Of a stretch of 64,000 bases of DNA, positions 1-64,000 are shown piece after piece (within the stretch, counting starts at the first letter, position 1; every line of letters begins with the position of its first letter). The DNA comes from Phycisphaeraceae bacterium. Its GTDB lineage: Bacteria; Planctomycetota; Phycisphaerae; Phycisphaerales; SM1A02. The stretch spans positions 2,485,205 through 2,549,204 of the forward strand of contig CP054178.1 of assembly GCA_015709595.1 (NCBI GenBank), written 5' to 3'. A program made the position numbers and the translations under genes. The notes beneath the pieces are model-generated. The model searched no databases, had not been told where the DNA came from, and worked only from the letters and a program-made list of their open reading frames with translations.

Positions 1-903
1 GACGAGATCAATCCGCCCGCCGCCCTTTCAGACGTGCGCGATCGCATCGCCCGCATGAGGCAGCAGCGCGACTTCAGCGACACGGTGGGGCGTGATTTCG
101 ACGTGATCGGGCTCACCCCCGCGCCGTCGGGCGATGGCTACACCTCGCTCTGCGTGCTGGTCGCCGATCCGGCGCTCAGGTTCGCCGATTCGGCGGAACG
201 CTGGGAGAGCTTCCTGGCGACGCGCGAATGGCAACTGGTCGGCGCCGCGCTGGCCAGGCCGGCCTCGCTGGAGCAGGTCAGCTCCTTCTCCGGTTCGGTG
301 GCCGACACCCTCTTCGCCAACGCCGTCACCGCCGTGGCGCTGAGTCTCATGGGCATCCTCGTCTACATCTGGATCCGCTTCGGCTCGCTTCGCTACAGCG
401 TCGCGGCGGTGGTGGCTCTGGTGCATGATGCCGCCATTGCGCTGGGCGCGCTGGCATTGACGCACTACATCTCCGGATCGTCCATCGCCAATCTTCTGCT
501 CATCGAGGACTTCCACATCAACCTCGGCGTGGTGGCCGGACTCCTCACGATCATCGGGTACTCGCTCAACGACACCATCGTCATCCTCGACCGCATCCGC
601 GAGAACCGCGGCAAGCGCCCGCTCGCCTCCGCCGAAGTGGTGAACGCCTCGATCAACCAGACCATCAGCCGCACCGTGCTCACGGGCGGCACCACGCTGA
701 TCGCGGCGATGATTCTCTTCGCCGAGGGCGGCACCGGAATCCGCGACTTCACCTTCGTGCTGATCGTCGGCCTGATCGTGGGCACCTACAGCTCGGTCGC
801 CATCGCGGCACCGATCGTCTACAAGGCGTCCAATGGCGGTCAGGGAGAGCCGCAGGAGGAGCCGACCACGACCGGGGCCGGAGCACTGGCCCGAACCACG
901 TGA
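1..903 (+). CDS. secF: Protein translocase subunit SecF (C-terminal part, cut by window start)
   Basis: Part of the SecDF proton-driven accessory complex of the Sec translocon in the inner membrane; SecF and SecD help pull exported proteins out on the periplasmic side. The frame is open to base 1, so the start, and possibly a fused SecD, lies outside the window. About 100 residues of soluble region are followed by five hydrophobic segments. The SecF hallmark IGYSLNDTIVILDRIREN in the third membrane region is intact, followed by the conserved TVLTGGTTL segment. The protein ends with a short charged tail. The identification is firm; whether it is a SecDF fusion cannot be seen here. Confidence 0.95.
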   Translation, partial: DEINPPAALSDVRDRIARMRQQRDFSDTVGRDFDVIGLTPAPSGDGYTSLCVLVADPALRFADSAERWESFLATREWQLVGAALARPASLEQVSSFSGSVADTLFANAVTAVALSLMGILVYIWIRFGSLRYSVAAVVALVHDAAIALGALALTHYISGSSIANLLLIEDFHINLGVVAGLLTIIGYSLNDTIVILDRIRENRGKRPLASAEVVNASINQTISRTVLTGGTTLIAAMILFAEGGTGIRDFTFVLIVGLIVGTYSSVAIAAPIVYKASNGGQGEPQEEPTTTGAGALARTT

Positions 904-964
904 TCCGGTGTACCATGGATGGTGCATGGAAGGGCAGATGGACCCTACGGATGGAGGTCCGAAC

Positions 965-1918
965 ATGTCGAGTGGCGCCAAGATCGGTCTCTTGCTGGCT
1001 CTGGTGATCGTCGGTGTGGTCGGGGCGTACTTCGCCTTCGGCCCAGGGTCGGATGGTTCACCCCCGCTTCAGGCCAATGCCTCGCACTCGGAGAGCGATC
1101 CGCTCTCGCTCGAGGCGCCGCGCGGCGAACCGATGCGCCCGGTTGACCCATTGGTGCGCAGGCCCGATTCGCCCCCGGCTGGTGATGGCGGCGGTCCGCT
1201 CACCGAGTCAGTTCGTGACCGCTTGAATGCGACAGATCAGAAGCCGCCATTCGTCATCATCAATCGTCTGGCCGGCGCTTCATCCGGCGAGGACGTGCTG
1301 CCGGTTGAGCCGCCATCAAGAGGGGGAGCGGGAGGCGGCGCGCCTGGCACATTGATCGGCACCGACCTGCCGCCCATTCCACCCGATGACGAACTTCCGC
1401 CGCGTCACGCCGACGGCGGCAAGGACGGGTGGACGCCGCCACCGGCGGAAGATGAGAGCCATGACTCACCGCCGGCTGATTCCACCGAGCCAGCGTCGCC
1501 GCCCCGGAACGATCCGACGCCCGTCGCACCGCCGGCGCGGACGCCGACGGACTACGTGGTTCAGGCGGGGGACAACTTCTGGTCGATCGCGGAGATGTGG
1601 TTCGGCGACGGCTCCCGGCATCACCTGATCGCCGCCGCCAACCCCGGCGTTGATTCATCCAAGCTGCGCATCGGACAGACGCTGAAACTGCCGCCCAAGG
1701 ACGCCGCGGCAGCGCCGCAGCCCCCGACTCCGACCACTCCGCCCCCCGCCCAGCCGGGAACGTACACGGTTCAGCCGGGCGACACGCTGGTCTCCATTGC
1801 GCGGCGGCTGCTGAAGGACGAGTCGAAGTGGAAGCAGCTTTACGACGCCAATCATCGCGTGATCGGTGCGAACCCCGACAACCTCAAGGTCGGCATGGTG
1901 CTGACCATCCCGCGGTGA
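965..1918 (+). CDS. LysM-domain cell-envelope protein
   Basis: Probable 317-residue peptidoglycan-binding protein. The ATG at 965 is chosen because GGAGG lies 7 bases upstream and because the protein then starts with one hydrophobic segment (about residues 7-25), a signal anchor. A long Pro/Gly/Asp-rich linker (about 30-190) follows. Two LysM repeats sit at about 195-242 (starts YVVQAGDNFWSIAE) and 266-316 (starts YTVQPGDTLVSIA). LysM domains bind the GlcNAc backbone of peptidoglycan; no catalytic domain is visible, so it probably tethers or scaffolds in the envelope. It follows secF by 61 bases. The frame can be read from 833, but that would overlap secF and has no support. Confidence 0.85.
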   Translation: MSSGAKIGLLLALVIVGVVGAYFAFGPGSDGSPPLQANASHSESDPLSLEAPRGEPMRPVDPLVRRPDSPPAGDGGGPLTESVRDRLNATDQKPPFVIINRLAGASSGEDVLPVEPPSRGGAGGGAPGTLIGTDLPPIPPDDELPPRHADGGKDGWTPPPAEDESHDSPPADSTEPASPPRNDPTPVAPPARTPTDYVVQAGDNFWSIAEMWFGDGSRHHLIAAANPGVDSSKLRIGQTLKLPPKDAAAAPQPPTPTTPPPAQPGTYTVQPGDTLVSIARRLLKDESKWKQLYDANHRVIGANPDNLKVGMVLTIPR

Positions 1919-1952
1919 CCGTGCCTCGCGTCCGGTTGACCCGATATCGTCA

Positions 1953-2726
1953 TCACGGCGCATGAAGCGCCGCAGTCGCCGCGCGGCAGTTGTCGCGCAG
2001 ATGATTGAGATTGAGCCCGCCCACCACCATCGAGTGGACGGCGGGATTTCCGAGCACGAAGGGAATCGCCCGGTCGGGCGTCAGCATGCCCGACGCCAGC
2101 CCTTTCTTGACCACAACGCCCACGCCGCGCGAAGCCGCCTCGGCGATGACCGACTCGTGCGAGCGATCGTTGACGTGATACGTGACCATGATGGCGTCCG
2201 CCCAGGCGATCGCCAGCCGGGCGCCGTCAACGGTCTTTCCGGAGAAGCCGATGGCCCGGATCACGCCGCGATCCTTGAGCGCGCGCAGAGCGTCCACCGC
2301 GCCGGAGTGCTCAATGATCTCCCGGTCGCGTCCGTCGGAGTGGATGAACACCAGGTCGAGCACGTCCGCGCGGAGTCGGAAGCGGCTGCGCTCAACACTT
2401 GCCTCGATGGCGCCGCGGGAGAAGTCGTAGCGCGAGCCGGTTTCGGGCGAGAACTCCTCGCCTGCCTTGGTGGACAGGACGAACTCGTCACGCCGCCTCG
2501 ACAGGAACCGGCCGATGCGCTCCTCGCTCAGCCCGTAGGCGGGGGCGGTGTCGATCAGGTTGACGCCCAGGTCGAGCACGCCGTGCAGCAGGCGCTCCGC
2601 GGCGGCGTCATCGGGCAGGTCGTAGGACGCGGCGTATTTCGTCCCGACGTTGCGGCCGATCTTGAACGCGCCGAACCCGATGGGGGAAACGCTCAGACCC
2701 GAGTTGCCGAGGTGGCGGCGATCCAT
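1953..2726 (-). CDS. Aldo/keto reductase
   Basis: A 257-residue NAD(P)H-dependent aldo-keto reductase of the AKR superfamily. The N-terminus [19 protein letters not shown] is typical. The catalytic set can be traced: Asp and Tyr in [10 protein letters not shown], Lys in STKAGE and His in VFIHSDG. The C-terminal half, which carries the cofactor-binding end of the barrel, is rather short. The ATG at 2726 has GGAG about 11 bases upstream. It lies inside the 3' end of the upstream FAD oxidoreductase (34-base overlap), so the two are probably translated together and may act on related substrates. The substrate cannot be inferred. Confidence 0.88.
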
Positions 2727-3913
2727 CGTGGAGCAGTCTCCCAAGGGGGCGGGGCGACGGGGGGGCGGGGCCAGTCGATCATCTCGGGCGAGGGGGCGGC
2801 CTCGCCGCGCGGTCGATCGAGCGCCTCGGCGATTCGCTCCGCCACGCGCGGAGCCAATGCCAGTTTCGTGGGCCACGCAGTGATGAACGGGCCTTCACGT
2901 CGCACGAACACGTCATCCGGCCGCACGCCCGACCCCGTGGCGGCCTCGGCCCGGTCCACACGGTAGGTCGCCCACTCGACATCCGGACCGGGATCGAATC
3001 CGCCGAGCGCCTCGTGGCTCTCCCGGCAGGCGTGCGCGATGAGGGTTGCCTCGTCCATCGTGACGCCGTCCTCCGCGATCTGGCCGCCCACCTGCCAGAT
3101 GACGCGCCCGACGGAGTCGGACGCGCTCGTGATCGTCACGCGCGTGCGCCGACCATCCACGCAGTGGCCGTTGAGGATGGGGAGCCGTTCGCCTCGCGCC
3201 ATCACCATGTGCAGCGGGCGGCGCTGCATCATTTGCACCGGAAGATCGACCAGACGGCGCAGATCGGCGTTGCCAGCCCCGGCGGCGAAGATGCAGGCGG
3301 GGGCATGGATCGAGGCCGAACGTGAACCGTCTTGCACAAGAACGTCGACGCCGTAGAACTTCGGAACAATGCCGATCCCACCGTCGGGGACGGGACCGAT
3401 GACCCGCGCGTGATTCCGCGCCAGCAGGTCGCCCATCAGCGACACCGGGTCGATCACCTGCTCATCCAGCCGCGCCACCGTGCCGGGCACGTCGCGCAGA
3501 ACGGGTGGACGCTCCTGCGGTGCGACTTCGACCGGCCTGATGCGCAGCCCCACCTTCGCCCCGATCATGCCCAGCCGCGATGAAACCGATTCGGTGTTCC
3601 ACAAGTGGCAGAACTGGCTGCGGACGGTGGTGCCCGTCAATCGCGGCTCGCGCTGACCCGCCAGGCATTCGCGCCAGATGAGCGGCATGTCGCGGATAGC
3701 CCGCGCCGACTCGCTGAACAGGCCCGCCAGCGAGTACTTCAGCCCGCCGTGGATGATGCCCTGCGAGGCCACGGTCTGCCCGGCGCCGAGGGCTTCGCGC
3801 TCGATGAGCAGCGCCGCATAGCCCCGGCGGGTCAGCTCATCCAGCGTCCACAGCCCGGCGACCCCTCCGCCGAGGATGACGGCATCGAGTTGAATCGTCC
3901 CATGCGTCAGCAC
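2693..3913 (-). CDS. FAD-dependent oxidoreductase (DAO / glycerol-3-phosphate dehydrogenase-like)
   Basis: About 406 residues. The N-terminal Rossmann segment reads [18 protein letters not shown] and ends in an acidic residue (LIERE), the FAD/ADP-binding beta-alpha-beta fold of the D-amino-acid oxidase / G3P-dehydrogenase superfamily. A further family-like patch is [11 protein letters not shown]. No membrane segment is seen, so it is probably cytosolic. The start is uncertain: GTG at 3913 puts the Rossmann fold at the N-terminus as usual, but has no clear ribosome site. A GTG at 4126 (477 residues) follows an AGAGG-like site but adds about 70 residues of no recognisable character. It overlaps the downstream aldo/keto reductase, suggesting one redox operon. 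Confidence 0.8.
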
Positions 3914-4138
3914 GTCACAGGCCGCCTCGGTCGAACGTGTCGAGTCGCCGCGTCGCGGGTCGTTGGGTTGAACAATGTGGAATGCGTGTGTGCCATTGAC
4001 CGGCCCCCGCTTTTCGCGCCAGGCGCTGTGAGTGTCGGAGATCAAGGATAGGGTTCGGGATCGACGCTGGCCGGGCCGGAGCGAGGACGGGATCATGCGG
4101 GACATCGAGGGCTTGTCCTCAGCCACGATTCCTCTCTC

Positions 4139-4621
4139 TCACCACCCCCTGATCGCCAGCGTCAGGAAGATCACGAACGCCGCAACGTGAACGAACCAGA
4201 TCGCCGCGGCCAGGCAGACCTGTCGGCCGCGGGAGAGCGCCAGGAAGCGGTGACGTTTCCACGCCAGCGCGATGGCGAAGAGCCCGCTGGACCAGCCGAA
4301 CAGGTCCAGCCCGGCGAGGAGCGGATCGACATAGTTGTTGAAGAGCAGCTGCCCGCCCAGGGGGATGAGCACAAAGCACGCCGCGATGCCGGAGAAGAAC
4401 CCAGGGGCCAGGGCGACGAGCAGCCAGCCCAGCCGCAGGTTCACCACGCCCACGGTGAGGGTGAGTTGCTGCCGGCACTCCGGGCAGACAGGTCGCGTCA
4501 GGGCCCGCACGTTGTAGCCGCACGAGGGACAGCATGCGTCGTGGTCGCTCAGGAAGTCGAGCAGCAGCGTCTGGGCTCGAGTGAGCGCCGGCGGCGGGTT
4601 CGACTGGACGGGGTCGGCCAT
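4139..4621 (-). CDS. Zinc-ribbon membrane protein of unknown function
   Basis: A 160-residue protein with two CxxC-type pairs near the N-terminus (CPSCGYNVRAL, then CPECRQQL), a likely zinc ribbon, followed by about four hydrophobic segments (roughly residues 63-85, 85-105, 107-122 and 135-158). This ribbon-plus-helices layout is common in planctomycetes, but I cannot name a function. Its end lies 13 bases from the longest possible start of the downstream oxidoreductase, so the three minus-strand genes from 4621 to 1953 may be one transcript. It is divergent from cdaA. Confidence 0.7.
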   Translation of the reverse strand: MADPVQSNPPPALTRAQTLLLDFLSDHDACCPSCGYNVRALTRPVCPECRQQLTLTVGVVNLRLGWLLVALAPGFFSGIAACFVLIPLGGQLLFNNYVDPLLAGLDLFGWSSGLFAIALAWKRHRFLALSRGRQVCLAAAIWFVHVAAFVIFLTLAIRGW

Positions 4622-4826
4622 GCAGGTGGTTCGGCGGAACGGCGCGGGGGAGGACGCGGAGTGGCGGGATGGTGTCGGGGCGTGGTGTGACGCTCCGCGT
4701 CGTGCGGCTCACTCCTACGGTCGGCCAGACGGGTCGGTTCGCTGGAGACGATGTGAAGGCGTCACGGCCGCGCAGCCGTCAGCCGACAGTCAGCACGGTA
4801 TACTCTGGCCACCGGCCCATCACACC

Positions 4827-5732
4827 ATGTTCCGCAACATCGATCAGATCCTGCGCCGATTCAGTTCGTACCCGTGGTACGAGGTGTTGGTGGAGATCGT
4901 GCTGATCGCCGCGTGCATGTATCTGGCGCTGCGTTTCCTTCGCGGTACGCGCGGGGCGGGGGTGGTGAAAGGCGTGGCCTTCATTCTGATCATCCTCACG
5001 CTGGGCATCCGCGTGCTGGGCGGGGTGACGGACGCCTTCACACGGCTGAACTTCCTGTACGGCAAGTTCATGGGCCTGGTGGCGATCATGCTGATCGTGG
5101 TCTTCCAACCGGAGCTGCGCCGCGCCCTGGTGCGGCTGGGCGAGGCGCCGCTGCTGCGTCGCTCGCACCGCGCGGTGCAGCCGGTGGTCGAGGCGGTGGC
5201 GGAGGCGGCGGCGTTTCTGAGCAAGAGCCAGTTCGGCGCGCTGATCGCCATCGCGCGCCAGGGCACGCTTGAGCCGTACGCGGCGACCGGGGTGGCGCTC
5301 AACGCCAACGTGAGCAGCCAGCTGCTTCAGTCAATCTTCTGGCCTAACAATCCGCTGCACGATCTGGGAGTGGTGATCCAGGGGGGGCGCGTGCTCGCGG
5401 CGGGGGTGCAGTTTCCCCTGATCGAGGAGGGCGCGGTCCCTCCGGACCTCGGCTCGCGACACCGGGCGGGTCTGGGTCTGTCGGCCGAAACCGATTGTCT
5501 CGTGGTCATCGTGAGCGAGGAGACGGGCCGCATCAGCATCGCCGAGGGAGGTCGTCTGGAGCGCGACATCCCCCGCGATGGGCTGAAGGACGTACTGCTG
5601 CGGCGGCTGCATGCCGGCGTAACGGCGCCCGCGGCCAGCGGGCATGCACCGGAGGACGGCCTCGTGGACGCCGCCGACACCCCCGACTCGGCGCGAGGCG
5701 ATGCGGTCACCCGGCGCTCGGAGGCCGCCTGA
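4827..5732 (+). CDS. cdaA: Diadenylate cyclase, CdaA type
   Basis: Makes cyclic di-AMP from two ATP at the membrane. The 301-residue protein has three N-terminal hydrophobic segments (about residues 15-85) followed by a DAC domain (about 110-260), the CdaA order. The nucleotide-binding RHR motif is present (R211-H212-R213 in GSRHRAGLGLS), as is VVIVSEETG. The other signature, normally DGA after LH, is here D179-L180-G181, so the aspartate is kept but Gly-Ala is replaced. The ATG at 4827 follows a possible -10 (TATACT, 4799-4804) with a very short leader. The stop is one base from the next ATG, the usual cdaA-ybbR (cdaR) operon; no glmM follows. Confidence 0.93.
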   Translation: MFRNIDQILRRFSSYPWYEVLVEIVLIAACMYLALRFLRGTRGAGVVKGVAFILIILTLGIRVLGGVTDAFTRLNFLYGKFMGLVAIMLIVVFQPELRRALVRLGEAPLLRRSHRAVQPVVEAVAEAAAFLSKSQFGALIAIARQGTLEPYAATGVALNANVSSQLLQSIFWPNNPLHDLGVVIQGGRVLAAGVQFPLIEEGAVPPDLGSRHRAGLGLSAETDCLVVIVSEETGRISIAEGGRLERDIPRDGLKDVLLRRLHAGVTAPAASGHAPEDGLVDAADTPDSARGDAVTRRSEAA

Positions 5733-5733
5733 C

Positions 5734-6783
5734 ATGGACGCACGTGAACATGTCTGGACGCTGATTCTCGCCCTGTTGCTGGGGTCGTTGGTGTGGCTCT
5801 GGGCCGAGGGCGAGAATCGCGCCAAGCAGCCGATGGTGGTGGACGTGGAGTTCGTCGTGCCCTCGGGGCGTGATCGTTTCCTGGTGCGGGCCGTCTCGCC
5901 CTTGGACGGCGGCGTGCTGGTCCACTCGATCAGCGTGCGCCTGGAGCTGGAAGGCCCCAACCTGGGGCTGTCGCGCGTCATCAGCCGCGTCGCGGGCACC
6001 ACGCTGCGCGTGCCGGTGGAGGATCCGGGCGGCAATCGCCAGCGCGTCATCCGGCTGGACCGGGCCATCGAGGAGCTGCCCACCCTTCGGGAGTTTGGCG
6101 TCACCGTGGCCTCGGTGGATCCGCTGGAGGTCGCGGTGGAGATCGACGAGATCATCCGCCGCACGGTGCGGATCGGGACCAGCGTGCCGGGCGTCGAGTT
6201 CGACCAGATTCAGGTGACGCCCGATCGACTGGACATCGCCCTGCCGCAGGACGAGTGGGACTGGCTCCTGCGCGACGTGGGGGACCAGTTCATCATGCTC
6301 GATCTTCCGCCCTCGCGTCTGCGCGACCTGGCGCCGGGCGAGATGGTCACGCTGCGCGACATTCCGCTGCGGATGGATGATCGGCTGGTGCGGCGCGGCT
6401 CGCTGAACGTGGATCTGCCTCGCGTCACCGCGGAGCTGCGCATCGCCCGGCGTCAGGTGGAGCGGGCCTTCCCGGTGCCGATCAAGCTGAACCTGCCCAT
6501 CCGAGACATCGGGCGATACAACGTCACGGTGCTCGACCTGGACGCCGGTGACCTGCTGCAGAATGTGCTGATCACCGGCGATGACACGCGCATCCGCCAG
6601 TTGGAGAATCGCGAGATCGCCGTGTTCGCGGTCATCAACCTCACCAGTGAAGACCTGGAGCGGGGCATCACGTCCAAGCGCATCGAGTGGTGGCTGCCGC
6701 CGGGGCTGACCGCGCGAATGGCCGACGAGGCGGCGCCGGTCGTGTCGCTGCAGATCTCCCCGCGCGGACCGGAGCAACCGTGA
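5734..6783 (+). CDS. YbbR-domain protein (CdaR-like regulator of CdaA)
   Basis: A 349-residue protein with one N-terminal membrane anchor (about residues 7-24, WTLILALLLGSLVWLWAEG) and an extracytoplasmic region of several YbbR-like beta repeats, each about 80-90 residues long. In Firmicutes, CdaR is encoded next to CdaA and modulates its activity through the membrane. The same gene order here, with a one-base gap, supports that role by context. Sequence identity is spread thinly, as is normal for YbbR domains. The first residues overlap nothing and no separate promoter is seen. Confidence 0.8.
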   Translation: MDAREHVWTLILALLLGSLVWLWAEGENRAKQPMVVDVEFVVPSGRDRFLVRAVSPLDGGVLVHSISVRLELEGPNLGLSRVISRVAGTTLRVPVEDPGGNRQRVIRLDRAIEELPTLREFGVTVASVDPLEVAVEIDEIIRRTVRIGTSVPGVEFDQIQVTPDRLDIALPQDEWDWLLRDVGDQFIMLDLPPSRLRDLAPGEMVTLRDIPLRMDDRLVRRGSLNVDLPRVTAELRIARRQVERAFPVPIKLNLPIRDIGRYNVTVLDLDAGDLLQNVLITGDDTRIRQLENREIAVFAVINLTSEDLERGITSKRIEWWLPPGLTARMADEAAPVVSLQISPRGPEQP

Positions 6784-6805
6784 CGGCGACGGGAGGCCGT
6801 GCAGG

Positions 6806-8125
6806 TCAGTCCCGGATCATGACGGCCGCCCAGGTCTTCTTGCCGCGTCGGAAGAGCGCCACGCCGCCAGGCAGGACGTGGTCCGGCAGCAGGGTCGAAG
6901 CCGGGTCGGACACGGGTCGCCCGCTGACGGTGACGGCGGCCTTCTGGATGAACTCTCGGGCTTCGCGCTTGGACGCCGCCGCGCCCGACGCCACCAGCAG
7001 ATCCACGACCGGCGCGCCGATCACCTGATCGCGCGGCATGGCGACGTGTGGGATCTCCTGGCAGATCATGCGCAGCGACGCCGCGTCCAGTTCGCGCACC
7101 TCGCCGGAGAAGAGCGCCCGGCTGGCGGCTTCGATGCGCGCCGTCTCCGCCGTCCCATGCACCAGCGTGGTCATGTGCCGCGCCAGGGCGCGCTGAGCCG
7201 GGCGATCCTGCGGGTTCTGCTGCTGCTGCGCCGCCAGCGATTCGACCTCGTCGCGGGGCATCAGCGTGTACCACATGATCCACTGGACCGCGTCGGCGTC
7301 GGGCAGGTTGATCCAGAACTGGTAGAAGGCGTACGGGGTGGTTCGGTCGCGCGTGCCATCCGACATGAAGATCGCCGTCCCCTCGGACTTGCTCATCTTC
7401 TTCCCGTCCGAGCGCGTGACGAGCGGCACGGTGACGCCGAAGGCGCGCCCCTTGTCCGGGGCCCCGGCGTGCTCGCGGCGGATCAGATCCATGCCCGAGA
7501 CGATGTTGCCGTACTGGTCTGCGCCGCCCACCTGCACGGTGCAGCCCAGGGTGCGGAAGAGATGCAGGAAGTCGTACGCCTGCAGCAGCATGTAGGAGAA
7601 CTCGGTGTAGGAGATGCCGTGATCGCGCTGCTCCAGCCGCTTCCTGACGCTGTCGCGCTGAATCATCTCGTTGACCGAGAAGTGCTTGCCCACGTCGCGC
7701 AGCACGTCAAGAAAGCCGAGGGTTGTCAGCCAGTCGGCGTTGTTGACGATGATGGCCCCGTTGGGGCGCTTGCGGTCGAAGTCGAGGAACTTCTCCAGGA
7801 TGCGCCGCTGCGAGGCGACGTTCGCCTCCACCTGCTCGCGCGACATGAGCGTGCGCTCGCTTTCGCGTCCGGACGGGTCGCCGATCAGCCCCGTGCCGCC
7901 GCCCATCAGCACGATGGGCTTGTGTCCGCACTGCTGCCAGTGCATCAGGGCCTTGGCGGGGATGAAGTTGCCGATGGTGAGGGAGTCGGAGGTGGGGTCG
8001 AACCCGGCGTAGGCGACGCGCATCACCCCGCCCTGCGAGGGCGATCGCAGATGCTCCTCCAGCCCCTCGCCTGCTGTCTGATGAAGCTGGCCCCGCCAGC
8101 GCAGTTCCTCGAGAAACGAAGTCAT
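6806..8125 (-). CDS. tyrS: Tyrosyl-tRNA synthetase
   Basis: Charges tRNA-Tyr in the cytosol (class Ic synthetase). 439 residues, close to the family norm. The Rossmann domain shows FDPTSDSLTIGN (residues 42-53), where the usual HIGH signature reads TIGN, then LMGGGTGLIGDPSGR. The KMSKS loop is exact (GKKMSKSEG, about residue 243). A C-terminal S4-type RNA-binding domain follows (VDLLVASGAAASKREAREF). The ATG at 8125 is chosen over the longer frame because family proteins begin here. It converges with the YbbR gene (22-base gap) and is divergent from the superoxide dismutase gene. Confidence 0.95.
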   Translation of the reverse strand: MTSFLEELRWRGQLHQTAGEGLEEHLRSPSQGGVMRVAYAGFDPTSDSLTIGNFIPAKALMHWQQCGHKPIVLMGGGTGLIGDPSGRESERTLMSREQVEANVASQRRILEKFLDFDRKRPNGAIIVNNADWLTTLGFLDVLRDVGKHFSVNEMIQRDSVRKRLEQRDHGISYTEFSYMLLQAYDFLHLFRTLGCTVQVGGADQYGNIVSGMDLIRREHAGAPDKGRAFGVTVPLVTRSDGKKMSKSEGTAIFMSDGTRDRTTPYAFYQFWINLPDADAVQWIMWYTLMPRDEVESLAAQQQQNPQDRPAQRALARHMTTLVHGTAETARIEAASRALFSGEVRELDAASLRMICQEIPHVAMPRDQVIGAPVVDLLVASGAAASKREAREFIQKAAVTVSGRPVSDPASTLLPDHVLPGGVALFRRGKKTWAAVMIRD

Positions 8126-8299
8126 GTGGCGCTCCCGTGTCCGCCGGGGTGACGGTCCCGCCGTCGCCTGGCGATCGACCCCAAGGGTAGGGTGGCCTCG
8201 GTCCGGGTCGACCGCCGCGCGGACTGCGCGGCGCATCGCCCCTATCGTCTTTCAGACACGACTTCCCGCATCATTCCTGTCCGCATCGAGAGGTGACTC

Positions 8300-8953
<654 letters not shown>

Positions 8954-9067
8954 TCGCTGAGGGCTGGGTGACTGCTTGTCGCCGGGTGACGGTGGCGACC
9001 GGCTGTCATGGCGATTGGTCGATGCTGACGGCTGACAGCCGACGGCTCTTCCCCCTACCCTTCGCCC

Positions 9068-11128
9068 ATGTGCGGCATCGGCGGTATCGTGCGCACCGAT
9101 GGTCAGCCCATTCCCGAGGAATGGCTGGACGCGATCGATGCGCGCATCGCCTACCGCGGGCCGGACGGGGCGGGCCGTTTCCGCGACCGCGTCGAGTTCA
9201 CCGATGAGAAGGGCGAGAAGCGGGTCATCGAGGTCGCCCTGATCCACCGGCGGCTGTCGATCATCGACCACACTTCCGGGGGGCAGCCGATGGTCAGCGA
9301 GCGCGGCCGCACCGAGGCCGAAGGGCTGGTGGCCGTGGTCTTCAATGGCTGCATCTACAACCATCGCGAACTGCGGCGGGAACTGGAGGCGAGGGGCCGC
9401 CGCTTCGTCACCGATCACTCGGACACGGAGGTGCTGATTCATGGGTGGCGGGAGTGGGGTGAAGCACTGCCCGATCATCTCGAAGGGATGTACGCGTATG
9501 CGGTGTGGGATCGGACTTCCGCGCAACTGTTTCTTGCTCGCGATCAATTAGGCGAGAAGCCGCTTTTCTACCGTGCGTGGTTGGAGGAACCGCATCTGCC
9601 GCAAAGCCCGCCGCGCGGGATGGCGTTTTCCAGCGATTGCTGGGCCTTGATCGCCATTCCATTCACAGAGGAAACGCCCGATTCAGCCACGCTTGTGCAT
9701 TGGGCTGTTCGATATGCCGCATTCGGATATTCGGGTCGGATGTCGCAACCGTACGAGGGTGATGGAACCATCTGGGAGATTGATCCCGGCCAAGCAATCA
9801 AGAGCGATGGAGCGAAGACGTTCCATCGAATCGCGCGTGACTCGCTCTCGAATCCAGACCCCGCACCCCCAAACCCTCTCCCAGAGGGAGAGGGGAGTCT
9901 TGAATCCCTTCTCGAACGCGCCGTCGCCCGCCGCCTCGAAGCCGATGTCCCCCTCGGCTGCTTCCTTTCAGGCGGCGTCGATTCATCGCTCATCGCGCAC
10001 TTCGCCAAGAAGCACAAGCCGGACCTGATGACGTTCACCGTGCGCATGCCCGACCCGCGGTATGACGAGTCGGCGCACGCGGAAGCGGTCGCCCGGCATC
10101 TCGGGACGAATCACCGCACGCTGGATGTGGCGATGAAGCCCGCGGAAGATCTCGTCCACCTCATCGACCTCCTCGGCCAGCCCTTCGGCGACTCCTCCAT
10201 TCTGCCCGCGTACTGGGTGAGCAAGGCCGCGCGGCAGCACGTGAAGGTCGCCCTCTCCGGCGACGGGGGCGATGAACTGTTCCTTGGCTACGAGCGATAC
10301 ATGGCCGCGCCGTTCCTCGCGAGGCACTGGCGGTGGCTGCGGCTGCTGCCGGTTGGTTTCCTGCACGGCGCCCATCCGAAGTCGCGCTGGAACAAACTGG
10401 CGCGGCTGGCGGACATGGCCCGCGACTACCCGAGCATTGGCCTGACGGCGATGGAATCCATCTTCACGCAGCGGCAGTTGCGCGAGCTGATCGACCTCCC
10501 CTCTCCCTCCGGGAGAGGGGCCGGGGGTGAGGTCGTTTCCGAAAGAGACTGGTCCGTTCCGCACCAACCGCTCCCTGATGGTCGCGGCTCACTTCCAGCG
10601 GGTCGCGGCTCACTTTCAGCCATCGAAGCACTTCGCCATTTCGACCTCAACCACTACCTGCCCGGCGACCTGCTCCGCAAGACCGACACCGCCTCCATGG
10701 CGGTCGCCCTCGAAGTCCGCTGCCCTTTCCTCGACCGCGACCTGGCCCGCGCGGTGCTGGCCATGCCCATCCAGCAGCTCATCCCCGGCGGCGAGCGCAA
10801 GGGGCTGCTCAAGCAGATCGCCCGCAAACACCTGCCGCGCGAGGTGGTGGACCGGCCCAAGATGGGATTCGCCATCCCCATCGGCGAGTGGTTCCGCGAT
10901 GACGACCTGCCCCACCGCGGCGCGGGGATGAAGACGCTGCTGCTCGACCACCTCAACTCGACGGAGCCCTTCGGCCCAATTCAACTCAACCCCAGAGCCG
11001 TGCGGCGACTCATCGACGAGCACATGACGGGTGGATTCCGGGGGCGTGACCACTCGCACCGCTTGTTCACGCTTCTCACGTTGTCGATCTGGGCGCGGGG
11101 GGTGGGCCGCGCTGCGACGCGCGGCTGA
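9068..11128 (+). CDS. asnB: Asparagine synthase (glutamine-hydrolysing) with in-frame palindrome insertions
   Basis: Makes asparagine from aspartate, ATP and glutamine. It begins MCGIGGIV, so Cys2 is the Ntn amidotransferase nucleophile after Met removal. The synthetase half has the pyrophosphate loop FLSGGVDSSL and the conserved YLPGDLLRKTD segment. At 686 residues it exceeds the usual ~610-640. Part of the excess comes from two insertions whose DNA is repetitive: one just before the SGGVDSS loop (NPLPEGEGS, near 9861-9900) and one of about 35 residues before YLPGDLL (near 10495-10620). Both keep the frame and lie at domain edges, so the enzyme may still work. There is no strong ribosome site. 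It converges with the ACT-domain gene 7 bases away. Confidence 0.92.
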   Translation: MCGIGGIVRTDGQPIPEEWLDAIDARIAYRGPDGAGRFRDRVEFTDEKGEKRVIEVALIHRRLSIIDHTSGGQPMVSERGRTEAEGLVAVVFNGCIYNHRELRRELEARGRRFVTDHSDTEVLIHGWREWGEALPDHLEGMYAYAVWDRTSAQLFLARDQLGEKPLFYRAWLEEPHLPQSPPRGMAFSSDCWALIAIPFTEETPDSATLVHWAVRYAAFGYSGRMSQPYEGDGTIWEIDPGQAIKSDGAKTFHRIARDSLSNPDPAPPNPLPEGEGSLESLLERAVARRLEADVPLGCFLSGGVDSSLIAHFAKKHKPDLMTFTVRMPDPRYDESAHAEAVARHLGTNHRTLDVAMKPAEDLVHLIDLLGQPFGDSSILPAYWVSKAARQHVKVALSGDGGDELFLGYERYMAAPFLARHWRWLRLLPVGFLHGAHPKSRWNKLARLADMARDYPSIGLTAMESIFTQRQLRELIDLPSPSGRGAGGEVVSERDWSVPHQPLPDGRGSLPAGRGSLSAIEALRHFDLNHYLPGDLLRKTDTASMAVALEVRCPFLDRDLARAVLAMPIQQLIPGGERKGLLKQIARKHLPREVVDRPKMGFAIPIGEWFRDDDLPHRGAGMKTLLLDHLNSTEPFGPIQLNPRAVRRLIDEHMTGGFRGRDHSHRLFTLLTLSIWARGVGRAATRG
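9861..9899. repeat. REP-like palindrome inside asnB, copy 1
   Basis: A perfect 9-bp stem (CCCTCTCCC 9874-9882 / GGGAGAGGG 9886-9894) with loop AGA, preceded by a C-rich arm (CACCCCC). It is translated in frame in asnB. Read on the minus strand, stem and G-rich arm match copy 2 at 10495-10536. Confidence 0.85.
10495..10536. repeat. REP-like palindrome inside asnB, copy 2 (inverted to copy 1)
   Basis: A perfect 10-bp stem (CCCCTCTCCC 10498-10507 / GGGAGAGGGG 10511-10520) with loop TCC, followed by the arm CCGGGGGTGAGG. It is the same element as copy 1 in opposite orientation, so the same DNA word is translated from both strands in one gene. Confidence 0.85.
10562..10620. repeat. Dispersed repeat, second family, inside asnB
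   Basis: The core CCGCTCCCTGATGGTCGCGG (from 10568) recurs with two changes, inverted, at the end of recA (46941-46976). Here it is followed by a second partial unit: GTCGCGGCTCACTT occurs twice about 21 bases apart, and is translated as two GRGSL peptides. Confidence 0.75.
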
Positions 11129-11135
11129 GGGCTGC

Positions 11136-11630
11136 TCAGTTCCCCGCCGAATCGCTCGGGCACGGCAGGTCGCCCTCGCCCAGCAACCGGAAGTTCTTGC
11201 GCCGGAGAATCTGCCCCGCCAGCACGTGGTCATCCACCGCGATGGCGATGGTCGGTCGTCCGTTTGGGCGCAGCATGAGCGGGTAGACGAAACGAATGTT
11301 CAGCTCGGCTCCCAGCAGGTACAGGCACAGCGACGTGAGCGTGTGGCCCTCTGAAAGCTCGAGAACCAGCAGATCGACCTCAGAAAACGCCAGCCGGTGG
11401 GCGCGGAGCAGGCGACGGGCGGCCTCGGCGTTGTTGGGGATCATCCGCACCACGGCGTGGTCGGAGGCCTCCACCACGCTGAACCCGCACAACTGCACAT
11501 CCGGCGCTTCATCGAACAACTGAACAACGTCCAGCAGCCGCCCCGGTTTGTTCTCGAGGAAGACGCTGAACTGCCTGACGCTGGGGGCGTCATACCCCTG
11601 CATCGTGTGTCCGGGTACTGCCTGGCTCAT
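11136..11630 (-). CDS. ACT-domain protein, probably regulatory
   Basis: A 164-residue protein starting at ATG 11630. Residues about 18-90 form an ACT-type ligand-binding domain (SVFLENKPGRLLDVVQLF, then VRMIPNNAEAARRLL). ACT domains bind amino acids or similar small ligands and are usually regulatory. The second half repeats a similar pattern less clearly (LYLLGAELNIRFVYPL, then HVLAGQILRRKNFRLL), so two ACT modules are possible. No catalytic or DNA-binding domain is attached. It lies downstream of mqnD on the same strand with a 131-base gap; co-transcription is possible but no functional link is evident. Confidence 0.75.
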   Translation of the reverse strand: MSQAVPGHTMQGYDAPSVRQFSVFLENKPGRLLDVVQLFDEAPDVQLCGFSVVEASDHAVVRMIPNNAEAARRLLRAHRLAFSEVDLLVLELSEGHTLTSLCLYLLGAELNIRFVYPLMLRPNGRPTIAIAVDDHVLAGQILRRKNFRLLGEGDLPCPSDSAGN

Positions 11631-11761
11631 GGATCGGCCCAATCGGCCCACAAGGGGGCGCCCGCGGCGGCATCCGCGACCTTGCACCCCGCTCTCATGG
11701 TATCCGTCAGATGCCTCAGGCCGCAAGAGGAAACCGCCCAGTTTGACGGCGACGCAGGTTA

Positions 11762-12634
11762 TCAGGACACAGCGGGGCACAGCCCGCGAGCCGCCCCGTG
11801 GGCGATGAGGGCGTCGATCGCCTGCCGACCACGGTCACCCATGTCACGGGTCATCTCGTTCACGTACATCCGCACAAAGGCGTCGTTGTCGGCGTCAGAG
11901 ATGCCCCTCCCGAACCGCGACGCGTGTTTCAACGCGGCAGTCCGGTGCGACAGTCCGTACTCGATGGATGCGGACAGGTGTCTTTCAATGGCGTCGATCG
12001 TCCCCGGTCCCCATTGGTCATCCAGGTCACGACGGATGACGTTCAGGCCGAGCGGCAGGGGCAGTCCCGTCTCGCCCTCCCACCACGCGCCGAGGTCGAG
12101 CACCAGGTGCAGACCGGCGCGTTCAAAGGTCAACTGGCCTTCGTGAATCACGATGGCCGCGTCGAACTCGCCGGCAAGCGTGCGGTCGATCGTCTGCTCA
12201 AACGGAACGGGCGTGAGCCGCTCGGGGCCGACGTCAAGCGCCAGCATGGTGACGAGGGCGGCGGTGGTGCGCGAACCGGGCGAGGCGATGCGCACGCCCG
12301 ACCTGGCCAGCGCCTCGGCGCCGATGGGTCGCCGGGCGACCAGTCGCGGACCGTAGCCGATGCCGAATGATGCGCCGCAGCAGGTGACGCGGTATCGCCC
12401 GGCCACGGAAGGGTACGCCCCCGCACTGATGCCGGTGATCTCCAGGTCGCCGACTCGCTCGGCGCGATCATTGAGGGTCTGCACGTCGGCGACGACCGGT
12501 TGGAAGCGGTAGGGGGGCGTCGGCAGTCGAGCCGATTCCCCTGGCGAGGCGATGGCCCACCACATGAAGGCGTCATCGGGATCGGGGCTGTAGCCGAGTC
12601 GGAGCGCGTGAAGCCCATCAGTCGAGGCGGTCAT
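11762..12634 (-). CDS. mqnD: 1,4-dihydroxy-6-naphthoate synthase (futalosine menaquinone pathway)
   Basis: A 290-residue protein of the periplasmic-binding-protein fold. It matches MqnD at the N-terminus (LRLGYSPDPDDAFMWWAI, the equivalent of the family's LxLGFSPCPNDTFIF), then VVADVQTLNDRA and a SAGAYPSVAGRY segment. MqnD converts cyclic dehypoxanthine futalosine to dihydroxynaphthoate, a late common step of the menaquinone route that does not use MenF-type enzymes. Partner genes (mqnA, B, C) are not in the window. MqnA shares the fold; the SPDPDD start and length favour MqnD. The ATG at 12634 has only a weak ribosome site. Confidence 0.85.
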   Translation of the reverse strand: MTASTDGLHALRLGYSPDPDDAFMWWAIASPGESARLPTPPYRFQPVVADVQTLNDRAERVGDLEITGISAGAYPSVAGRYRVTCCGASFGIGYGPRLVARRPIGAEALARSGVRIASPGSRTTAALVTMLALDVGPERLTPVPFEQTIDRTLAGEFDAAIVIHEGQLTFERAGLHLVLDLGAWWEGETGLPLPLGLNVIRRDLDDQWGPGTIDAIERHLSASIEYGLSHRTAALKHASRFGRGISDADNDAFVRMYVNEMTRDMGDRGRQAIDALIAHGAARGLCPAVS

Positions 12635-12740
12635 GCGCGATGGTAGGAGCCGCCTGACGCGGCACGGCGTTCCGCATCGCGCGGGTCGGCGGTGCGGCCG
12701 TCCATCGTACAGCGGCGCAGGTCGTGGCGCGGTCAGTGAC

Positions 12741-12757
12741 GCAGGCGTCTGGCCTGC
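12741..12757. repeat. Short palindrome in intergenic DNA
   Basis: GCAGGC / GCCTGC with loop GTCTG, in the gap between mqnD and the HtrA gene. It resembles the palindrome pair at 35494-35555 and may belong to the same dispersed family. No U-tract follows on either strand. Confidence 0.5.
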
Positions 12758-12778
12758 ATGGGTTCACAGGTCAGACCC

Positions 12779-14158
12779 TCATCGTGCGCGAACAGCGGTC
12801 GTCCATTGCGTGCGGCCGCGATTGGAGAGACGCACGAAACTGATGCTCACCGCGTCACCGGGTCTGACGCCCTCAAGCAACTCCCCCAGCTCACCTGCGC
12901 TGGCGGGGAACTGGCCATTGACCGCCACCAGGAAGTCTCCCGTCGCCATGTCAATGGTTGCCGCCGGGCTCCCCGGCTCGACCTCGCGCACGCGCAGAGC
13001 GCGGGCTCCGCGCAGTCCCGCCGCGGCGAGCTGCTCCGCCGTCAGTTCCTCCAGCCGCACGCCCAGCCGGGCCCGCGCCAGGGCCAATCCGTCAGGCAGG
13101 GGTCGTTCGCGCAGTTCGAGGGTCGTCATCAGCGTTCGCCCGTCGCGATGGAGTCGCATTTCCACCTTGTCGCCCGGCCTGTGACCGAGGAGCGCGATGT
13201 GATAATCCACGAGTCCCCTGGCTGGAGTGTCCTCAACCCGCGCGATCACGTCGCCCGGCCGAACTCCCGCGTCGGCGGCGGGTGAACCGGGGGCGACGCG
13301 CTCGACGACCACGCCTCCTCCGACTTCGCCGACCCCTTCGCGCAGCGACAGCCCCGTCTCGACGCGGTAGCGGCGTTCGATCGAGAGCATCTCAGGCAGG
13401 CGCTTCTTGAGTTGATCAACGGGAATGGCGAACCCGATGTTCTGGGCGTCGCCTCGGATCGCCGTGTTGACGCCGATCAGTTCTCCCAGAACGTTGAGCA
13501 GCGGACCGCCCGAGTTCCCGGGGTTGATGCTGGCGTCGGTCTGAATAAGCCCGGCGAACCGCAGGCGATCGTTGATTTCGATGGTGCGGTCCAGCGCGCT
13601 GACCACGCCGGCCGTGACCGTGTGCTGGTATCCCAGCGGGTTGCCGATGGCGATGACGGTTTCGCCGACCATCAGGTCGTCGCTGCGACCGAGCGGCAGC
13701 GTCTTGAGCGGGCTGGTCGCGGCGATCTTGAGAATCGCCAGATCGTGCTCGGTATCGAGCGCGACCACTTCGGCCTCATGCTCCTCGCCGTCGCCGAACA
13801 CCACCTTGCGCTCCGCCGTGCGAGCCACCACGTGGGCGTTGGTGACGATGTAGCCCGAGGGATGGAGCACGAACCCGCTGCCCATGCTGGTCTGGCGAAC
13901 CGTTCGGCGCGGACCGATGGGCAGTTCGAAGAAATCATCGAAGAGCCGGTCGAAGTCTCCCAGACCACGCCGCTCGACGAACTGCGTCGCGGCGATGTTC
14001 ACCACCGCGTCCCGGCACTGCTCGAAGACATCCACCACCGGGGTGCGCCGGGCCTCGCGCCGGGCCTCATCGGCGACCGGCTGGGCCAGACAGGGGATGG
14101 CCGCCACGACAGCCAGGCACACGGCGGGAGCAAACGAACGCAACAGTTTCCTTGACAT
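12779..14158 (-). CDS. HtrA/DegP-type periplasmic serine protease
   Basis: A 459-residue protease acting on misfolded envelope proteins. It has a signal peptide (residues about 1-26, ending CLAQP), a trypsin-like domain with the full triad H109 (TNAHVV), D139 (EHDLAIL) and S216 (NPGNSGGPL), then PDZ1 (about 250-340, containing GSPAADAGVRPGDVI) and a shorter PDZ2 (about 375-455, containing PGSPAATIDMATGDFLV). This is the DegP/DegQ layout. The ATG at 14158 gives the signal peptide directly, and the longer frame upstream has no support. It is a single gene, divergent from the YHS lipoprotein. Confidence 0.92.
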   Translation of the reverse strand: MSRKLLRSFAPAVCLAVVAAIPCLAQPVADEARREARRTPVVDVFEQCRDAVVNIAATQFVERRGLGDFDRLFDDFFELPIGPRRTVRQTSMGSGFVLHPSGYIVTNAHVVARTAERKVVFGDGEEHEAEVVALDTEHDLAILKIAATSPLKTLPLGRSDDLMVGETVIAIGNPLGYQHTVTAGVVSALDRTIEINDRLRFAGLIQTDASINPGNSGGPLLNVLGELIGVNTAIRGDAQNIGFAIPVDQLKKRLPEMLSIERRYRVETGLSLREGVGEVGGGVVVERVAPGSPAADAGVRPGDVIARVEDTPARGLVDYHIALLGHRPGDKVEMRLHRDGRTLMTTLELRERPLPDGLALARARLGVRLEELTAEQLAAAGLRGARALRVREVEPGSPAATIDMATGDFLVAVNGQFPASAGELGELLEGVRPGDAVSISFVRLSNRGRTQWTTAVRAR

Positions 14159-14357
14159 GGGTTTAGGCACCTTCACAATCCATGCTTCCAACCCCCCGCT
14201 GAAGACGCCCCACGGAGGGCACGCCGTCACAGAATGAGACGCCTGGCGAGGATGGATTCTTCCGGCGTCGCGCAGGGTGTCGAATAACGCCGCCTCGCCT
14301 ACCGTTATGCTCTTGACGGCTTCTGAACCAGCACTTTCCCCCGAAAGGACCAACACC

Positions 14358-14792
14358 ATGACACGCTCTCTCCTTCGCTCCGGACTTTTCGCCTGTCTCG
14401 CGGCCTGCGCCCTCGGGCTTTCCGCCTGCTCCTCCGGCGACAAAGCCACCAACGAGACCGCCAGCATGGGTGTGATCAACTCGCACTGCCCCATGATGGC
14501 CGAGCACGAGGTGGACACGGCCGTGACGCCGGCGGAGTACAAGGGTCACAAGATCGGCTTCTGCTGCTCCGGCTGCCTGAACGGCTGGAACAAGATGACC
14601 ACGGAGCAGAAGGACGCCTTCGTCTCCAAGTCTCTGTCCAAGGCGAACATGGGCGCGGTGGGCGGCGCCTCCTCCAAGTCGGGCTGCTCCGGCGGCTCGT
14701 GCAGCGAGTCGGCGGGCTCGTGCAGCGGCGAGAGCAAAAGCCAGGCCTCGCCCGGCGCGGTGGGGGGTTCCTGCTGCTCTTCCGGCAAGTGA
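14358..14792 (+). CDS. YHS-like lipoprotein with cysteine-rich tail
   Basis: A 144-residue lipoprotein: signal peptide ending in lipobox LSAC (lipidated Cys about residue 25), then a YHS-like domain (about 38-85: HCPMMAEHEVD, YKGHKIGFCCSGC), a fold often found in metal-handling proteins. The last 45 residues are Ser/Gly/Cys-rich with five cysteines and a twice-used GAVGG unit, and end in CCSSGK. Metal binding is inferred from the cysteines and the domain. AAAGGA lies about 9 bases before the ATG at 14358. It appears monocistronic, with a strong terminator 95 bases downstream. Confidence 0.75.
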   Translation: MTRSLLRSGLFACLAACALGLSACSSGDKATNETASMGVINSHCPMMAEHEVDTAVTPAEYKGHKIGFCCSGCLNGWNKMTTEQKDAFVSKSLSKANMGAVGGASSKSGCSGGSCSESAGSCSGESKSQASPGAVGGSCCSSGK

Positions 14793-14887
14793 GGTAACGA
14801 AACCAATCCTTGGGTGAACAAGGGTCGGCGTGAGGTGATGGCCTTGCCCCCTCTCGCTCGACCTCCCAAGGTCGAGCACCCTCGATC

Positions 14888-14924
14888 GCACCCGTCGGCT
14901 TCGGCCGGCGGGTGCATTTTTATT
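14888..14924 (+). terminator. Rho-independent terminator of the YHS lipoprotein gene
   Basis: A 12-bp stem (one G-T pair) around a TTCG tetraloop, 14888-14915, followed by ATTTTTATT. It is the clearest intrinsic terminator in the window. Confidence 0.92.
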
Positions 14925-14938
14925 CCGCGGACCGCCGG

Positions 14939-16015
14939 CTATCGACTCTCGATCAGTGCGGAACGGGCGCGGACCGGAATGCGCGGCGGCCGCGTCGGCG
15001 TCGCCAGGGCCTCACGATCAGCGCGGCAGCCCACCCAATGCTCCGGCTCCACCTCCAGCAGCACGCCGCCAGAAGCGTTCCGGGCCGGGCTGTCGCCGAC
15101 CGCGTTCCGCGCCGTCGCCGGCCACCACGGCACGCCGCGCACGTCGCGCACCCCGACGTCGTGGAACTCCTCGGGACGCGAGGTGATTTCGTCCACCGTC
15201 GTCAGTCGGTTCCGGCGGCGACCCACCACCGGAATCGACTGAAGCAGCCCCCGTGTGTAGGGATGCAGCGGACGATCGAAGATCACGGCGGTGCGGGCAT
15301 ACTCCACCACGCGACCGGCGTACATGACGCATACCACATCGGCGTGCTGAGCGACTACGCCCAGGTCGTGCGTGATGAGAATCAATCCCATGCTGCGCGA
15401 TCGCTGCAGCGACTCCAGCAGGTCGAGCACCTGCTGCTGGATGGTCACATCCAACGCGGTGGTGGGCTCGTCCGCCAGCAGCAACCTGGGTCTGCAGGCG
15501 AGGGCCATGGCGATCATCACCCGCTGGCGCATGCCGCCGGAGAACTCATGCGGATAGGCGATCAGGCGCGAGACCGGGTCGGGGATGCCAACTTCGCGCA
15601 GCGCTTCCACGGCGATCGCCCGTGCCTCGGCGAGCCGTCGCGTGCGATGAAGCCGCGCCGCTTCGATGATCTGCTCGCCGATCGTCATGACCGGGTTGAG
15701 CGAGGTCATCGGCTCCTGAAAGATCATGGCGATTTCGCGCCCGCGGACGCGGCGCAGGTCGGCGGGCGGCAGCCGCGACAGATCCCGTCCGTCGAAGATG
15801 ATCCGGCCTCGCTCCATGTGACCGGGCGGCGGGATCAGCCCCAGCACGCTCAAGGCGGTCATGCTCTTGCCGCAACCGGATTCGCCCACGATCGCCAGGG
15901 TCTGTCCGGCGTAGACCGAGAGCGACGCCCCATCGACCGCCGCAACTCCCTCGAAAGTCACCGCCAGGTCTTCGACTTCCAGCAATGGTTCAGGGGCATC
16001 GGGCATCAGCGACAT
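14939..16015 (-). CDS. Oligopeptide/dipeptide ABC transporter ATP-binding protein (OppD-like)
   Basis: A 358-residue ATPase. Walker A GESGCGKS, signature [15 protein letters not shown] and Walker [13 protein letters not shown] are all intact. The Opp/Dpp-type C-terminal extension follows ([24 protein letters not shown], with the first 20 of those residues typical), containing the GVPWWPAT-like stretch seen in these proteins. It would energise peptide or nickel import with OppF/DppF, two permeases and a binding protein, but none of these is nearby. The ATG at 16015 is preferred: the frame extends far upstream but only in the shadow of the symporter gene. It is divergent from the first symporter. 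Confidence 0.9.
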
Positions 16016-16202
16016 GGCGCAGGACGGTAGCGCGGGAGGTGAAGGCCGGGGAGATGGGAAACAGTGGTTTTGAGTGATGAGGCGTGAGTACCGGCCTTCG
16101 GTCGCCGGTGCCGGCGGCCGATCGGTGTCAACGGCCCGTTTGGCGTCATCCGTCGTCCCCGCCTCTTGCCCCTTCACCCGCCGGGCAGGTACCCTGCACG
16201 TC

Positions 16203-17546
16203 ATGAAACACTCCGGCCTCATCACCTTCCTGATGATCAGCGGCCTGGTCCTGGGCGCGCTCTTCGGCCAGTACGTGCTTTTCAACCCGGATGACCTGAT
16301 CCCGACGAACCACTGGACGAAGGAAGTCGGTACGCTCATCCTGATCCGACCGCTGATGATGCTCATCGTCCCACTGGTCTTCGTGAGCGTCACGCTGGCC
16401 ATGACCACCATCGGCGACCCGGCCAAGCTCGGCCTGCTGGGCGGCTCGACTCTGCTGTTCTACATCGTCACGATGGTCTGCGCCGCCACGCTGGGTGCGA
16501 TCATCGTCACCACGTTCCGCCCGGGCGATCTGCCCCCGGAGACGCGGGCCGCCATGACCGCCCGCGCCGAGGCGGACTATACCGCCAGCGACGTGGTGGC
16601 CAACGTGGAGCAGGCCAGGAAGGAATCCAAGACCAGCATGGGCGGCGCGTGGATGAACCTGTTCCAGCAGTTGATCCCCACCAACGTGGTCAAGGACATG
16701 GCCGAGGGGCGCACGCTCGGCGTCATCGCCTTCGCGATTCTCTTCGGGCTGGCGCTGGCGGTGGGAGGCGAGCCGTGCCGACCCGCGGTGGCGGTGCTGG
16801 AGGCGGCCTTCAACGCCATTCTGCGCATGATCTCGTGGGTCATGTGGGCGGCGCCCGTCGGTGTGTTCCTGCTGGTGGCGGCGTCCGTCGGTCGCGTCGG
16901 CCTGGGGGCGCTCTCCGGACCCCTCATGTGGTTCATGCTCATCGTCATCGGCGGGGTGGCGACGTTCGGCGTGGTGGTGCTGCCCGCGGTGCTGCTGATC
17001 TTCGGACGCACCAACCCCGGCCGCTTCGCGTGGCAGATGCGGGGCGCGCTGCTCACGGCGTTCGGCACCGCGTCCAGCTCGGCCACCATGCCCATCACCA
17101 TGGAGAACTGCGTCACGGAGGGCGGCTGCTCCAGGCGCGCCACCAACTTCGTGGTGCCGCTGGGGGCGACCGTCAACATGAACGGCACCGCGCTCTTCGA
17201 GGCCGTGGCGGTCATCTTTCTCTGTCAACTGTACGGCATCGACCTGACGTTCGGGGAAGTGCTGATCGTGGTGATGACCGCCGCGCTGGCGGCGATCGGG
17301 GCGGCGGGCATCCCCGCCGCCGGGCTGGTGACGATGGTCATCGTCATCGGTGCGGTCAACAAGGCGCTGGTGGCGCGGGGTCAGCCCACGCTGCCGGAGT
17401 CGGCCATCGGCGTCATCATCGGCGTGGATCGGATTCTCGACATGTGCCGCACCACGCTCAACGTGTGGGGCGACATGGTGGGCGCCAAGATCATGACGCG
17501 ACTGGCGCCGGACGACGTGGAAGAGCGCGAGAAGGCGCTCTCGTAA
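16203..17546 (+). CDS. Dicarboxylate/amino acid:cation symporter, paralog 1 (SLC1/DAACS family)
   Basis: A 447-residue polytopic transporter of the GltP/glutamate-transporter family. Hairpin 1 serine motif ASSSATMP, the TM7 motif here NMNGT instead of NMDGT, hairpin 2 [10 protein letters not shown], and the TM8 signature [11 protein letters not shown] then NVWGD are visible. The TM8 Arg that pairs with acidic side chains is present, so aspartate, glutamate or C4-dicarboxylates are likely substrates. The Asp-to-Asn change falls in a residue that helps bind a coupling cation in characterised relatives. It starts at ATG 16203 and is followed after 96 bases by a paralog. Confidence 0.92.
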
Positions 17547-17642
17547 TGCGCCAGCCGGGCTGAGGACCACGCCCCACCATCACGCCGTTTTTTCGGCGGG
17601 AAATCGGGCCCGCGAGCGCGGTGCGCCCCTACGCTGGAAATC

Positions 17643-18998
<1,356 letters not shown>

Positions 18999-19050
18999 CC
19001 ACGATCGAGCGATTCTCAACCCACGGCCGCGGCGACATCGCAGCCGTACG

Positions 19051-19740
19051 ATGCTGCTCATGCCGCAGAATCAACCGGACATCCCGTCGCCGGGCGACGC
19101 CGCGGAATCGAGTTTCGTTTCCCGCGCGGGCGTGAAGCTCGCTCATGCCCTGAACATCTTCGGGCTCGACCCGCGGGGCCTGCGGTGCGCGGACCTTGGC
19201 TGCAACGTCGGCGGGTTCACGGATTGTCTGCTGCAGCGCGGGGCCGCGAGCGTCCACGCCGTGGACACCGGGTACGGCGTCCTCGACTGGCGGCTGCGCA
19301 ACAATCCGCGCGTGACCGTGATGGAGCGGACCAACGCCCTGCACCTCGTCGAGAAACTGCCGGGCGCGACCTTCGACCTGATCGTGATCGACCTGGGGTG
19401 GACGGCGCAACGGCTGGCCATTCCCGCCGCGCTCCGAGTGCTGCGGCCGGGCGGCGCCATCGTCTCGCTGGTCAAGCCGCACTACGAAGTCTCGGCGGAG
19501 GTGAAGGCATCGCTGCCGCGCGGCGGAGCCCTGTCCGACGCGGCGGCCAGACAGGCGTTGGATCGCGTCATCGCCGCCATGCCGGGACTGGGGTTCGAGG
19601 TGGCGGGGGTCACCGAATCACCCATCCGCGGCGGCAAGAGCTCGCGCCAAGGCGCGGGCAACGTGGAGTACCTCATGTGGGGACGCCCGTTGGCGCCGCA
19701 GGAGCCGGGACACGCCGTCGCGGTCCACGTGGCGTTGTGA
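19051..19740 (+). CDS. FtsJ/TlyA-like SAM-dependent RNA methyltransferase without S4 domain
   Basis: A 229-residue protein with a Rossmann methyltransferase core. VSRAGVKLAHAL and DLGCNVGGFTDCLLQRGA (SAM motif I) are followed by VHAVDTGYGVLDWRLR and a motif-IV-like DLIVIDLGWT. This is the pattern of TlyA-type 2'-O-ribose rRNA methyltransferases, but the N-terminal S4 RNA-binding domain that TlyA carries is absent; only about 22 residues precede the core. Substrate recognition must therefore differ or use a partner. A second in-frame ATG at 19060 is possible. It may be co-transcribed with the symporter upstream. Confidence 0.78.
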   Translation: MLLMPQNQPDIPSPGDAAESSFVSRAGVKLAHALNIFGLDPRGLRCADLGCNVGGFTDCLLQRGAASVHAVDTGYGVLDWRLRNNPRVTVMERTNALHLVEKLPGATFDLIVIDLGWTAQRLAIPAALRVLRPGGAIVSLVKPHYEVSAEVKASLPRGGALSDAAARQALDRVIAAMPGLGFEVAGVTESPIRGGKSSRQGAGNVEYLMWGRPLAPQEPGHAVAVHVAL

Positions 19741-19748
19741 CCGAACCA

Positions 19749-20876
19749 TCAGCCGGTGATGCCCAGGGGCGCAACGTTGTATCGCGGGAAGACCGCTGCA
19801 AGGTCCAGTCCGGGATTGTTCCGCGCAAGTATCGGCGCCAGCACGTCGCGGTAGTTGATGCCCACCGGAATGTCGCCAGGTCCGATGAGCTGGGCCTGAT
19901 CGACGTTTCGCCAGCGCGACACGACCTGCCCGCCGCGGATGCCCGGGCCGATGGTGAACATCACGCTCGCCAGCCCGTGATCGGTGCCCAGCGAAGAGTT
20001 CTCGGCGACGCGGCGACCGAACTCGGTCATCACGACCACCGTCACGCGGCGCGACTCGGGGCCAAGATCCGTCAGAAAAGCGTCGATACCCTGGGCCAGG
20101 GTGCGCATGAGCCCGCCGATGAGCGCGTTCTGCCCGAAGTGCGTATCCCAGCCGTCCAGATCGATGGTGCTGGCGACGAGCCCCACGTCGGCGCGGATGA
20201 TGCGGGCCAGCTCGCGCAGCCCCCGCCCGAATGATCCGTCCGGGTAGGCGGCCCGATTCCGTGGTCCGGGGTCATCGGCCCTCAGGGCGCGGAGGCGGCG
20301 GATGGCCTCGATCGTGTCGCGAGCCGCCTGCCCAAGGGGGCCGCTCTCCGCCGCGTACAGCCGCGCGAGCTCCTCGGTGAAGGTTCGTTCGACAGGTTCA
20401 TCGCCCAACGAGAAGTCACGCACGGTCTGGATGACCGCTCCGCCCGGCGCGCCGCGGAGCGACTCGGGCAGCGTGGTGCCGATCGACACCGCGCACAGCG
20501 CCCCCGCGCCGCCCGGCCGGGCGCGCAGGTAGCGCGCCAGCCAGCCGCCTCCCGTGTTGCCGGCATGCTCCATGAAGTCCTGGGCCTCGAAGTGCGATCG
20601 CGTCGCGTCCTCCGACCCCACCCCATGCACGATGGCCAGCTCGCCACGTTCGTACCACGGCATGAGCGGCTTGAGATCAGCGTGCAGCGAGAAGACATCG
20701 TCCAGCGCCATGGCGTCGCGCGGCGACACGCCAATCGTCGGGCGGGCGCGGTGGTAGCCGTCATCGTTCACCGGCGGTACGAGCGTCAGCCCGTCCGCCC
20801 CGCCGCGCAGAAAGACGACGACCAGCACCTGATCCTCGGGCGTCTGCGGGTCGAGATAGTCGTGTCGGATTCGCAT
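19749..20876 (-). CDS. DUF1501 family protein
   Basis: A 375-residue member of the DUF1501 family, related in fold to the alkaline phosphatase/sulfatase superfamily. Family-like stretches include VVVFLRGGADGLTLVPP near the N-terminus, IVHGVGS followed by SHFEAQDFME, and, near the C-terminus, VVVMTEFGRRVAENSS and DHGLASVMF. DUF1501 genes normally sit beside DUF1800 genes, as here. The biochemical role is not established. No signal peptide is evident at the ATG chosen (20876), although many relatives have a Tat signal. The longer frame to 20942 adds a hydrophobic stretch that runs into the repeat region and is less likely. Confidence 0.88.
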   Translation of the reverse strand: MRIRHDYLDPQTPEDQVLVVVFLRGGADGLTLVPPVNDDGYHRARPTIGVSPRDAMALDDVFSLHADLKPLMPWYERGELAIVHGVGSEDATRSHFEAQDFMEHAGNTGGGWLARYLRARPGGAGALCAVSIGTTLPESLRGAPGGAVIQTVRDFSLGDEPVERTFTEELARLYAAESGPLGQAARDTIEAIRRLRALRADDPGPRNRAAYPDGSFGRGLRELARIIRADVGLVASTIDLDGWDTHFGQNALIGGLMRTLAQGIDAFLTDLGPESRRVTVVVMTEFGRRVAENSSLGTDHGLASVMFTIGPGIRGGQVVSRWRNVDQAQLIGPGDIPVGINYRDVLAPILARNNPGLDLAAVFPRYNVAPLGITG

Positions 20877-20911
20877 GGCTTCTTCTGAGCTGAAACGCGG
20901 GGGGAAGACCA

Positions 20912-21317
20912 GAGTCAACACAGAGCAACACGAGAGAGACACAAGAGAAGAGAAGCACGGAGGGCTACGGAGGGAAGGTCAACTCAACACAGAGGTGAAT
21001 GTGAGCAACGCGAGAAAAGGGAATCGTCGTTTGGACGTACCATGCCTGCATTCAGCGCGAATGTGTTCGAGTCGATGCGTCCCATGCACGCGCGGATTTG
21101 CGTTTTCGGCGTCCTGATAAGCGATGGTTCGCCACCTGCTTCATCCCGACGCCTTGGCGGCCTCGTCTGTTATGCATCCCAACTTCCTTCACCACCTGCG
21201 TCCGTTGCGTATCCCTTTGTGTTGATCTGTTTGTCTCTCCGCGGCCCTCCGAGGCCCTCCGTGTTTCAACATTCCTGACTTCTCTCGTGTCTCTCTCGTG
21301 TGTCTCTGTGTTGAATC
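20912..21317. repeat. Long imperfect inverted repeat between the DUF1501 and DUF1800 genes
   Basis: The 447-base gap (20877-21323) has no gene. The left arm 20912-20974 and right arm 21245-21317 are inverted copies: both contain, in order, TCAACACAGAG, CACGAGAGAGACAC, AGAGAAG and CACGGAGGGC, then CGGAGGG; the right arm has about 14 extra bases before CACGGAGG. Weaker similarity continues inward. The 270-base spacer holds nothing recognisable. A partial copy of the same family (CCCTCCGTGCCTC) lies at 41848-41880. Confidence 0.85.
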
Positions 21318-21323
21318 ATGCCC

Positions 21324-22784
21324 TCAGCATCGCTGAAACGCCGGTGAGGCCAGCAGCAGCGACACCGGATGCTCGGACGCCTCGATGACCTGCCGCTCGC
21401 TCTCGGTCAATGCGCGTCCCAGCGCGTGGGCGGCCACGCCTTCCCGCGAGCCGATGCGCCGCACCAGCGCCTCGCCGTCGAACGAGGTGCCCCGTAGGCG
21501 ACGCCCTTCCAGCGCCAGCACGAAGTTCCAGCGCCACAGCAGGGTGCCCATCCACGGCTGTGGTTCGATGGGGTACCCGTCCGGCGTGGGATACTGGAAC
21601 GGCGCGTGACCCATGCGCTCCAGGTATTCGATGAGTCGCGGCCCGCAATCCGTCGTCGCCTCCACGGCCCGAAGCGCGGACGCGACGAAGTGGAAGGGCC
21701 TCTTGAACATCCCGCCTCGCATGGTCCAGAACGCCTCGGTTTCGAACAGTGCTTGCAGGCCCGCGCGAATGCTCCACTCGTTCGACGTGAGCGCCGCCGC
21801 CACCGCCTGAACCGCCTCCGCGGGCGGCTCGTCAGCGATGAAGCGGCGGCAGAGTTTCCACGCGATGTGCCGCGCCGTCGCGGGGTGATCGCACACGATC
21901 CGCAGCACCCGGTCCAGGTCGGACGCACCGCCGCCCGCGGGGATGTGCACGCCCAGCACCGTCTTTTCGCCGTCATCGTGGAAGTCGGGGTTGAAGGACA
22001 CGCGGTCGGGCCGCAGAAACGAGTGGCCGTACGTCCACCCGCTCAGGCAGCGGGCGACTTCCATCACGTCCTGCTGCGTGTAGCCCCCATGCACGCCGAG
22101 GGTGTGCAGCTCGAGCAGTTCGCGGGCGTAGTTCTCGTTGGGACGGTCGTCCGGCCTGGCGACCTTGTTGTCGTGGCCATCGAGATAGATGAGCATCGCC
22201 GGGCTGAGGGCGCTGGCCCGCAGCAGCGTGCGGAAGTCGCCCAGCGCGTGCTCGCGGATCACCTCGCGATCATCGGCGGCCTTGAGCCACCGGCACTGGT
22301 CCTTCGACATCACGATGTTGAAGTGATCGGTCCAGAAGTCCACCATCACCTCGTAGAGCTGGCGGCGGCTGTAGACGGCCCGCATGAGTTTGGCGCGCGT
22401 CAGATCCTGCAGCAGCTGCCGGGGGTGATGGCTGAACAGGTCCCCGCGCGAAGCGTGGATTGACTCCAGTCCGTTCACCTTCCATTCCGCGCGTCGGTCG
22501 CCGATCTTCTCGGGATGCAGTTGCTCGTTGATGAACGCCCGGACGCCCATCTGCGACACGCGGGCGTGATCGCCGGGGCGCGGGCCGTACGTCAGCCGGT
22601 TGATGACGTGCGACGCATCGTCGATCTCAGCGGCGGACGGCGGGCGGAAGTCATCTGACCCAGGGTCCAGCGCCACGGCCAGCGAGTCCACCGCGTCGTC
22701 ACATCCGGCGAGCGCCGTGGCCAGCCCGCCGGCAACTCCGCCGGCGCCGAGCAGTCGAACGAAATCGCGGCGAGTGGTGGGCAT
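21324..22784 (-). CDS. DUF1800 family protein with Tat-like signal
   Basis: A 486-residue exported protein. The N-terminus TTRRDFVRLLGAGGVAGG has a twin-arginine pattern and a following hydrophobic stretch; a lipobox-like LAGC sits at about residue 27. The DUF1800 body starts near HVINRLTYGPRPGD and contains the family stretches MVDFWTDHFNI and NENYARELLELHTLGV. The partner DUF1501 gene lies downstream on the same strand but separated by a 447-base repeat region. Function is unknown. The start at 22784 is set by the Tat signal; no purine-rich ribosome site is visible. Confidence 0.9.
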   Translation of the reverse strand: MPTTRRDFVRLLGAGGVAGGLATALAGCDDAVDSLAVALDPGSDDFRPPSAAEIDDASHVINRLTYGPRPGDHARVSQMGVRAFINEQLHPEKIGDRRAEWKVNGLESIHASRGDLFSHHPRQLLQDLTRAKLMRAVYSRRQLYEVMVDFWTDHFNIVMSKDQCRWLKAADDREVIREHALGDFRTLLRASALSPAMLIYLDGHDNKVARPDDRPNENYARELLELHTLGVHGGYTQQDVMEVARCLSGWTYGHSFLRPDRVSFNPDFHDDGEKTVLGVHIPAGGGASDLDRVLRIVCDHPATARHIAWKLCRRFIADEPPAEAVQAVAAALTSNEWSIRAGLQALFETEAFWTMRGGMFKRPFHFVASALRAVEATTDCGPRLIEYLERMGHAPFQYPTPDGYPIEPQPWMGTLLWRWNFVLALEGRRLRGTSFDGEALVRRIGSREGVAAHALGRALTESERQVIEASEHPVSLLLASPAFQRC

Positions 22785-22936
22785 GGGGAGAGATTGGGCG
22801 ATCAGGTGATTCGGCGATCTGGCGAGTCGGTGCAAGCCGAGAACGAAGGGGGCGGGTTGAGGGTTCGAAACCCGCCGCGAGGAGTCCCGAGCGAACGTCG
22901 GTTCAAAGCGGTGGCAATCCCAAGGCGTCGTCCCAC

Positions 22937-23500
22937 CTACGAGAACCGCCCCTCGTCAAACATCACGAGACCCGGCTGGCCGCCCCCGCCCCCCGCGCCG
23001 CCCCCGAACGCGCCTGTGAACTCCACCGCCGCGGGCCTGCGCGGCAGCATCCCCAGCAGCAGACATCCGACGCCGGTGGCGATCGAGAGAGGCAGCACGA
23101 AGAACCAGCCGATGAGCGGCAGCATCCACGCCAGCGTGATGAGCAGTCCGCCGCGGATGGTCGCGTGCGATGGTCGACGGTCATCGCCGCCGCGCCCTAC
23201 GTGAAGCGCCAGGCCGCCGCCGCCGACGAGTCCGCACAGAATCCACAGAAGTCCGATGACGCTGCCGATTCCCGCCACCGGCCCGCCCCGGCCCATCATC
23301 CCAAGCGCCACCACCACCCACGGCAGCGAGATCAGCACGCCGACGAGCGCCGCCAGCCACGGCCGCTGCCCGAACCGCGCCGCGGCCCGTTCGCTCAGTC
23401 CCGGCAGCAACGCCGCGGTGACCGTGTAGTACGCCGTGACGACGAGGATGATGCCGACGTGGATGAGCAGAATGGCCCAGACCTGAGCGGTGGTGAGCAT
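22937..23500 (-). CDS. Hypothetical four-helix membrane protein
   Basis: A 187-residue protein with hydrophobic segments at about residues 5-30, 45-65, 75-100 and 118-150, then a glycine-rich stretch (GAFGGGAGGGGGQPG) and a short hydrophilic tail. I recognise no family. The ATG at 23500 follows GGAG closely, which supports it over longer readings. It is a single gene between DUF1800 and the CoA-transferase gene, with 152 and 184 bases of flanking DNA in which I see nothing specific. Confidence 0.6.
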   Translation of the reverse strand: MLTTAQVWAILLIHVGIILVVTAYYTVTAALLPGLSERAAARFGQRPWLAALVGVLISLPWVVVALGMMGRGGPVAGIGSVIGLLWILCGLVGGGGLALHVGRGGDDRRPSHATIRGGLLITLAWMLPLIGWFFVLPLSIATGVGCLLLGMLPRRPAAVEFTGAFGGGAGGGGGQPGLVMFDEGRFS

Positions 23501-23684
23501 GATGGAACTCCAGGGTGTCGATGGGTAGTGACGTCGGGATAGAGGGGGTTTAGGGCGGGTAGCTGGGGGTGTTGGTTTCAGTTGTGCTTGTCGGCGCTGG
23601 GAGTCACCCGGGCAACCCGCGTTCGGTGCTGGGTTCCGCTCACCATCCCTATCATGCCGCCCGACGATTGGAACGGAGAGAATC

Positions 23685-24350
23685 ATGCCTCTGACCCGCG
23701 ATGAGATCACCCGCCGCGCCGCCAAGGAGCTGCGCGATGGCATGTACGTCAACCTCGGCATCGGCATGCCGACGCTGGTGGCCAACCACATTCCGCCGGG
23801 CATGACGGTGTGGCTTCAATCTGAAAACGGGCTGCTGGGCATGGGGCCGTTTCCGAGCAGGGACGAGGTCGATCCCGACCTGATCAACGCCGGCAAACAG
23901 ACGGTGACAGGCGTGCCCGGCCACTCGTTCTTCTCATCCGCCGACTCATTCGGCATGATCCGGGGCGGGCACATCAATCTCGCCATCCTCGGCGCTATGG
24001 AAGTCTCCGAGCATGGCGACATCGCCAACTGGATGATTCCCGGCAAACTGGTCAAGGGCATGGGCGGGGCGATGGATCTGGTGGCGGGGGTGAAGCGCGT
24101 GGTGGTGACGATGGAGCACACCAACAAGAAGGGCGAGCCGAAAATTCTGCGCGCCTGCACACTGCCGCTCACGGGCCGGGCGTGCGTGGACATGGTCATC
24201 ACCGACCTGTGCGTACTGGAGATGAACAGCGAGAAGCGGCTCTTCGAGCTGCGTGAACTGGCCCCGGGCGTGACGGTCGATGAAGTCAGGGCCAAGACCG
24301 CCGCGCGGATCCTGATCCCGGAGCACGTTCGGGAAGTCGCGCTCGCCTGA
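23685..24350 (+). CDS. 3-oxoacid CoA-transferase subunit B
   Basis: A 221-residue beta subunit of a succinyl-CoA:3-ketoacid (SCOT-type) CoA transferase. The catalytic glutamate lies in the exact family motif [10 protein letters not shown] (about residues 47-56), and the [14 protein letters not shown] and [18 protein letters not shown] segments are typical. It moves CoA between succinate or acetate and a 3-oxo acid. The alpha subunit, normally encoded just upstream, is not in this window. A ribosome site GGAGAG precedes ATG 23685. It converges with fliA; a symmetric hairpin lies between. Confidence 0.92.
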
Positions 24351-24382
24351 CGGGGACGTGCCCGCCGGGGTGCGAAAACACA

Positions 24383-24407
24383 CGACGGCGGGTTTGTCCC
24401 GCCGTCG
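24383..24407. terminator. Hairpin terminator between the CoA-transferase gene and fliA
   Basis: A perfect 10-bp stem CGACGGCGGG / CCCGCCGTCG with loop TTTGT. On the minus strand it is followed by TGTGTTTTCG, so it best fits the end of the fliA transcript; on the plus strand the tail is weak. Confidence 0.7.
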
Positions 24408-24442
24408 GTTCAGAGGGTCATGTGAAGATGAGGCCCCGCGGC

Positions 24443-25252
24443 TTACTCGTCCGTGGTGCGATGCTGCATCTGGGCCTTGAGCCGGGCCAGAATCGAGGAG
24501 TGCATCTGGCTCACGCGCGACTCGGACAGATCCAGCGTGGCGCCGATTTCCTTCATGGTCATCTCCTCGTAGTAGTAGAGGATGACGATGAGCCGCTCGG
24601 CGCGGGAAAGCCCCTTGGTGATGAGGGCCTTCAGATCGTCGCGCTGGATGGTGCCCAGCGGGTTCTGCTGACGATCATCCTTGATGACGTCGATCTCGCG
24701 GACGTCCTTGTTCGAGTCGGTCTCGTACCACTTGCGGTTGAGCGACACCACGCCGACCGGGCGGGAGTCCTTGCAGAGTTTGTCAAACTCCGCCTCATCC
24801 ACGTTGAGCCGCTTGCACAGTTCGGCGTCGGTGGGCTTGCGTCCCAGCTCCATCTCGAGGGACTTGCGGGCCCGCTCCACCTTGGCGGTGCGGCTGCGGA
24901 CGAGCCGCGGCACCCAGTCCATGGCGCGGAGTTCATCGAAGATGGCGCCGCGGATTCGCTGCGTGCAGTACGTCTCGAACTTCACGCCCCGCTCCACGTC
25001 GAAGGCGTCGATGGCGTCCATCAGGCCGAACAGCCCGGCGGACATCAGATCCTCCACGTCCACCTCGTTGGGCAGGCGCATGTGCATGCGCTCGGCGGTG
25101 TAGCGCACCAGCTCCAGGTACTTCTTCATCAGGAAGTCGCGGATTTCCTGGGAGTGCGTGCGGGCATACTCGGCCCACACTTCCTCGATGGGCATGTCCG
25201 CCCACGAGAGCACCGCGGTGTTGCGACGTGAGGTCGTCCTGGTCTTCGGCAT
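24443..25252 (-). CDS. fliA: Flagellar sigma factor FliA (sigma28)
   Basis: A 269-residue sigma70-family factor of the FliA/WhiG type, directing RNA polymerase to late flagellar genes. Region 2 is clear (VEDLMSAGLFGLMDAIDAFDVERGVKFETY, of which the first 20 residues are diagnostic). Region 3 follows, and region 4 ends with TMKEIGATLDLSESRVSQMHSSI. Typical FliA proteins are 230-260 residues. The ATG at 25252 has AAGGAG 8 bases upstream. It ends the minus-strand flagellar block, downstream of the flhF-flhG genes, the order seen in many polar flagellates, and has its own candidate promoter in the 94 bases upstream. Confidence 0.95.
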   Translation of the reverse strand: MPKTRTTSRRNTAVLSWADMPIEEVWAEYARTHSQEIRDFLMKKYLELVRYTAERMHMRLPNEVDVEDLMSAGLFGLMDAIDAFDVERGVKFETYCTQRIRGAIFDELRAMDWVPRLVRSRTAKVERARKSLEMELGRKPTDAELCKRLNVDEAEFDKLCKDSRPVGVVSLNRKWYETDSNKDVREIDVIKDDRQQNPLGTIQRDDLKALITKGLSRAERLIVILYYYEEMTMKEIGATLDLSESRVSQMHSSILARLKAQMQHRTTDE

Positions 25253-25312
25253 CGGTCGGCTCCTTGACCTTCGAGCCCGCCTGGTCCTTGGCGGGCGAAG
25301 AGATGTAGGCAC

Positions 25313-25342
25313 ACTATACCGCAACCGGCGCGCCGGAAGCAA
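25313..25342 (-). promoter_or_regulatory. Candidate fliA promoter: sigma54-type and overlapping sigma70-type
   Basis: On the minus strand 25336-25321 reads with GG and GC exactly 10 bases apart and TTGC at the -12 end, matching the sigma54 pattern with two mismatches. Overlapping it is a sigma70-like pair, TTGCTT (25342-25337), 18 bases, TATAGT (25318-25313). Either would start a leader of about 55 bases. The GC-rich core CCGGCGCGCCGG is also a perfect palindrome. Confidence 0.45.
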
Positions 25343-25346
25343 GCGC

Positions 25347-25658
25347 TCAGGCGGGGCGCGTCTCAGAAACTGAAGAGGCCTCCGGATCACGACGCGATTC
25401 GACCATCGAGGCCGATGCGTCCATCGTGCGTCCGTCGGCGGGATGCGCCGACCGGTACGACTCCATGTGACGCTCCACCACCCGCTCGCACACCGATCCG
25501 ACGAGCAGGCCCACGGGATAGCACAGCATGAGCGCAACAACCGCGCGGAGCAGGATGGTCATCGCCTCGTTTCCCGACGCCAGACCCGCGACCACCGCCA
25601 CCGCGAAGGCGCACAGGGCGAAGCAGGCGGCCAGAACGTGCGTGGCGCTGCCGCGCAT
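25347..25658 (-). CDS. Small membrane protein in the flagellar cluster
   Basis: A 103-residue protein with two hydrophobic segments (about residues 5-26 and 33-57, ALMLCYPVGLLVGSVCERVVE) and a hydrophilic C-terminal tail rich in Ser, Glu and Arg. Small membrane proteins of this kind are often found between flhG and fliA in other bacteria, but I cannot assign a role. The ATG at 25658 has GGAGG about 6 bases upstream. The gap to flhG is 137 bases. Confidence 0.65.
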   Translation of the reverse strand: MRGSATHVLAACFALCAFAVAVVAGLASGNEAMTILLRAVVALMLCYPVGLLVGSVCERVVERHMESYRSAHPADGRTMDASASMVESRRDPEASSVSETRPA

Positions 25659-25795
25659 CACGACCCTCCAGCGCGGACGCGATGAGCCACTCCATTCGCG
25701 GGGAACGACGTGCGAACGGAACTGGCGCCGCGACACGGCGCATTGAACCACCTGTTATCGGCCGACCCGGCGTTCGCCTTGAACGAATCCATGCC

Positions 25796-26779
25796 TCAGG
25801 TTCTCTTGGCGCTGAAGCGGCGCAAGAACCGCGCGAGGAAGCCGCCGGTGGAAGCATCCGGAGCGGCGTCCGGCTCCGCCAGCCGACGCGCCAGAGCGGC
25901 GACGGCGCGCGACGCCGGCGCCTTGGGCGCGTAGAGCGAGAAGGGCGCTCGAACACGCACCGCCTCGCGCACCGCCTCGTCCATCGGCACCGTGCCGGCG
26001 AACTCCACGGCGCGATTGAGAAACGTGCGCGACACACGGTCGATCCGGGCCGCCACCGCCTGGCCCTCCTTTGCGTCATCGCACATGTTCACGACGATCT
26101 CGAGCCGGATGTCCCTCGTGCGCCGCGTCAGCGCCTTGATCAATCCGTAGCCGTCGGTGATGGAGGTCGGCTCGGGCGTCACGGTCACCAGCACGGTGTG
26201 GGCGGCGGCGGCGAAATCCAGCACCGAGCGGTGGATCCCCGCGCCGGTGTCAATCACAATGACGTCCATGGCCCGCTCGAGGATCGCCAGTTTTCGCAGC
26301 AGGTGCTCCTGACGGTCGATCGGCAGGTCGGCCATGCGGGTGACGCCCGAGGCGCCAGGCACCAGGCGAAACCCTCCCGGCGCCTCCAGGACCGCCTCGC
26401 CCAGCCGACACCGGCCGTGCGCCACGTCGTCCAGCGTCAGTCGCGGCTGCACGTTGCACAGCACATCGGCGTTGGCCAGACCCAGGTCGGCGTCGATCAG
26501 GCACACCCGCTTCCGCATCGCCGCCAGCGCGACGCAGAGGTTGACGGCGAGATTGGATTTCCCCACGCCACCCTTGCCTGACGAAACCGCGATGGCCCGC
26601 GCCATGCGCACCGGCGCGGGACGCACCGGCTCGACCGTGCGCGGCTTGACCGGCTCGGGGCGGAAGCTCACCTGGCCGGTGCGCACGCTTGGCGGCACCA
26701 CCAGGGCCACGCCGCCGCCGTCGTCGGCCACGCCCGACCCCTGCACGAGCCGCCGCAGACGGGTGGCCTGGTCGCTCAC
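25796..26779 (-). CDS. flhG: Flagellar number regulator FlhG (MinD-like ATPase)
   Basis: A 327-residue ParA/MinD-family ATPase that limits flagellar number by acting on FlhF. The N-terminus begins MSDQATRLRRLV, the DQAxxLR activator helix that stimulates the FlhF GTPase. The deviant Walker A motif SSGKGGVGKS is at residues 66-75, the switch region LIDADLGLANADVL follows, and VIDTGAG lies further on. The C-terminal region shows the usual amphipathic membrane-targeting character only weakly. It starts with GTG at 26779, overlapping the flhF stop by four bases (GTGA), so the pair is translationally coupled. Confidence 0.95.
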   Translation of the reverse strand: MSDQATRLRRLVQGSGVADDGGGVALVVPPSVRTGQVSFRPEPVKPRTVEPVRPAPVRMARAIAVSSGKGGVGKSNLAVNLCVALAAMRKRVCLIDADLGLANADVLCNVQPRLTLDDVAHGRCRLGEAVLEAPGGFRLVPGASGVTRMADLPIDRQEHLLRKLAILERAMDVIVIDTGAGIHRSVLDFAAAAHTVLVTVTPEPTSITDGYGLIKALTRRTRDIRLEIVVNMCDDAKEGQAVAARIDRVSRTFLNRAVEFAGTVPMDEAVREAVRVRAPFSLYAPKAPASRAVAALARRLAEPDAAPDASTGGFLARFLRRFSAKRT

Positions 26780-28392
26780 GCGCGGACCTCCTCGCCCAGC
26801 AGCAGTCCGGCCAGGCGCTCGGGTCGGCCCGGCTCGATGTGATCCGGCACTTCCTGTCCGGTCGTCAGGAAACTCAGACCCTTGCCCACCTTGCGCACCA
26901 CGTTGATGAGCATGCCGAAGGAGACCGCCTCATCCAGTTTCGTCAGGATGATGCGGTCGATCCGCACCCGCGAGAATGACTCCGCCTCCTGCATCAGCAC
27001 CTTCTCACCGGCGGTGCTGGAAAGCACCAGATGCACTTCGTGCGGGTTCGCCGCGGCGATGAACGAGCCGAGTTCATCGAGCCGTTCGTGATCCTTCTGC
27101 GAGCGCCCGGCGGTGTCGATGAGAATCACGTCGCAATCCCGCAGCTGATGGCAGGCCTGCGTCATTTCGTCGGGTGTGAGCACCACCTTGAGGGGCAGGC
27201 CGATGATGGTGGCGTAGGTGCGCAGCTGCTCGACGGCCGCGATGCGGTAGGTGTCGGAGGTGATCAGCCCCACGCGCCGCTGATGGCGCAGCTTGAACGT
27301 GGCCGCCAGTTTGGCCAGGGTCGTCGTCTTGCCCACGCCGGTGGGACCGATGAGCGCAATGGTGCGGGGACGCCCGTCATTCGTGGGAAGCGCCATCGGC
27401 TCTTCCGCCGTGGGGACCAGGGCCATGAGCCGCCGGCGCGCCGTCCGCCGCACCGCCTCTGGATCGGCCAGCTCATCCGCCGAAAGGTCCGCCTGCACCT
27501 GCTCGATCACTTCACTCGCCAGTTCCTCCGAGAGATCCTGCCCGATGAGCTGCAGATAGGTGTCGAACACGTGCTGAGGCATGGGGGCGGCCGGCTGACG
27601 GACCAGCCCGCCTCCCCCGTGGCCCGTCGCGCCCAGGGTCTGCTGCTGGAAGATCTGGCTGACCATCTGGTGGATGGCGTGCAGTTCACTCTGGGCGGCG
27701 TCTGTTCCGGGCACCGGCGATCGGGTCATGCCACCGGGCGACGTTGCAGGCGCGACGTGAGGCCGTGCTGCCGTGGAGTGCGGCTGGCTCGCCTGCGCCA
27801 TGATCTCCGCGTCGCCCGCGGGTTCGGATTCGTCCGCGGGCTGCAGGATGAAGCGCTGGGCCACCGGCGCGACAGGTTCGGACTGGAGCGCGACCTTGGG
27901 TTCGATCTCCGGCGCAACGGAAACGGTTGGCCTGGGTTCCGCCGCCGCGGGAGCGGGCGTGTTCGTGATCGCAGCGAGGCGGGGCTTCTGTCCCGATGGT
28001 TCCGTCGTCGCGGCTCGTCGGGCCGGGGGCTGGGAGGCGCTGCGTTGGTGCTCCTCGATGGCGGCGAGCAGGTCGATCTTGCGCGCCTCCAGGTTGGAGA
28101 TCGGTCGTCCCGGCGTCAGTTTCGCCCCGCCATAAGCCCGCTGCGCCGCCTGGGCCGGAGCGGCGCTCGTTCGGCGTGAACTGGTGGTCCGACCACGCCC
28201 CACGGTGCTCGCGCCCGCAGCGTCGTCACCCGTGGCCACGGTGACCTCGACGACCGTCTGTCGCCACAGCCCGAAGAATCGCCCCCGCTTGAACGACCGC
28301 GTATTGAGGATGGTGGCACGGGCGCCAAGATCCCGCTTCACCGCGGCGAGCGCCTCGGCCATCGTGTACGCCCGGTACGTCCTCAGACTCAT
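26776..28392 (-). CDS. flhF: Flagellar placement GTPase FlhF
   Basis: A 538-residue SRP-type GTPase that marks the site and number of polar flagella. The B domain starts MSLRTYRAYTMAEALAAVKR; a long Ala/Pro/Glu-rich linker runs from about residue 85 to 225. The N and G domains follow, with P-loop LIGPTGVGKTTT (about residue 345), the insertion-box region GLITSDTYRIAA, DVILIDTAGRS and the TKLDEA guanine-specificity motif. The linker makes it longer than most FlhF proteins (~400-500). Upstream, 281 bases without a recognisable gene separate it from flhA. Confidence 0.95.
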   Translation of the reverse strand: MSLRTYRAYTMAEALAAVKRDLGARATILNTRSFKRGRFFGLWRQTVVEVTVATGDDAAGASTVGRGRTTSSRRTSAAPAQAAQRAYGGAKLTPGRPISNLEARKIDLLAAIEEHQRSASQPPARRAATTEPSGQKPRLAAITNTPAPAAAEPRPTVSVAPEIEPKVALQSEPVAPVAQRFILQPADESEPAGDAEIMAQASQPHSTAARPHVAPATSPGGMTRSPVPGTDAAQSELHAIHQMVSQIFQQQTLGATGHGGGGLVRQPAAPMPQHVFDTYLQLIGQDLSEELASEVIEQVQADLSADELADPEAVRRTARRRLMALVPTAEEPMALPTNDGRPRTIALIGPTGVGKTTTLAKLAATFKLRHQRRVGLITSDTYRIAAVEQLRTYATIIGLPLKVVLTPDEMTQACHQLRDCDVILIDTAGRSQKDHERLDELGSFIAAANPHEVHLVLSSTAGEKVLMQEAESFSRVRIDRIILTKLDEAVSFGMLINVVRKVGKGLSFLTTGQEVPDHIEPGRPERLAGLLLGEEVRA

Positions 28393-28673
28393 GCGCGTGC
28401 CCTCCCTGGCGTGCGCGAACGGTGCAACCGGCGCCTCCAGCGCCGGGGCGACGATCCGCGGATCATAGCCGATTCTCACGCGAACGTGGACAGGCCGCGG
28501 ATCGACCACTCACACTATCGGCCGCCCATCCGGCGCGCCTGCCGAAATGGCGACCCGACGTGAGTACGTCCCGCATCGTCTCACGGTGCGGAGCGCCGCG
28601 TTGCCCCATCAGGTGGCGATGTGAAGGTTCGCCATCGGCTGATGGCTGGCGGTTTCTCCCTCACCCTTTCCAC

Positions 28674-30839
28674 TCACGCTACCGCCGCGGCGGCTCTCGG
28701 GTAGGCCGCCCGCTCCTCCACCTGCACCAGCCCGAGCGACTCCACGTCAACTTCCTTGACGATCTCGTTGTACCCCAGCACGACGGCGTTGGGGAAGCGG
28801 CTCTCGACGATCTGCCTCACCTGCGCCCGCACGGTGGGGGAGGAGAGAATCACGAGTTGATGGCCCGAGGAGACGAGCGGCTCCGCCGCCTGCGCCACGG
28901 CGCGCACGATGCGGTTGGCCACGTCCGGCGGCATGGACATGCTGGTGCCCCCCGGTCCGCGCTCGATGTATCCGCTGATGAGATCCTCCGCCGCCGGGTC
29001 CATGGTGATGCAGTGCAATCGATCGCGTTGACCCTCCTGCCTGGTGGCGAACAGCGATGAGATGGTCCGCCGCAGCGCATTGCGGACGTACTCGGTGAGG
29101 ACGTCCGTGTCCTTGGTGTGCGCACCCCAGTCGGCGAGCGTTTCAAGGATGGTCTCCAGGTCGCGGATCGGCACCCGCTCCTTGAGGAGGTTCTGCAGCA
29201 CCTTCTGCAGGTCGCCGACCTTGATGACGCCCGGAATGGCCTCTTCGACGATCTTGGGCGACTTCTGTCGGAGTTGATCGAGCAGGTGGTTGACCTCCTG
29301 CCGCGTCAGCAGTTCGTCCGCGTGGCCCCGGATCAACTCGGACAGGTGCGTGGCCACCACGCTGGTGGCGTCCACCACGGTGTAGTTCATGTTCTCGGCC
29401 CGCTGCTTCTGTTCCGGCTCGATCCAGATGGCTTCCAGTCCGAAGGCCGGTTCGCGTCCGGCAATCCCGTCCGGCTTGCCCGTGGCCATGCCGGAGTCCA
29501 TCGCCATCAGCAGGTGCGGGTAGACCTCTCCTTCGCCGATCACCGCCCCGCGGATCTTGACCCGGTAGGCGTTGGGATCGAGCTGCATGTTGTCGCGGAT
29601 GCGGATGGGCGGGACGACGATGCCGATTTCCGCCGCCAGTTGGCGCCGGATCATGGCGATGCGGTCGAGCAGGTCGCCGCCTCGGTTGGCATCGACCATC
29701 TGCACCAGCCCGTAGCCGATCTCGATCTCCATGGTGTCCACGCGCAGCAGATCCTCGACCGGGGGCGGCGGGGCCGCGGTGCGGGCGGCCTCCTGACGGG
29801 CTTCGGCCTCCTTGAGCACCTTCTGCTGACGCGCGACGAACGTGATTCCCCAGGCCACGCCGCCCACGATGGCGGCCCCGGCCAGCAGCGGCATCGTCGG
29901 CAGGGGGGTGAAGGCCAGCAGACCGAAGAACCCCGCGATCAGGAACAGCGCCACGGGTTGCGACGTGAGTTGCGCGGGGATCTCTTCGCCCAGCGTCTGC
30001 TTGTCCCCCGCGCGGGCGACGATCAGGCCCGCCGCGATGGCGATGATGAACGAGGGAATCTGGCTGACCAGCCCATCGCCGATGGTGAGGGTGGTGAAGA
30101 CCTCGAGCGACTCCGTCATCGACCACCCCTTGTCGAAGGCCCCGATGGCGAATCCGCCCACGATGTTGACCAGCGTGATGATGATTCCCGCGATGGCGTC
30201 GCCCCGGACGAACTTGCTGGCGCCGTCCATGGCGCCGTAGAAGTCCGCCTCGCGCATGGTCTCGCTGCGGCGTCGCTTGGCCTCGGCTTCGTCGATCAGC
30301 CCCGCCGAAAGATCGGCGTCGATAGCCATCTGCTTGCCGGGCATGGCGTCGAGCGTGAACCGGGCCGCCACCTCGCTCATGCGCGTGGCGCCCTTGGTGA
30401 TGACCACGAACTGCACGACGATGAGGATGATGAAGATGATGATGCCAACCACCTGCGACCGACCCGCCACCACGTTGCCGAACGCCTCGATGACGTGCCC
30501 CGCCACCGCCTCGGCTTCCGCCGGGGTGGCGGCGTCGGCGCTGAGGATCAGGCGCGTCGAGGCCACGTTCAGCACCAGCCGGAAGAGCGTGGTCGCCAGC
30601 AGCAGCGACGGAAACACGCTGAAGTCCAGCGGACGCTGCATGTAGATCGTCGTCATCAGGATGATCGCCGCGATGGCGATGTTGGCGCAGATCAGCAGGT
30701 CCATCACGAACGTCGGCATGGGCACGATCAGCACCACCAGCATCGCCAGGAAGGCGATGGGCAGCAGCAGGTGCCGGTGACGCGCCACGGCGCGCCAGGC
30801 GGTCATGAAGGGCAGGTTGGTCGGCGTCAGGTCGGCCAT
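28674..30839 (-). CDS. flhA: Flagellar export gate protein FlhA
   Basis: A 721-residue central component of the type III export gate. The N-terminal half has eight hydrophobic segments with the conserved loop (DAMPGKQMAIDADLSAGLI, containing the FHIPEP-type signature region). The cytoplasmic half (about 370-721) binds export chaperones and substrates: FGLEAIWIEPEQ, DATSVVATHLSELI and ILSSPTVR are typical. Length is normal for the family. The ATG at 30839 lies 25 bases downstream of the flhB stop, in line with one long minus-strand operon. Confidence 0.97.
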   Translation of the reverse strand: MADLTPTNLPFMTAWRAVARHRHLLLPIAFLAMLVVLIVPMPTFVMDLLICANIAIAAIILMTTIYMQRPLDFSVFPSLLLATTLFRLVLNVASTRLILSADAATPAEAEAVAGHVIEAFGNVVAGRSQVVGIIIFIILIVVQFVVITKGATRMSEVAARFTLDAMPGKQMAIDADLSAGLIDEAEAKRRRSETMREADFYGAMDGASKFVRGDAIAGIIITLVNIVGGFAIGAFDKGWSMTESLEVFTTLTIGDGLVSQIPSFIIAIAAGLIVARAGDKQTLGEEIPAQLTSQPVALFLIAGFFGLLAFTPLPTMPLLAGAAIVGGVAWGITFVARQQKVLKEAEARQEAARTAAPPPPVEDLLRVDTMEIEIGYGLVQMVDANRGGDLLDRIAMIRRQLAAEIGIVVPPIRIRDNMQLDPNAYRVKIRGAVIGEGEVYPHLLMAMDSGMATGKPDGIAGREPAFGLEAIWIEPEQKQRAENMNYTVVDATSVVATHLSELIRGHADELLTRQEVNHLLDQLRQKSPKIVEEAIPGVIKVGDLQKVLQNLLKERVPIRDLETILETLADWGAHTKDTDVLTEYVRNALRRTISSLFATRQEGQRDRLHCITMDPAAEDLISGYIERGPGGTSMSMPPDVANRIVRAVAQAAEPLVSSGHQLVILSSPTVRAQVRQIVESRFPNAVVLGYNEIVKEVDVESLGLVQVEERAAYPRAAAAVA

Positions 30840-30864
30840 GGTCGGTCAGGTCGGTCGTGCGGCG

Positions 30865-31947
30865 TCACGCGGGCGTCGCGGCGGGCTTGCGGTTGGCGAG
30901 TCGGAACACGTAGGCCAGAATCTCCGCCACGGCCTGGTAGAACTCGGGTGGGATCTCCTGCCCCACCTCCACGCCTCGATACAGGGCGCGGGCCAGCGGC
31001 TTGCGCTCCACGATGGGGATGCCGTGCTGCATGGCGATCTGCCGGATCCGCAGGGCGACGTAGTCCTGCCCCTTGGCCACCACCCGCGGCGCCCGCATGG
31101 TCTTCTCGTCGTACTGAATGGCGATCGAGATGTGCTCCGGGTTGGTGACGATCACATCCGCGCGGGGAACCGAGGTCCGCAGCCGCTGCATGGCGATCTG
31201 CTGCTGCAGCCGCTGGCGCCGTTTCTTGGTCTCCGGGTCGCCGTCGGTGTGCTTCATCTCCTCCTTCACTTCGGTTTTTGTCATGCGCAGGTCGCGCCGG
31301 TGTTTCCAGCGCTGCCAGATGAAGTCGATCAGCCCCAGCACCGCCAGCACCGCGAGAATCCGCAGCGCCAGGTCGAACATCATCCACCCCACGACCGCCA
31401 GCGCGTGGATCATGGACAGGTTGGGGAGCAGCAGCATGTCGTGCGACATGCCCATGATGCTGAGCACCGCCACCAGCAGCACCGCGGCCACCTTGGCGCT
31501 GTCCAGCGTCGCCTTCACCAGCGCCTGCAGCCCGAAGATGCGCTTGAACCCGTTGATGGGGTTGATCTTCTCCAGTTTCGGGGCCAGCGCCTTGCTGGTG
31601 AAGAGCCACCCCACCTGCCAGAAGTGCGCCCCGTACGCCGCCAGCCAGGCGATGAACAGCAGCGGGAGCCCGATGCGGACGAAGGCGACCAGCGCCTCAC
31701 GCGGGGCGTCGCCGATCGCCTCGACGCGGATCAGGTCCAGCCCGGATGAAACCCCCAGGGCCCGCTCCAGGTACAGACGCAGCTCGCCCAGCACCGGCGT
31801 CATGGCCACGAAGAGCATCAGCACCACCACCAGCAGCAGGGCGGCGGCGGCGGCGTCCGCGCTCTTGGGCACGCGGCCTTCCTCGCGCGCGTCCTGCAGG
31901 CGTTTCGGCGTGGCTTCCTCGGTACGCTCGCCCAGATCCTCAGCCAC
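30865..31947 (-). CDS. flhB: Flagellar export switch protein FlhB
   Basis: A 360-residue protein that switches export specificity from rod/hook to filament substrates. Four membrane segments occupy about residues 30-215, preceded by the typical ERTEEATPKRLQDAREEG. The cytoplasmic domain carries the self-cleavage site at N269-P270-E271-H272, where the family usually has NPTH; Asn-Pro, between which cleavage occurs, is conserved. It starts at GTG 31947, overlapping the fliR stop by 8 bases. Confidence 0.96.
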   Translation of the reverse strand: MAEDLGERTEEATPKRLQDAREEGRVPKSADAAAAALLLVVVLMLFVAMTPVLGELRLYLERALGVSSGLDLIRVEAIGDAPREALVAFVRIGLPLLFIAWLAAYGAHFWQVGWLFTSKALAPKLEKINPINGFKRIFGLQALVKATLDSAKVAAVLLVAVLSIMGMSHDMLLLPNLSMIHALAVVGWMMFDLALRILAVLAVLGLIDFIWQRWKHRRDLRMTKTEVKEEMKHTDGDPETKKRRQRLQQQIAMQRLRTSVPRADVIVTNPEHISIAIQYDEKTMRAPRVVAKGQDYVALRIRQIAMQHGIPIVERKPLARALYRGVEVGQEIPPEFYQAVAEILAYVFRLANRKPAATPA

Positions 31948-32740
31948 GGCTCACCCCCGTTTCATGGAGCCACGACAGGATCTGCGCGAACGCATCATTC
32001 ACGCCGTCGATGAGCACCGCGTCGATGATCAGCAGCCCCGACGCGATGATGAACAGGCCCGCCATGATGCGCACCGGGAAGCCCAGCGACAGGATGTTGA
32101 GCTGCGGCACGGTCTTGGCGAGGAATCCCATCGCGATCGTCTCGAGGAAGATCATCGCCAGCAGCGGCGCCGCGATGCGCAGCGCCATCTCCAGCGAGGC
32201 GATCAGCACCCCGGCAATGAGTTCCAGCACGCCGATGTCGGTGGCGTACGCGCCCAGGGGCACGTGCTCGAAGCTGTGCATCAGGCACAGCAGCATCTGT
32301 TCATGCCCACCCACGGCAAGGAACCCGCCGATGGCCAGCAGAAAGAGCGCCTGTCCCACCACGTCCGCCTCATCATCCATGGCCGGGTTGAACAGCCGCG
32401 CGAAGCCCAGCCCCATCTGCTGGCCCATCACCAGTCCGGCGGTCTGCGCGGTCACAAGCGGAATGCTGGCCAGGTAGCCCACCAGCGCGCCCAGGGCGAT
32501 CTCGGCCAGGGCGAGCGGCGCGAGCGTCCACAGGTCGAGGACCACGCCGTCCGCGAAACCCGCACGCGTGCTCAGCAGCGGGTAGGCCGCCAGGCCCAGT
32601 ACGATCGTCAGCAGCACCCGGATGCGCACCGGCACCACGCTCGACGCCAGCAGCGGTGCGAACACCGCCAGCCCGCCGATGCGGAAGATCACCAGCATCG
32701 CCGGGGCCAGATGGGCCGAGATGGTGTCGATGATCGGCAC
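31940..32740 (-). CDS. fliR: Flagellar export gate protein FliR
   Basis: A 266-residue protein with six hydrophobic segments forming the export gate with FliP and FliQ. Recognisable stretches include ISAHLAPAMLVIFRIGGLAVFAP and FARLFNPAMDDEADVVGQ; only the general FliR pattern is conserved, as usual. Two starts are possible: GTG 32740, with AGGAGA about 12 bases upstream and a normal N-terminus, or ATG 32797, which would overlap fliQ by 32 bases and add 19 charged residues. I favour 32740. It is followed by flhB with an 8-base overlap. Confidence 0.93.
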   Translation of the reverse strand: MPIIDTISAHLAPAMLVIFRIGGLAVFAPLLASSVVPVRIRVLLTIVLGLAAYPLLSTRAGFADGVVLDLWTLAPLALAEIALGALVGYLASIPLVTAQTAGLVMGQQMGLGFARLFNPAMDDEADVVGQALFLLAIGGFLAVGGHEQMLLCLMHSFEHVPLGAYATDIGVLELIAGVLIASLEMALRIAAPLLAMIFLETIAMGFLAKTVPQLNILSLGFPVRIMAGLFIIASGLLIIDAVLIDGVNDAFAQILSWLHETGVSRG

Positions 32741-32765
32741 GCGGCGACGGCTCTCCTGACGCGCC

Positions 32766-33014
32766 TTACGCGCTGAACATCTCAATTGAGAAGTCAAGCA
32801 GCCGCGACGCGATCCACCCCAGCAGCACCACGGCCACGATGATCATCGCCGCGATCTTGGGCACGAATGACAGCGTCTGCTCCTGGATCTGCGTCACCGC
32901 CTGAAAGAGCGACACCAGCAGTCCGACGACCAGCCCCGCCAGCAGAATGGGCGCCGAGATGATCAGCGCCTCCATCAATGCCTGCTGCACCACGTCCAGT
33001 TGATTCGCTTCCAT
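32766..33014 (-). CDS. fliQ: Flagellar export gate protein FliQ
   Basis: An 82-residue protein of two hydrophobic helices. The family core is clear: APILLAGLVVGLLVSLFQAV followed by TQIQEQTLSFVPKI. It stacks around FliP and FliR in the export gate. It lies 15 bases downstream of fliP and ends 25 bases before the preferred fliR start. Confidence 0.95.
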   Translation of the reverse strand: MEANQLDVVQQALMEALIISAPILLAGLVVGLLVSLFQAVTQIQEQTLSFVPKIAAMIIVAVVLLGWIASRLLDFSIEMFSA

Positions 33015-33029
33015 GATTCACGGGCCCGG

Positions 33030-33884
33030 TCAGGGGCCGCCTCCACCTGCGAGCACGCCCGCCGCGCTCATGGCCGTCGTCGCCGTGTCCGGCTGCACCA
33101 CGCTCGTCAGCAGCGTGCCCACGACGAGCTGCCAGCCGTCCACCAGCACGAAGAGGAGCAGTTTGAAGGGCAGCGAGATCAGCACCGGCGGCAGCATCAG
33201 CATGCCCATCGAAATGAGCAGCGACGCGATCACCATGTCGATCACCAGGAACGGCAGGTAGATGCGGAACCCGATCAGGAAGGCCACCTTCAGTTCGCTG
33301 AGCACGAAGGCCGGCACCAGCGTGAGCATGTCCACGTCCGCCCGCGTGAGAGACGCCGGGTCCGACGTGTCCACCCCACGGTAGTTGAGGATCATGTACA
33401 CCGACGACCAGTTGCCGCTGGCATCGATCTGATCGAACATGAAATCGCGCAGCGGCTGCTTCGACCGCTCCCACGCGATGCCCTGGTCGGGCTGCGCCCC
33501 GCTGATGTACGGCCCGACTCCCTCGACATACATGCGGTTGAACGTCGGCGCCATCACCAGCAGCGTCAGGAACACGCTCAGCCCCACGATCACCTGGCTG
33601 GGCGGAAGCCCCTGTGTGCCGAGGGCCTGCCGCAGCAGCCCCAGCGTGATGACCATGCGCGTGAAGCACGTGCAGAGGATGAGAATCGCCGGGGCCAGCG
33701 CCAGGACGGTGAGCAGAATGAGCACCTGCACCGCGCCGGAGAAGCCGCCCTCGAACCCTGGAACCGACTGCGACGCCTCCTCGACCAGCGAGATGGGATT
33801 CAACTCGTCCACCGCCGCGCTCTGCCCAAGTGTCGGCGCGGCGGCGACGATCATCATCAACAGAATGATCGCGCGGGCCGTCAT
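33030..33884 (-). CDS. fliP: Flagellar export gate protein FliP
   Basis: A 284-residue protein with a cleavable signal peptide (about residues 1-20, ending TLGQS), as FliP proteins have, then four hydrophobic segments. Family stretches are ILCTCFTRMVITLGLLRQAL, LVMAPTFNRMY and VPAFVLSELKVAFLIGF, and the final LPFKLLLFVLVDGW. It builds the pentameric core of the export gate. It overlaps fliO by four bases (ATGA), so translation is coupled. Confidence 0.97.
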   Translation of the reverse strand: MTARAIILLMMIVAAAPTLGQSAAVDELNPISLVEEASQSVPGFEGGFSGAVQVLILLTVLALAPAILILCTCFTRMVITLGLLRQALGTQGLPPSQVIVGLSVFLTLLVMAPTFNRMYVEGVGPYISGAQPDQGIAWERSKQPLRDFMFDQIDASGNWSSVYMILNYRGVDTSDPASLTRADVDMLTLVPAFVLSELKVAFLIGFRIYLPFLVIDMVIASLLISMGMLMLPPVLISLPFKLLLFVLVDGWQLVVGTLLTSVVQPDTATTAMSAAGVLAGGGGP

Positions 33885-34837
33885 GGGAGCAGTCGCCTCC
33901 GCGCCGAGGTGCTGCGCGTCAGGTCGATCGTCTCGACCTCGCCGTCGCGTGCCGCGGCGCCGCCTGCCGTCGCGCCATCGCCGAAACGTCCGCCCGCGCG
34001 CTCAAGCAGCAACTGGAACCGACCACCCATCGACTCGCGGTTGGCCGCCTCGATGCGCGACAGCAGCGAGGCCACCTCGCCCGGCTCGCGCAGGTCGGCC
34101 AGCGTCGCCATGTTCGAGCCGCTCTGATGCACCAGCAGCACGCGGCGGTCGAGTTTCAGCAGCATCAGGTGCTGGCCGCGCCCGACGGGGTAGCGGGCCA
34201 GCACTTCCAGCACGCCCGCGGGACGCCCCGCCCGCAGTGTGCCGCTCAGCCGCCGCGTCAGCATGGCGAAGAGCAGCAGCAGGCCGACGACCACCGCCAG
34301 CGCGCCGCCGACGCGCAGCACCTCGCTCAGCCCGGCGGGCAGCAGCCCGTTCGACTCCGTTGCGCTGCCGCTGTCGGACGACTTCGTTCCCAGTCGCAGC
34401 GGTCCCGCGTCGCGCCCCAGCGGCTTGAGTTCATTGGACGACGGCGTCGCCACCCCTTCACCCGATGACGTCTCGGCGACTGTGCTGGAGCCCGTCAATC
34501 GGTCATCCCGCGACGGCCTGTCCGACCCGGCCTGCTCACCATTCGCGGGCGTCGTGGCCGTTGTCGCCTCGTGCGGCTCTTCCGGCGGCGCCCACGCGCT
34601 GCGCCCGCCGTCCAGCCGCACCGGACCGTTGGCGCTGAGCGTGCCGGCCGGGGATGGCGACCGTTCCTCCGAACCATCGGGCTCGGTGCCGGCATCATCA
34701 CGCGGGGACGCACTGTCTCGCTCAGCCGCGGTGTTGAGGAGCCAGGCACGTGAATCCGCCGACGCGGATGCGGACCACGCCGCGCCGAGCGATCCCAGTA
34801 CGAGCGCAAGCTGAAGCAGGTTCCGTGGGCCGTCCAT
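33881..34837 (-). CDS. fliO: Flagellar biosynthesis protein FliO-like
   Basis: A 318-residue protein, much longer than typical FliO (~100-150). It has a signal-like start (residues 1-27), a 140-residue Ser/Asp/Glu/Pro-rich periplasmic linker, one membrane segment (about 175-194, VGGALAVVVGLLLLFAML) and the compact FliO domain (about 200-265: LEVLARYPVGRGQHLMLLKL, VLLVHQSGSNMATLADL). The C-terminal 40 residues are basic. FliO helps assemble FliP; the position immediately upstream of fliP, with coupled stop and start, supports the call. It lies 46 bases after fliN. Confidence 0.85.
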   Translation of the reverse strand: MDGPRNLLQLALVLGSLGAAWSASASADSRAWLLNTAAERDSASPRDDAGTEPDGSEERSPSPAGTLSANGPVRLDGGRSAWAPPEEPHEATTATTPANGEQAGSDRPSRDDRLTGSSTVAETSSGEGVATPSSNELKPLGRDAGPLRLGTKSSDSGSATESNGLLPAGLSEVLRVGGALAVVVGLLLLFAMLTRRLSGTLRAGRPAGVLEVLARYPVGRGQHLMLLKLDRRVLLVHQSGSNMATLADLREPGEVASLLSRIEAANRESMGGRFQLLLERAGGRFGDGATAGGAAARDGEVETIDLTRSTSARRRLLP

Positions 34838-34883
34838 GGCGTTCCGGTCGGCTCCGCCGACCGCTCGATCGTTCTCCGCCGCG

Positions 34884-35324
34884 TCACTCGGCGGGGTGTT
34901 CGGCGCGGATGATCTCGCTCACCCGCACGCAGAAGTTGTCGTTGACCACCAGCACCTCGCCACGCGCGATGTGCCGATCGTTGACGTAGATGTCCACCGG
35001 GTCGCCGGCGGGCTTGTCGAGCTCCAGCACCGAGCCGCTGTTGAGGCGAAGCACGTCCTCCACGAACATGCGGGTGCGGCCGAGTTCGACCTTGACCTTG
35101 AGATGAACGTCGCCCAGCAGACCGATGGCCGCCTGCGTCGATGCCAGGCCGCCTCCACCGAGCGGAGGCAACTCCATGGCCCGCGGCTCGGAGACGCCGG
35201 CGCCCGCCTTGAGGTTGTCCGTGGCCTGCTGCGCCCGGCGCAGCGCCTCCTCGGCGGCCTGGGCCGCGGCAGGGGCGCCCGGCTGGCCGGGCGTCGGCTT
35301 GGGTTGATCCTTCGGATCGGCCAT
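34884..35324 (-). CDS. fliN: Flagellar motor switch protein FliN
   Basis: A 146-residue protein: a Pro/Ala/Gln-rich N-terminus (about 1-65) and a C-terminal SpoA domain (about 72-142: LGDVHLKVKVELGRTRMFVE, SVLELDKPAGDPVDIYVND, GEVLVVNDNFCVRVSEI). It forms the cytoplasmic C-ring with FliM and FliG and helps deliver export substrates. The ATG at 35324 is chosen; the upstream extension to 35465 lacks support. fliM is not in the window. Confidence 0.95.
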   Translation of the reverse strand: MADPKDQPKPTPGQPGAPAAAQAAEEALRRAQQATDNLKAGAGVSEPRAMELPPLGGGGLASTQAAIGLLGDVHLKVKVELGRTRMFVEDVLRLNSGSVLELDKPAGDPVDIYVNDRHIARGEVLVVNDNFCVRVSEIIRAEHPAE

Positions 35325-35493
35325 CCATGGCTCCACGCGACAGGTGCGATGCGCCGGCTCCGCCGACGCTCGCAGTGCATCGGCATGCGCGGGAAACTCA
35401 CTCGAAAAGTCAAACCTGCGCGGCAGTGATGCGCAACTCGTGCGCTTCGGATCACAGGTGAGCATCCCGCGCTACCGTGTTGCGTGCTGGGTC

Positions 35494-35555
35494 GCAGGCG
35501 GGACGCCTGCGCCGCTGCGAAGGGAGGTTGAGGCAGGGGCAGGGGAGACGCCTGC
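35494..35555. repeat. Paired dispersed palindromes between fliL and fliN
   Basis: A perfect 7-bp stem GCAGGCG / CGCCTGC with loop GGA (35494-35510) is followed by a degenerate copy, GCAGG / CCTGC (35539-35555). Both share ACGCCTGC, then GCC or ACC. They fill most of the 251-base gap between the fliL stop and fliN start; I see no gene there. Confidence 0.65.
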
Positions 35556-35575
35556 ACCACGGACCTTGGTCCGGA

Positions 35576-36091
35576 TCAACCGTCGATTCGGAAGCCGGGG
35601 CCGGCGACGACCACGCACTTCTGGATGATCCGCTCGCCGTTCTCACCCTCGTCGCCGAAGCGCTCGTGCAGCAGCACCTCGATCTTGCGGGTGAGATTCT
35701 CCAGCCGCGGCTCGGCGATATGGCGCGGCTCGGCGGCCCGCCAGATCGCCATGATCTGCGACTTGATCTCGTTCTTGAATCGCGTCAGTTCATCGGTCAC
35801 GCGCGCTTCATGCTTCTTCTTCACATGCGCCCAGATTTCCACGTCGTGGATGTAGTTGGCGCCCGACCGATCGTTGAGCAGCCGGTCCTTGAGCACCTGC
35901 ACCTCGACGATCTTCTCCTCTTCCGCGTTCACCGCCGGCAGGTCGTCCTTGGCCTGCACCGAACCCGGGCGCCCCACCAGCATGATGGCGCCGATGATGA
36001 CGACCGCCTCCACCGCCATGAGGGCCGCCACCATGATGAGCGTCTTCTTCCCGCCTGGCGCGGGGGCTGCCGGCTGTGCCTGTTCGGCCAT
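35576..36091 (-). CDS. fliL: Flagellar basal body-associated protein FliL-like
   Basis: A 171-residue protein with one N-terminal membrane segment (about residues 17-38) preceded by a short Pro/Ala-rich cytoplasmic tail, and a periplasmic domain ending with a conserved hydrophobic edge (KCVVVAGPGFRIDG). This is the topology and size of FliL, which supports stator function. Primary-sequence identity is weak, so the call leans on position as first gene of the fliL-fliN-fliO-fliP block. The ATG at 36091 has AGGGAG about 8 bases upstream and a possible sigma54 promoter about 130 bases upstream. Confidence 0.75.
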   Translation of the reverse strand: MAEQAQPAAPAPGGKKTLIMVAALMAVEAVVIIGAIMLVGRPGSVQAKDDLPAVNAEEEKIVEVQVLKDRLLNDRSGANYIHDVEIWAHVKKKHEARVTDELTRFKNEIKSQIMAIWRAAEPRHIAEPRLENLTRKIEVLLHERFGDEGENGERIIQKCVVVAGPGFRIDG

Positions 36092-36218
36092 GGTCAAACT
36101 CCCTGGAGAGCGATCTTCGTGGATCGCTGCATCGTGAACATCGGCAATTCTCGATTGAAACACGCATCCGACGATCCGGCTGGCGGCGTGAGCGCACGCC
36201 GATGCATCGGACGACCGA

Positions 36219-36234
36219 TGCAACTTCCCATCCA
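36219..36234 (-). promoter_or_regulatory. Candidate sigma54 promoter upstream of fliL
   Basis: Reads TGGATGGGAAGTTGCA on the minus strand: GG and GC are exactly 10 bases apart and the TTGCA half is exact, but the CAC after TGG is not conserved. Predicted transcript start is near 36208, giving a leader of about 117 bases to fliL. Confidence 0.4.
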
Positions 36235-36335
36235 TGCGAAAGCGGGTCGGGCAGGCCGCTTGGGCTGGAGCGCAACCATCGCGCAGCCGTGTCACCATCG
36301 GCTCAGGCATGTCCTGACTTGAGTGTGACGCGAAA

Positions 36336-37247
36336 TCAGACGCCGTCTGGAGGGCGGAACACCCGCAAAGCCCCCGGCAGCACCGAGATTTCCAGTGGCG
36401 TCGTCGGGGGCCGTCCCCCCACGACCGCGGGCGGGTCGCCATCCACCTGAAACACCTGCGGCGACTGGGCCTCCACCCGGATCGACCGCCCGCGCCCATG
36501 CATCACGCCGCGAGAATTCAGCAGCCGCCTGCGCCAGCACTGGGTGACCCGCCTGAGCAGTTCCCATCGGTTTCGCACGCTGAACAAGACCACGTCCAGC
36601 AGCCCGTCATCATCCAGCGCCGTGGATGCCGGGTCGAGCCGCCCCGCGTACTGCCGCGTGTTGGCGACCACCAGCATCCCCGGCCCTGGCGGGTCGAGGT
36701 CGGCTCCATCCACCCGGACGCGCAGCCGGGGCGCCCGCCAGTTCAACATCGCCCGCGCAATGGGCATGACGTACGACGCATGGGAGATCGGCCCGCGTCG
36801 TCGCGCCGCCAGGTCATGCACCACCGATGCATCCAGTCCGATCGAGACCATCATCAGGAAGACCTCGCCGTTGACCACCCCCACATCCACAGCCCGGCTG
36901 CGCCCGCCGGTGACGAGCGAGACGATCGTCTCCACGTCCCGCTCCATGCCGTGCTGCCGCGCGAAGAGGTTCTCCGTGCCGAATGGAAAGAGAGCCACCG
37001 GCACGCCCAGCCGCATCGCCAGCGGCGCGGCGAGCCGCATGGTGCCGTCGCCGCCGACGATGATGAGGCCGTCGGGAGGCGGCCCGTCGCCGTCATCGTC
37101 GATTCCCGATGAACCCGCCTCGGCACGCTTGGTTTCCCGAAGCGCCACATGGTGCCCGCGATGCACCAGTGCATCCCGCACCGCCTCCGCGGCCGCCCGG
37201 GCCTGACCGCGCCCGGCGGCGGGGTTGAAGAGGATGAGGAGGCGCAT
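36336..37247 (-). CDS. Diacylglycerol/lipid kinase family protein
   Basis: A 303-residue protein of the DAGK-catalytic (YegS/DgkB-like) family, which phosphorylates membrane lipids with ATP. It starts MRLLILFNPAAGRGQARAA. The nucleotide motif IIVGGDGTMRLAA is exact, and LFPFGTENLFARQ matches the family's PxGTxND region with Glu in place of the first expected residue. The C-terminal beta domain ends LEISVLPGALRVFRP. The ATG at 37247 has GGAGG just upstream. It is a single gene, divergent from the secreted-protein operon. Confidence 0.9.
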   Translation of the reverse strand: MRLLILFNPAAGRGQARAAAEAVRDALVHRGHHVALRETKRAEAGSSGIDDDGDGPPPDGLIIVGGDGTMRLAAPLAMRLGVPVALFPFGTENLFARQHGMERDVETIVSLVTGGRSRAVDVGVVNGEVFLMMVSIGLDASVVHDLAARRRGPISHASYVMPIARAMLNWRAPRLRVRVDGADLDPPGPGMLVVANTRQYAGRLDPASTALDDDGLLDVVLFSVRNRWELLRRVTQCWRRRLLNSRGVMHGRGRSIRVEAQSPQVFQVDGDPPAVVGGRPPTTPLEISVLPGALRVFRPPDGV

Positions 37248-37511
37248 GAGGCGGGAGTGTAGGGATGTCGTCCTCGCTTGCGACTCAGGTCAGCGCCAAT
37301 CAGGTGCATGTCTCCCCGCGGGCACTTCCCATGACCCATGCCTTGTGAGTTCACGCACCAGTGGGGCTGAATGTCACCGCCGATGACACGATCCTTACAG
37401 CCCGGTGGTCAGGGCGCCTCTCGCTGCAATCCCGGTGGTGGGAGCAGGTCGGCCCTTGCGAATGCTCGCGGACCCGCATGATGCCCTGTCGCACATTTTC
37501 TTCACTGCCTC

Positions 37512-37541
37512 TTGACGCGCCCCCCCGTGTGCGAGTAGATT
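37512..37541 (+). promoter_or_regulatory. Candidate sigma70 promoter of the 37.6-41.3 kb operon
   Basis: TTGACG (37512-37517), an 18-base spacer, TAGATT (37536-37541). The expected start is near 37548, about 35 bases before the first ATG. The rest of the 335-base divergent gap (37248-37582) shows no gene or other signal. Confidence 0.55.
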
Positions 37542-37582
37542 CATCGCACAGGCCGTCTCAGGGCGGCCAACAGGGGTGCCGT

Positions 37583-38926
37583 ATGACATTGCTGGGGAAC
37601 TGCGCCTATCGCGCATGGATGATGAGGTTGCTGTGGCACGCTGTCACACTGATCGTGGTGGTGGTTAGTTGTCCGATGGCGGGCGCGCGAGGCGCGGGCC
37701 GTGAAGGGCGCCAGCCGGCGCCCGATCAGGGTTCACGCTGGCGAACGACCGCGGAAGCCGTCGAAGCCCGTGTGTTCCAGTCGGATTTTGATCGATTCTG
37801 CGCCCGCCTTGAACTTGACGCAGGCCAGCTCATCCTGGCGGCGCAGGTCTTTCGCGAATACCAGACCCGTCTGACCGCGTTGGATCGCAAGGTCAACGAT
37901 GTCATCCTGAGAGCGACCCGAACTCAGGTTCTGTCCGAAGCATGGCAGGTCTGGAGATCGCTTGATACGCGCGAGGCGATTGCTCTCCGGCGCAAATACA
38001 TGGACGCACATCGATCGACTCGAGATGAATCGATGCAACTCATTGATGCGCTGGTGAATCAGATCCATGCGATCCTGATCGAAACACAGACCAACGCCTT
38101 TGAATACGCCCGACTGGGGCTTCGGCGCGACGTCCTGCTGAATCCTACCTCGGATCTGGAGGGGCCTGACTCCATCGACGACCTTGGCGTCAACGTCGAT
38201 CTGGTGCGTCTGGTGGAGGCGGCATCGGTGGAAGATGGAGAGTTGACGCCGCTTTTCAGTCCGTCGCCGCCCGCGGATGCGACGGATGAGCTGCTGGATG
38301 CGCGGGAACGCGCTCAGGCGGTGCTGGCCGAGTACATCGACACGATCGACCAGATCATCGGCGGCGCATATGCCTGGCTGGACAACAAGTACGCGATCAC
38401 GGAATCCGGTCCGTTCGACCTGAACGATCGGGAACGCGCCAGGCGATATGACCGGGCCGCGGACGCCTACGTGCTGCGCATCTACCACCTCAACTACCTG
38501 ACCGCCGCCCGGATTGAACAGATCCTTCGCGAACGGTCGCTGCCCACGCACGCCGCACGCTGGAATGAGCGGGTTCACAGGGCGCACTACCCGCACACAC
38601 ACCGACAGGACCGGGTGGACCGCTTCATCTCCGCCGTGCTGAAGACACTGGACGATGATGCACCGCTGCGCCGGGATCTGACCATCCGTTACGACGCCTA
38701 CTGGAATGCTCGCGCCGCGCTTCGGGCCACGGCGCGGCAGTTGATGTTCGACGTGCAAACCGAGTCCATGAAGGCCTTCGGCGAGTTCATGGAGCACCCG
38801 AAGTTCCACGAACTCGTCGCGAACATGGGCCAACGGGAACGTCTCGAAGAGGAAACGCTGAGCATACTGACGCGCCTGGTCGAGGCGCATTCACGCACAC
38901 TCACCAACGGTAAGGACACACCATGA
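37583..38926 (+). CDS. Hypothetical secreted helical protein, first gene of four-gene operon
   Basis: A 447-residue protein I cannot assign. The N-terminus has a hydrophobic stretch (about residues 16-32, LWHAVTLIVVVVSCPM) followed by a basic/Gly region, consistent with export. The rest is hydrophilic, rich in Arg, Asp, Glu, Ala and Leu, and probably mostly helical, with few glycines or prolines and no obvious catalytic motif. An ATG at 37583 follows AGGGG; a second in-frame ATG about 13 codons on would give a more conventional signal peptide. The stop overlaps the next ATG by four bases. Base composition is noticeably less GC-rich than the flagellar genes. Confidence 0.7.
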   Translation: MTLLGNCAYRAWMMRLLWHAVTLIVVVVSCPMAGARGAGREGRQPAPDQGSRWRTTAEAVEARVFQSDFDRFCARLELDAGQLILAAQVFREYQTRLTALDRKVNDVILRATRTQVLSEAWQVWRSLDTREAIALRRKYMDAHRSTRDESMQLIDALVNQIHAILIETQTNAFEYARLGLRRDVLLNPTSDLEGPDSIDDLGVNVDLVRLVEAASVEDGELTPLFSPSPPADATDELLDARERAQAVLAEYIDTIDQIIGGAYAWLDNKYAITESGPFDLNDRERARRYDRAADAYVLRIYHLNYLTAARIEQILRERSLPTHAARWNERVHRAHYPHTHRQDRVDRFISAVLKTLDDDAPLRRDLTIRYDAYWNARAALRATARQLMFDVQTESMKAFGEFMEHPKFHELVANMGQRERLEEETLSILTRLVEAHSRTLTNGKDTP

Positions 38927-39300
38927 ACCGTCGTTCACTGCTGGATGTCGCACTGGTCGGCCTCGTGAGCACCGTGGTTGGAGGGTTCACATACGCTCAG
39001 GTCATTGTGACTGGCGTATTTCCCAAAACCAAATGTACGTTCATCACCAATTGCGTGGGAGCAACCACCATCTGCCCGACACCTGGCGCCGCATGCTCGT
39101 GGTGCACATCACCCCAGACACAGAAGCGATGCCTGAACGACGCGAAGACGGATTGTACCGAAACGACGTGGGGCCCGAACAATGGGTGTGGCGCCGAGTT
39201 TACAGGAACCTGCCCGAATCCGCCCTTCTGGCCCGCCCCATGTGCTGGGCCATTCCTGAATACCGGTTGGTGCCCGATGCTGATGTGTTTTGACCGTTGA
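38923..39300 (+). CDS. Small secreted cysteine-rich protein (12 Cys)
   Basis: A 125-residue protein with an N-terminal hydrophobic segment (about residues 7-25, ending TYAQ) suitable as a signal peptide. The mature part of about 99 residues holds twelve cysteines, with Pro, Thr, Asn and Trp prominent and few charged residues, which suggests a compact disulfide-bonded extracellular protein. No family is recognised. ATG 38923 overlaps the upstream stop (ATGA), indicating coupled translation. A 73-base gap with a good ribosome site leads to the next gene. Confidence 0.72.
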   Translation: MNRRSLLDVALVGLVSTVVGGFTYAQVIVTGVFPKTKCTFITNCVGATTICPTPGAACSWCTSPQTQKRCLNDAKTDCTETTWGPNNGCGAEFTGTCPNPPFWPAPCAGPFLNTGWCPMLMCFDR

Positions 39301-39373
39301 GCGGTCATGTGCAACCGATCGCTTCGCCGCATGACCACGGTACTCTCACGCCACGTAAGCAGGAGAGATTGTA

Positions 39374-40552
39374 GTGTTCGAAGTGCGTAGTTACCCGGCG
39401 GCACTCGCGGCGTCCATCGCGATATTTGCTATCCCATCGACACCCAGTTGTGCGGATACGCCGTTCCCGCCTGAGGAACTTGGGCGCTTGGTCGAACAGT
39501 TGCTGAGCCGTGACACTCCCTTGGTCACGCAGGTTCGCTGTCGGACTTCACCTCTGTATCTCGACGATGCTCCGGCTCCTCCGCCTGATACGTGGGAGAT
39601 CCAGCAGACCTTCACCTCGACCTACTGGAAGGACCGTTACCACCAGTCCATCGCATCGGAATACCGCCCAACGGGGCTGCCCTCCAGTACGACACTCATC
39701 ACCAAGGCCTGGAACGGAACCTTCGGGTTCCAACTGGTCGATGGTGACGCGGGGGTGTCGATCTCCGGAAGGGCGACCGCGGCTGACAATCACCAGTTCG
39801 GGTTTCTCTTCGATCTGGTGGCGGAGCGATTCCCAGCCGCCAGTCATCTGACGGACTTCTTCCCCACGGCGACGATCCTTCAATCCACAATCGACACCGA
39901 CGGAAAGGTCACCTGCTCCTTTCATCCCGAGAACGCGCCGGACGTGATCTTCACGATCGAGGCGTCAACCAGGCCGGTTTTCCGTCTGAAACGCATCCTG
40001 CGGGAAATCAGGCGCGACGGGCCAACGCCGTTCATCAACCGGAACGACTTCTTCATCGACGAGTGGATGGAGGTTGACGGTCTTGACTTGCCGAAGCGGG
40101 CGACACTCTACTGCTCCGAACTTGGTCGAGCCAGGTACGAGCGGAATTGGATCCGCACGGTCACGCGATACGAGCGGCTGTCGTGCAACTCCCTGACCGA
40201 GGCGCCGTCCGACACCCTGTTCGAGATCCAATACGCGCCCGGCATGGGGGTGTATGACGAACGACTGAATCTGTCCTTCACGGTGGGCGGCACATCGCTT
40301 CATCTGGACGGCGTGGCCTATGTGACGACATCCCCGCTTCTGGCGCACCCCGGCGATCAGTTGGCCGAGGTGCTTCGTACGGCGCGGCGAATCGAGCCAG
40401 TTGCCCGATCGCCTCAGGCGACGATCACGCCCGCGCCGCAAGTCAACAGTCGAGCGATCCTGATCGCGATCCTCGCCGCCCTCGGGGCTGGGCTGGTTCT
40501 CTTTGCGGTGCTTCGAATGGCACGGCATCGGAAGCCGGGGACATCGCCATGA
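39374..40552 (+). CDS. Hypothetical exported protein with C-terminal membrane anchor
   Basis: A 392-residue protein starting with GTG at 39374; AGGAG about 8 bases upstream decides this start. The N-terminal signal-like segment (about 8-30, ending SCAD) and a single C-terminal hydrophobic helix (about 360-382, AILIAILAALGAGLVLFAVL) followed by a basic tail place the body outside the membrane. The central region looks beta-rich; I see no recognisable motif. The stop overlaps the ATG of the DUF1573 gene by four bases, so the two products are probably made together. Confidence 0.7.
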   Translation: MFEVRSYPAALAASIAIFAIPSTPSCADTPFPPEELGRLVEQLLSRDTPLVTQVRCRTSPLYLDDAPAPPPDTWEIQQTFTSTYWKDRYHQSIASEYRPTGLPSSTTLITKAWNGTFGFQLVDGDAGVSISGRATAADNHQFGFLFDLVAERFPAASHLTDFFPTATILQSTIDTDGKVTCSFHPENAPDVIFTIEASTRPVFRLKRILREIRRDGPTPFINRNDFFIDEWMEVDGLDLPKRATLYCSELGRARYERNWIRTVTRYERLSCNSLTEAPSDTLFEIQYAPGMGVYDERLNLSFTVGGTSLHLDGVAYVTTSPLLAHPGDQLAEVLRTARRIEPVARSPQATITPAPQVNSRAILIAILAALGAGLVLFAVLRMARHRKPGTSP

Positions 40553-41283
40553 ATCGGAACGCGATCATCGTGGTGGCGTTATTGGGCGCGGCGTGCCTTG
40601 GCGCAGCCGTCATTGCGGCCATGGCGCAGTCCCGCTCACCCGCCGCGTTCGAGGGGCTGCTGCGCCACGACTTCGGGTTGGTTCCCATCCAGCCCGGCGA
40701 AACGGTGTATCGGAATCACCAGTTCGTGCTGCGAAACGCGTCGGGGCGCGCCCTGACAATCGCGCGAGTGTTCACCACCTGTGGATGCGCCGTCGCGGAG
40801 CCGGACGAGCGGCTCATACCCGACGGTGGCGAACTGCGGATCGACGCGACGCTGGCCTTCACCCATTCCGGGAGACTTGCGGAACCGGTGCAGGTGGACC
40901 TCGGGAAGGATGGGGTGCTCACACTCGTCCTGGAGGGCACGGGCCGCCTGGCGCGGAGCATGCAGATCGTGCCGAATTCGTTGACTGTCGTCGCGGGCGG
41001 CTCGTCGAGCGTTGAGTTGTTTTTCCTCGATTTCGAGTCTGAGGCGGCCCCTCCCGATCTCGCAATGGATTTGCCTGAGGGTGTCAACGGGACACGCAGC
41101 CCGTGGGAGTTGATTCACCCATCCAAGCCATCTGATGGCGTCCCGGCGAGATGGCGCACGACGGTTCAGTTCTCAGCCAAGCCGTCGGTGACACCCCGCC
41201 GAACGTCGGCAGCATTCACCCTGCCTGGAGGCGTATCGAGCCGTGTGCCGCTTCTCATCGCGGCGCCTGAAACTGGCGGCTGA
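40549..41283 (+). CDS. DUF1573 protein
   Basis: A 244-residue protein with an N-terminal hydrophobic anchor or signal (about residues 5-26) and a DUF1573 domain (about 38-105): HDFGLVPIQPGETVYRNHQF, then FTTCGCAVAEP, where the TTCGC pair is the family hallmark, then ELRIDATL. These are Ig-like beta domains common in planctomycetes and Bacteroidetes, without a defined activity. The C-terminal half lacks recognisable features. It is the last gene of the operon, coupled by ATGA to the gene upstream. Confidence 0.85.
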   Translation: MNRNAIIVVALLGAACLGAAVIAAMAQSRSPAAFEGLLRHDFGLVPIQPGETVYRNHQFVLRNASGRALTIARVFTTCGCAVAEPDERLIPDGGELRIDATLAFTHSGRLAEPVQVDLGKDGVLTLVLEGTGRLARSMQIVPNSLTVVAGGSSSVELFFLDFESEAAPPDLAMDLPEGVNGTRSPWELIHPSKPSDGVPARWRTTVQFSAKPSVTPRRTSAAFTLPGGVSSRVPLLIAAPETGG

Positions 41284-41559
41284 TGGACGACCCCCAGCAT
41301 CCGAACGTCTTTCGCACGCCCACAGAGTGTTCCTCCCGGATCCCATGCCAGCGCGCGCCCATGCGAGGGCGTCCCTCCAGCCCCGCCATCATCCTGCGTG
41401 TGCTGCCGACCCCGCCACCGTCCCACCGGGCGGCTGGCGTCAGTGTGGTCGTCCGGGGTTGCCGGCGGCTGATGGTCTGCGCCAGTTGGATCGGGAGCCG
41501 GCCCGCCGAGATCGGGATTCACTGGTTCGTGGCGTCGTCGCGAACCGGCCATGGCCCCC
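41284..41559. other. Gap before tRNA-Arg with no supported gene
   Basis: Both strands are open in places, but the predicted peptides are Arg/Pro-rich and show no ribosome sites or family features. I see no terminator with a U-tract after the DUF1573 gene. Confidence 0.5.
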
Positions 41560-41588
41560 TTGAGTCCCGCAAGGTGCCGTGCTACCCT
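41560..41588 (+). promoter_or_regulatory. Candidate tRNA-Arg promoter
   Basis: TTGAGT (41560-41565), 17 bases, TACCCT (41583-41588), with an expected start about 35 bases before the mature tRNA. Confidence 0.5.
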
Positions 41589-41630
41589 CACGTTCCGTCC
41601 GGTTCGGCGCTGTTCGAGCCGGGCGCGAGG

Positions 41631-41704
41631 GCAAGTGTAGCTCAATTGGATAGAGCAACGGCCTACGAAGCCGTAGGTTGAAGGTTCGAGTCCTTCCACT
41701 TGCG
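41631..41704 (+). tRNA. tRNA-Arg(ACG)
   Basis: A complete cloverleaf of 74 bases without encoded CCA. Acceptor stem GCAAGTG / CACTTGC pairs perfectly, discriminator G. D-stem GCTC / GAGC; anticodon stem ACGGC / GCCGT with loop CTACGAA, anticodon ACG (read as ICG after deamination); T-arm GAAGG / CCTTC with loop TTCGAGT. Confidence 0.97.
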
Positions 41705-41847
41705 TTGGCTGAAGAGGACGCCCCGGCGTTGGTCGGGGCGTTGTTCTTTGCATCGCCACCCAGTCTTCCGGGATCAGGCCGGGAACCCGGAGAAGACTCC
41801 ACCGTGGGGTCGCGGAGAGCGCGGAGCCCGGAACTTCTGTCGTTTTC

Positions 41848-41880
41848 TCTCTGCGCCCTCCGTGCCTCAGCGGTGCATCC
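41848..41880. repeat. Partial copy of the CACGGAGGG repeat family
   Basis: TCTCTCTGCGCCCTCCGTGC and the following CTCAGCGGTGC resemble the right arm of the inverted repeat at 21245-21317 (CCCTCCGTGTTTC). It lies between tRNA-Arg and the end of the HNH gene. Confidence 0.5.
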
Positions 41881-41982
41881 GGTCTTCGCGCCGCTATTCC
41901 CACACCGTCACCTCAACGTGGTCGATCCACTTCTGGAACGGGCCGCGCCAGGCGGTTCGGACCATCCGGATGCGGATGCGGA

Positions 41983-42618
41983 TCAGGCCGTTGGTCTGGC
42001 GGATGTGGTCCTGCGGGTTGGGGATGTTCTCGATCGCCCGCGTGAACAGCCGTCCTTGCCGCCGAGCTTCTCCTGGAGCCACTTCAGGACGACCCGTTGA
42101 TCGTCGATGGCGGCGCGCCTGATCTGGCTGAGCAGATGCACTCGATCGGGTTTGGGAAGCGCCGTGTTCTGCAGCCCCTCGTTGCAGTTGCTGCAGACGG
42201 CGCGGAGATTGCCTGGTGAGTCGTCGCCGCCCTTGGACTTATCCTTGATGTGTCCCATCGTCAGCCGGATCGTTCTGGTCGGATTCAGTGGATCGGGGTC
42301 GCCCGCCGCGGCGCCGCACATCTGGCAGGTGTATCCATTCCGCTCGAGAACGAACGCTCGATTCTGCTTCGAGATACCGCGCTTGAAGGCCGGGACGCGC
42401 TTCGCGGTCTCCATGAGATACTGATTGGGCTTGAGGTCGGCGCGGTCCTTGTGGGAGAGGATCAGGTATCCGTCCTCGTTTCGCAGTTCACGGACGCGGC
42501 GAGCCCATTCCACGGCACCGCCCGAGGCCGCTTGAATGTCGCGCGATTCGGCGACTTTCCCCAGGTTACTGAGGAAGAAATTGAGGATTCGTTGCTTGGA
42601 CCCGGGCTTTCGATCCAT
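41983..42618 (-). CDS. HNH restriction endonuclease, apparently frameshifted near its 3' end
   Basis: A 211-residue HNH nuclease, probably the cutting partner of the upstream methyltransferase. The zinc-stabilised HNH core is complete: CQMCG, then MGHIKDKSKGGDDSPGNLRA, then VCSNCNEG. The annotated frame ends with about 20 Arg/Ser/Thr-rich residues after KLGGKDG. A different frame continues from the same point with a sensible sequence (RLFTRAIENIPNPQDHIRQ) down to a stop at 41894. A one- or two-base indel near 42050-42065 therefore probably removed the native C-terminus of about 50 residues. ATG 42618 overlaps the methyltransferase by 53 bases. Confidence 0.8.
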   Translation of the reverse strand: MDRKPGSKQRILNFFLSNLGKVAESRDIQAASGGAVEWARRVRELRNEDGYLILSHKDRADLKPNQYLMETAKRVPAFKRGISKQNRAFVLERNGYTCQMCGAAAGDPDPLNPTRTIRLTMGHIKDKSKGGDDSPGNLRAVCSNCNEGLQNTALPKPDRVHLLSQIRRAAIDDQRVVLKWLQEKLGGKDGCSRGRSRTSPTRRTTSARPTA

Positions 42619-43462
42619 GTCGAACTCGCTCCTGACTGATGGCCGAGTAGTCGGGATTGATCTCGATGAGAATTGCCCGTCGCCCGGTTTCACAGGCGGC
42701 CACCCCGGTCGTGCCTGAACCGCCGAATGGATCAAGCACGAGATCGCTCTCGCGGCTGCCGAGGAGGATGCAGCGTCGCGCCAGTTCCCTGGGGAATGCC
42801 GCGGGATGCCCGTTGTTGGCCGGGTCCGGGCCGAGAACCCAGGCGTTTCGGAGATTCGCCCCGCTCTCAGCGCGGACGGCCATGTGGTCGTAGTAATACC
42901 GAGGGGACTTCGTGAACAGAAAGATGTCCTCGGTGGCGTTGGTGGGCCGATCCCGGACGCTTTCCGGCATCGCCGTTTTCTTCACCCACGTCACTCGCGA
43001 TCGGAGGTACCAGCCATCCTCCTGAAGTGCGAAGGCGACGCGCCATGGCAGGCCCATGAGATCCTTGTCCTTCAACCCCCAGCAGTCGGGCACCTTGCAG
43101 TTGCGCTTCTGAATGAGTTTTCTCGTGTTGCCCACAATCGCGTTGGGCCCGCAGTTTCCAGTGCCGCCGTTGCGCGCGTAGCCGTCGCCGACGTTGAGCC
43201 AGAGCACGCCATCGGACCTGAGCACCCGCCTCACCTCGCGGAATACCTCCACGAGGTTCGAAACGTACTTCGTAGGCGACGGCTCGGCTCCGATCTGATC
43301 GGGATGTGCGTAATCGCGCAGTCCCCAATAGGGTGGCGATGTCACGCAGCATTGCACACGACCCGAATCGAGGCCGCGAAGCACAGTTCGACAGTCGCCG
43401 GTCAGGACTTCAACCTGCTGAGCCCTGCGATTCTTGGTCGTACCATTCGCACCAGGATGCAC
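42566..43462 (-). CDS. Site-specific DNA methyltransferase (beta class, N4-cytosine or N6-adenine)
   Basis: A 298-residue modification enzyme. Motif order is catalytic first (TSPPYWGLRDY, motif IV) and SAM-binding last (LDPFGGSGTTGVAA, motif I), the beta arrangement. The SPPY form of the catalytic motif favours N4-cytosine methylation. Further typical text: VLRSDGVLWLNVGDGY and EDIFLFTKSPRYYYDH. GTG 43462 is chosen because GGAGGAA lies 7 bases upstream; longer ATG readings are unsupported. It overlaps the HNH gene downstream, the layout of a compact restriction-modification pair. The IS element has landed 184 bases upstream. Confidence 0.9.
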   Translation of the reverse strand: MHPGANGTTKNRRAQQVEVLTGDCRTVLRGLDSGRVQCCVTSPPYWGLRDYAHPDQIGAEPSPTKYVSNLVEVFREVRRVLRSDGVLWLNVGDGYARNGGTGNCGPNAIVGNTRKLIQKRNCKVPDCWGLKDKDLMGLPWRVAFALQEDGWYLRSRVTWVKKTAMPESVRDRPTNATEDIFLFTKSPRYYYDHMAVRAESGANLRNAWVLGPDPANNGHPAAFPRELARRCILLGSRESDLVLDPFGGSGTTGVAACETGRRAILIEINPDYSAISQERVRHGSKARVQATNPQFLPQ

Positions 43463-43645
43463 GCGGTTTCCTCCAGCCCTAGGGCGTTGATTCGCATTTG
43501 ACCCAAGATGTAGTGGTGTGTCAATCCGGTGGGGTTGTCCACAAGGTACTTCTGGAAGCGCCATGATCGCTGACAGCCGTTGCCGTGGCCGAAGGTCACT
43601 TGAGAAGATGATACGCGGGATGACCCAAACATCCACCAAAAATCT

Positions 43646-43669
43646 GGTGATTATATACTTGACTCATCA
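43646..43669 (+). repeat. IS1595 left terminal inverted repeat
   Basis: 24 bases, identical to the inverted right end at 45648-45671; flanked outside by AAAAATCT. Confidence 0.95.
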
Positions 43670-43753
43670 TTTCTGGATTTGATGGGGTCGAATAGTCGTC
43701 CGTTCGATCCGGTCAACTGGCCGGGTCGTTCTGGTCGTGGTCCAGACCGCCGC

Positions 43754-43782
43754 TTGCCTATCTCGGTCGAATGGGTTATCAT
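43754..43782 (+). promoter_or_regulatory. Candidate promoter of the IS passenger gene
   Basis: TTGCCT (43754-43759), 17 bases, TATCAT (43777-43782). The predicted start is about 25 bases before the ATG at 43815. Confidence 0.55.
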
Positions 43783-43814
43783 CGCGCGTACGCCGATCCG
43801 AACTACGTTCACGG

Positions 43815-44279
43815 ATGGACGCCATGACCCGCCCACACGAAACCGATTCGATCGAACTCGCCGAGAAACAGGCCCGCGCCGAGTATGAGGCGGCTGTTTC
43901 TGACGCGAAATTGCGCCTCGACCTTCGGCTTGAGACTCTTCGCTGGGCCCGCTCCAATGGCCATCCTGATGCCCCAACCACCAAGTCCGTGCCGATCGTG
44001 CCAGCCAGTCCGCATCGCCACGGTTCATCGTCGGTCAACCTGTCGGCGACGGCCGCCGCGATCGTCCAGACGATGGACGAGCCGTTTGACGTGAATGATG
44101 TCTGCCGGGCTATGGAGGCCCAAGGCATCGCGGTCAATCGTACCGCGGTGATCTCGGCGATGAAGCGGATGGTGGCTTCCGGTCAGATCATCAGGGTGAC
44201 GATCGGCAACAACCGGCAACCCGGCAAGTTCAAGCGTGCGCCGGGGAACGCTTCGCCTCCCGGCGCGAAACGCCACTGA
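43815..44279 (+). CDS. IS passenger protein, winged-helix-like, unknown function
   Basis: A 154-residue protein inside the IS1595 element, divergent in direction from the transposase. The N-terminal third is a charged helix (about 10-45, Ala/Glu/Arg/Leu-rich, coiled-coil-like). A Pro/Ser linker follows, then a C-terminal domain (about 80-140) whose pattern of VNDVCRAMEAQGIAVNRTAV followed by ISAMKRMVASGQIIRV resembles a winged helix: helix, recognition helix, wing. DNA binding is inferred from that pattern. ATG 43815 or 43824 could be the start. It is not needed for transposition in standard IS1595 elements and counts as cargo. Confidence 0.65.
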   Translation: MDAMTRPHETDSIELAEKQARAEYEAAVSDAKLRLDLRLETLRWARSNGHPDAPTTKSVPIVPASPHRHGSSSVNLSATAAAIVQTMDEPFDVNDVCRAMEAQGIAVNRTAVISAMKRMVASGQIIRVTIGNNRQPGKFKRAPGNASPPGAKRH

Positions 44280-44376
44280 TCCCCATTCCATCATGGAGAA
44301 AGGATGCTCAATGCACTGGATAAGGAGGGTTCTCGGTCCCCGACAGAGCCCGTCACCGACTGAATCGGCGACCCCG

Positions 44377-44409
44377 AAAAAACCATAAGCCCCAGCGTTA
44401 GCCGGGGCT
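44377..44409 (-). terminator. Candidate terminator of the transposase transcript
   Basis: On the minus strand a stem AGCCCC / GGGGCT, with two further inner pairs after one mismatch and a TAAC loop (44388-44409), is followed by TATGG and then six T (44382-44377). It lies about 90 bases after the small basic ORF. Confidence 0.6.
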
Positions 44410-44499
44410 CAGGTGACTTCTACCCGAACCTGGGCGTCCCTGAAAGGGGCCGCTCAGGAATCCAGCCATCCTATTCATCGGTCGTCCGCCGTTCAAGGG

Positions 44500-44655
44500 C
44501 TACTTGGACTTGGCGGCGGCCCGCCTTTTGGCCGCCCGTTCCCGCTTGGCGGCCTTGGCGAGTTCGTACTTGGGGACGCGGATCAAACCCCGCATGGCCC
44601 TGTCGAAGTCGGACTCGCCCGGAGGCGCCGGTTCTGGTTTCTGCCTGTCCGCCAT
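44500..44655 (-). CDS. Small basic protein encoded downstream of the transposase
   Basis: A 51-residue protein starting MADRQKPEPAPPGESDFDRA, with a very basic Lys/Arg/Ala-rich C-terminus (KAAKRERAAKRRAAAKSK). Its ATG at 44655 is 9 bases past the transposase stop, so both are probably on one mRNA. Composition suggests nucleic-acid binding or an accessory to transposition, but no family is recognised. Confidence 0.6.
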   Translation of the reverse strand: MADRQKPEPAPPGESDFDRAMRGLIRVPKYELAKAAKRERAAKRRAAAKSK

Positions 44656-44664
44656 GTCCAGAGT

Positions 44665-45624
44665 TTAGCACGTCTTTCCGGTCAAGGTCGCGTAAGTCAG
44701 CCGCCGCCCGACCACGTAACGCATGACCGCGTGAAACCGCTGGGCATCGGTCAACTTCCGAAGGTTGAACCGGCGGCAGAACTCATCCAGATAGCGGTTC
44801 AACTGCCACGGGGCGACCGCCACGTAGGTGCCGCGCAGGGACCGCTTGAGCAGACTCCAGAAGTTCTCAAGGGAGTTCGTGTGGATCTCCCCGTTCACGT
44901 ACTCGATCGCGTGGTTGACCTGTTGCAGGACGTACTCGGCCTCCAGTCCCCGGTACCACGACCCTATGTCGGAGTAGAGGATTGAACCCGGTTCCACGTT
45001 GGCCCGGATGCCCGGCTGAATGTGGCGGGACTGGTTGTTCTTGACCACCTGCGCACGGACTTCGCCGCCGCGCTCTAGCACGCCTTGAACGATGGTCTTG
45101 TTCTTCCCTTCCGGCCCGAACTTGGCCTTGATCCGGTCCCGGTCGGCCTTGTGCTTGAACTTCACCAGCCCGCCGACGTGGGTTTCGTCAGTCTCGACCT
45201 TGCCGCTGATCCGGCGGTAGGTCGGGGTCTGCATGGCCAGCCGAATCCGATGGAGCATGTGCCAGGCGGACTTCTGGGTGACGCCGATCGTCCGGGCCAG
45301 TTCGCAACTGCTTATCCCGTTCTTCGCGCACACGATGCACCACACGGCCACCAGCCACTTGTCCGGTCCGAGCGGTGAATCCTCGAAGATCGTCCCGACC
45401 TTGACGGAGAACTGCTTGCGGCATCCCTTGGCCTTGCACTGGAACATCCGGCGGGACTTGATCTCGCCGACATGATCGCCCCCGCAGTCCGGGCAAGTCA
45501 CCTTGCCGTCCGGCCACTTGATCCCGACCATGTAGGCATGGCAGGTATCGGGGTCGGAGAAGTGGCGGACCGCCTCTAGCAGCGTCCGGGGTTCCGACTT
45601 GTGGGTGTGATTCTCGTTCTTCAT
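44665..45624 (-). CDS. IS1595-family (ISXO2-like) transposase
   Basis: A 319-residue transposase. The N-terminus has a zinc ribbon (CPDCGGDHVG then CKAKGCRKQF, about residues 43-70) and a helix-turn-helix (ELARTIGVTQKSAWHMLHRI, about 108-127). The catalytic domain follows with VETDETHVGG, ILYSDIGSWYRGL and HTNSLENFWSLLKR, the D-D-E/N layout of the ISXO2 group. The reading frame is intact and ends TGKTC at 44665. The start at 45624 is 24 bases inside the right terminal repeat. It appears functional. Confidence 0.95.
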   Translation of the reverse strand: MKNENHTHKSEPRTLLEAVRHFSDPDTCHAYMVGIKWPDGKVTCPDCGGDHVGEIKSRRMFQCKAKGCRKQFSVKVGTIFEDSPLGPDKWLVAVWCIVCAKNGISSCELARTIGVTQKSAWHMLHRIRLAMQTPTYRRISGKVETDETHVGGLVKFKHKADRDRIKAKFGPEGKNKTIVQGVLERGGEVRAQVVKNNQSRHIQPGIRANVEPGSILYSDIGSWYRGLEAEYVLQQVNHAIEYVNGEIHTNSLENFWSLLKRSLRGTYVAVAPWQLNRYLDEFCRRFNLRKLTDAQRFHAVMRYVVGRRLTYATLTGKTC

Positions 45625-45647
45625 GCATCCATTGTACCCCGTAGATG

Positions 45648-45671
45648 TGATGAGTCAAGTATATAATCACC
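45648..45671 (-). repeat. IS1595 right terminal inverted repeat
   Basis: 24 bases, exact inverse of the left end; followed immediately by the target duplication AAAAATCT (45672-45679). Confidence 0.95.
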
Positions 45672-45773
45672 AAAAATCTTCCAAAAATATCCCGAACATC
45701 CCTTGACACCGCCGATCATCCCCGGCATCCTATCGGATACCGAACAGCATTGCACCCCACAAGGAGATCGGCT

Positions 45774-46940
<1,167 letters not shown>

Positions 46941-46943
<3 letters not shown>

Positions 46944-46976
46944 GCCGCGACCGTGAGGGAGCGGTCGGGGTTGGTT
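46941..46976. repeat. Dispersed repeat, second family, overlapping the recA stop codon
   Basis: Inverse of the repeat in asnB (10562-10620): GAGCCGCGACCGTGAGGGAG here equals, on the other strand, the CTCCCT...GGTCGCGGCTC core there with two base differences. The recA TGA is its first triplet. Confidence 0.75.
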
Positions 46977-47063
46977 GCTCGCGGTGCGTGGGAAAAGAGC
47001 CGGGAGCGGTGCGCCGGGTCGTCGTCGGCAAGCGACGGCTTGGCGCGGCCTTTCTGCGGTAAT

Positions 47064-47096
47064 CCGCGCCGGAACACGGGGCCCGTTCCGGCGCGG
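47064..47096. other. Strong hairpin downstream of recA
   Basis: A perfect 12-bp stem (CCGCGCCGGAAC / GTTCCGGCGCGG) with a 9-base loop and no U-tract on either side. It may stop or stabilise transcripts of recA or of the convergent gene, or be a repeat remnant. It lies in the 217-base gap 46944-47160. Confidence 0.6.
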
Positions 47097-47160
47097 CAGC
47101 GATGGATGGGAGAGAAGGTGGAAGGCGGCGACGCACACTGTCCCGTGCGTCTTGTACCCC

Positions 47161-47916
47161 TCAGGCCACGCTGCGCCTGCGTCGCGGTGCAACGAGTCCC
47201 GCCAGCAGCAGCACGCCTGTGGCGGGCGCGGGAATCGTGTACTCCACGGTCAGCACGGGGCGGAACTCGGTGGTCGGATGCTCGCGCGTGTCGAATCGCT
47301 TCGCGGTGGATGTGGTGGATTCGTCACCTCGCAGCAGCCAGCCGTGATTGAGCGCGGGGTTGTCGAGCCATTGCTGCACATCGACCACCATGCCCGGATT
47401 GCCGAGGACGGATGACCACGTGTAGAACCCCACGTCGCCAACCAGCAATCCACCACTGGCGGCCGCGTCGAAGTCACCACCAGGCGTGGTCCAGAACTGC
47501 GTGTCGTGAAAGGTATGTCGCCACGTGGCGTCGCCCGGCTGGGCCGGGGCGCCGTTGCCCTCCTCGCCCGGGGCGTCGCTGGCGCCCTCGCCCCACGCGG
47601 TCAGTATGCGATGCAGCGTCATCATCCGTGGAGCCGGGTTGGCGCTGGAGAGATGCAGGGTGAGCGAGACGCCTGTGATCGTCGCTCCAGCGGGCACGGC
47701 CCCGACGATGTCGAACGCGAGCAACCCGCGCCGGAGGTTGTTCTGCGAGTTGACGCCCGCGAAGAAGTGCTGCCCGGCTCCGTTGCTGATGGCGCCTTCC
47801 GCGTGGAAGAACAGCGTGTTGTCGCGCATGGCGCCGATGTGGACCGTGTCAGCCGGCGCCTGTCCCGCGAGCAGTGCGGCTGCGATGGCTGACGTCATGA
47901 AGCCCTGGTTCTGCAC
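47161..47916 (-). CDS. Secreted protein with PEP-CTERM-like sorting tail
   Basis: A 251-residue exported protein. GTG 47916 is set by AAGGAG 6 bases upstream and leads into a signal peptide ending about residue 22 (QAPADT). The body looks beta-rich and resembles the DNRLRE-type domain of planctomycete surface proteins (RRGLLAFDIVGAVPAGATIT, VVDVQQWLDNPA, RPVLTVEYT). The C-terminus is a sorting-like tripartite tail: IPAPATG, a hydrophobic helix, and RRRRSVA. In related bacteria such tails direct processing by an exosortase; here the motif is a variant. No exosortase is in the window. Confidence 0.75.
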   Translation of the reverse strand: MQNQGFMTSAIAAALLAGQAPADTVHIGAMRDNTLFFHAEGAISNGAGQHFFAGVNSQNNLRRGLLAFDIVGAVPAGATITGVSLTLHLSSANPAPRMMTLHRILTAWGEGASDAPGEEGNGAPAQPGDATWRHTFHDTQFWTTPGGDFDAAASGGLLVGDVGFYTWSSVLGNPGMVVDVQQWLDNPALNHGWLLRGDESTTSTAKRFDTREHPTTEFRPVLTVEYTIPAPATGVLLLAGLVAPRRRRSVA

Positions 47917-48142
47917 GAATCTCTCCTTGAGTCTCCGAGTCGCTCCTTGCGACCCGTTCGGTCCAAAGTTCAATGTGCCTCAGCATACCGGGTCGTGCAA
48001 GTCGTCTGCGACTGTTCACACTTGGGTGCGAGCATGGGAACTGGCGCGGCTGGGCGCTTTCGGTAAGATGCGACGCGATCAGAAACCGTCCCGCGATCCT
48101 CCCGGTTCAGCCCGTTGTTCTCACTGAAGGACGAAGGCATTC

Positions 48143-49360
48143 ATGGCCATTCCCTACCATGATGACCGCCGCTTCCTGCTCGACCATGTTGACATCGTGG
48201 AACTGCACGCGCCCGATCAGTCCGCCGCGCGCGTGCTCGTTTCGCCCGCGTGGCAGGGTCGGGTGATGACCGCCACGTGCGGCCCTGACGCCGCGGCGCC
48301 GTCGTTCGGCTGGGTCAACCGCGGTCACATCAAGCGGGTTTCCACGCAGGGCTTCGCGCCGCGGTTCAACGCGCTGGGCGGGTCGGATCGCTTCTGGCTC
48401 GGGCCGGAGGGAAGCCGGTACTCCATCTTCTTCGACGGCGGCTCGCCGTTCGACATCGCGCACTGGCGCACGCCCCCGTGTCTTGACACCGAGCCGTGGC
48501 TCGTCGTCGGCCGCCCTTCGCCGAGCGAGGTCGTCATGCGCCGTGATACGTCGCTCATCAACCGCGCGGGGGCGCTGTTCGATCTCCGCATCGACCGCGC
48601 GGTGCGCGCGCTGAGCGCCTCGCAGGCGCTGGCCGACCTCGGTTCCGCCCCGGTTCCCACCAGTGGCGAACCCCGTCAGACGCGATCGCTCAACCACGCC
48701 GCGGCGTCGAAGGCGCCGCTGGTCGCCTACGAGTCGATCAACACCATCACCAACATCGGGGCTCGTCCGTGGCGGCGCGAGACCGGCCTGCTCTCCATCT
48801 GGATTCTCGGCATGTACCCGCCGGGCGAGCGCTCGGTCATCATGCTGCCGTTTCGCGCGGGCAATGCGACGCGGCTCGGGCCGCTGGTCAACGATGCCTA
48901 CTTCGGCCCGCCCGCGGCGGATCGGATGGCCGTGCGCGGGTCGAGTATGCTGTTTCGCGCCGATGGGCGTTCGCGCGGCAAGCTCGGGCTCAGCCCGAGA
49001 CGTGCCACTGGCATTGCCGGTTCGTACGACCCGGATCGCTCCATGCTCACGATCGTCTCGTGCCCGCCGCCTGACCCGTCGCGTCCCTACGTCAACTCGA
49101 TGTGGGCGGACGACGTAGACCCCTTCATCGGCGATGCAATCAACGCCTACAACGACGGTCCGGTGACGCCCGGCGGCGAGCCGCTCGGCCCGTTTCACGA
49201 ACTGGAGACCTCCTCTCCCGGCGCCGAGCTGGACCCAGGCGAGTCGCTGACGCACACGCATCGCACGATCCATCTCACGGGTCCGATCGAGCAACTCGAC
49301 GCCATCGCATGTCCGCTGTTCGGACTCTGCTTGCGTGACGCCAGTTTCCCCGCCCCGTGA
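48143..49360 (+). CDS. Conserved hypothetical, possible mutarotase-fold (DUF6786-like) protein
   Basis: A 405-residue cytosolic protein without signal or membrane segments. Stretches such as RVLVSPAWQGRVMTATCGP, FGWVNRGHIKR, NALGGSDRFWLGPEG and YESINTITNIG match a family I recall as DUF6786, suggested to share the galactose-mutarotase beta-sandwich fold. The recurrent Gly/Trp/Pro-rich loops fit such a fold. Activity and substrate are unknown. A ribosome site AAGGACGAAGG precedes ATG 48143. It converges with the RRM gene, separated by a hairpin. Confidence 0.72.
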   Translation: MAIPYHDDRRFLLDHVDIVELHAPDQSAARVLVSPAWQGRVMTATCGPDAAAPSFGWVNRGHIKRVSTQGFAPRFNALGGSDRFWLGPEGSRYSIFFDGGSPFDIAHWRTPPCLDTEPWLVVGRPSPSEVVMRRDTSLINRAGALFDLRIDRAVRALSASQALADLGSAPVPTSGEPRQTRSLNHAAASKAPLVAYESINTITNIGARPWRRETGLLSIWILGMYPPGERSVIMLPFRAGNATRLGPLVNDAYFGPPAADRMAVRGSSMLFRADGRSRGKLGLSPRRATGIAGSYDPDRSMLTIVSCPPPDPSRPYVNSMWADDVDPFIGDAINAYNDGPVTPGGEPLGPFHELETSSPGAELDPGESLTHTHRTIHLTGPIEQLDAIACPLFGLCLRDASFPAP

Positions 49361-49386
49361 TGCGACCGTCACCGGCGGCGCGGCAA

Positions 49387-49411
49387 AACACCCCCGTGCG
49401 GCGGGGGTGTT
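49387..49411 (-). terminator. Hairpin terminator of the RRM protein gene
   Basis: A 10-bp perfect stem (AACACCCCCG / CGGGGGTGTT) with a 5-base loop. On the minus strand the stem end runs into TTTTG. It lies between two convergent genes and may work in both directions. Confidence 0.7.
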
Positions 49412-49447
49412 GTGAAGGGAAGCCATCGCGATTCACGACGGGGCGTC

Positions 49448-49870
49448 CTACCAGGATCGACCGCCGCGGTCTCCACGATCGCCGCGGTCTCCTCGTCCGC
49501 CCCCGCGTCCGCCTCGATCGCCACGGTCTCCGTAGCCGCCCCCGCCGCCGTAGCCCCCGCCTCCACCCCCGCCATAGCCGCCACGACCCCCGCCTCCTCC
49601 ACCGCCTCCGTAGCGCGGCTTTTCGACGCGTTCGCGCGCTTCGTTGACGGTCAGCGTGCGGCCATCGAGTTCCTTGCCGTTGAGGGCCTCGATGGCGGCG
49701 CGTCCCTGCTCGTCGTTGGCCATCTGCACGAAGCCGAAGCCGCGCGACCTGCCGGTCATGCGATCCGTGGGGATGGTGACCTCCGACACCTCGCCGTAGG
49801 CGGCGAACGCCTCCTGCAGCGCTTGCTCGGTGGTGTTGTAGCTCAGGTTTCCGACGTAGATGCGAACCAT
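49448..49870 (-). CDS. RRM RNA-binding protein with glycine-rich tail
   Basis: A 140-residue protein: one RNA recognition motif (about residues 2-78) with RNP2 IYVGNLSY and RNP1 RGFGFVQM both exact, then a tail of about 55 residues made of Gly-rich GGYGG blocks and repeating GDRGDRGGR units ending GGRSW. This is the layout of cyanobacterial and planctomycete cold-inducible RNA-binding proteins, thought to act as RNA chaperones. ATG 49870 has AGGGAG about 10 bases upstream. A long leader and extended -10 promoter lie upstream. Confidence 0.93.
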   Translation of the reverse strand: MVRIYVGNLSYNTTEQALQEAFAAYGEVSEVTIPTDRMTGRSRGFGFVQMANDEQGRAAIEALNGKELDGRTLTVNEARERVEKPRYGGGGGGGGRGGYGGGGGGGYGGGGGYGDRGDRGGRGGGRGDRGDRGDRGGRSW

Positions 49871-50121
49871 GTGCGATGCACTCCCTGCCGGGAGCCGGCG
49901 GCGGTCAGACACGACGTGGCAGGCCCAGGCAAAACAGAACCCCGGTCGAAACGCTCGACCGGATGACATCACGAGACGCCTCCTGGGGCGCCTCGACAAC
50001 GAGAACAGGAAACGACAGCCGGCCGGGAGCAGTCACCGTGAGGGCGCGGACGCCAACATGCAGATGTGTCACGGACAGAGGCACGACGCAATCCGGCACT
50101 GGGCGAACGCGCGCATGATAG
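49871..50121 (-). promoter_or_regulatory. Long structured leader and extended -10 promoter of the RRM gene
   Basis: On the minus strand an extended -10 TGCTATCAT (TATCAT at 50121-50116) predicts a start near 50109 and a leader of about 240 bases. The leader contains a perfect 8-bp hairpin (CCGGTCGA / TCGACCGG, 49942-49962). The rest of the gap to 50306 shows no gene. Confidence 0.45.
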
Positions 50122-50306
50122 CACAAACCGGGTTGTCAAGGGCGAATGAGGGTTGTCGGTGCTCAACTCCGGGCCCCGACTGCTCTCCGGCGCCCCGCGG
50201 CCCATTGTTTCCGCTCCATGCCGATCGCCTCGGTTCGTCTGCATGCGGCTGACGATCCGGAGTGCATCCCTCTTGCATCCCCCATTCCACCCGATACGCT
50301 CACTCC

Positions 50307-51701
50307 GTGAGCAAGCGCGGCGAGAAGCCATCCACCGCCTCCGACAAGCCGGTCACGCCGGAGGGAACGCCCTTTCACCGTCTGCACATCTGGCAGATTC
50401 AGGCCTGCCGCGACGTGCTCTTCGTGGCGGCGGTGGTGGGCGTCTTCTGGCTTGGCTACGTCCTCAGCGCTGTCACCGTGCCCCTGCTGGTGGCGCTGCT
50501 GCTGGCGTACCTGTTCGAGCCGCTCATCGGCTGGATGTGCCGGCGCCCCCGGCTGGCCCACTCGCGACTTCACGCCGTCATCACGCTCATGCTGACGGCG
50601 GGAGCGGTGGTCATGCTCATCGCTTCGCTGGTGCTGCCGATCGTGGTGGGCCAGTCGATCCGCTTCGTGAACGAGGTGCGCGACGGCACCGCTCATGCCC
50701 GGCTGGCCCGCGTCGCGCCGTACATCCCTGAGGGGATTCGCGTCGAGTTCGAGAGCATTCTCAACATGCTCCCGGAGCGCCCCGCCGCGGCGGTCCCGCG
50801 TGATGAGGCAAGCGATGAATCAAGGGCCGGCGCGGCCGAGCCGGGAGAAGAAGGCGCGGCTGACGCCGACGCACCCATCTCCGACGAGCCGCCGCTGACG
50901 CGCGAGGAAGCGCGTCGAATCGCCGCCGAGGAGGCCCACCGCGCCCTGGCCGATCGAGCCAGGCGCGAGTCATCCGCCGCGGGCGGCATGATGGGCACCG
51001 GCTGGAGCGCCATCACCACCCTGTTCGGTCGGGCCGCCCAGGTGCTCCTGCTCCTCTTTCTCATTCCGTTCTACTTCTTCTTCTTCAGCGTCGGCTACCC
51101 GTCGATCATGCGCTTCGGCCACACGCTGATTCCCGTGAGGCATCGCCACCGCGTGGTCACCCTGGTGGGCAAGATGGACCGCGTGGTGGCGGGATTCGTG
51201 CGCGGGCGCATCACCATCTGCGCCATCTGCGGCGTGCTGCTGGCGATCGGCTGGTGGGCGGCGGGCGTGCCCTACGGCTTCGTGCTGGGGCTGGCGGTGG
51301 GCGTCATGTTCCTCGTTCCCTACCTCAGCGGCATCGGTCTGCCGCTGGCGATCCTGCTTCTCTTCTTCGAGCGGCTCGGCGACGCCGACCGCGCCGGCGC
51401 GTGGTGGGTGTGGGTGATTCTCTGGCCCAGCGCGGTCTATGGCTTCGTGCAACTTGTCGAAACCTACATCCTCACGCCCAAGATCGCCGGAAAGGCGACG
51501 AATCTCGATCCCGTCACCGTGATCGTGGCCGTGCTGGCCGGCGGCTCACTGCTGGGGGTGTACGGCATGCTGCTGGCGATTCCTCTGGCGGCGTGCGGCA
51601 AGATCATGCTGACCGACGTGGTGATGCCCGCCGTCAACGCCTGGCTCAAGGGCGAGCGACCCGACCCGCTGCCCATCGATCCCGGAGGGGGGACGTCGTA
51701 G
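50307..51701 (+). CDS. AI-2E family (PerM-like) transporter
   Basis: A 464-residue inner-membrane protein of the AI-2 exporter/PerM family. Hydrophobic segments cluster at the N-terminus (about residues 30-75 and 95-125) and in the C-terminal half (about 235-270 and 300-430), where family text such as VPYLSGIGLPLAI, FVQLVETYILTPKIAGKATN and LDPVTVIVAVLAGGSLLGVYGMLLAIP is diagnostic. Between them is an unusual soluble insert (about 145-235), Ala/Glu/Asp/Arg-rich and probably helical. Substrates of the family vary (autoinducer, Na+/H+, unknown). GTG 50307 is preferred; ATG 50262 adds an implausible N-terminus. Neither has a clear ribosome site. Confidence 0.88.
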   Translation: MSKRGEKPSTASDKPVTPEGTPFHRLHIWQIQACRDVLFVAAVVGVFWLGYVLSAVTVPLLVALLLAYLFEPLIGWMCRRPRLAHSRLHAVITLMLTAGAVVMLIASLVLPIVVGQSIRFVNEVRDGTAHARLARVAPYIPEGIRVEFESILNMLPERPAAAVPRDEASDESRAGAAEPGEEGAADADAPISDEPPLTREEARRIAAEEAHRALADRARRESSAAGGMMGTGWSAITTLFGRAAQVLLLLFLIPFYFFFFSVGYPSIMRFGHTLIPVRHRHRVVTLVGKMDRVVAGFVRGRITICAICGVLLAIGWWAAGVPYGFVLGLAVGVMFLVPYLSGIGLPLAILLLFFERLGDADRAGAWWVWVILWPSAVYGFVQLVETYILTPKIAGKATNLDPVTVIVAVLAGGSLLGVYGMLLAIPLAACGKIMLTDVVMPAVNAWLKGERPDPLPIDPGGGTS

Positions 51702-51820
51702 AGCATCCGAGGTGAGCCGCGTGCCTCGTCCGTGCCGCCGAACTCGCGAAGCGGAACGTCGCGCCCCCTCGATGCCGGATCGATTGCTCATGCTGTCTTC
51801 CGTCGGGGCTACGATGAACC

Positions 51821-52342
51821 ATGCTGCATTCCTCGACCTCCTTTGAGATCGCGCGGTCCTCCGGCAAGTGCGCCGCCACGGGGCGCGATCTGTCGCCGGG
51901 CGAGCCGTGCATCGCCGCGCTGTGCGAACGCGCCGCGGATGACGGGTTCGAGCGGCTGGATTTTTCCGTGGAGGCGTGGTCCGCCGGCTCACGCCCCGAG
52001 CGCTTGTTCAGCTTCTGGAAGACCACGGCCCCGCACCCCAACGAGAAGAAGCGCGTCTTCGTGGACGATGAGATGCTGCGCAACCTGTTCGAGCGGCTGG
52101 CGGACGACGATCGTCCCCAGCGTCAGGCCTTCCGCTTCGTGCTCGGACTGGTCCTGATGCGCAAGCGGTTGCTCAGGTTCATCGGACGCGACGAGAGCCG
52201 CGGGGTGGAGACCTGGACGCTGCAGTGGAAAGGCGCCGCGGAGGGCGACGTGGTCACGCTGGTCGATCCGCGGCTCTCCGACGAGGACGTTCGCGCCGTC
52301 TCCGATCAGCTCAGCGAGATTCTCAGCGGCGACCTTGAATGA
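51821..52342 (+). CDS. Conserved hypothetical protein
   Basis: A 173-residue soluble protein, starting MLHSSTSFEIARSSGKCAAT. The N-terminal part has three cysteines (KCAATGRDLSPGEPCIAALC), resembling a small metal-binding knuckle; the middle is charged and helical (NEKKRVFVDDEMLRNLFERL). I cannot name a family. The stop overlaps the ATG of the lipoprotein gene by four bases (ATGA), so the two are translationally coupled. Confidence 0.7.
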   Translation: MLHSSTSFEIARSSGKCAATGRDLSPGEPCIAALCERAADDGFERLDFSVEAWSAGSRPERLFSFWKTTAPHPNEKKRVFVDDEMLRNLFERLADDDRPQRQAFRFVLGLVLMRKRLLRFIGRDESRGVETWTLQWKGAAEGDVVTLVDPRLSDEDVRAVSDQLSEILSGDLE

Positions 52343-53193
52343 GACGATCAGGACGCGCCATGTTCCGGCGGGCAGGCACGGCGTTGGCGGTCCTGGCGCT
52401 GGCGACCGGCTGCCAGCACGCCCCGGGGCCGAACGGGAGCGCTCCGCCGCCCCCGCCGCCCATCGACTACGCCGTGCTGCGCGAGCAGCACAACCAGCGC
52501 ATCGCGCGTATTCCCACGGTGCGGACCTCCGGAGTCATCGAACTGCGCTGGCGCGACGAGCGGGGGGGTTCCCACTTCGAGCAGGGGGACATCCGGTTGT
52601 TTCTCCGGCTGCCTGACCGGCTTTCACTCCAGGTCCACAAGCTGGGCGAGACCTTCCTCTGGTTCGGCGCGGATCAAGGGGGGTACTGGCTCTTCGATCT
52701 GCTCAACAAGGATGATCGCGTGCTTTACCTCGGTCGGGATGCCGGCGCAGCGCCGGCGGACGTGCCCGGCGCGATCCACCCGCTGCGGCTGATCGACCTG
52801 CTTGGCATGACGGCGCTGCCGGACGAGGCCGCGGTCGGTTATCACGAGGGGCATGATGCCTGGCTGGTCGAGACGGTCGGTCAGGGAGGTGCGGTCCGGC
52901 TCTACTTCGACCGCGCCACGCTGCTTCCGAAGCGGGTCGAGGGTTTGGACGGTTCCCGGGTCATCTGCGCCGGCGAGCTGCGCGATTACGAGTCGTTGGC
53001 GGTGGATGGTCTGCCGCCGGGGCTTTTCCCGCGCATCCCCATGCGCATCCGGCTGACTGACGTGCGGCACGATGGCGAGGCCACCGTGGCGCTGGGCGAG
53101 CCGACCACGCGCATCAACGAGCGGGCCTTCCACAACGCCTTCGACGTCGAGCAATTGGTCCGCATGCTCGCGCCGCACCGACGGGTCGAGTGA
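52339..53193 (+). CDS. Lipoprotein of unknown function
   Basis: A 284-residue lipoprotein: signal peptide with lipobox LATGC (lipidated Cys about residue 25), a Pro-rich spacer, then a beta-rich domain (TSGVIELRWRDE, DIRLFLRLPDRLSLQVHKLG, ETFLWFGAD) that resembles LolB/outer-membrane lipoprotein carrier-type folds found in many envelope lipoproteins. That assignment is by pattern only. Coupled to the upstream hypothetical gene by ATGA; the RDD protein gene follows after 147 bases. Confidence 0.75.
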   Translation: MRRSGRAMFRRAGTALAVLALATGCQHAPGPNGSAPPPPPPIDYAVLREQHNQRIARIPTVRTSGVIELRWRDERGGSHFEQGDIRLFLRLPDRLSLQVHKLGETFLWFGADQGGYWLFDLLNKDDRVLYLGRDAGAAPADVPGAIHPLRLIDLLGMTALPDEAAVGYHEGHDAWLVETVGQGGAVRLYFDRATLLPKRVEGLDGSRVICAGELRDYESLAVDGLPPGLFPRIPMRIRLTDVRHDGEATVALGEPTTRINERAFHNAFDVEQLVRMLAPHRRVE

Positions 53194-53340
53194 GCCGCGT
53201 CGGGACGCTCACGTGCCGCAGGGGCGGTGGCGGCCGGTCTTTGGTGGGGGACAATGCCGGGTTCAGAAATCATCATGCACAGGTCAGCGGTCAGGTCCGA
53301 CAGTCGCTCACCGGCCATCAGCAACCAACCGCCTTTCCCG

Positions 53341-55083
53341 ATGACACGCTTCCTTCCCGCCATCCTGATGCTGATGCTTGCGTTCCAGGCCAGCGCGGGG
53401 GATATCGTCGGCGCGGCCTCGGAGGATCACGTCTGGTTCGCCACCGTCGAACCGGGCGCTACGGGACGCGTGCGGCTGTATCACCACGCGGTTGACATGG
53501 GCGGGGCGTACTACCGCTCGCCGATGACGCTGGTGGAGTCGCCCTCGGCCATGGCCGCCGCGGGGGATCAGGCGTGGATCATCTTCGATCCCAATCCCCG
53601 GGACGCCACGCCCCGGCGCGAGGTCTACACCATTCACGCCCGGCGCAATCCCGCCACCGGGTGGTACTTCTACGAACCGGAAGGCGCGCTGGCTCCGCTG
53701 CCGCAACTGCCGCCATCCGGCATGCTGGCCGGGGCGGCGTCCACGGACGAGGGCTTGGCCGTTCTGCTCATGCCCCGCCGCCGCGGCCCTGGAGACCACG
53801 TCGGGGGCGCGAGCGAGGACATCGGTGAGCCGCGGCTGCTCATCCTGAGGGGAACCGCGTGGGTTTCCGAGCCGCTTCCCGACATCATGCGCCAGGCCCG
53901 CCTCGCGCTGCTGACCTCGGTCGCCACCGGGACGCATGACCGCTCGCCGGCCATCGTCGCCGTTCTCAGCGTCGCGGGTGAGTCCGTCGGAGGCAACCCC
54001 GGCGAGAGGGGCCTGCCGATGGTGCTGATGATCCATGAAGGCGAAGGTCGCTGGAGGGTGGGGCGTCTGACGGATGGCGACGCGACCGACGCCGAGTTGC
54101 TCCGCGGGGCGGGAGTCGGAGGCATGGGGGTTCCCGCGGTGCTGGCGACATCGCGCGGGCGCGCCGTTCTTGGCCTGCTGACGGGCGAGGGGTCGCCCAC
54201 GCGGGATGAGGTCCGCCTGGGACTGATCCGCACGCTCCGGCAGGAACCGGCATCCAGCGGCCAACTGTCGTCCGGGACGGGGGGACAGGAGTCGGCGGGC
54301 GGCTCCGGCGAACGGCGTTCGATCATCGGCGACCAACCCGCGGCTGCGGGTCTGTTCTGCGAGTGGCTTCCGCTTGTCACTCTTCCGCCGCCTCATTCCA
54401 AGCGACTTGTGGTCGGCACGCGCCAGGGGTTGCTGGCCATCGAGCGGCGAACGGGCGACCAGATCGTCCTGCGCGTGATTGACTCGCTGCTGGGGACGGT
54501 CGGCGAGCCGCGTCCGATGGCGGTGCAGCCGCTCTCCGCCGCCGGGCGCGTGTATCTGCCGATCCTGCTGACGGCGCTGACGGCGACCATGCTGGTGGTG
54601 ATTCTGGTTCGTCCCGCTGCACCGGGCGAGTGCCGACTGCCGGAGGGGTCGCGCCCCGCGGACCTGACCCGCCGCGCGGCGGCCTTGGCGTTGGATACGG
54701 CGCCCTGTCTGGCGCTGGCGATGCTGCTGACCGGGTCGGGCGTGACGACGCTGGGCAACTTTCCACTGTGGGCGCCGACCGCCGCCGAGGCGTGGCCGCT
54801 GATCCTGACTGCGGCGATGCTCACGACGCACTCGGTTGTGTCCGAGGCGCTCTGGGGGCGAACCATCGGCAAGGCGCTGCTCGGCCTGCGGGTGACGCGG
54901 GTGACGGGGGAGCGGGCGGGTGCGGGGCGCCTCTTCGTTCGCAACCTGGTCAAGGCCGTGGTGCTGCTGCTGCCCCCTCTGATGATCCTGGTGCTGCTCA
55001 ACGCCTACCGCCAGCAGTTAGGCGACATCGTGGCGGGCACCGTGGTGGTGGAGGACGCGCCGGAATTGCGCGAGACCGGCTGA
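53341..55083 (+). CDS. RDD-domain membrane protein with large N-terminal exported region
   Basis: A 580-residue protein: signal peptide (about residues 1-18), about 410 residues of beta-rich exported region with regularly spaced Trp/Asp-rich repeats of uncertain type, a membrane segment (about 400-425), then an RDD domain (about 440-575) with three hydrophobic segments and the signature LWGRTIGKALLGLRVTR. RDD proteins are integral membrane proteins whose role is mostly unknown. ATG 53341 starts the signal peptide directly. It is followed by the TPR gene after 86 bases. Confidence 0.8.
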   Translation: MTRFLPAILMLMLAFQASAGDIVGAASEDHVWFATVEPGATGRVRLYHHAVDMGGAYYRSPMTLVESPSAMAAAGDQAWIIFDPNPRDATPRREVYTIHARRNPATGWYFYEPEGALAPLPQLPPSGMLAGAASTDEGLAVLLMPRRRGPGDHVGGASEDIGEPRLLILRGTAWVSEPLPDIMRQARLALLTSVATGTHDRSPAIVAVLSVAGESVGGNPGERGLPMVLMIHEGEGRWRVGRLTDGDATDAELLRGAGVGGMGVPAVLATSRGRAVLGLLTGEGSPTRDEVRLGLIRTLRQEPASSGQLSSGTGGQESAGGSGERRSIIGDQPAAAGLFCEWLPLVTLPPPHSKRLVVGTRQGLLAIERRTGDQIVLRVIDSLLGTVGEPRPMAVQPLSAAGRVYLPILLTALTATMLVVILVRPAAPGECRLPEGSRPADLTRRAAALALDTAPCLALAMLLTGSGVTTLGNFPLWAPTAAEAWPLILTAAMLTTHSVVSEALWGRTIGKALLGLRVTRVTGERAGAGRLFVRNLVKAVVLLLPPLMILVLLNAYRQQLGDIVAGTVVVEDAPELRETG

Positions 55084-55169
55084 ATCTGCAGATGACAGAC
55101 CACGGCTGCCGATAGCCGTAGGCCAGGCGAAGGAGTCGCCTGCGCTGATCGCACGCCCGGACCGCTGGC

Positions 55170-57704
55170 ATGGTTCGGTCGGAAGAGAGGATCTCGTTGA
55201 CGATCGGTCAGCACCAGGTTGTCGCCGCGACGGACGCGCCTTCCACGGAATCGACGGCGCGGCCATCATCCGTTCCGCCTTGGTCGATGTTGTGGCAGGT
55301 GCCGGTGGCGCTGGCGAGCGTGGCGGTGATCGTGGGCGCGGTGCTCCACGCCAGGAGCCGGGCGCCGGGACACGACTTCGACGGCGCGCTGGGTCAGGTT
55401 TCCTCGCTCGCGGCGGAAGGCCGGCTCGACATGGCGGCTCAGCAGCTGCGCGACATGGTGCTGCCCCATCTTCACGAGGCGACCGGGCCGCAGCAGGCAT
55501 GGGCGAAGGCCTTGGCGGGCGATCTCATCTGGCTGGCGGCGCAGCAGCGGGGCGTGGTGTCACGCGATGATTGCCAGCTGCTTCACGAACGGTACGAAGA
55601 GGCCGAAGCCCTGAAGTGGTCGTTCACTCCGGTGCAGGTGGAACGATGGAGCGTCGCCCTCGTGACTTTGGGCGACCTCGCCGGGGCGCGGCGGAGACTG
55701 TCCTTGCTTGGTGAGGGGATCTCCTCCTCGGACCACGAGGCCGAACGTGATGGCGTGCGAGTCCGCGTGCTGCGCCTGTTGGCCAAAGCCGCGCTGGATC
55801 GACCCGGGCTGGGCCTTGAGGAGCAGATTCAGGCGCTGCATACGTATCGGGCCGGGGCGACCGGCGCCGCGGATATCGTGTGGGCGATCGTTCGCCAGGC
55901 GGAGCTGCGGCTGGAGCATGGGCTTGCCCGCCAGGCCATGGATCGCCTGCAGGTGGACCTTCGCCGGGCCGAATCGCAGATTGAGGCGGAAGCCGTTCCG
56001 TTGGGGGAGGTGTTCGCCACCCTCGCCCGCGGTTATCTTGAACTGGGCGACACGGACTTCGCGGAATCCCAGGTGGCGCAGTCGCTGGCGGTGCTGAATG
56101 CGAGCGATCCCGCGCGGATGGGCGCCCTGGTGACCTTGGGCCGCATCCGTGTCGCGCGCGGAGCGCACGAGGAAGCCCTGGAGTCGTTCACCGAGGCGGC
56201 TGAGATCGATCCCGCGGGAGACGCCTGGGCGGCGGCGATGCTCGGCCGCGCCGACATGCTCGGCGTGCTGGGCCGGCACGAAGAAGCCCAGCAGGCCTAC
56301 CGGCGGCTGGCCGAGGGCATGTCGAAGCGATCGTTCGGATGGGGCATCACGGTCGACGTTGCGGCTGAGCGTCTCAACGATCGTCATGATGCGGCGCTGG
56401 CGACTCGGCAGTTTGACGTGGCGCTGGCGTACATTGAGATTGCTTCGGCGTTCTTCGCGGCGGATCGTGTGCCCGAGCCGGTGCTTCGCCGCCTCGCCTC
56501 CACCAACCGCGTGCTGGCGGATGGCTGGATGGCGAGGTCGATGGACGAAGCCGGAGAAGTGATCGACCAGTCGGCGCGGATCGAAGCGGGCAAGACGTAC
56601 CGCCGGGCGGCCCAGGCTTTTCTGGCGCGGGCCAAGCATCTGCACGCCTCGCCGACTCAGGAGGCCGCCTGGGCGGAATCCATCTGGCAGGCGGCGGACT
56701 GCTTTGATCTGGCGGGGCACCATGAGGAGGCGATCCGCCAGTTCGAAACGTTTGTCCGTTCGCGGTCGGAGGAGGATCCTCGCTGGCTGGACGCAACCTG
56801 GCGTCTGGCGCGATGCCGCCAGGCCGTGGGTGATCTTCGCGGCGCGGCGGCGCTGTACGAGGAAATCATCCGGTCCAACCCGACGTCGCTGGTGGCGGCG
56901 CGCAGCCATGTGCCTCTGGCGGCGTGCTACGTGGGACTGGGCACGCCGTCGCTGGCGGAGCAGCAGTTGCTGCGCGTGATCTCCGGAGGTGAACCGCTTC
57001 GACCGGCGGCGTCGGACTATCAGGACGCACTGGCGGCTTTGGGTGCGCTGTATCACGAGACCGGCGAGTACGCGCGGGCCATTGAAATGCTGGAAAAGGC
57101 CGTGGGATACGCCGGTGAAGGCGCCCGGCTGGCGGAGGTTCGATTCCGGCTGGCCGACAGCTACCGGCTTGGGGCGCGGCGCCTGGCGGAAACCGCATCA
57201 ACGGGTCAGGCGGGCGGTGAGCGGAGTGCGGATGCCGTCGCCGCGGGGGCGCTTGCCTCGCGCACCGTGATGCGGCGCGAACATCTCGCCCGGGCCGCTC
57301 AGTTGTTTGAGCAGGTGATCGAGTCATCCGAGGCGGTCGGCGCGCCCCGCCTGGGTGAGACCGGGCGCGTCCAGCTGCGACTGGCGCATCTCTACGTGGC
57401 CGACTGCGCCTACGAACTGGACGACTACCAGCGGGCCATCGAGTTGTACGACCGGGCGGCGCAGCGCTACGCGGATCACCCGTCATCGGTGACCGCGCTG
57501 ATTCAGATCGTCAATGCGTACATGCGGCTGGGCGACCGGGTGAGGGCGCTCGCCGCTCACAACCGCGTGCTGCACAAACTGGAGCAGATGCCTGAGAGCG
57601 TCCTGGCTGGCGACGAGGCCGTGCTGGATGAAGCGGCGTGGCGGTCGTGGCTGGAACTGGTCCCGCCCGGCGGGGCGCGACGCGCAGGAGTCAACGAGCC
57701 ATGA
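55170..57704 (+). CDS. Tetratricopeptide-repeat membrane-anchored protein
   Basis: About 844 residues: one membrane anchor near residues 45-62, then a long all-helical region with many TPR-like units of 34 residues (for example ARGAHEEALESFTEAAEIDP, GLGTPSLAEQQLLRVI, ETGEYARAIEMLEKAVGYAG and CAYELDDYQRAIELYDRAAQ). It probably scaffolds protein complexes at the membrane. The start is open: ATG 55170, or TTG 55197, which has AGAGAGG 6 bases upstream. The stop overlaps the next ATG by four bases, so it is translationally coupled to the FlgN-like gene and may belong to the flagellar operon. Confidence 0.8.
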   Translation: MVRSEERISLTIGQHQVVAATDAPSTESTARPSSVPPWSMLWQVPVALASVAVIVGAVLHARSRAPGHDFDGALGQVSSLAAEGRLDMAAQQLRDMVLPHLHEATGPQQAWAKALAGDLIWLAAQQRGVVSRDDCQLLHERYEEAEALKWSFTPVQVERWSVALVTLGDLAGARRRLSLLGEGISSSDHEAERDGVRVRVLRLLAKAALDRPGLGLEEQIQALHTYRAGATGAADIVWAIVRQAELRLEHGLARQAMDRLQVDLRRAESQIEAEAVPLGEVFATLARGYLELGDTDFAESQVAQSLAVLNASDPARMGALVTLGRIRVARGAHEEALESFTEAAEIDPAGDAWAAAMLGRADMLGVLGRHEEAQQAYRRLAEGMSKRSFGWGITVDVAAERLNDRHDAALATRQFDVALAYIEIASAFFAADRVPEPVLRRLASTNRVLADGWMARSMDEAGEVIDQSARIEAGKTYRRAAQAFLARAKHLHASPTQEAAWAESIWQAADCFDLAGHHEEAIRQFETFVRSRSEEDPRWLDATWRLARCRQAVGDLRGAAALYEEIIRSNPTSLVAARSHVPLAACYVGLGTPSLAEQQLLRVISGGEPLRPAASDYQDALAALGALYHETGEYARAIEMLEKAVGYAGEGARLAEVRFRLADSYRLGARRLAETASTGQAGGERSADAVAAGALASRTVMRREHLARAAQLFEQVIESSEAVGAPRLGETGRVQLRLAHLYVADCAYELDDYQRAIELYDRAAQRYADHPSSVTALIQIVNAYMRLGDRVRALAAHNRVLHKLEQMPESVLAGDEAVLDEAAWRSWLELVPPGGARRAGVNEP

Positions 57705-58252
57705 ACGACGGCGCTTCATTCATTGAGCCCAAGCGGCCGGATCGCGAGGCGGCGTCGGCCGGAGCGCCGTCGGATGACGACTTGCTGTCCGTGCGGCTGG
57801 AGGAAGTCGCCGCCACGCTCCGACATCTGGCGGAACTGGCATCCCGTCAGCGCGACCTGGTGGAGGGCGATGAGTCCCAGCCGCTCCTTGATCTGCTGTC
57901 GGAGCGGCAGGACGCGGTGGACCGGCTGGCCGATCCCGTGCGTGGGCTTGGTTCGGTCGTCCATGCGTTTGGAGCGGTCCGCCGTCGCCCCGGCGCCGGG
58001 CAGCTCGGTGGAGCCGGCGCACCGCCGACGGAGCAGGTGGTTGGACTGATCGACGAGATTGAATCGCTGCTCGCCCGCGTCATCGAGTCGGATCAGGCCG
58101 ATCAGCGCCGGCTTGAGCGGCGACTGCGCGAGATCGAGGGGGAGCTGGCCACGAATCGTACGGCGCAGGCGGCGGTGACGGCCTATGCGGGACGAGTCAC
58201 GACGGGCCCGACCTCCATCGAGACGCCGAGATTCACGGATCGAAAGGGATGA
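57701..58252 (+). CDS. FlgN-like flagellar chaperone (tentative)
   Basis: A 183-residue, mostly helical, acidic protein with no signal. The stretch LRHLAELASRQRDLVEGDES followed by LLDLLSERQDAVDRL has the spacing seen in FlgN, the export chaperone of the hook-filament junction proteins FlgK and FlgL: two long helices with paired leucines and glutamines. Sequence similarity is loose, so position (immediately before the flagellar kinase) carries much of the weight. It overlaps both neighbours by four bases (ATGA at each end). FliT-type chaperone is an alternative. Confidence 0.6.
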   Translation: MNDGASFIEPKRPDREAASAGAPSDDDLLSVRLEEVAATLRHLAELASRQRDLVEGDESQPLLDLLSERQDAVDRLADPVRGLGSVVHAFGAVRRRPGAGQLGGAGAPPTEQVVGLIDEIESLLARVIESDQADQRRLERRLREIEGELATNRTAQAAVTAYAGRVTTGPTSIETPRFTDRKG

Positions 58253-59259
58253 CGCACGCTGTGACGCGGACGCTGAACATTCCGGATCGCGGCACGTCGC
58301 TTGACGTCAGCGATATCGGCGAGCTGCTGTCGCACGTCAACGCCGTGACGCAGCGGCTGCAGCAGACGCACGAGCAGCTGCGCCGTCAGGTGGCCGATCT
58401 GCAGCGCGAGCTGGCCGAGGCCAACGAACAGCTGCGTCGATCGCGCGCGCTGGCCGCCCTGGGAGAGATGGCGGCGGGCATCGCGCACGAGATCCGCAAT
58501 CCGCTGGCGTCGATCCGGCTGGACGCTCAGGTCTTGAGCGACGAGCTGCGCGATCGACCCGAGCAGGCGTCGTGCTGCCGGCGCATCGACCGCGCGGTGG
58601 ATCGTCTGGATGGCATCGTGCGCGACGTTCTTTCGTTCTCGCGCGACACGCGGGTGAGGCCGCGGCCGCTGGACGCGGATGAACTGCTCGCCCGCGCCGG
58701 CGAATGCTGTCGCGGACTGCTGGCGGCCCATGGGGCGCGGTTGGACGTCGCGCCGTGCGGCGGGCTCTCGCTGGTGGCCGACGCCGGACTGCTGGAGCAG
58801 GCGCTGGGCAACCTGATCCGCAACGGCGTGGAAGCCATGGCGGAGACGCCCGTGGAGCGTCGGCGCCTGCGGCTGGAAGCCCGCCGCGAGCGACCCCGCA
58901 CGCCGGATGGGCGACGGGCGGAGCGCATCGTGCTGGCGGTGGATGACAACGGGCCGGGCGTGACCCCCGACGTGATGCGGCGCATGTTCAACCCGTTCTT
59001 CACCACGCGCGCCGCGGGCACGGGACTGGGCTTGGCGATCGTGCATCGCATCGTGGATGCGCACGGCGGAGAGGTGGCGGTTTCAAACCGGCGCGAGGGC
59101 GGAGCGCGCGTCGAACTGCGGCTTCCGCCTCGACCGCCCGTCGGGGGGGCGGGCGAGCGTCGCGGCGCGGTGCGCGAGGGCACGCCGGGCATCGAAGTTG
59201 ATCAGCAATCGCTCGACGCGGTCATTCGGCGTCGAATCAACACGGAGCGGATCTCATGA
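58249..59259 (+). CDS. Soluble sensor histidine kinase, flagellar (FlrB/FlgS-like)
   Basis: A 336-residue kinase without membrane segments. A coiled-coil helix (about residues 25-68) leads to the H-box AAGIAHEIRNPLAS (phospho-acceptor H80). The ATPase domain shows N-box NLIRNGVEAM, G1 DDNGPGV, F-box FNPFFTT and G2 GTGLGLAIV. Signals must be cytosolic or come through a partner, as in FlrB and FlgS, which phosphorylate a sigma54 activator to turn on rod and hook genes. Coupled to the regulator gene by an ATGA overlap. Confidence 0.9.
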   Translation: MTHAVTRTLNIPDRGTSLDVSDIGELLSHVNAVTQRLQQTHEQLRRQVADLQRELAEANEQLRRSRALAALGEMAAGIAHEIRNPLASIRLDAQVLSDELRDRPEQASCCRRIDRAVDRLDGIVRDVLSFSRDTRVRPRPLDADELLARAGECCRGLLAAHGARLDVAPCGGLSLVADAGLLEQALGNLIRNGVEAMAETPVERRRLRLEARRERPRTPDGRRAERIVLAVDDNGPGVTPDVMRRMFNPFFTTRAAGTGLGLAIVHRIVDAHGGEVAVSNRREGGARVELRLPPRPPVGGAGERRGAVREGTPGIEVDQQSLDAVIRRRINTERIS

Positions 59260-60743
59260 GTCGCATTCTCATCGTGGACGACAAGGAACTGATGCGCGAC
59301 AGCGTGGCGTCGATCCTGGCGCGCAAGGGCCACTCCGTGGTCGTGGCGCCGGGCGCCAGGGCCGCCCTGGCGAAGATCGCCGAGAAGTCGCCCGACGTGG
59401 TCGTGACCGATCTGCAGATGCCGGAGATGAACGGGCTCGATCTGCTGGAGCAGATCCGCGCCCAGGACGAGCATCTGCCGGTGGTGTTCATGACCGCCTA
59501 CGGCACGGTGGAGACGGCGGTGCAGGCCATGAAGCGCGGGGCGTTCGACTACCTCACCAAGCCCTTCAGCGGGGATGAACTGGTGGTGGCGGTGGACCGG
59601 GCCGTGGAGCACGGCCGTCTGGTCCGTGAAAACCAGATCCTGCGCGTCGCCGCCAGGGGATCGGGGCGCGATGAACCGTCGTCGGCGGTGATGATCGGCA
59701 GCGGCGCCCGCATGGCCGCCCTGCGCGAGCGGCTGGCGATGATCGCCGACAGCCACGGCACGGTGCTGATCACGGGCGAGTCGGGCACCGGCAAGGAAGT
59801 GGCGGCCAACTGGATTCACCAGCACAGCCCGCGTGCGGATCAGCCGTTCCTGGCGATCAACTGCGCCGCGCTCTCGACTTCGCTGCTGGAATCCGAACTG
59901 TTCGGCCATGAGAAGGGGGCCTTCACGGGCGCGGACAAGCTGCGCAAAGGCCGCTTCGAGCTGGCGGACGGCGGCACCCTGCTGCTCGATGAAATCAGCG
60001 AAATCTCGCCATCAATCCAGGCCAAGCTGCTGCGCGTGCTGCAGGAACGGTCCTTCGAGCGCGTCGGCTCCAGCACGAGCAAGAGCGTGGACGTGCGGCT
60101 GATCGCCACCTCCAACCGGTGTCTGCCTGAGGAGGTCCGCCGAGGCGGCTTCCGTGACGACCTGTTCTTCCGGCTCAACGTGCTGCCCGTGGAGATGCCG
60201 GCGCTGCGCGACCGGCTGGAGGACGTGCCCGAGCTGGCGGCGCACTTCCTGGGCCTGGTGGCGACGCGCGAGGGAAGGCGCCCCAAGCGCGTGCCCGACT
60301 CGGTGATTCACCTGTTCCAGCAGTACGACTGGCCCGGCAACGTGCGCGAGCTTCAGAACATCTGTGAGCGGGCCGCCGTGCTGACATCGGGCGACACGAT
60401 TGCGCCCGAACTCGTCATGCCCTGGCTGGCGGGTCCGAGACGCGATGGTGCCGGCACGGGCGTGACCCCGATGGCGGCGCCGCTGTCACGGAGCGCCATC
60501 GAGGCCAAGCCGCTGCCCGGCGACGGCGGCGGAACCAGCCGCATCGAGTCGCTGGCGCATCAGCTCGTGTGCGACGGCGAGCTGACGCTGGAGCGCATCG
60601 AGCGCGAGGTGATCGTGGCCACGCTGGAGCAGAACGAAGGCCATCGTCAGCGCAGCGCCAAGGCGCTGGGCATCGGCGTCCGTACCCTGGGGCTGAAACT
60701 GAAGCGGTGGAAGGAGCTGAACCTGGTTTCGGAAGCGCTGTAG
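59256..60743 (+). CDS. Sigma54-dependent response regulator, flagellar (FlrC/FlgR-like)
   Basis: A 495-residue NtrC-type activator. Receiver domain residues 1-120 with acceptor D52 (VVTDLQMPEMNG). The AAA+ domain has Walker A GESGTGKE (about residue 173), the sigma54 contact loop GAFTGAD (about 220) and Walker B GGTLLLDEISE; a Fis-type helix-turn-helix closes it (HRQRSAKALGIGVRTLGLKL). An intact GAFTGA loop means it can remodel sigma54 polymerase. It is encoded with its kinase and directly upstream of flgB, which has a near-consensus sigma54 promoter. Confidence 0.95.
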   Translation: MSRILIVDDKELMRDSVASILARKGHSVVVAPGARAALAKIAEKSPDVVVTDLQMPEMNGLDLLEQIRAQDEHLPVVFMTAYGTVETAVQAMKRGAFDYLTKPFSGDELVVAVDRAVEHGRLVRENQILRVAARGSGRDEPSSAVMIGSGARMAALRERLAMIADSHGTVLITGESGTGKEVAANWIHQHSPRADQPFLAINCAALSTSLLESELFGHEKGAFTGADKLRKGRFELADGGTLLLDEISEISPSIQAKLLRVLQERSFERVGSSTSKSVDVRLIATSNRCLPEEVRRGGFRDDLFFRLNVLPVEMPALRDRLEDVPELAAHFLGLVATREGRRPKRVPDSVIHLFQQYDWPGNVRELQNICERAAVLTSGDTIAPELVMPWLAGPRRDGAGTGVTPMAAPLSRSAIEAKPLPGDGGGTSRIESLAHQLVCDGELTLERIEREVIVATLEQNEGHRQRSAKALGIGVRTLGLKLKRWKELNLVSEAL

Positions 60744-60832
60744 CGCGGACATTGCGCGAGACGAGGACGCAGAGCAGACGAGATTCGATTTCCAGGGGCC
60801 TGCCGTCCGACTCCGGTGTCCGCCGACCACGC

Positions 60833-60848
60833 TGGCCCGCCGTTTGCT
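60833..60848 (+). promoter_or_regulatory. Sigma54 promoter candidate upstream of flgB
   Basis: TGGCCCGCCGTTTGCT: GG and GC 10 bases apart, one mismatch to TGGCACG-N4-TTGC. Predicted start is near 60859, only about 2 bases before the flgB ATG, which would remove the GGAGG site and give a leaderless mRNA unless upstream transcription also contributes. Confidence 0.55.
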
Positions 60849-60860
60849 GGAGGTTATCCG

Positions 60861-61292
60861 ATGATCAATGGAGTCACCAATGCCGGGTCGCTGCCGACGC
60901 TGGAGCGTCTGATGCAGTTCGCCGGGGCGCGGCACCGGGTGATCGCCAACAACATCGCCAATCTCTCCACGCCGGGGTTCCGCCCCGCGGATGTGTCGGT
61001 GGCCGATTTTCAGGCGTCGCTGCGACAGGCGGCGGATGAGCGCCGGGCGGCTCGAGGCGGTTGCGGCGATCTGTCTCCCGCCGACACCGATCAGGTGCAG
61101 TTTCTGCGCGACCGCATCGAGTTGAGCCCCACGCCCAGCGGAGAAGGCGTGCTCTTTCACGACGGCAATGATCGCGATGTGGAGCGGATGATGCAGGACA
61201 TGGTTGAGAACTTCATGGTCTTCCGGCAGGCGGCGCAACTTCTGCGCAGCCGGGTGGGTGTCCTGAACGCGGCCATCCGCGAGCGGCTGTGA
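60861..61292 (+). CDS. flgB: Flagellar proximal rod protein FlgB
   Basis: A 143-residue rod protein, exported by the flagellar type III system. The N-terminal rod motif is present (RHRVIANNIANLSTPGF, about residues 27-43), as is the C-terminal helix (VENFMVFRQAAQLLRSRVGV). ATG 60861 has GGAGG 8 bases upstream. The first structural gene after the regulator pair. Confidence 0.96.
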   Translation: MINGVTNAGSLPTLERLMQFAGARHRVIANNIANLSTPGFRPADVSVADFQASLRQAADERRAARGGCGDLSPADTDQVQFLRDRIELSPTPSGEGVLFHDGNDRDVERMMQDMVENFMVFRQAAQLLRSRVGVLNAAIRERL

Positions 61293-61321
61293 GAAACGGT
61301 GGGCTGACAGGAGCATGAGGC

Positions 61322-61723
61322 ATGTACGGCTCGCTTGACATCTCCACTTCCGCGCTGGTGGCGCAGCGGACGCGGTTGAACGTCATCTCCGCCAACATCG
61401 CCAACCGCGAGGTGCTGGTCAACGCCCAGGGCCAGTACGCGCCGTATCAGCGGCGCATCGCGCTGCTCGCGTCAGGCGACCCGGCGTCGGGCCGGGCGGA
61501 GGGCGTCCACGTGGCCGACATCGTCACGGATGACACGCTGCTCTTCCGCTACGAGCCGGACTCGCGGTTCGCCAATGCCGACGGCTACGTGGGGTATCCG
61601 AACGTCGATCCCGTCAAGGAGATGGTGAACGCCATGGAGGCCTCGCGATCCTACGAGGCGAACATTGCGGCGATCGAGGCCACCAAGTCGATGATCAACG
61701 CAGCGCTGGAGGTCATCGCGTAA
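61322..61723 (+). CDS. flgC: Flagellar rod protein FlgC
   Basis: A 133-residue rod protein with the N-terminal motif LDISTSALVAQRTRLNVISA then NIAN, and the C-terminal FlgC pattern DPVKEMVNAMEASRSYEANI then AAIEATKSMINAAL. AGGAG and a second GAGG lie just upstream of ATG 61322. It follows flgB by 29 bases. Confidence 0.97.
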   Translation: MYGSLDISTSALVAQRTRLNVISANIANREVLVNAQGQYAPYQRRIALLASGDPASGRAEGVHVADIVTDDTLLFRYEPDSRFANADGYVGYPNVDPVKEMVNAMEASRSYEANIAAIEATKSMINAALEVIA

Positions 61724-61747
61724 GCGCGATGATCGTGGAGATTCATC

Positions 61748-62059
61748 GTGACCGATCCGCTGGGAATCATCAGTCATGCTGGGCATACCGGGCTGCCGCG
61801 CGGCCTGGGGGCGCCGGGGCGCAGCGCCGCGGAGCAGGGGCCGAACTTCAAGGACGCCCTGCTGGACGAACTCCGCCGGGTGGATGAGATGCAGAAGACG
61901 GCGGATCAGGCCATCGATGACCTCGTGACGGGGCGGCGCGACGATCTTGAAAGCGTGCTCATCGCCACCCAGAAGGCCGATGTGGCCTTCCGCATGCTGC
62001 TGCAGGTGCGCAACAAGGTGATGGACGCCTACGAGGAAGTGAAGCAGATCCGGGTGTGA
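61748..62059 (+). CDS. fliE: Flagellar MS-ring/rod junction protein FliE
   Basis: A 103-residue protein starting with GTG 61748. The C-terminal half is diagnostic: SVLIATQKADVAFRMLLQVR followed by NKVMDAYEEVKQIRV. It links the MS-ring to the proximal rod. The N-terminal third is Gly/Pro-rich and variable. It is 24 bases downstream of flgC, the usual flgB-flgC-fliE-fliF order. Confidence 0.96.
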   Translation: MTDPLGIISHAGHTGLPRGLGAPGRSAAEQGPNFKDALLDELRRVDEMQKTADQAIDDLVTGRRDDLESVLIATQKADVAFRMLLQVRNKVMDAYEEVKQIRV

Positions 62060-62149
62060 TGTCAAAGCACTCCACGGTCTTGCGGTCAGGAGGACCCGGG
62101 CCGGGGGTGAGCGAATCAGGACCAACAGGCAGGGCATGGAGGCCGGCCG

Positions 62150-63814
62150 ATGCAGGCGATTGAGCGGGCGATCACGCAGATTCGGCAGCACCTGGGGCGT
62201 CTCTCCGTCAATGCGCGGCTGCTCATCGGTTCGATGATGGTCATTCTCGTGATGGCCCTGCTGCTGGTGTCGCAGTACGCCGGTCGCAGCGACATGATGC
62301 CGCTGGGGCTGCCCAGCACGGCCGACGTGCGGGCGGCGGCCATCCGGTATCTCGAGTCATCGGCGATTCCTCACGAGGATCGCGGCAACGACATCTACGT
62401 GCCGGCAGGAAAGCAGTACGAGGTGGTGGGGCGGCTCAATGAGCGCGGCATCGTGGGGGCGGGCGAGATCGACTTCAACGCACTCATCGACAAGCAGTCC
62501 AACCCCTTCCTCAGCCGCGACCAGGCGCGCCAGATGTGGCTGACCGCCAAGCAGAACGTATTGGCGGCGATGATCAGCGCCAGGCAGGACGTGGCGGGGG
62601 CCACGGTGGTCATCGGCGAACCGGCGGGAGCCCCCGGCATCGGGCGGGCCAGCATCCAGCCCACCGCGTCGGTCAGTGTGCGCATGAAGAGCGGCGCCCT
62701 GACGCAGGAGCAGGCCGACGCCATCGGACGCATGGTGGCGGCGTCGCACGCCGGGCTCAAGCCCGAGAGCGTGACGGTGGTGGATACGGGAGCGGCGCGG
62801 GCCTTCAAGCCGCGGCCCGATGACGTGGCCGCCGGCGGGCAGTACCTCGAGCAGAAGAACCGCATTGAGCAGCACTTCCAGCGCACCATCGAGTCGGCGC
62901 TGAGCCGCGTGCCCGGCTCGGTGGTGACGGTCAACGCGGTGGTCAAGAACACGCGCGAGACGCGCAACGTGCGCACCGTGGATGAGCCCCGCGTCGGCGT
63001 GGTGTCATCCGAAACGCGCGACTTCACCTCGATTGGCGCTTCGCCGTCCGGTGAGGCCGGCATGGCGCCCAACACGGGCGCGAGCATCCGGGGCATGTCG
63101 CGCGGCTCGCAGACCACCGAGTCGGTGTCCAAGGAACGGACCGACCCGCAGTTCGGCGGCGCGCACGAGATCATCCAGGACGCCACTGGCTACCCGCTGC
63201 TCGTCAATGCCCTGGTGGGCATCCCCAAGTCGTACTTCGTGAAGATCTGGCAGGATGGCCAGGCGACCCCAGACGCCGCGCCCGACGCGGCGGCTCTGGC
63301 CCAGGTAGTCGATGATCAGACGAAGCGCTGGGAGGAAGATCTGTCGCTCCTCATTCGTACGGACGGGCTGACGGGAGCCATCGCCGGCACGGTGCGCGTG
63401 AGCATGATTCACGACTTCGACATCACGCTGACCGGCGGCGTCCCCACGCCGCTGGGGGTGGCCACGGTGTCCAACCTGCTCGAGGGCGGCGGAGGCATGG
63501 TCAAGAACCTCGTGCTCGGCGCCCTGGCGGTGCTCAGCGTCATCATGATGTTCCTGATGGTCCGTCGCGCCAACGTGCGCGAGCCGCTGCCCAGTCCGGC
63601 GGAGACGGCGGGCATCCTGCCGTCGCTGGGCGGCGAAGGCGTGGACGTGGTCGGCGAGGCGGAGGAGGGCGAGGCGGTGCTCGAAGGGCTTGAACTCGAC
63701 GAGGCCACCCTTCGCATGCAGGAACTGCTCAAGCAGATCAACGAGGCGGTGAAGGCGAGGCCCGAGGAGGCCGCCGCCATGTTCCAGCGGTGGGCCACGT
63801 CGGAAGTGGGCTGA
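62150..63814 (+). CDS. fliF: Flagellar MS-ring protein FliF
   Basis: A 554-residue ring protein. N-terminal membrane segment at about residues 22-42, two ring-building motifs in the periplasmic region (YVPAGKQYEVVGRLNERGIV; ASHAGLKPESVTVVDTGAAR), and a second membrane segment near 450-470 (VLGALAVLSVIMMFLMVRRA). The C-terminal tail (ATLRMQELLKQINEAVKARP, EEAAAMFQRW) binds FliG. ATG 62150 has GGAGG just upstream. The 90 bases after fliE contain no gene. Confidence 0.96.
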   Translation: MQAIERAITQIRQHLGRLSVNARLLIGSMMVILVMALLLVSQYAGRSDMMPLGLPSTADVRAAAIRYLESSAIPHEDRGNDIYVPAGKQYEVVGRLNERGIVGAGEIDFNALIDKQSNPFLSRDQARQMWLTAKQNVLAAMISARQDVAGATVVIGEPAGAPGIGRASIQPTASVSVRMKSGALTQEQADAIGRMVAASHAGLKPESVTVVDTGAARAFKPRPDDVAAGGQYLEQKNRIEQHFQRTIESALSRVPGSVVTVNAVVKNTRETRNVRTVDEPRVGVVSSETRDFTSIGASPSGEAGMAPNTGASIRGMSRGSQTTESVSKERTDPQFGGAHEIIQDATGYPLLVNALVGIPKSYFVKIWQDGQATPDAAPDAAALAQVVDDQTKRWEEDLSLLIRTDGLTGAIAGTVRVSMIHDFDITLTGGVPTPLGVATVSNLLEGGGGMVKNLVLGALAVLSVIMMFLMVRRANVREPLPSPAETAGILPSLGGEGVDVVGEAEEGEAVLEGLELDEATLRMQELLKQINEAVKARPEEAAAMFQRWATSEVG

Positions 63815-63838
63815 GCGAAGGAAGAGGACGCCCAGGAC

Positions 63839-64000
63839 ATGTCGGCATCGGCATCAGCATCCATCAAGAGCGCCAAGGATCTCGACGGCATCGTCAAGGC
63901 GGCGATCCTGCTCGTCAACCTCGACCCGGACGTGGCCAGTTCGATGCTGCGCAACCTGCCCACGCCGTTCGTCGAGGACGTCACGCGCGCCCTGGCCTCG
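63839..64000 (+). CDS. fliG: Flagellar motor switch protein FliG (N-terminal part, cut by window end)
   Basis: 54 residues are visible: SASASASIKSAKDLDGIVKA then AILLVNLDPDVASSMLRNLP, matching the N-terminal FliF-binding domain of FliG. It starts at ATG 63839, 24 bases after fliF, in the standard order; the rest lies beyond the window. Confidence 0.93.
   Translation, partial: MSASASASIKSAKDLDGIVKAAILLVNLDPDVASSMLRNLPTPFVEDVTRALAS

Follow-up and report, generated by a model that had tools for sequence, protein, structure and literature searches.

How did one short palindrome come to lie twice, in opposite orientations and in frame, within a gene for asparagine synthetase, and what could have carried it there? 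The gene, asnB, is part of a 64,000-nt stretch of Phycisphaeraceae DNA that was analysed as a whole (the window; Table 1). A preliminary description had pointed out the two inserts, likened them to the palindromic elements of Rickettsia, and proposed either a tolerated surface loop or an enzyme under relaxed selection. We therefore asked what the inserts are, where else they occur, and which gene may account for their spread.

Table 1 Features of the asnB locus, in coordinates of the window
Feature	Position	Strand	Basis and remarks
asnB, glutamine-dependent asparagine synthetase, 686 aa	9068..11128	+	ORF and Pfam; carries all inserts
BoxC-like copy 1	9861..9897	+	tail, stem, 3-nt loop, stem; exact stem CCCTCTCCC-NNN-GGGAGAGGG at 9874-9894; in-frame PAPPNPLPEGEGS, residues 265-277
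BoxC-like copy 2	10496..10532	-	exact stem at 10499-10519; in-frame LPSPSGRGAGGEV, residues 477-489
Second repeat family, two tandem 21-nt copies	10571..10612	+	core GGTCGCGGCTC; translated LPDGRGSLPAGRGS

Palindromic inserts in asnB and across the host genome

The product of asnB matches the Pfam profiles Asn_synthase (E 1.1e-88) and GATase_7 (1.3e-35). As described earlier, both inserts are translated within the single 686-codon frame, and they are opposite in orientation since their sequences are 86% reverse-complementary. The window contains two exact stem matches, against none in 100 shuffles; when three mismatches were permitted, the shuffle mean was 0.08 and 0/100 shuffles reached two. 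The predicted DNA hairpins have energies of -10.0 and -11.6 kcal/mol, the first being unusual (equalled by 2 of 200 shuffles) and the second not unusual (19 of 200). The SGGVDSS motif begins at residue 301, so that copy 1 indeed sits just ahead of it, with 23 residues between. Sequence alignment with PDB entries puts copy 1 in the linker that precedes the synthetase domain and copy 2 in a stretch outside both PDB alignments shown.

Exact stems with loops of 1-15 nt occur 25 times in the 3.84-Mb host genome, and the reversed pattern used as a control does not occur, which places the stem words far above chance. Alignment of 17 of these 25 copies revealed a conserved tail before the stem, CCCTCACCCC (GGGGTGAGGG on the opposite strand); what had been called a G-rich arm is this tail. 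The tail word was scored in 19/25 exact-stem copies, and the tripartite word consists of the tail CCCTCACCC, the stem CCCTCTCCC, a short loop and GGGAGAGGG, with a conserved core of about 38 nt. A covariance model built from the 17 host copies, R1, gave at least 51 distinct places at E<1e-4 and at least 76 matches at E<=0.01 among the best 150 of 2547 candidates scored, some of the latter being one place counted on each strand. The asnB copies, which are themselves rows of R1, scored 53.5 bits (9851-9903, + strand) and 57.9 bits (10490-10542, - strand). In Rfam no match attained the gathering score; five were returned at E up to 10.

The 38-nt consensus is open in five of six reading frames, so most insertions bring no stop. 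Of the best 30 host places (every one of the 17 R1 rows is among them), 14 are in-frame positions, spread over 12 genes, at which Pfam matches span the element or flank it on both sides. The firm cases are AsnB (two places), UvrD/PcrA, RIO1 kinase, IleRS, MgsA/RarA, aldehyde dehydrogenase (two places), TrpB, PurL, GpsA and a DUF1905-OmdA protein. Two cases are weaker: GlnRS, for which the match after the element covers only 12 residues (E 0.0018), and a transporter whose MFS_1 match is under the cut-off and whose part after the element gives no match alone. The profiles of RIO1, aldehyde dehydrogenase and GpsA break off at the element and pick up 2 to 8 positions later, beyond it. The remaining places comprise a GH38 gene that is firm on one side only, four at gene ends, two ambiguous ones and nine that lack either a Pfam match or a long frame. 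In this tally the frames were hand-picked from the longest; L228 was scanned twice, L231 (in tandem with L229) was not scanned separately, and L244 and L255 have no frame of at least 150 aa. Loops and linkers fit these insertions better than relaxed selection, which is unneeded because host copies also lie in frame in IleRS, TrpB, PurL and GpsA.

To place the inserts among relatives, we compared asnB loci from other genomes (AsnB was matched in 60 of 61 genomes searched, the host counted). Of 29 relative loci, 27 could be aligned, L050 and L053 having no usable AsnB frame. At the first site, no recognisable BoxC insert was seen by eye in the 27 aligned proteins; the peptide of L046 looks similar there, yet R1 matched none of the 29 relative loci at this site, L046 included. 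At the second site, one relative of a different genus (L037, genome G036) alone carries a BoxC insert, an independent copy that R1 scores at 40.4 bits, and the other 28 relative loci gave no R1 match at E<=0.1. Loop length varies at the second site, where the closest relatives hold long unrelated sequence, and the boundaries of the insert are accordingly inexact. The expectation that relatives would lack the inserts is thus borne out with this one exception. The asnB inserts are shown to belong to a single family of dispersed repeats and to be missing from nearly all the relatives' asnB genes examined. The family is patchy across the phylum, the exact stem being present in 60 of 294 genomes at 1 to 331 copies each, with 331 copies in G141 and 262 in G200.

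The loop that holds BoxC copy 2 also contains the tandem copies of a second repeat family, which is unrelated to BoxC and had been overlooked (10499-10612 for both together).

The BoxC repeat and its nearest known systems

By its sequence, the element is the BoxC repeat of E. coli, later named the PIT element or the TM_ECO intrastrand triplex motif. R1, although built from host copies only, finds two E. coli copies (49.9 bits, E about 6e-13), and the host element has the identical tail-stem-loop-stem word. With the blastn E limit set permissively at 10, the consensus matched 2598 of 5426 E. coli genomes. Known since the 1990s, BoxC has been counted in more than 260 genomes, with no spreading agent given in the account of Holder et al. 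2015 (PMC4666352). That account describes a 37-nt motif with 23 copies in MG1655, always intergenic and including five inverted pairs, which forms triplexes in vitro and marks unstable loci; it states that mobility genes were never found around BoxC and reports no transposase or integrase remnants nearby (PMC4666352). It gives two types of the motif, A and B, with TTA or CCG as the second loop; asnB copy 2 has a CCG/CGG-like loop, and copy 1 has AAA.

Two differences from BoxC as described in E. coli stand out. In MG1655 the repeat is always intergenic, whereas 14 of the best 30 host places are in frame in genes, two of them weakly supported. Mobility genes were not described near BoxC, whereas in the present data the element is associated with a nuclease gene. 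The repeat itself was already known, and the link to DUF559 is new here. Our literature search, which covered subscription journals and preprints thinly, found no report linking DUF559 to BoxC, and an earlier one may exist; nor did it find later BoxC or PIT literature naming a mobiliser, as judged from titles and abstract openings.

The likeness to Rickettsia palindromic elements (RPEs) held in one respect: the host element is a dispersed palindrome that enters coding DNA in frame, within many unrelated genes. Kinship is not supported, as RPEs, compared here by description only, are about 150 bp long (PMC10969869) against about 38 nt, and the host element matches the BoxC/PIT/TM motif. The GTAG and CGTC tags, described as a feature of one end of REP sequences (PMC3733652), are both missing from the consensus of 17 host copies.

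DUF559 genes bracketed by the palindrome

DUF559 (PF04480) was chosen for testing because we took peptides of this kind to occur beside it. We examined the 20 genomes richest in exact stems, the host excluded. Counting matches of any strength, these genomes gave 24 DUF559 loci, and the palindrome was found at 16 of them (3 in the reversed control), compared with 1 of 29 AsnB loci (control 0).

We then examined a wider set of 80 DUF559 loci from named genomes, selected by protein similarity alone among the matches listed, with queries from element-rich genomes. The record titles span Pseudomonadota, Desulfobacterota, Chloroflexi, Armatimonadetes, Elusimicrobia, Nitrospirae and others. Counts by side use 78 of these loci, two that lacked 120 bp on both sides being left out. 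Among these listed matches, an element with the required tail lies within 300 bp of DUF559 on at least one side in 66 of 78 loci, on both sides in 50 and on neither in 12. The nearest upstream copy is on the minus strand in 50/57 cases and the nearest downstream copy on the plus strand in 59/60, again among the matches listed. In 44 of the 50 two-sided loci the nearest copies face inward, giving the order stem-tail-DUF559-tail-stem. DUF559 genes of many phyla are therefore bracketed by the BoxC element, mostly with both tails toward the gene.

This arrangement is concentrated at the gene. Among the listed matches, 162 elements lie in 46.9 kb near DUF559 (3.46/kb) versus 36 in 329.4 kb beyond 600 bp (0.11/kb), so that the density within 300 bp is 32 times that further off; the loci contain 203 element hits, against 9 in the reversed sequences. 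Strict palindromes number 165 in 46.9 kb within 300 bp and 10 in 132.7 kb at 2-3 kb, while hairpins of other make-up are barely enriched (0.66/kb versus 0.44-0.60 further out). In the 80 loci R1 scored 244 matches at E<=0.01, the best at 7.5e-14, with some places counted on each strand. Controls for the association were far flanks, reversed sequences, RAYT loci and AsnB loci. In 12 of 45 plasmid records, picked for variety, C/T-rich hairpins lie within 300 bp of DUF559 in nine, a hairpin of another type in one and none in two (22 hairpins in 7.2 kb near the gene versus 8 in 21.6 kb far from it); the stems vary, for example in Deinococcus, Sphingomonas and Azospirillum. Four further plasmid records were viewed separately.

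At the level of whole genomes, canonical DUF559 (E<1e-25, a threshold set after the list was seen) was found in 11 of the 20 element-rich genomes and in 2 of 40 without an exact stem (Fisher p 2.6e-5, or 4.4e-5 once the host is counted; both values are optimistic because the genomes are related). The 40 stem-less genomes were hand-picked, nearly all at least 90% complete, and 39 pass the quality mark. Canonical DUF559 was not found in nine of the 20, including G200 with its 262 copies. In the host it was likewise not found, the search giving a single Pfam match, of 21.6 bits, within a frame of 1699 aa, and the DUF559 profile A2 giving nothing. The PF04480 genome search may miss genes, as the control E. 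coli was unmatched: ycjD may be absent from that strain or may have escaped the first look. We also considered whether stem type diversifies together with DUF559 and set this aside: agreement with the tree is weak (18 changes against a shuffled mean of 21.4, as low in 2/200), labels were available for 62 of 80 loci, and the tree is poorly resolved, with 50 of 77 inner branches open.

In one genome, G054, a complete unit lies inside another gene. A single 495-aa frame encodes an HMG-CoA lyase split in frame by a complete DUF559 domain, the insert being laid out as [tail-stem..stem-tail] DUF559 [tail-stem..stem-tail] and having a variant word in its stems. In the two alignments shown, similarity to solved lyases extends to residue 72 or 76 and begins again at 263 or 265; in the solved proteins the two matching parts are separated by 6 or 4 chain residues. 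Other genomes gave a lyase match in seven of nine searched, uninterrupted in all seven. Two lyase motifs are 54-67 residues apart in the frames of six of these relatives and 245 apart in G054.

The bracketed gene resembles an insertion sequence or MITE in having terminal inverted repeats around it, the nearest copies being in the (-,+) order noted above. The gene so flanked belongs to the DUF559 nuclease family, however, and is no recognised transposase. Inverted doublets also occur as pairs in E. coli (L214 and L215) and flank the G054 unit on both sides. The association is strong; DUF559 may act on the element, which proximity does not prove.

Candidate mechanisms of BoxC spread

The DUF559 profile A2 matches two PDB entries: the endonuclease-like protein 3hrl (1.3e-33) and an entry titled 'Mobile intron protein', 3r3p (2.9e-6), which we take to be I-Bth0305I of the EDxHD class of homing endonucleases. 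DUF559 shares this profile match with I-Bth0305I but differs in that its gene lies outside introns, bracketed by palindromes that are also dispersed alone. In E. coli the DUF559 gene is ycjD (PF04480, 158.5 bits), with elements found downstream and none upstream. YcjD has been grouped with Vsr in the PD-(D/E)XK superfamily (PMC1189080).

We propose that the asnB inserts, which are solitary BoxC copies, are probably REP-like passengers of a small mobile element with a DUF559 nuclease. Because the DUF559 profile matches 3hrl and 3r3p and YcjD is grouped with Vsr, DUF559, with its Vsr-like PD-(D/E)XK fold, may nick or cut DNA at the palindrome and/or at the target. Repair would then copy the palindrome, or the entire unit, to new places. 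A parallel is offered by RAYT, which is thought to move REPINs; here homing-type nuclease chemistry would act instead. Genic insertions would survive only if the frame is kept and a loop is hit, leaving patchwork enzyme peptides such as NPLPEGEG. The nuclease gene of the host appears to be gone, and the host copies may be relics. We infer both the passenger role of BoxC and the cleavage, copying and target choice by DUF559; mobilisation is unproven.

Neither the E. coli sites nor the G054 lyase comparison yielded a target-site duplication or a base-exact empty site. The phnK-phnL alleles of E. coli, which have either a BoxC pair or an apparent REP pair, differ by replacement and not by a clean insertion. 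Another E. coli candidate for an empty site is too diverged, and three E. coli strains without ycjD have efflux genes beside sapF, not an empty site.

More tentatively, and with somewhat less than even confidence, BoxC and its variant palindromes may be the mobile part of a bacteria-wide class of elements driven by Vsr/EDxHD-type nucleases (DUF559) in place of transposases. These would form a homing-like REP system that copies palindromes of about 40 nt, and sometimes the whole unit, to intergenic sites and in frame into essential genes, where they would supply new peptide loops.

One alternative is that there is no mobiliser: BoxC would arise or shift by replication slippage or template switching at triplex-forming DNA, and DUF559 would merely lie among repeats. 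Such a view stays close to the instability reading of BoxC, with its triplexes in vitro, unstable loci and lack of mobility genes in the published account (PMC4666352), and canonical DUF559 was not found in the host even though copies are present there. Errors made in place, however, cannot carry near-identical 38-nt sequences across phyla or into unrelated genes, and the inward-facing arrangement at 44 of 50 two-sided DUF559 loci would be unexpected. We consider this explanation unlikely.

Another possibility is that DUF559 recognises BoxC in a different capacity: the palindromes could serve as its operator or as a self-protection site, or DUF559 could be a repair or defence nuclease that acts on triplexes and was selected to lie nearby. 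The Vsr-like fold is compatible with such a role, and in Caulobacter cells without a cytosine methylase an SOS response is attributed to a Vsr-like protein of the DUF559 family, according to the account in PMC12907096. Recognition alone, however, leaves unexplained both the hundreds of dispersed copies (331 in G141) and the complete unit within HMG-CoA lyase, and this explanation also appears improbable.

Movement of BoxC by a RAYT (REP-associated tyrosine transposase), as in an ordinary REP or REPIN, is largely refuted and very improbable: small palindromes, inverted pairs and dispersed copies would suit it, as would the RAYT-type match in the host and the insertion of RAYT-linked repeats into the asnB loop of copy 2, but among 30 RAYT loci fetched from 103 matches in the 20 element-rich genomes BoxC was found at one (reversed control 1), L098, which adjoins a DUF559 gene, and the host RAYT (L024) is flanked by inverted copies of the GGTCGCGGCTC family, not by BoxC. 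We therefore rejected RAYT as the BoxC mobiliser. The GGTCGCGGCTC family has 121 matches in the host genome with up to three mismatches (reversed control 0), and its core occurs at only 2 of the 30 RAYT loci of other genomes, as expected if every RAYT has its own repeat. The host thus shows BoxC and a RAYT-linked repeat side by side in one AsnB loop.

The DUF559 element does resemble the REP/REPIN-RAYT system in its short palindromes, inverted doublets, a gene with flanking copies and solitary copies that are probable remnants, as that system is described in PMC3116915. It differs in that the partner is a PD-(D/E)XK DUF559 protein and not a Y1 tyrosine transposase, and the host element is frequent in coding DNA, unlike REP/REPIN.

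Together, these findings give BoxC a specific and testable partner gene, ycjD in E. coli, so that the question of how BoxC spreads becomes directly answerable. If the proposed mechanism is true, a further nuclease family would join the drivers of repeat spread, and a domain of unknown function would gain a role. It would also account for proline- and glycine-rich insert peptides in otherwise conserved enzymes.

A BoxC-type insert in AsnB and a DUF559 unit in HMG-CoA lyase

In AsnB of a different genus (locus L037, from genome G036), a BoxC-type insert occupies the same loop as copy 2 of the window, and this insert is independent of that copy. A complete DUF559 unit, flanked at each side by element pairs, lies within a reading frame for HMG-CoA lyase in genome G054.

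A second repeat family and the host RAYT gene

The core GGTCGCGGCTC defines a second repeat family with 121 matches in the host genome, and inverted copies of this family bracket the host RAYT gene.

Repeat copies and the interrupted reading frame
Feature	Location	Remark
BoxC-type insert in AsnB	L037 2887-2939	
HMG-CoA lyase reading frame with complete DUF559 unit	L256 = G054:C1:1480394-1481869	
Second repeat family copies	window 10571-10612	same asnB loop as BoxC-type copy 2
Second repeat family around host RAYT	L024 6743-7430	two '-' copies before gene, two '+' after

Element pairs, rows and flanks at other loci

At the phnK-phnL intergenic site of two E. coli strains (L224 and L222), whose flanks are near-identical, one strain carries a BoxC inverted pair and the second another pair, presumably an E. 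coli REP pair from its appearance. The 3.9-Mb genome G141 contains 331 exact stems, some of them forming rows in which two stem types alternate (e.g. C1:569380-569830).

The sequence around copies was inspected at window 9845-9910 and 10490-10540 and at L015 1490-1550. By eye, the flanks immediately beyond some copies appear to be mutually inverted repeats (GACCTC/GAGGTC and ACGCTC/GAGCGT), and a GAATCC direct repeat seems to stand at either side of window copy 1.

In Neisseria gonorrhoeae (L216 3481-4193), the DUF559 gene is followed by three blocks spaced ~281 bp, each holding an inverted element pair. On a Deinococcus psychrotolerans plasmid (L279), paaD and paaZ are separated by a DUF559 gene with flanking hairpins, which is positioned as if it were an insertion into the operon.
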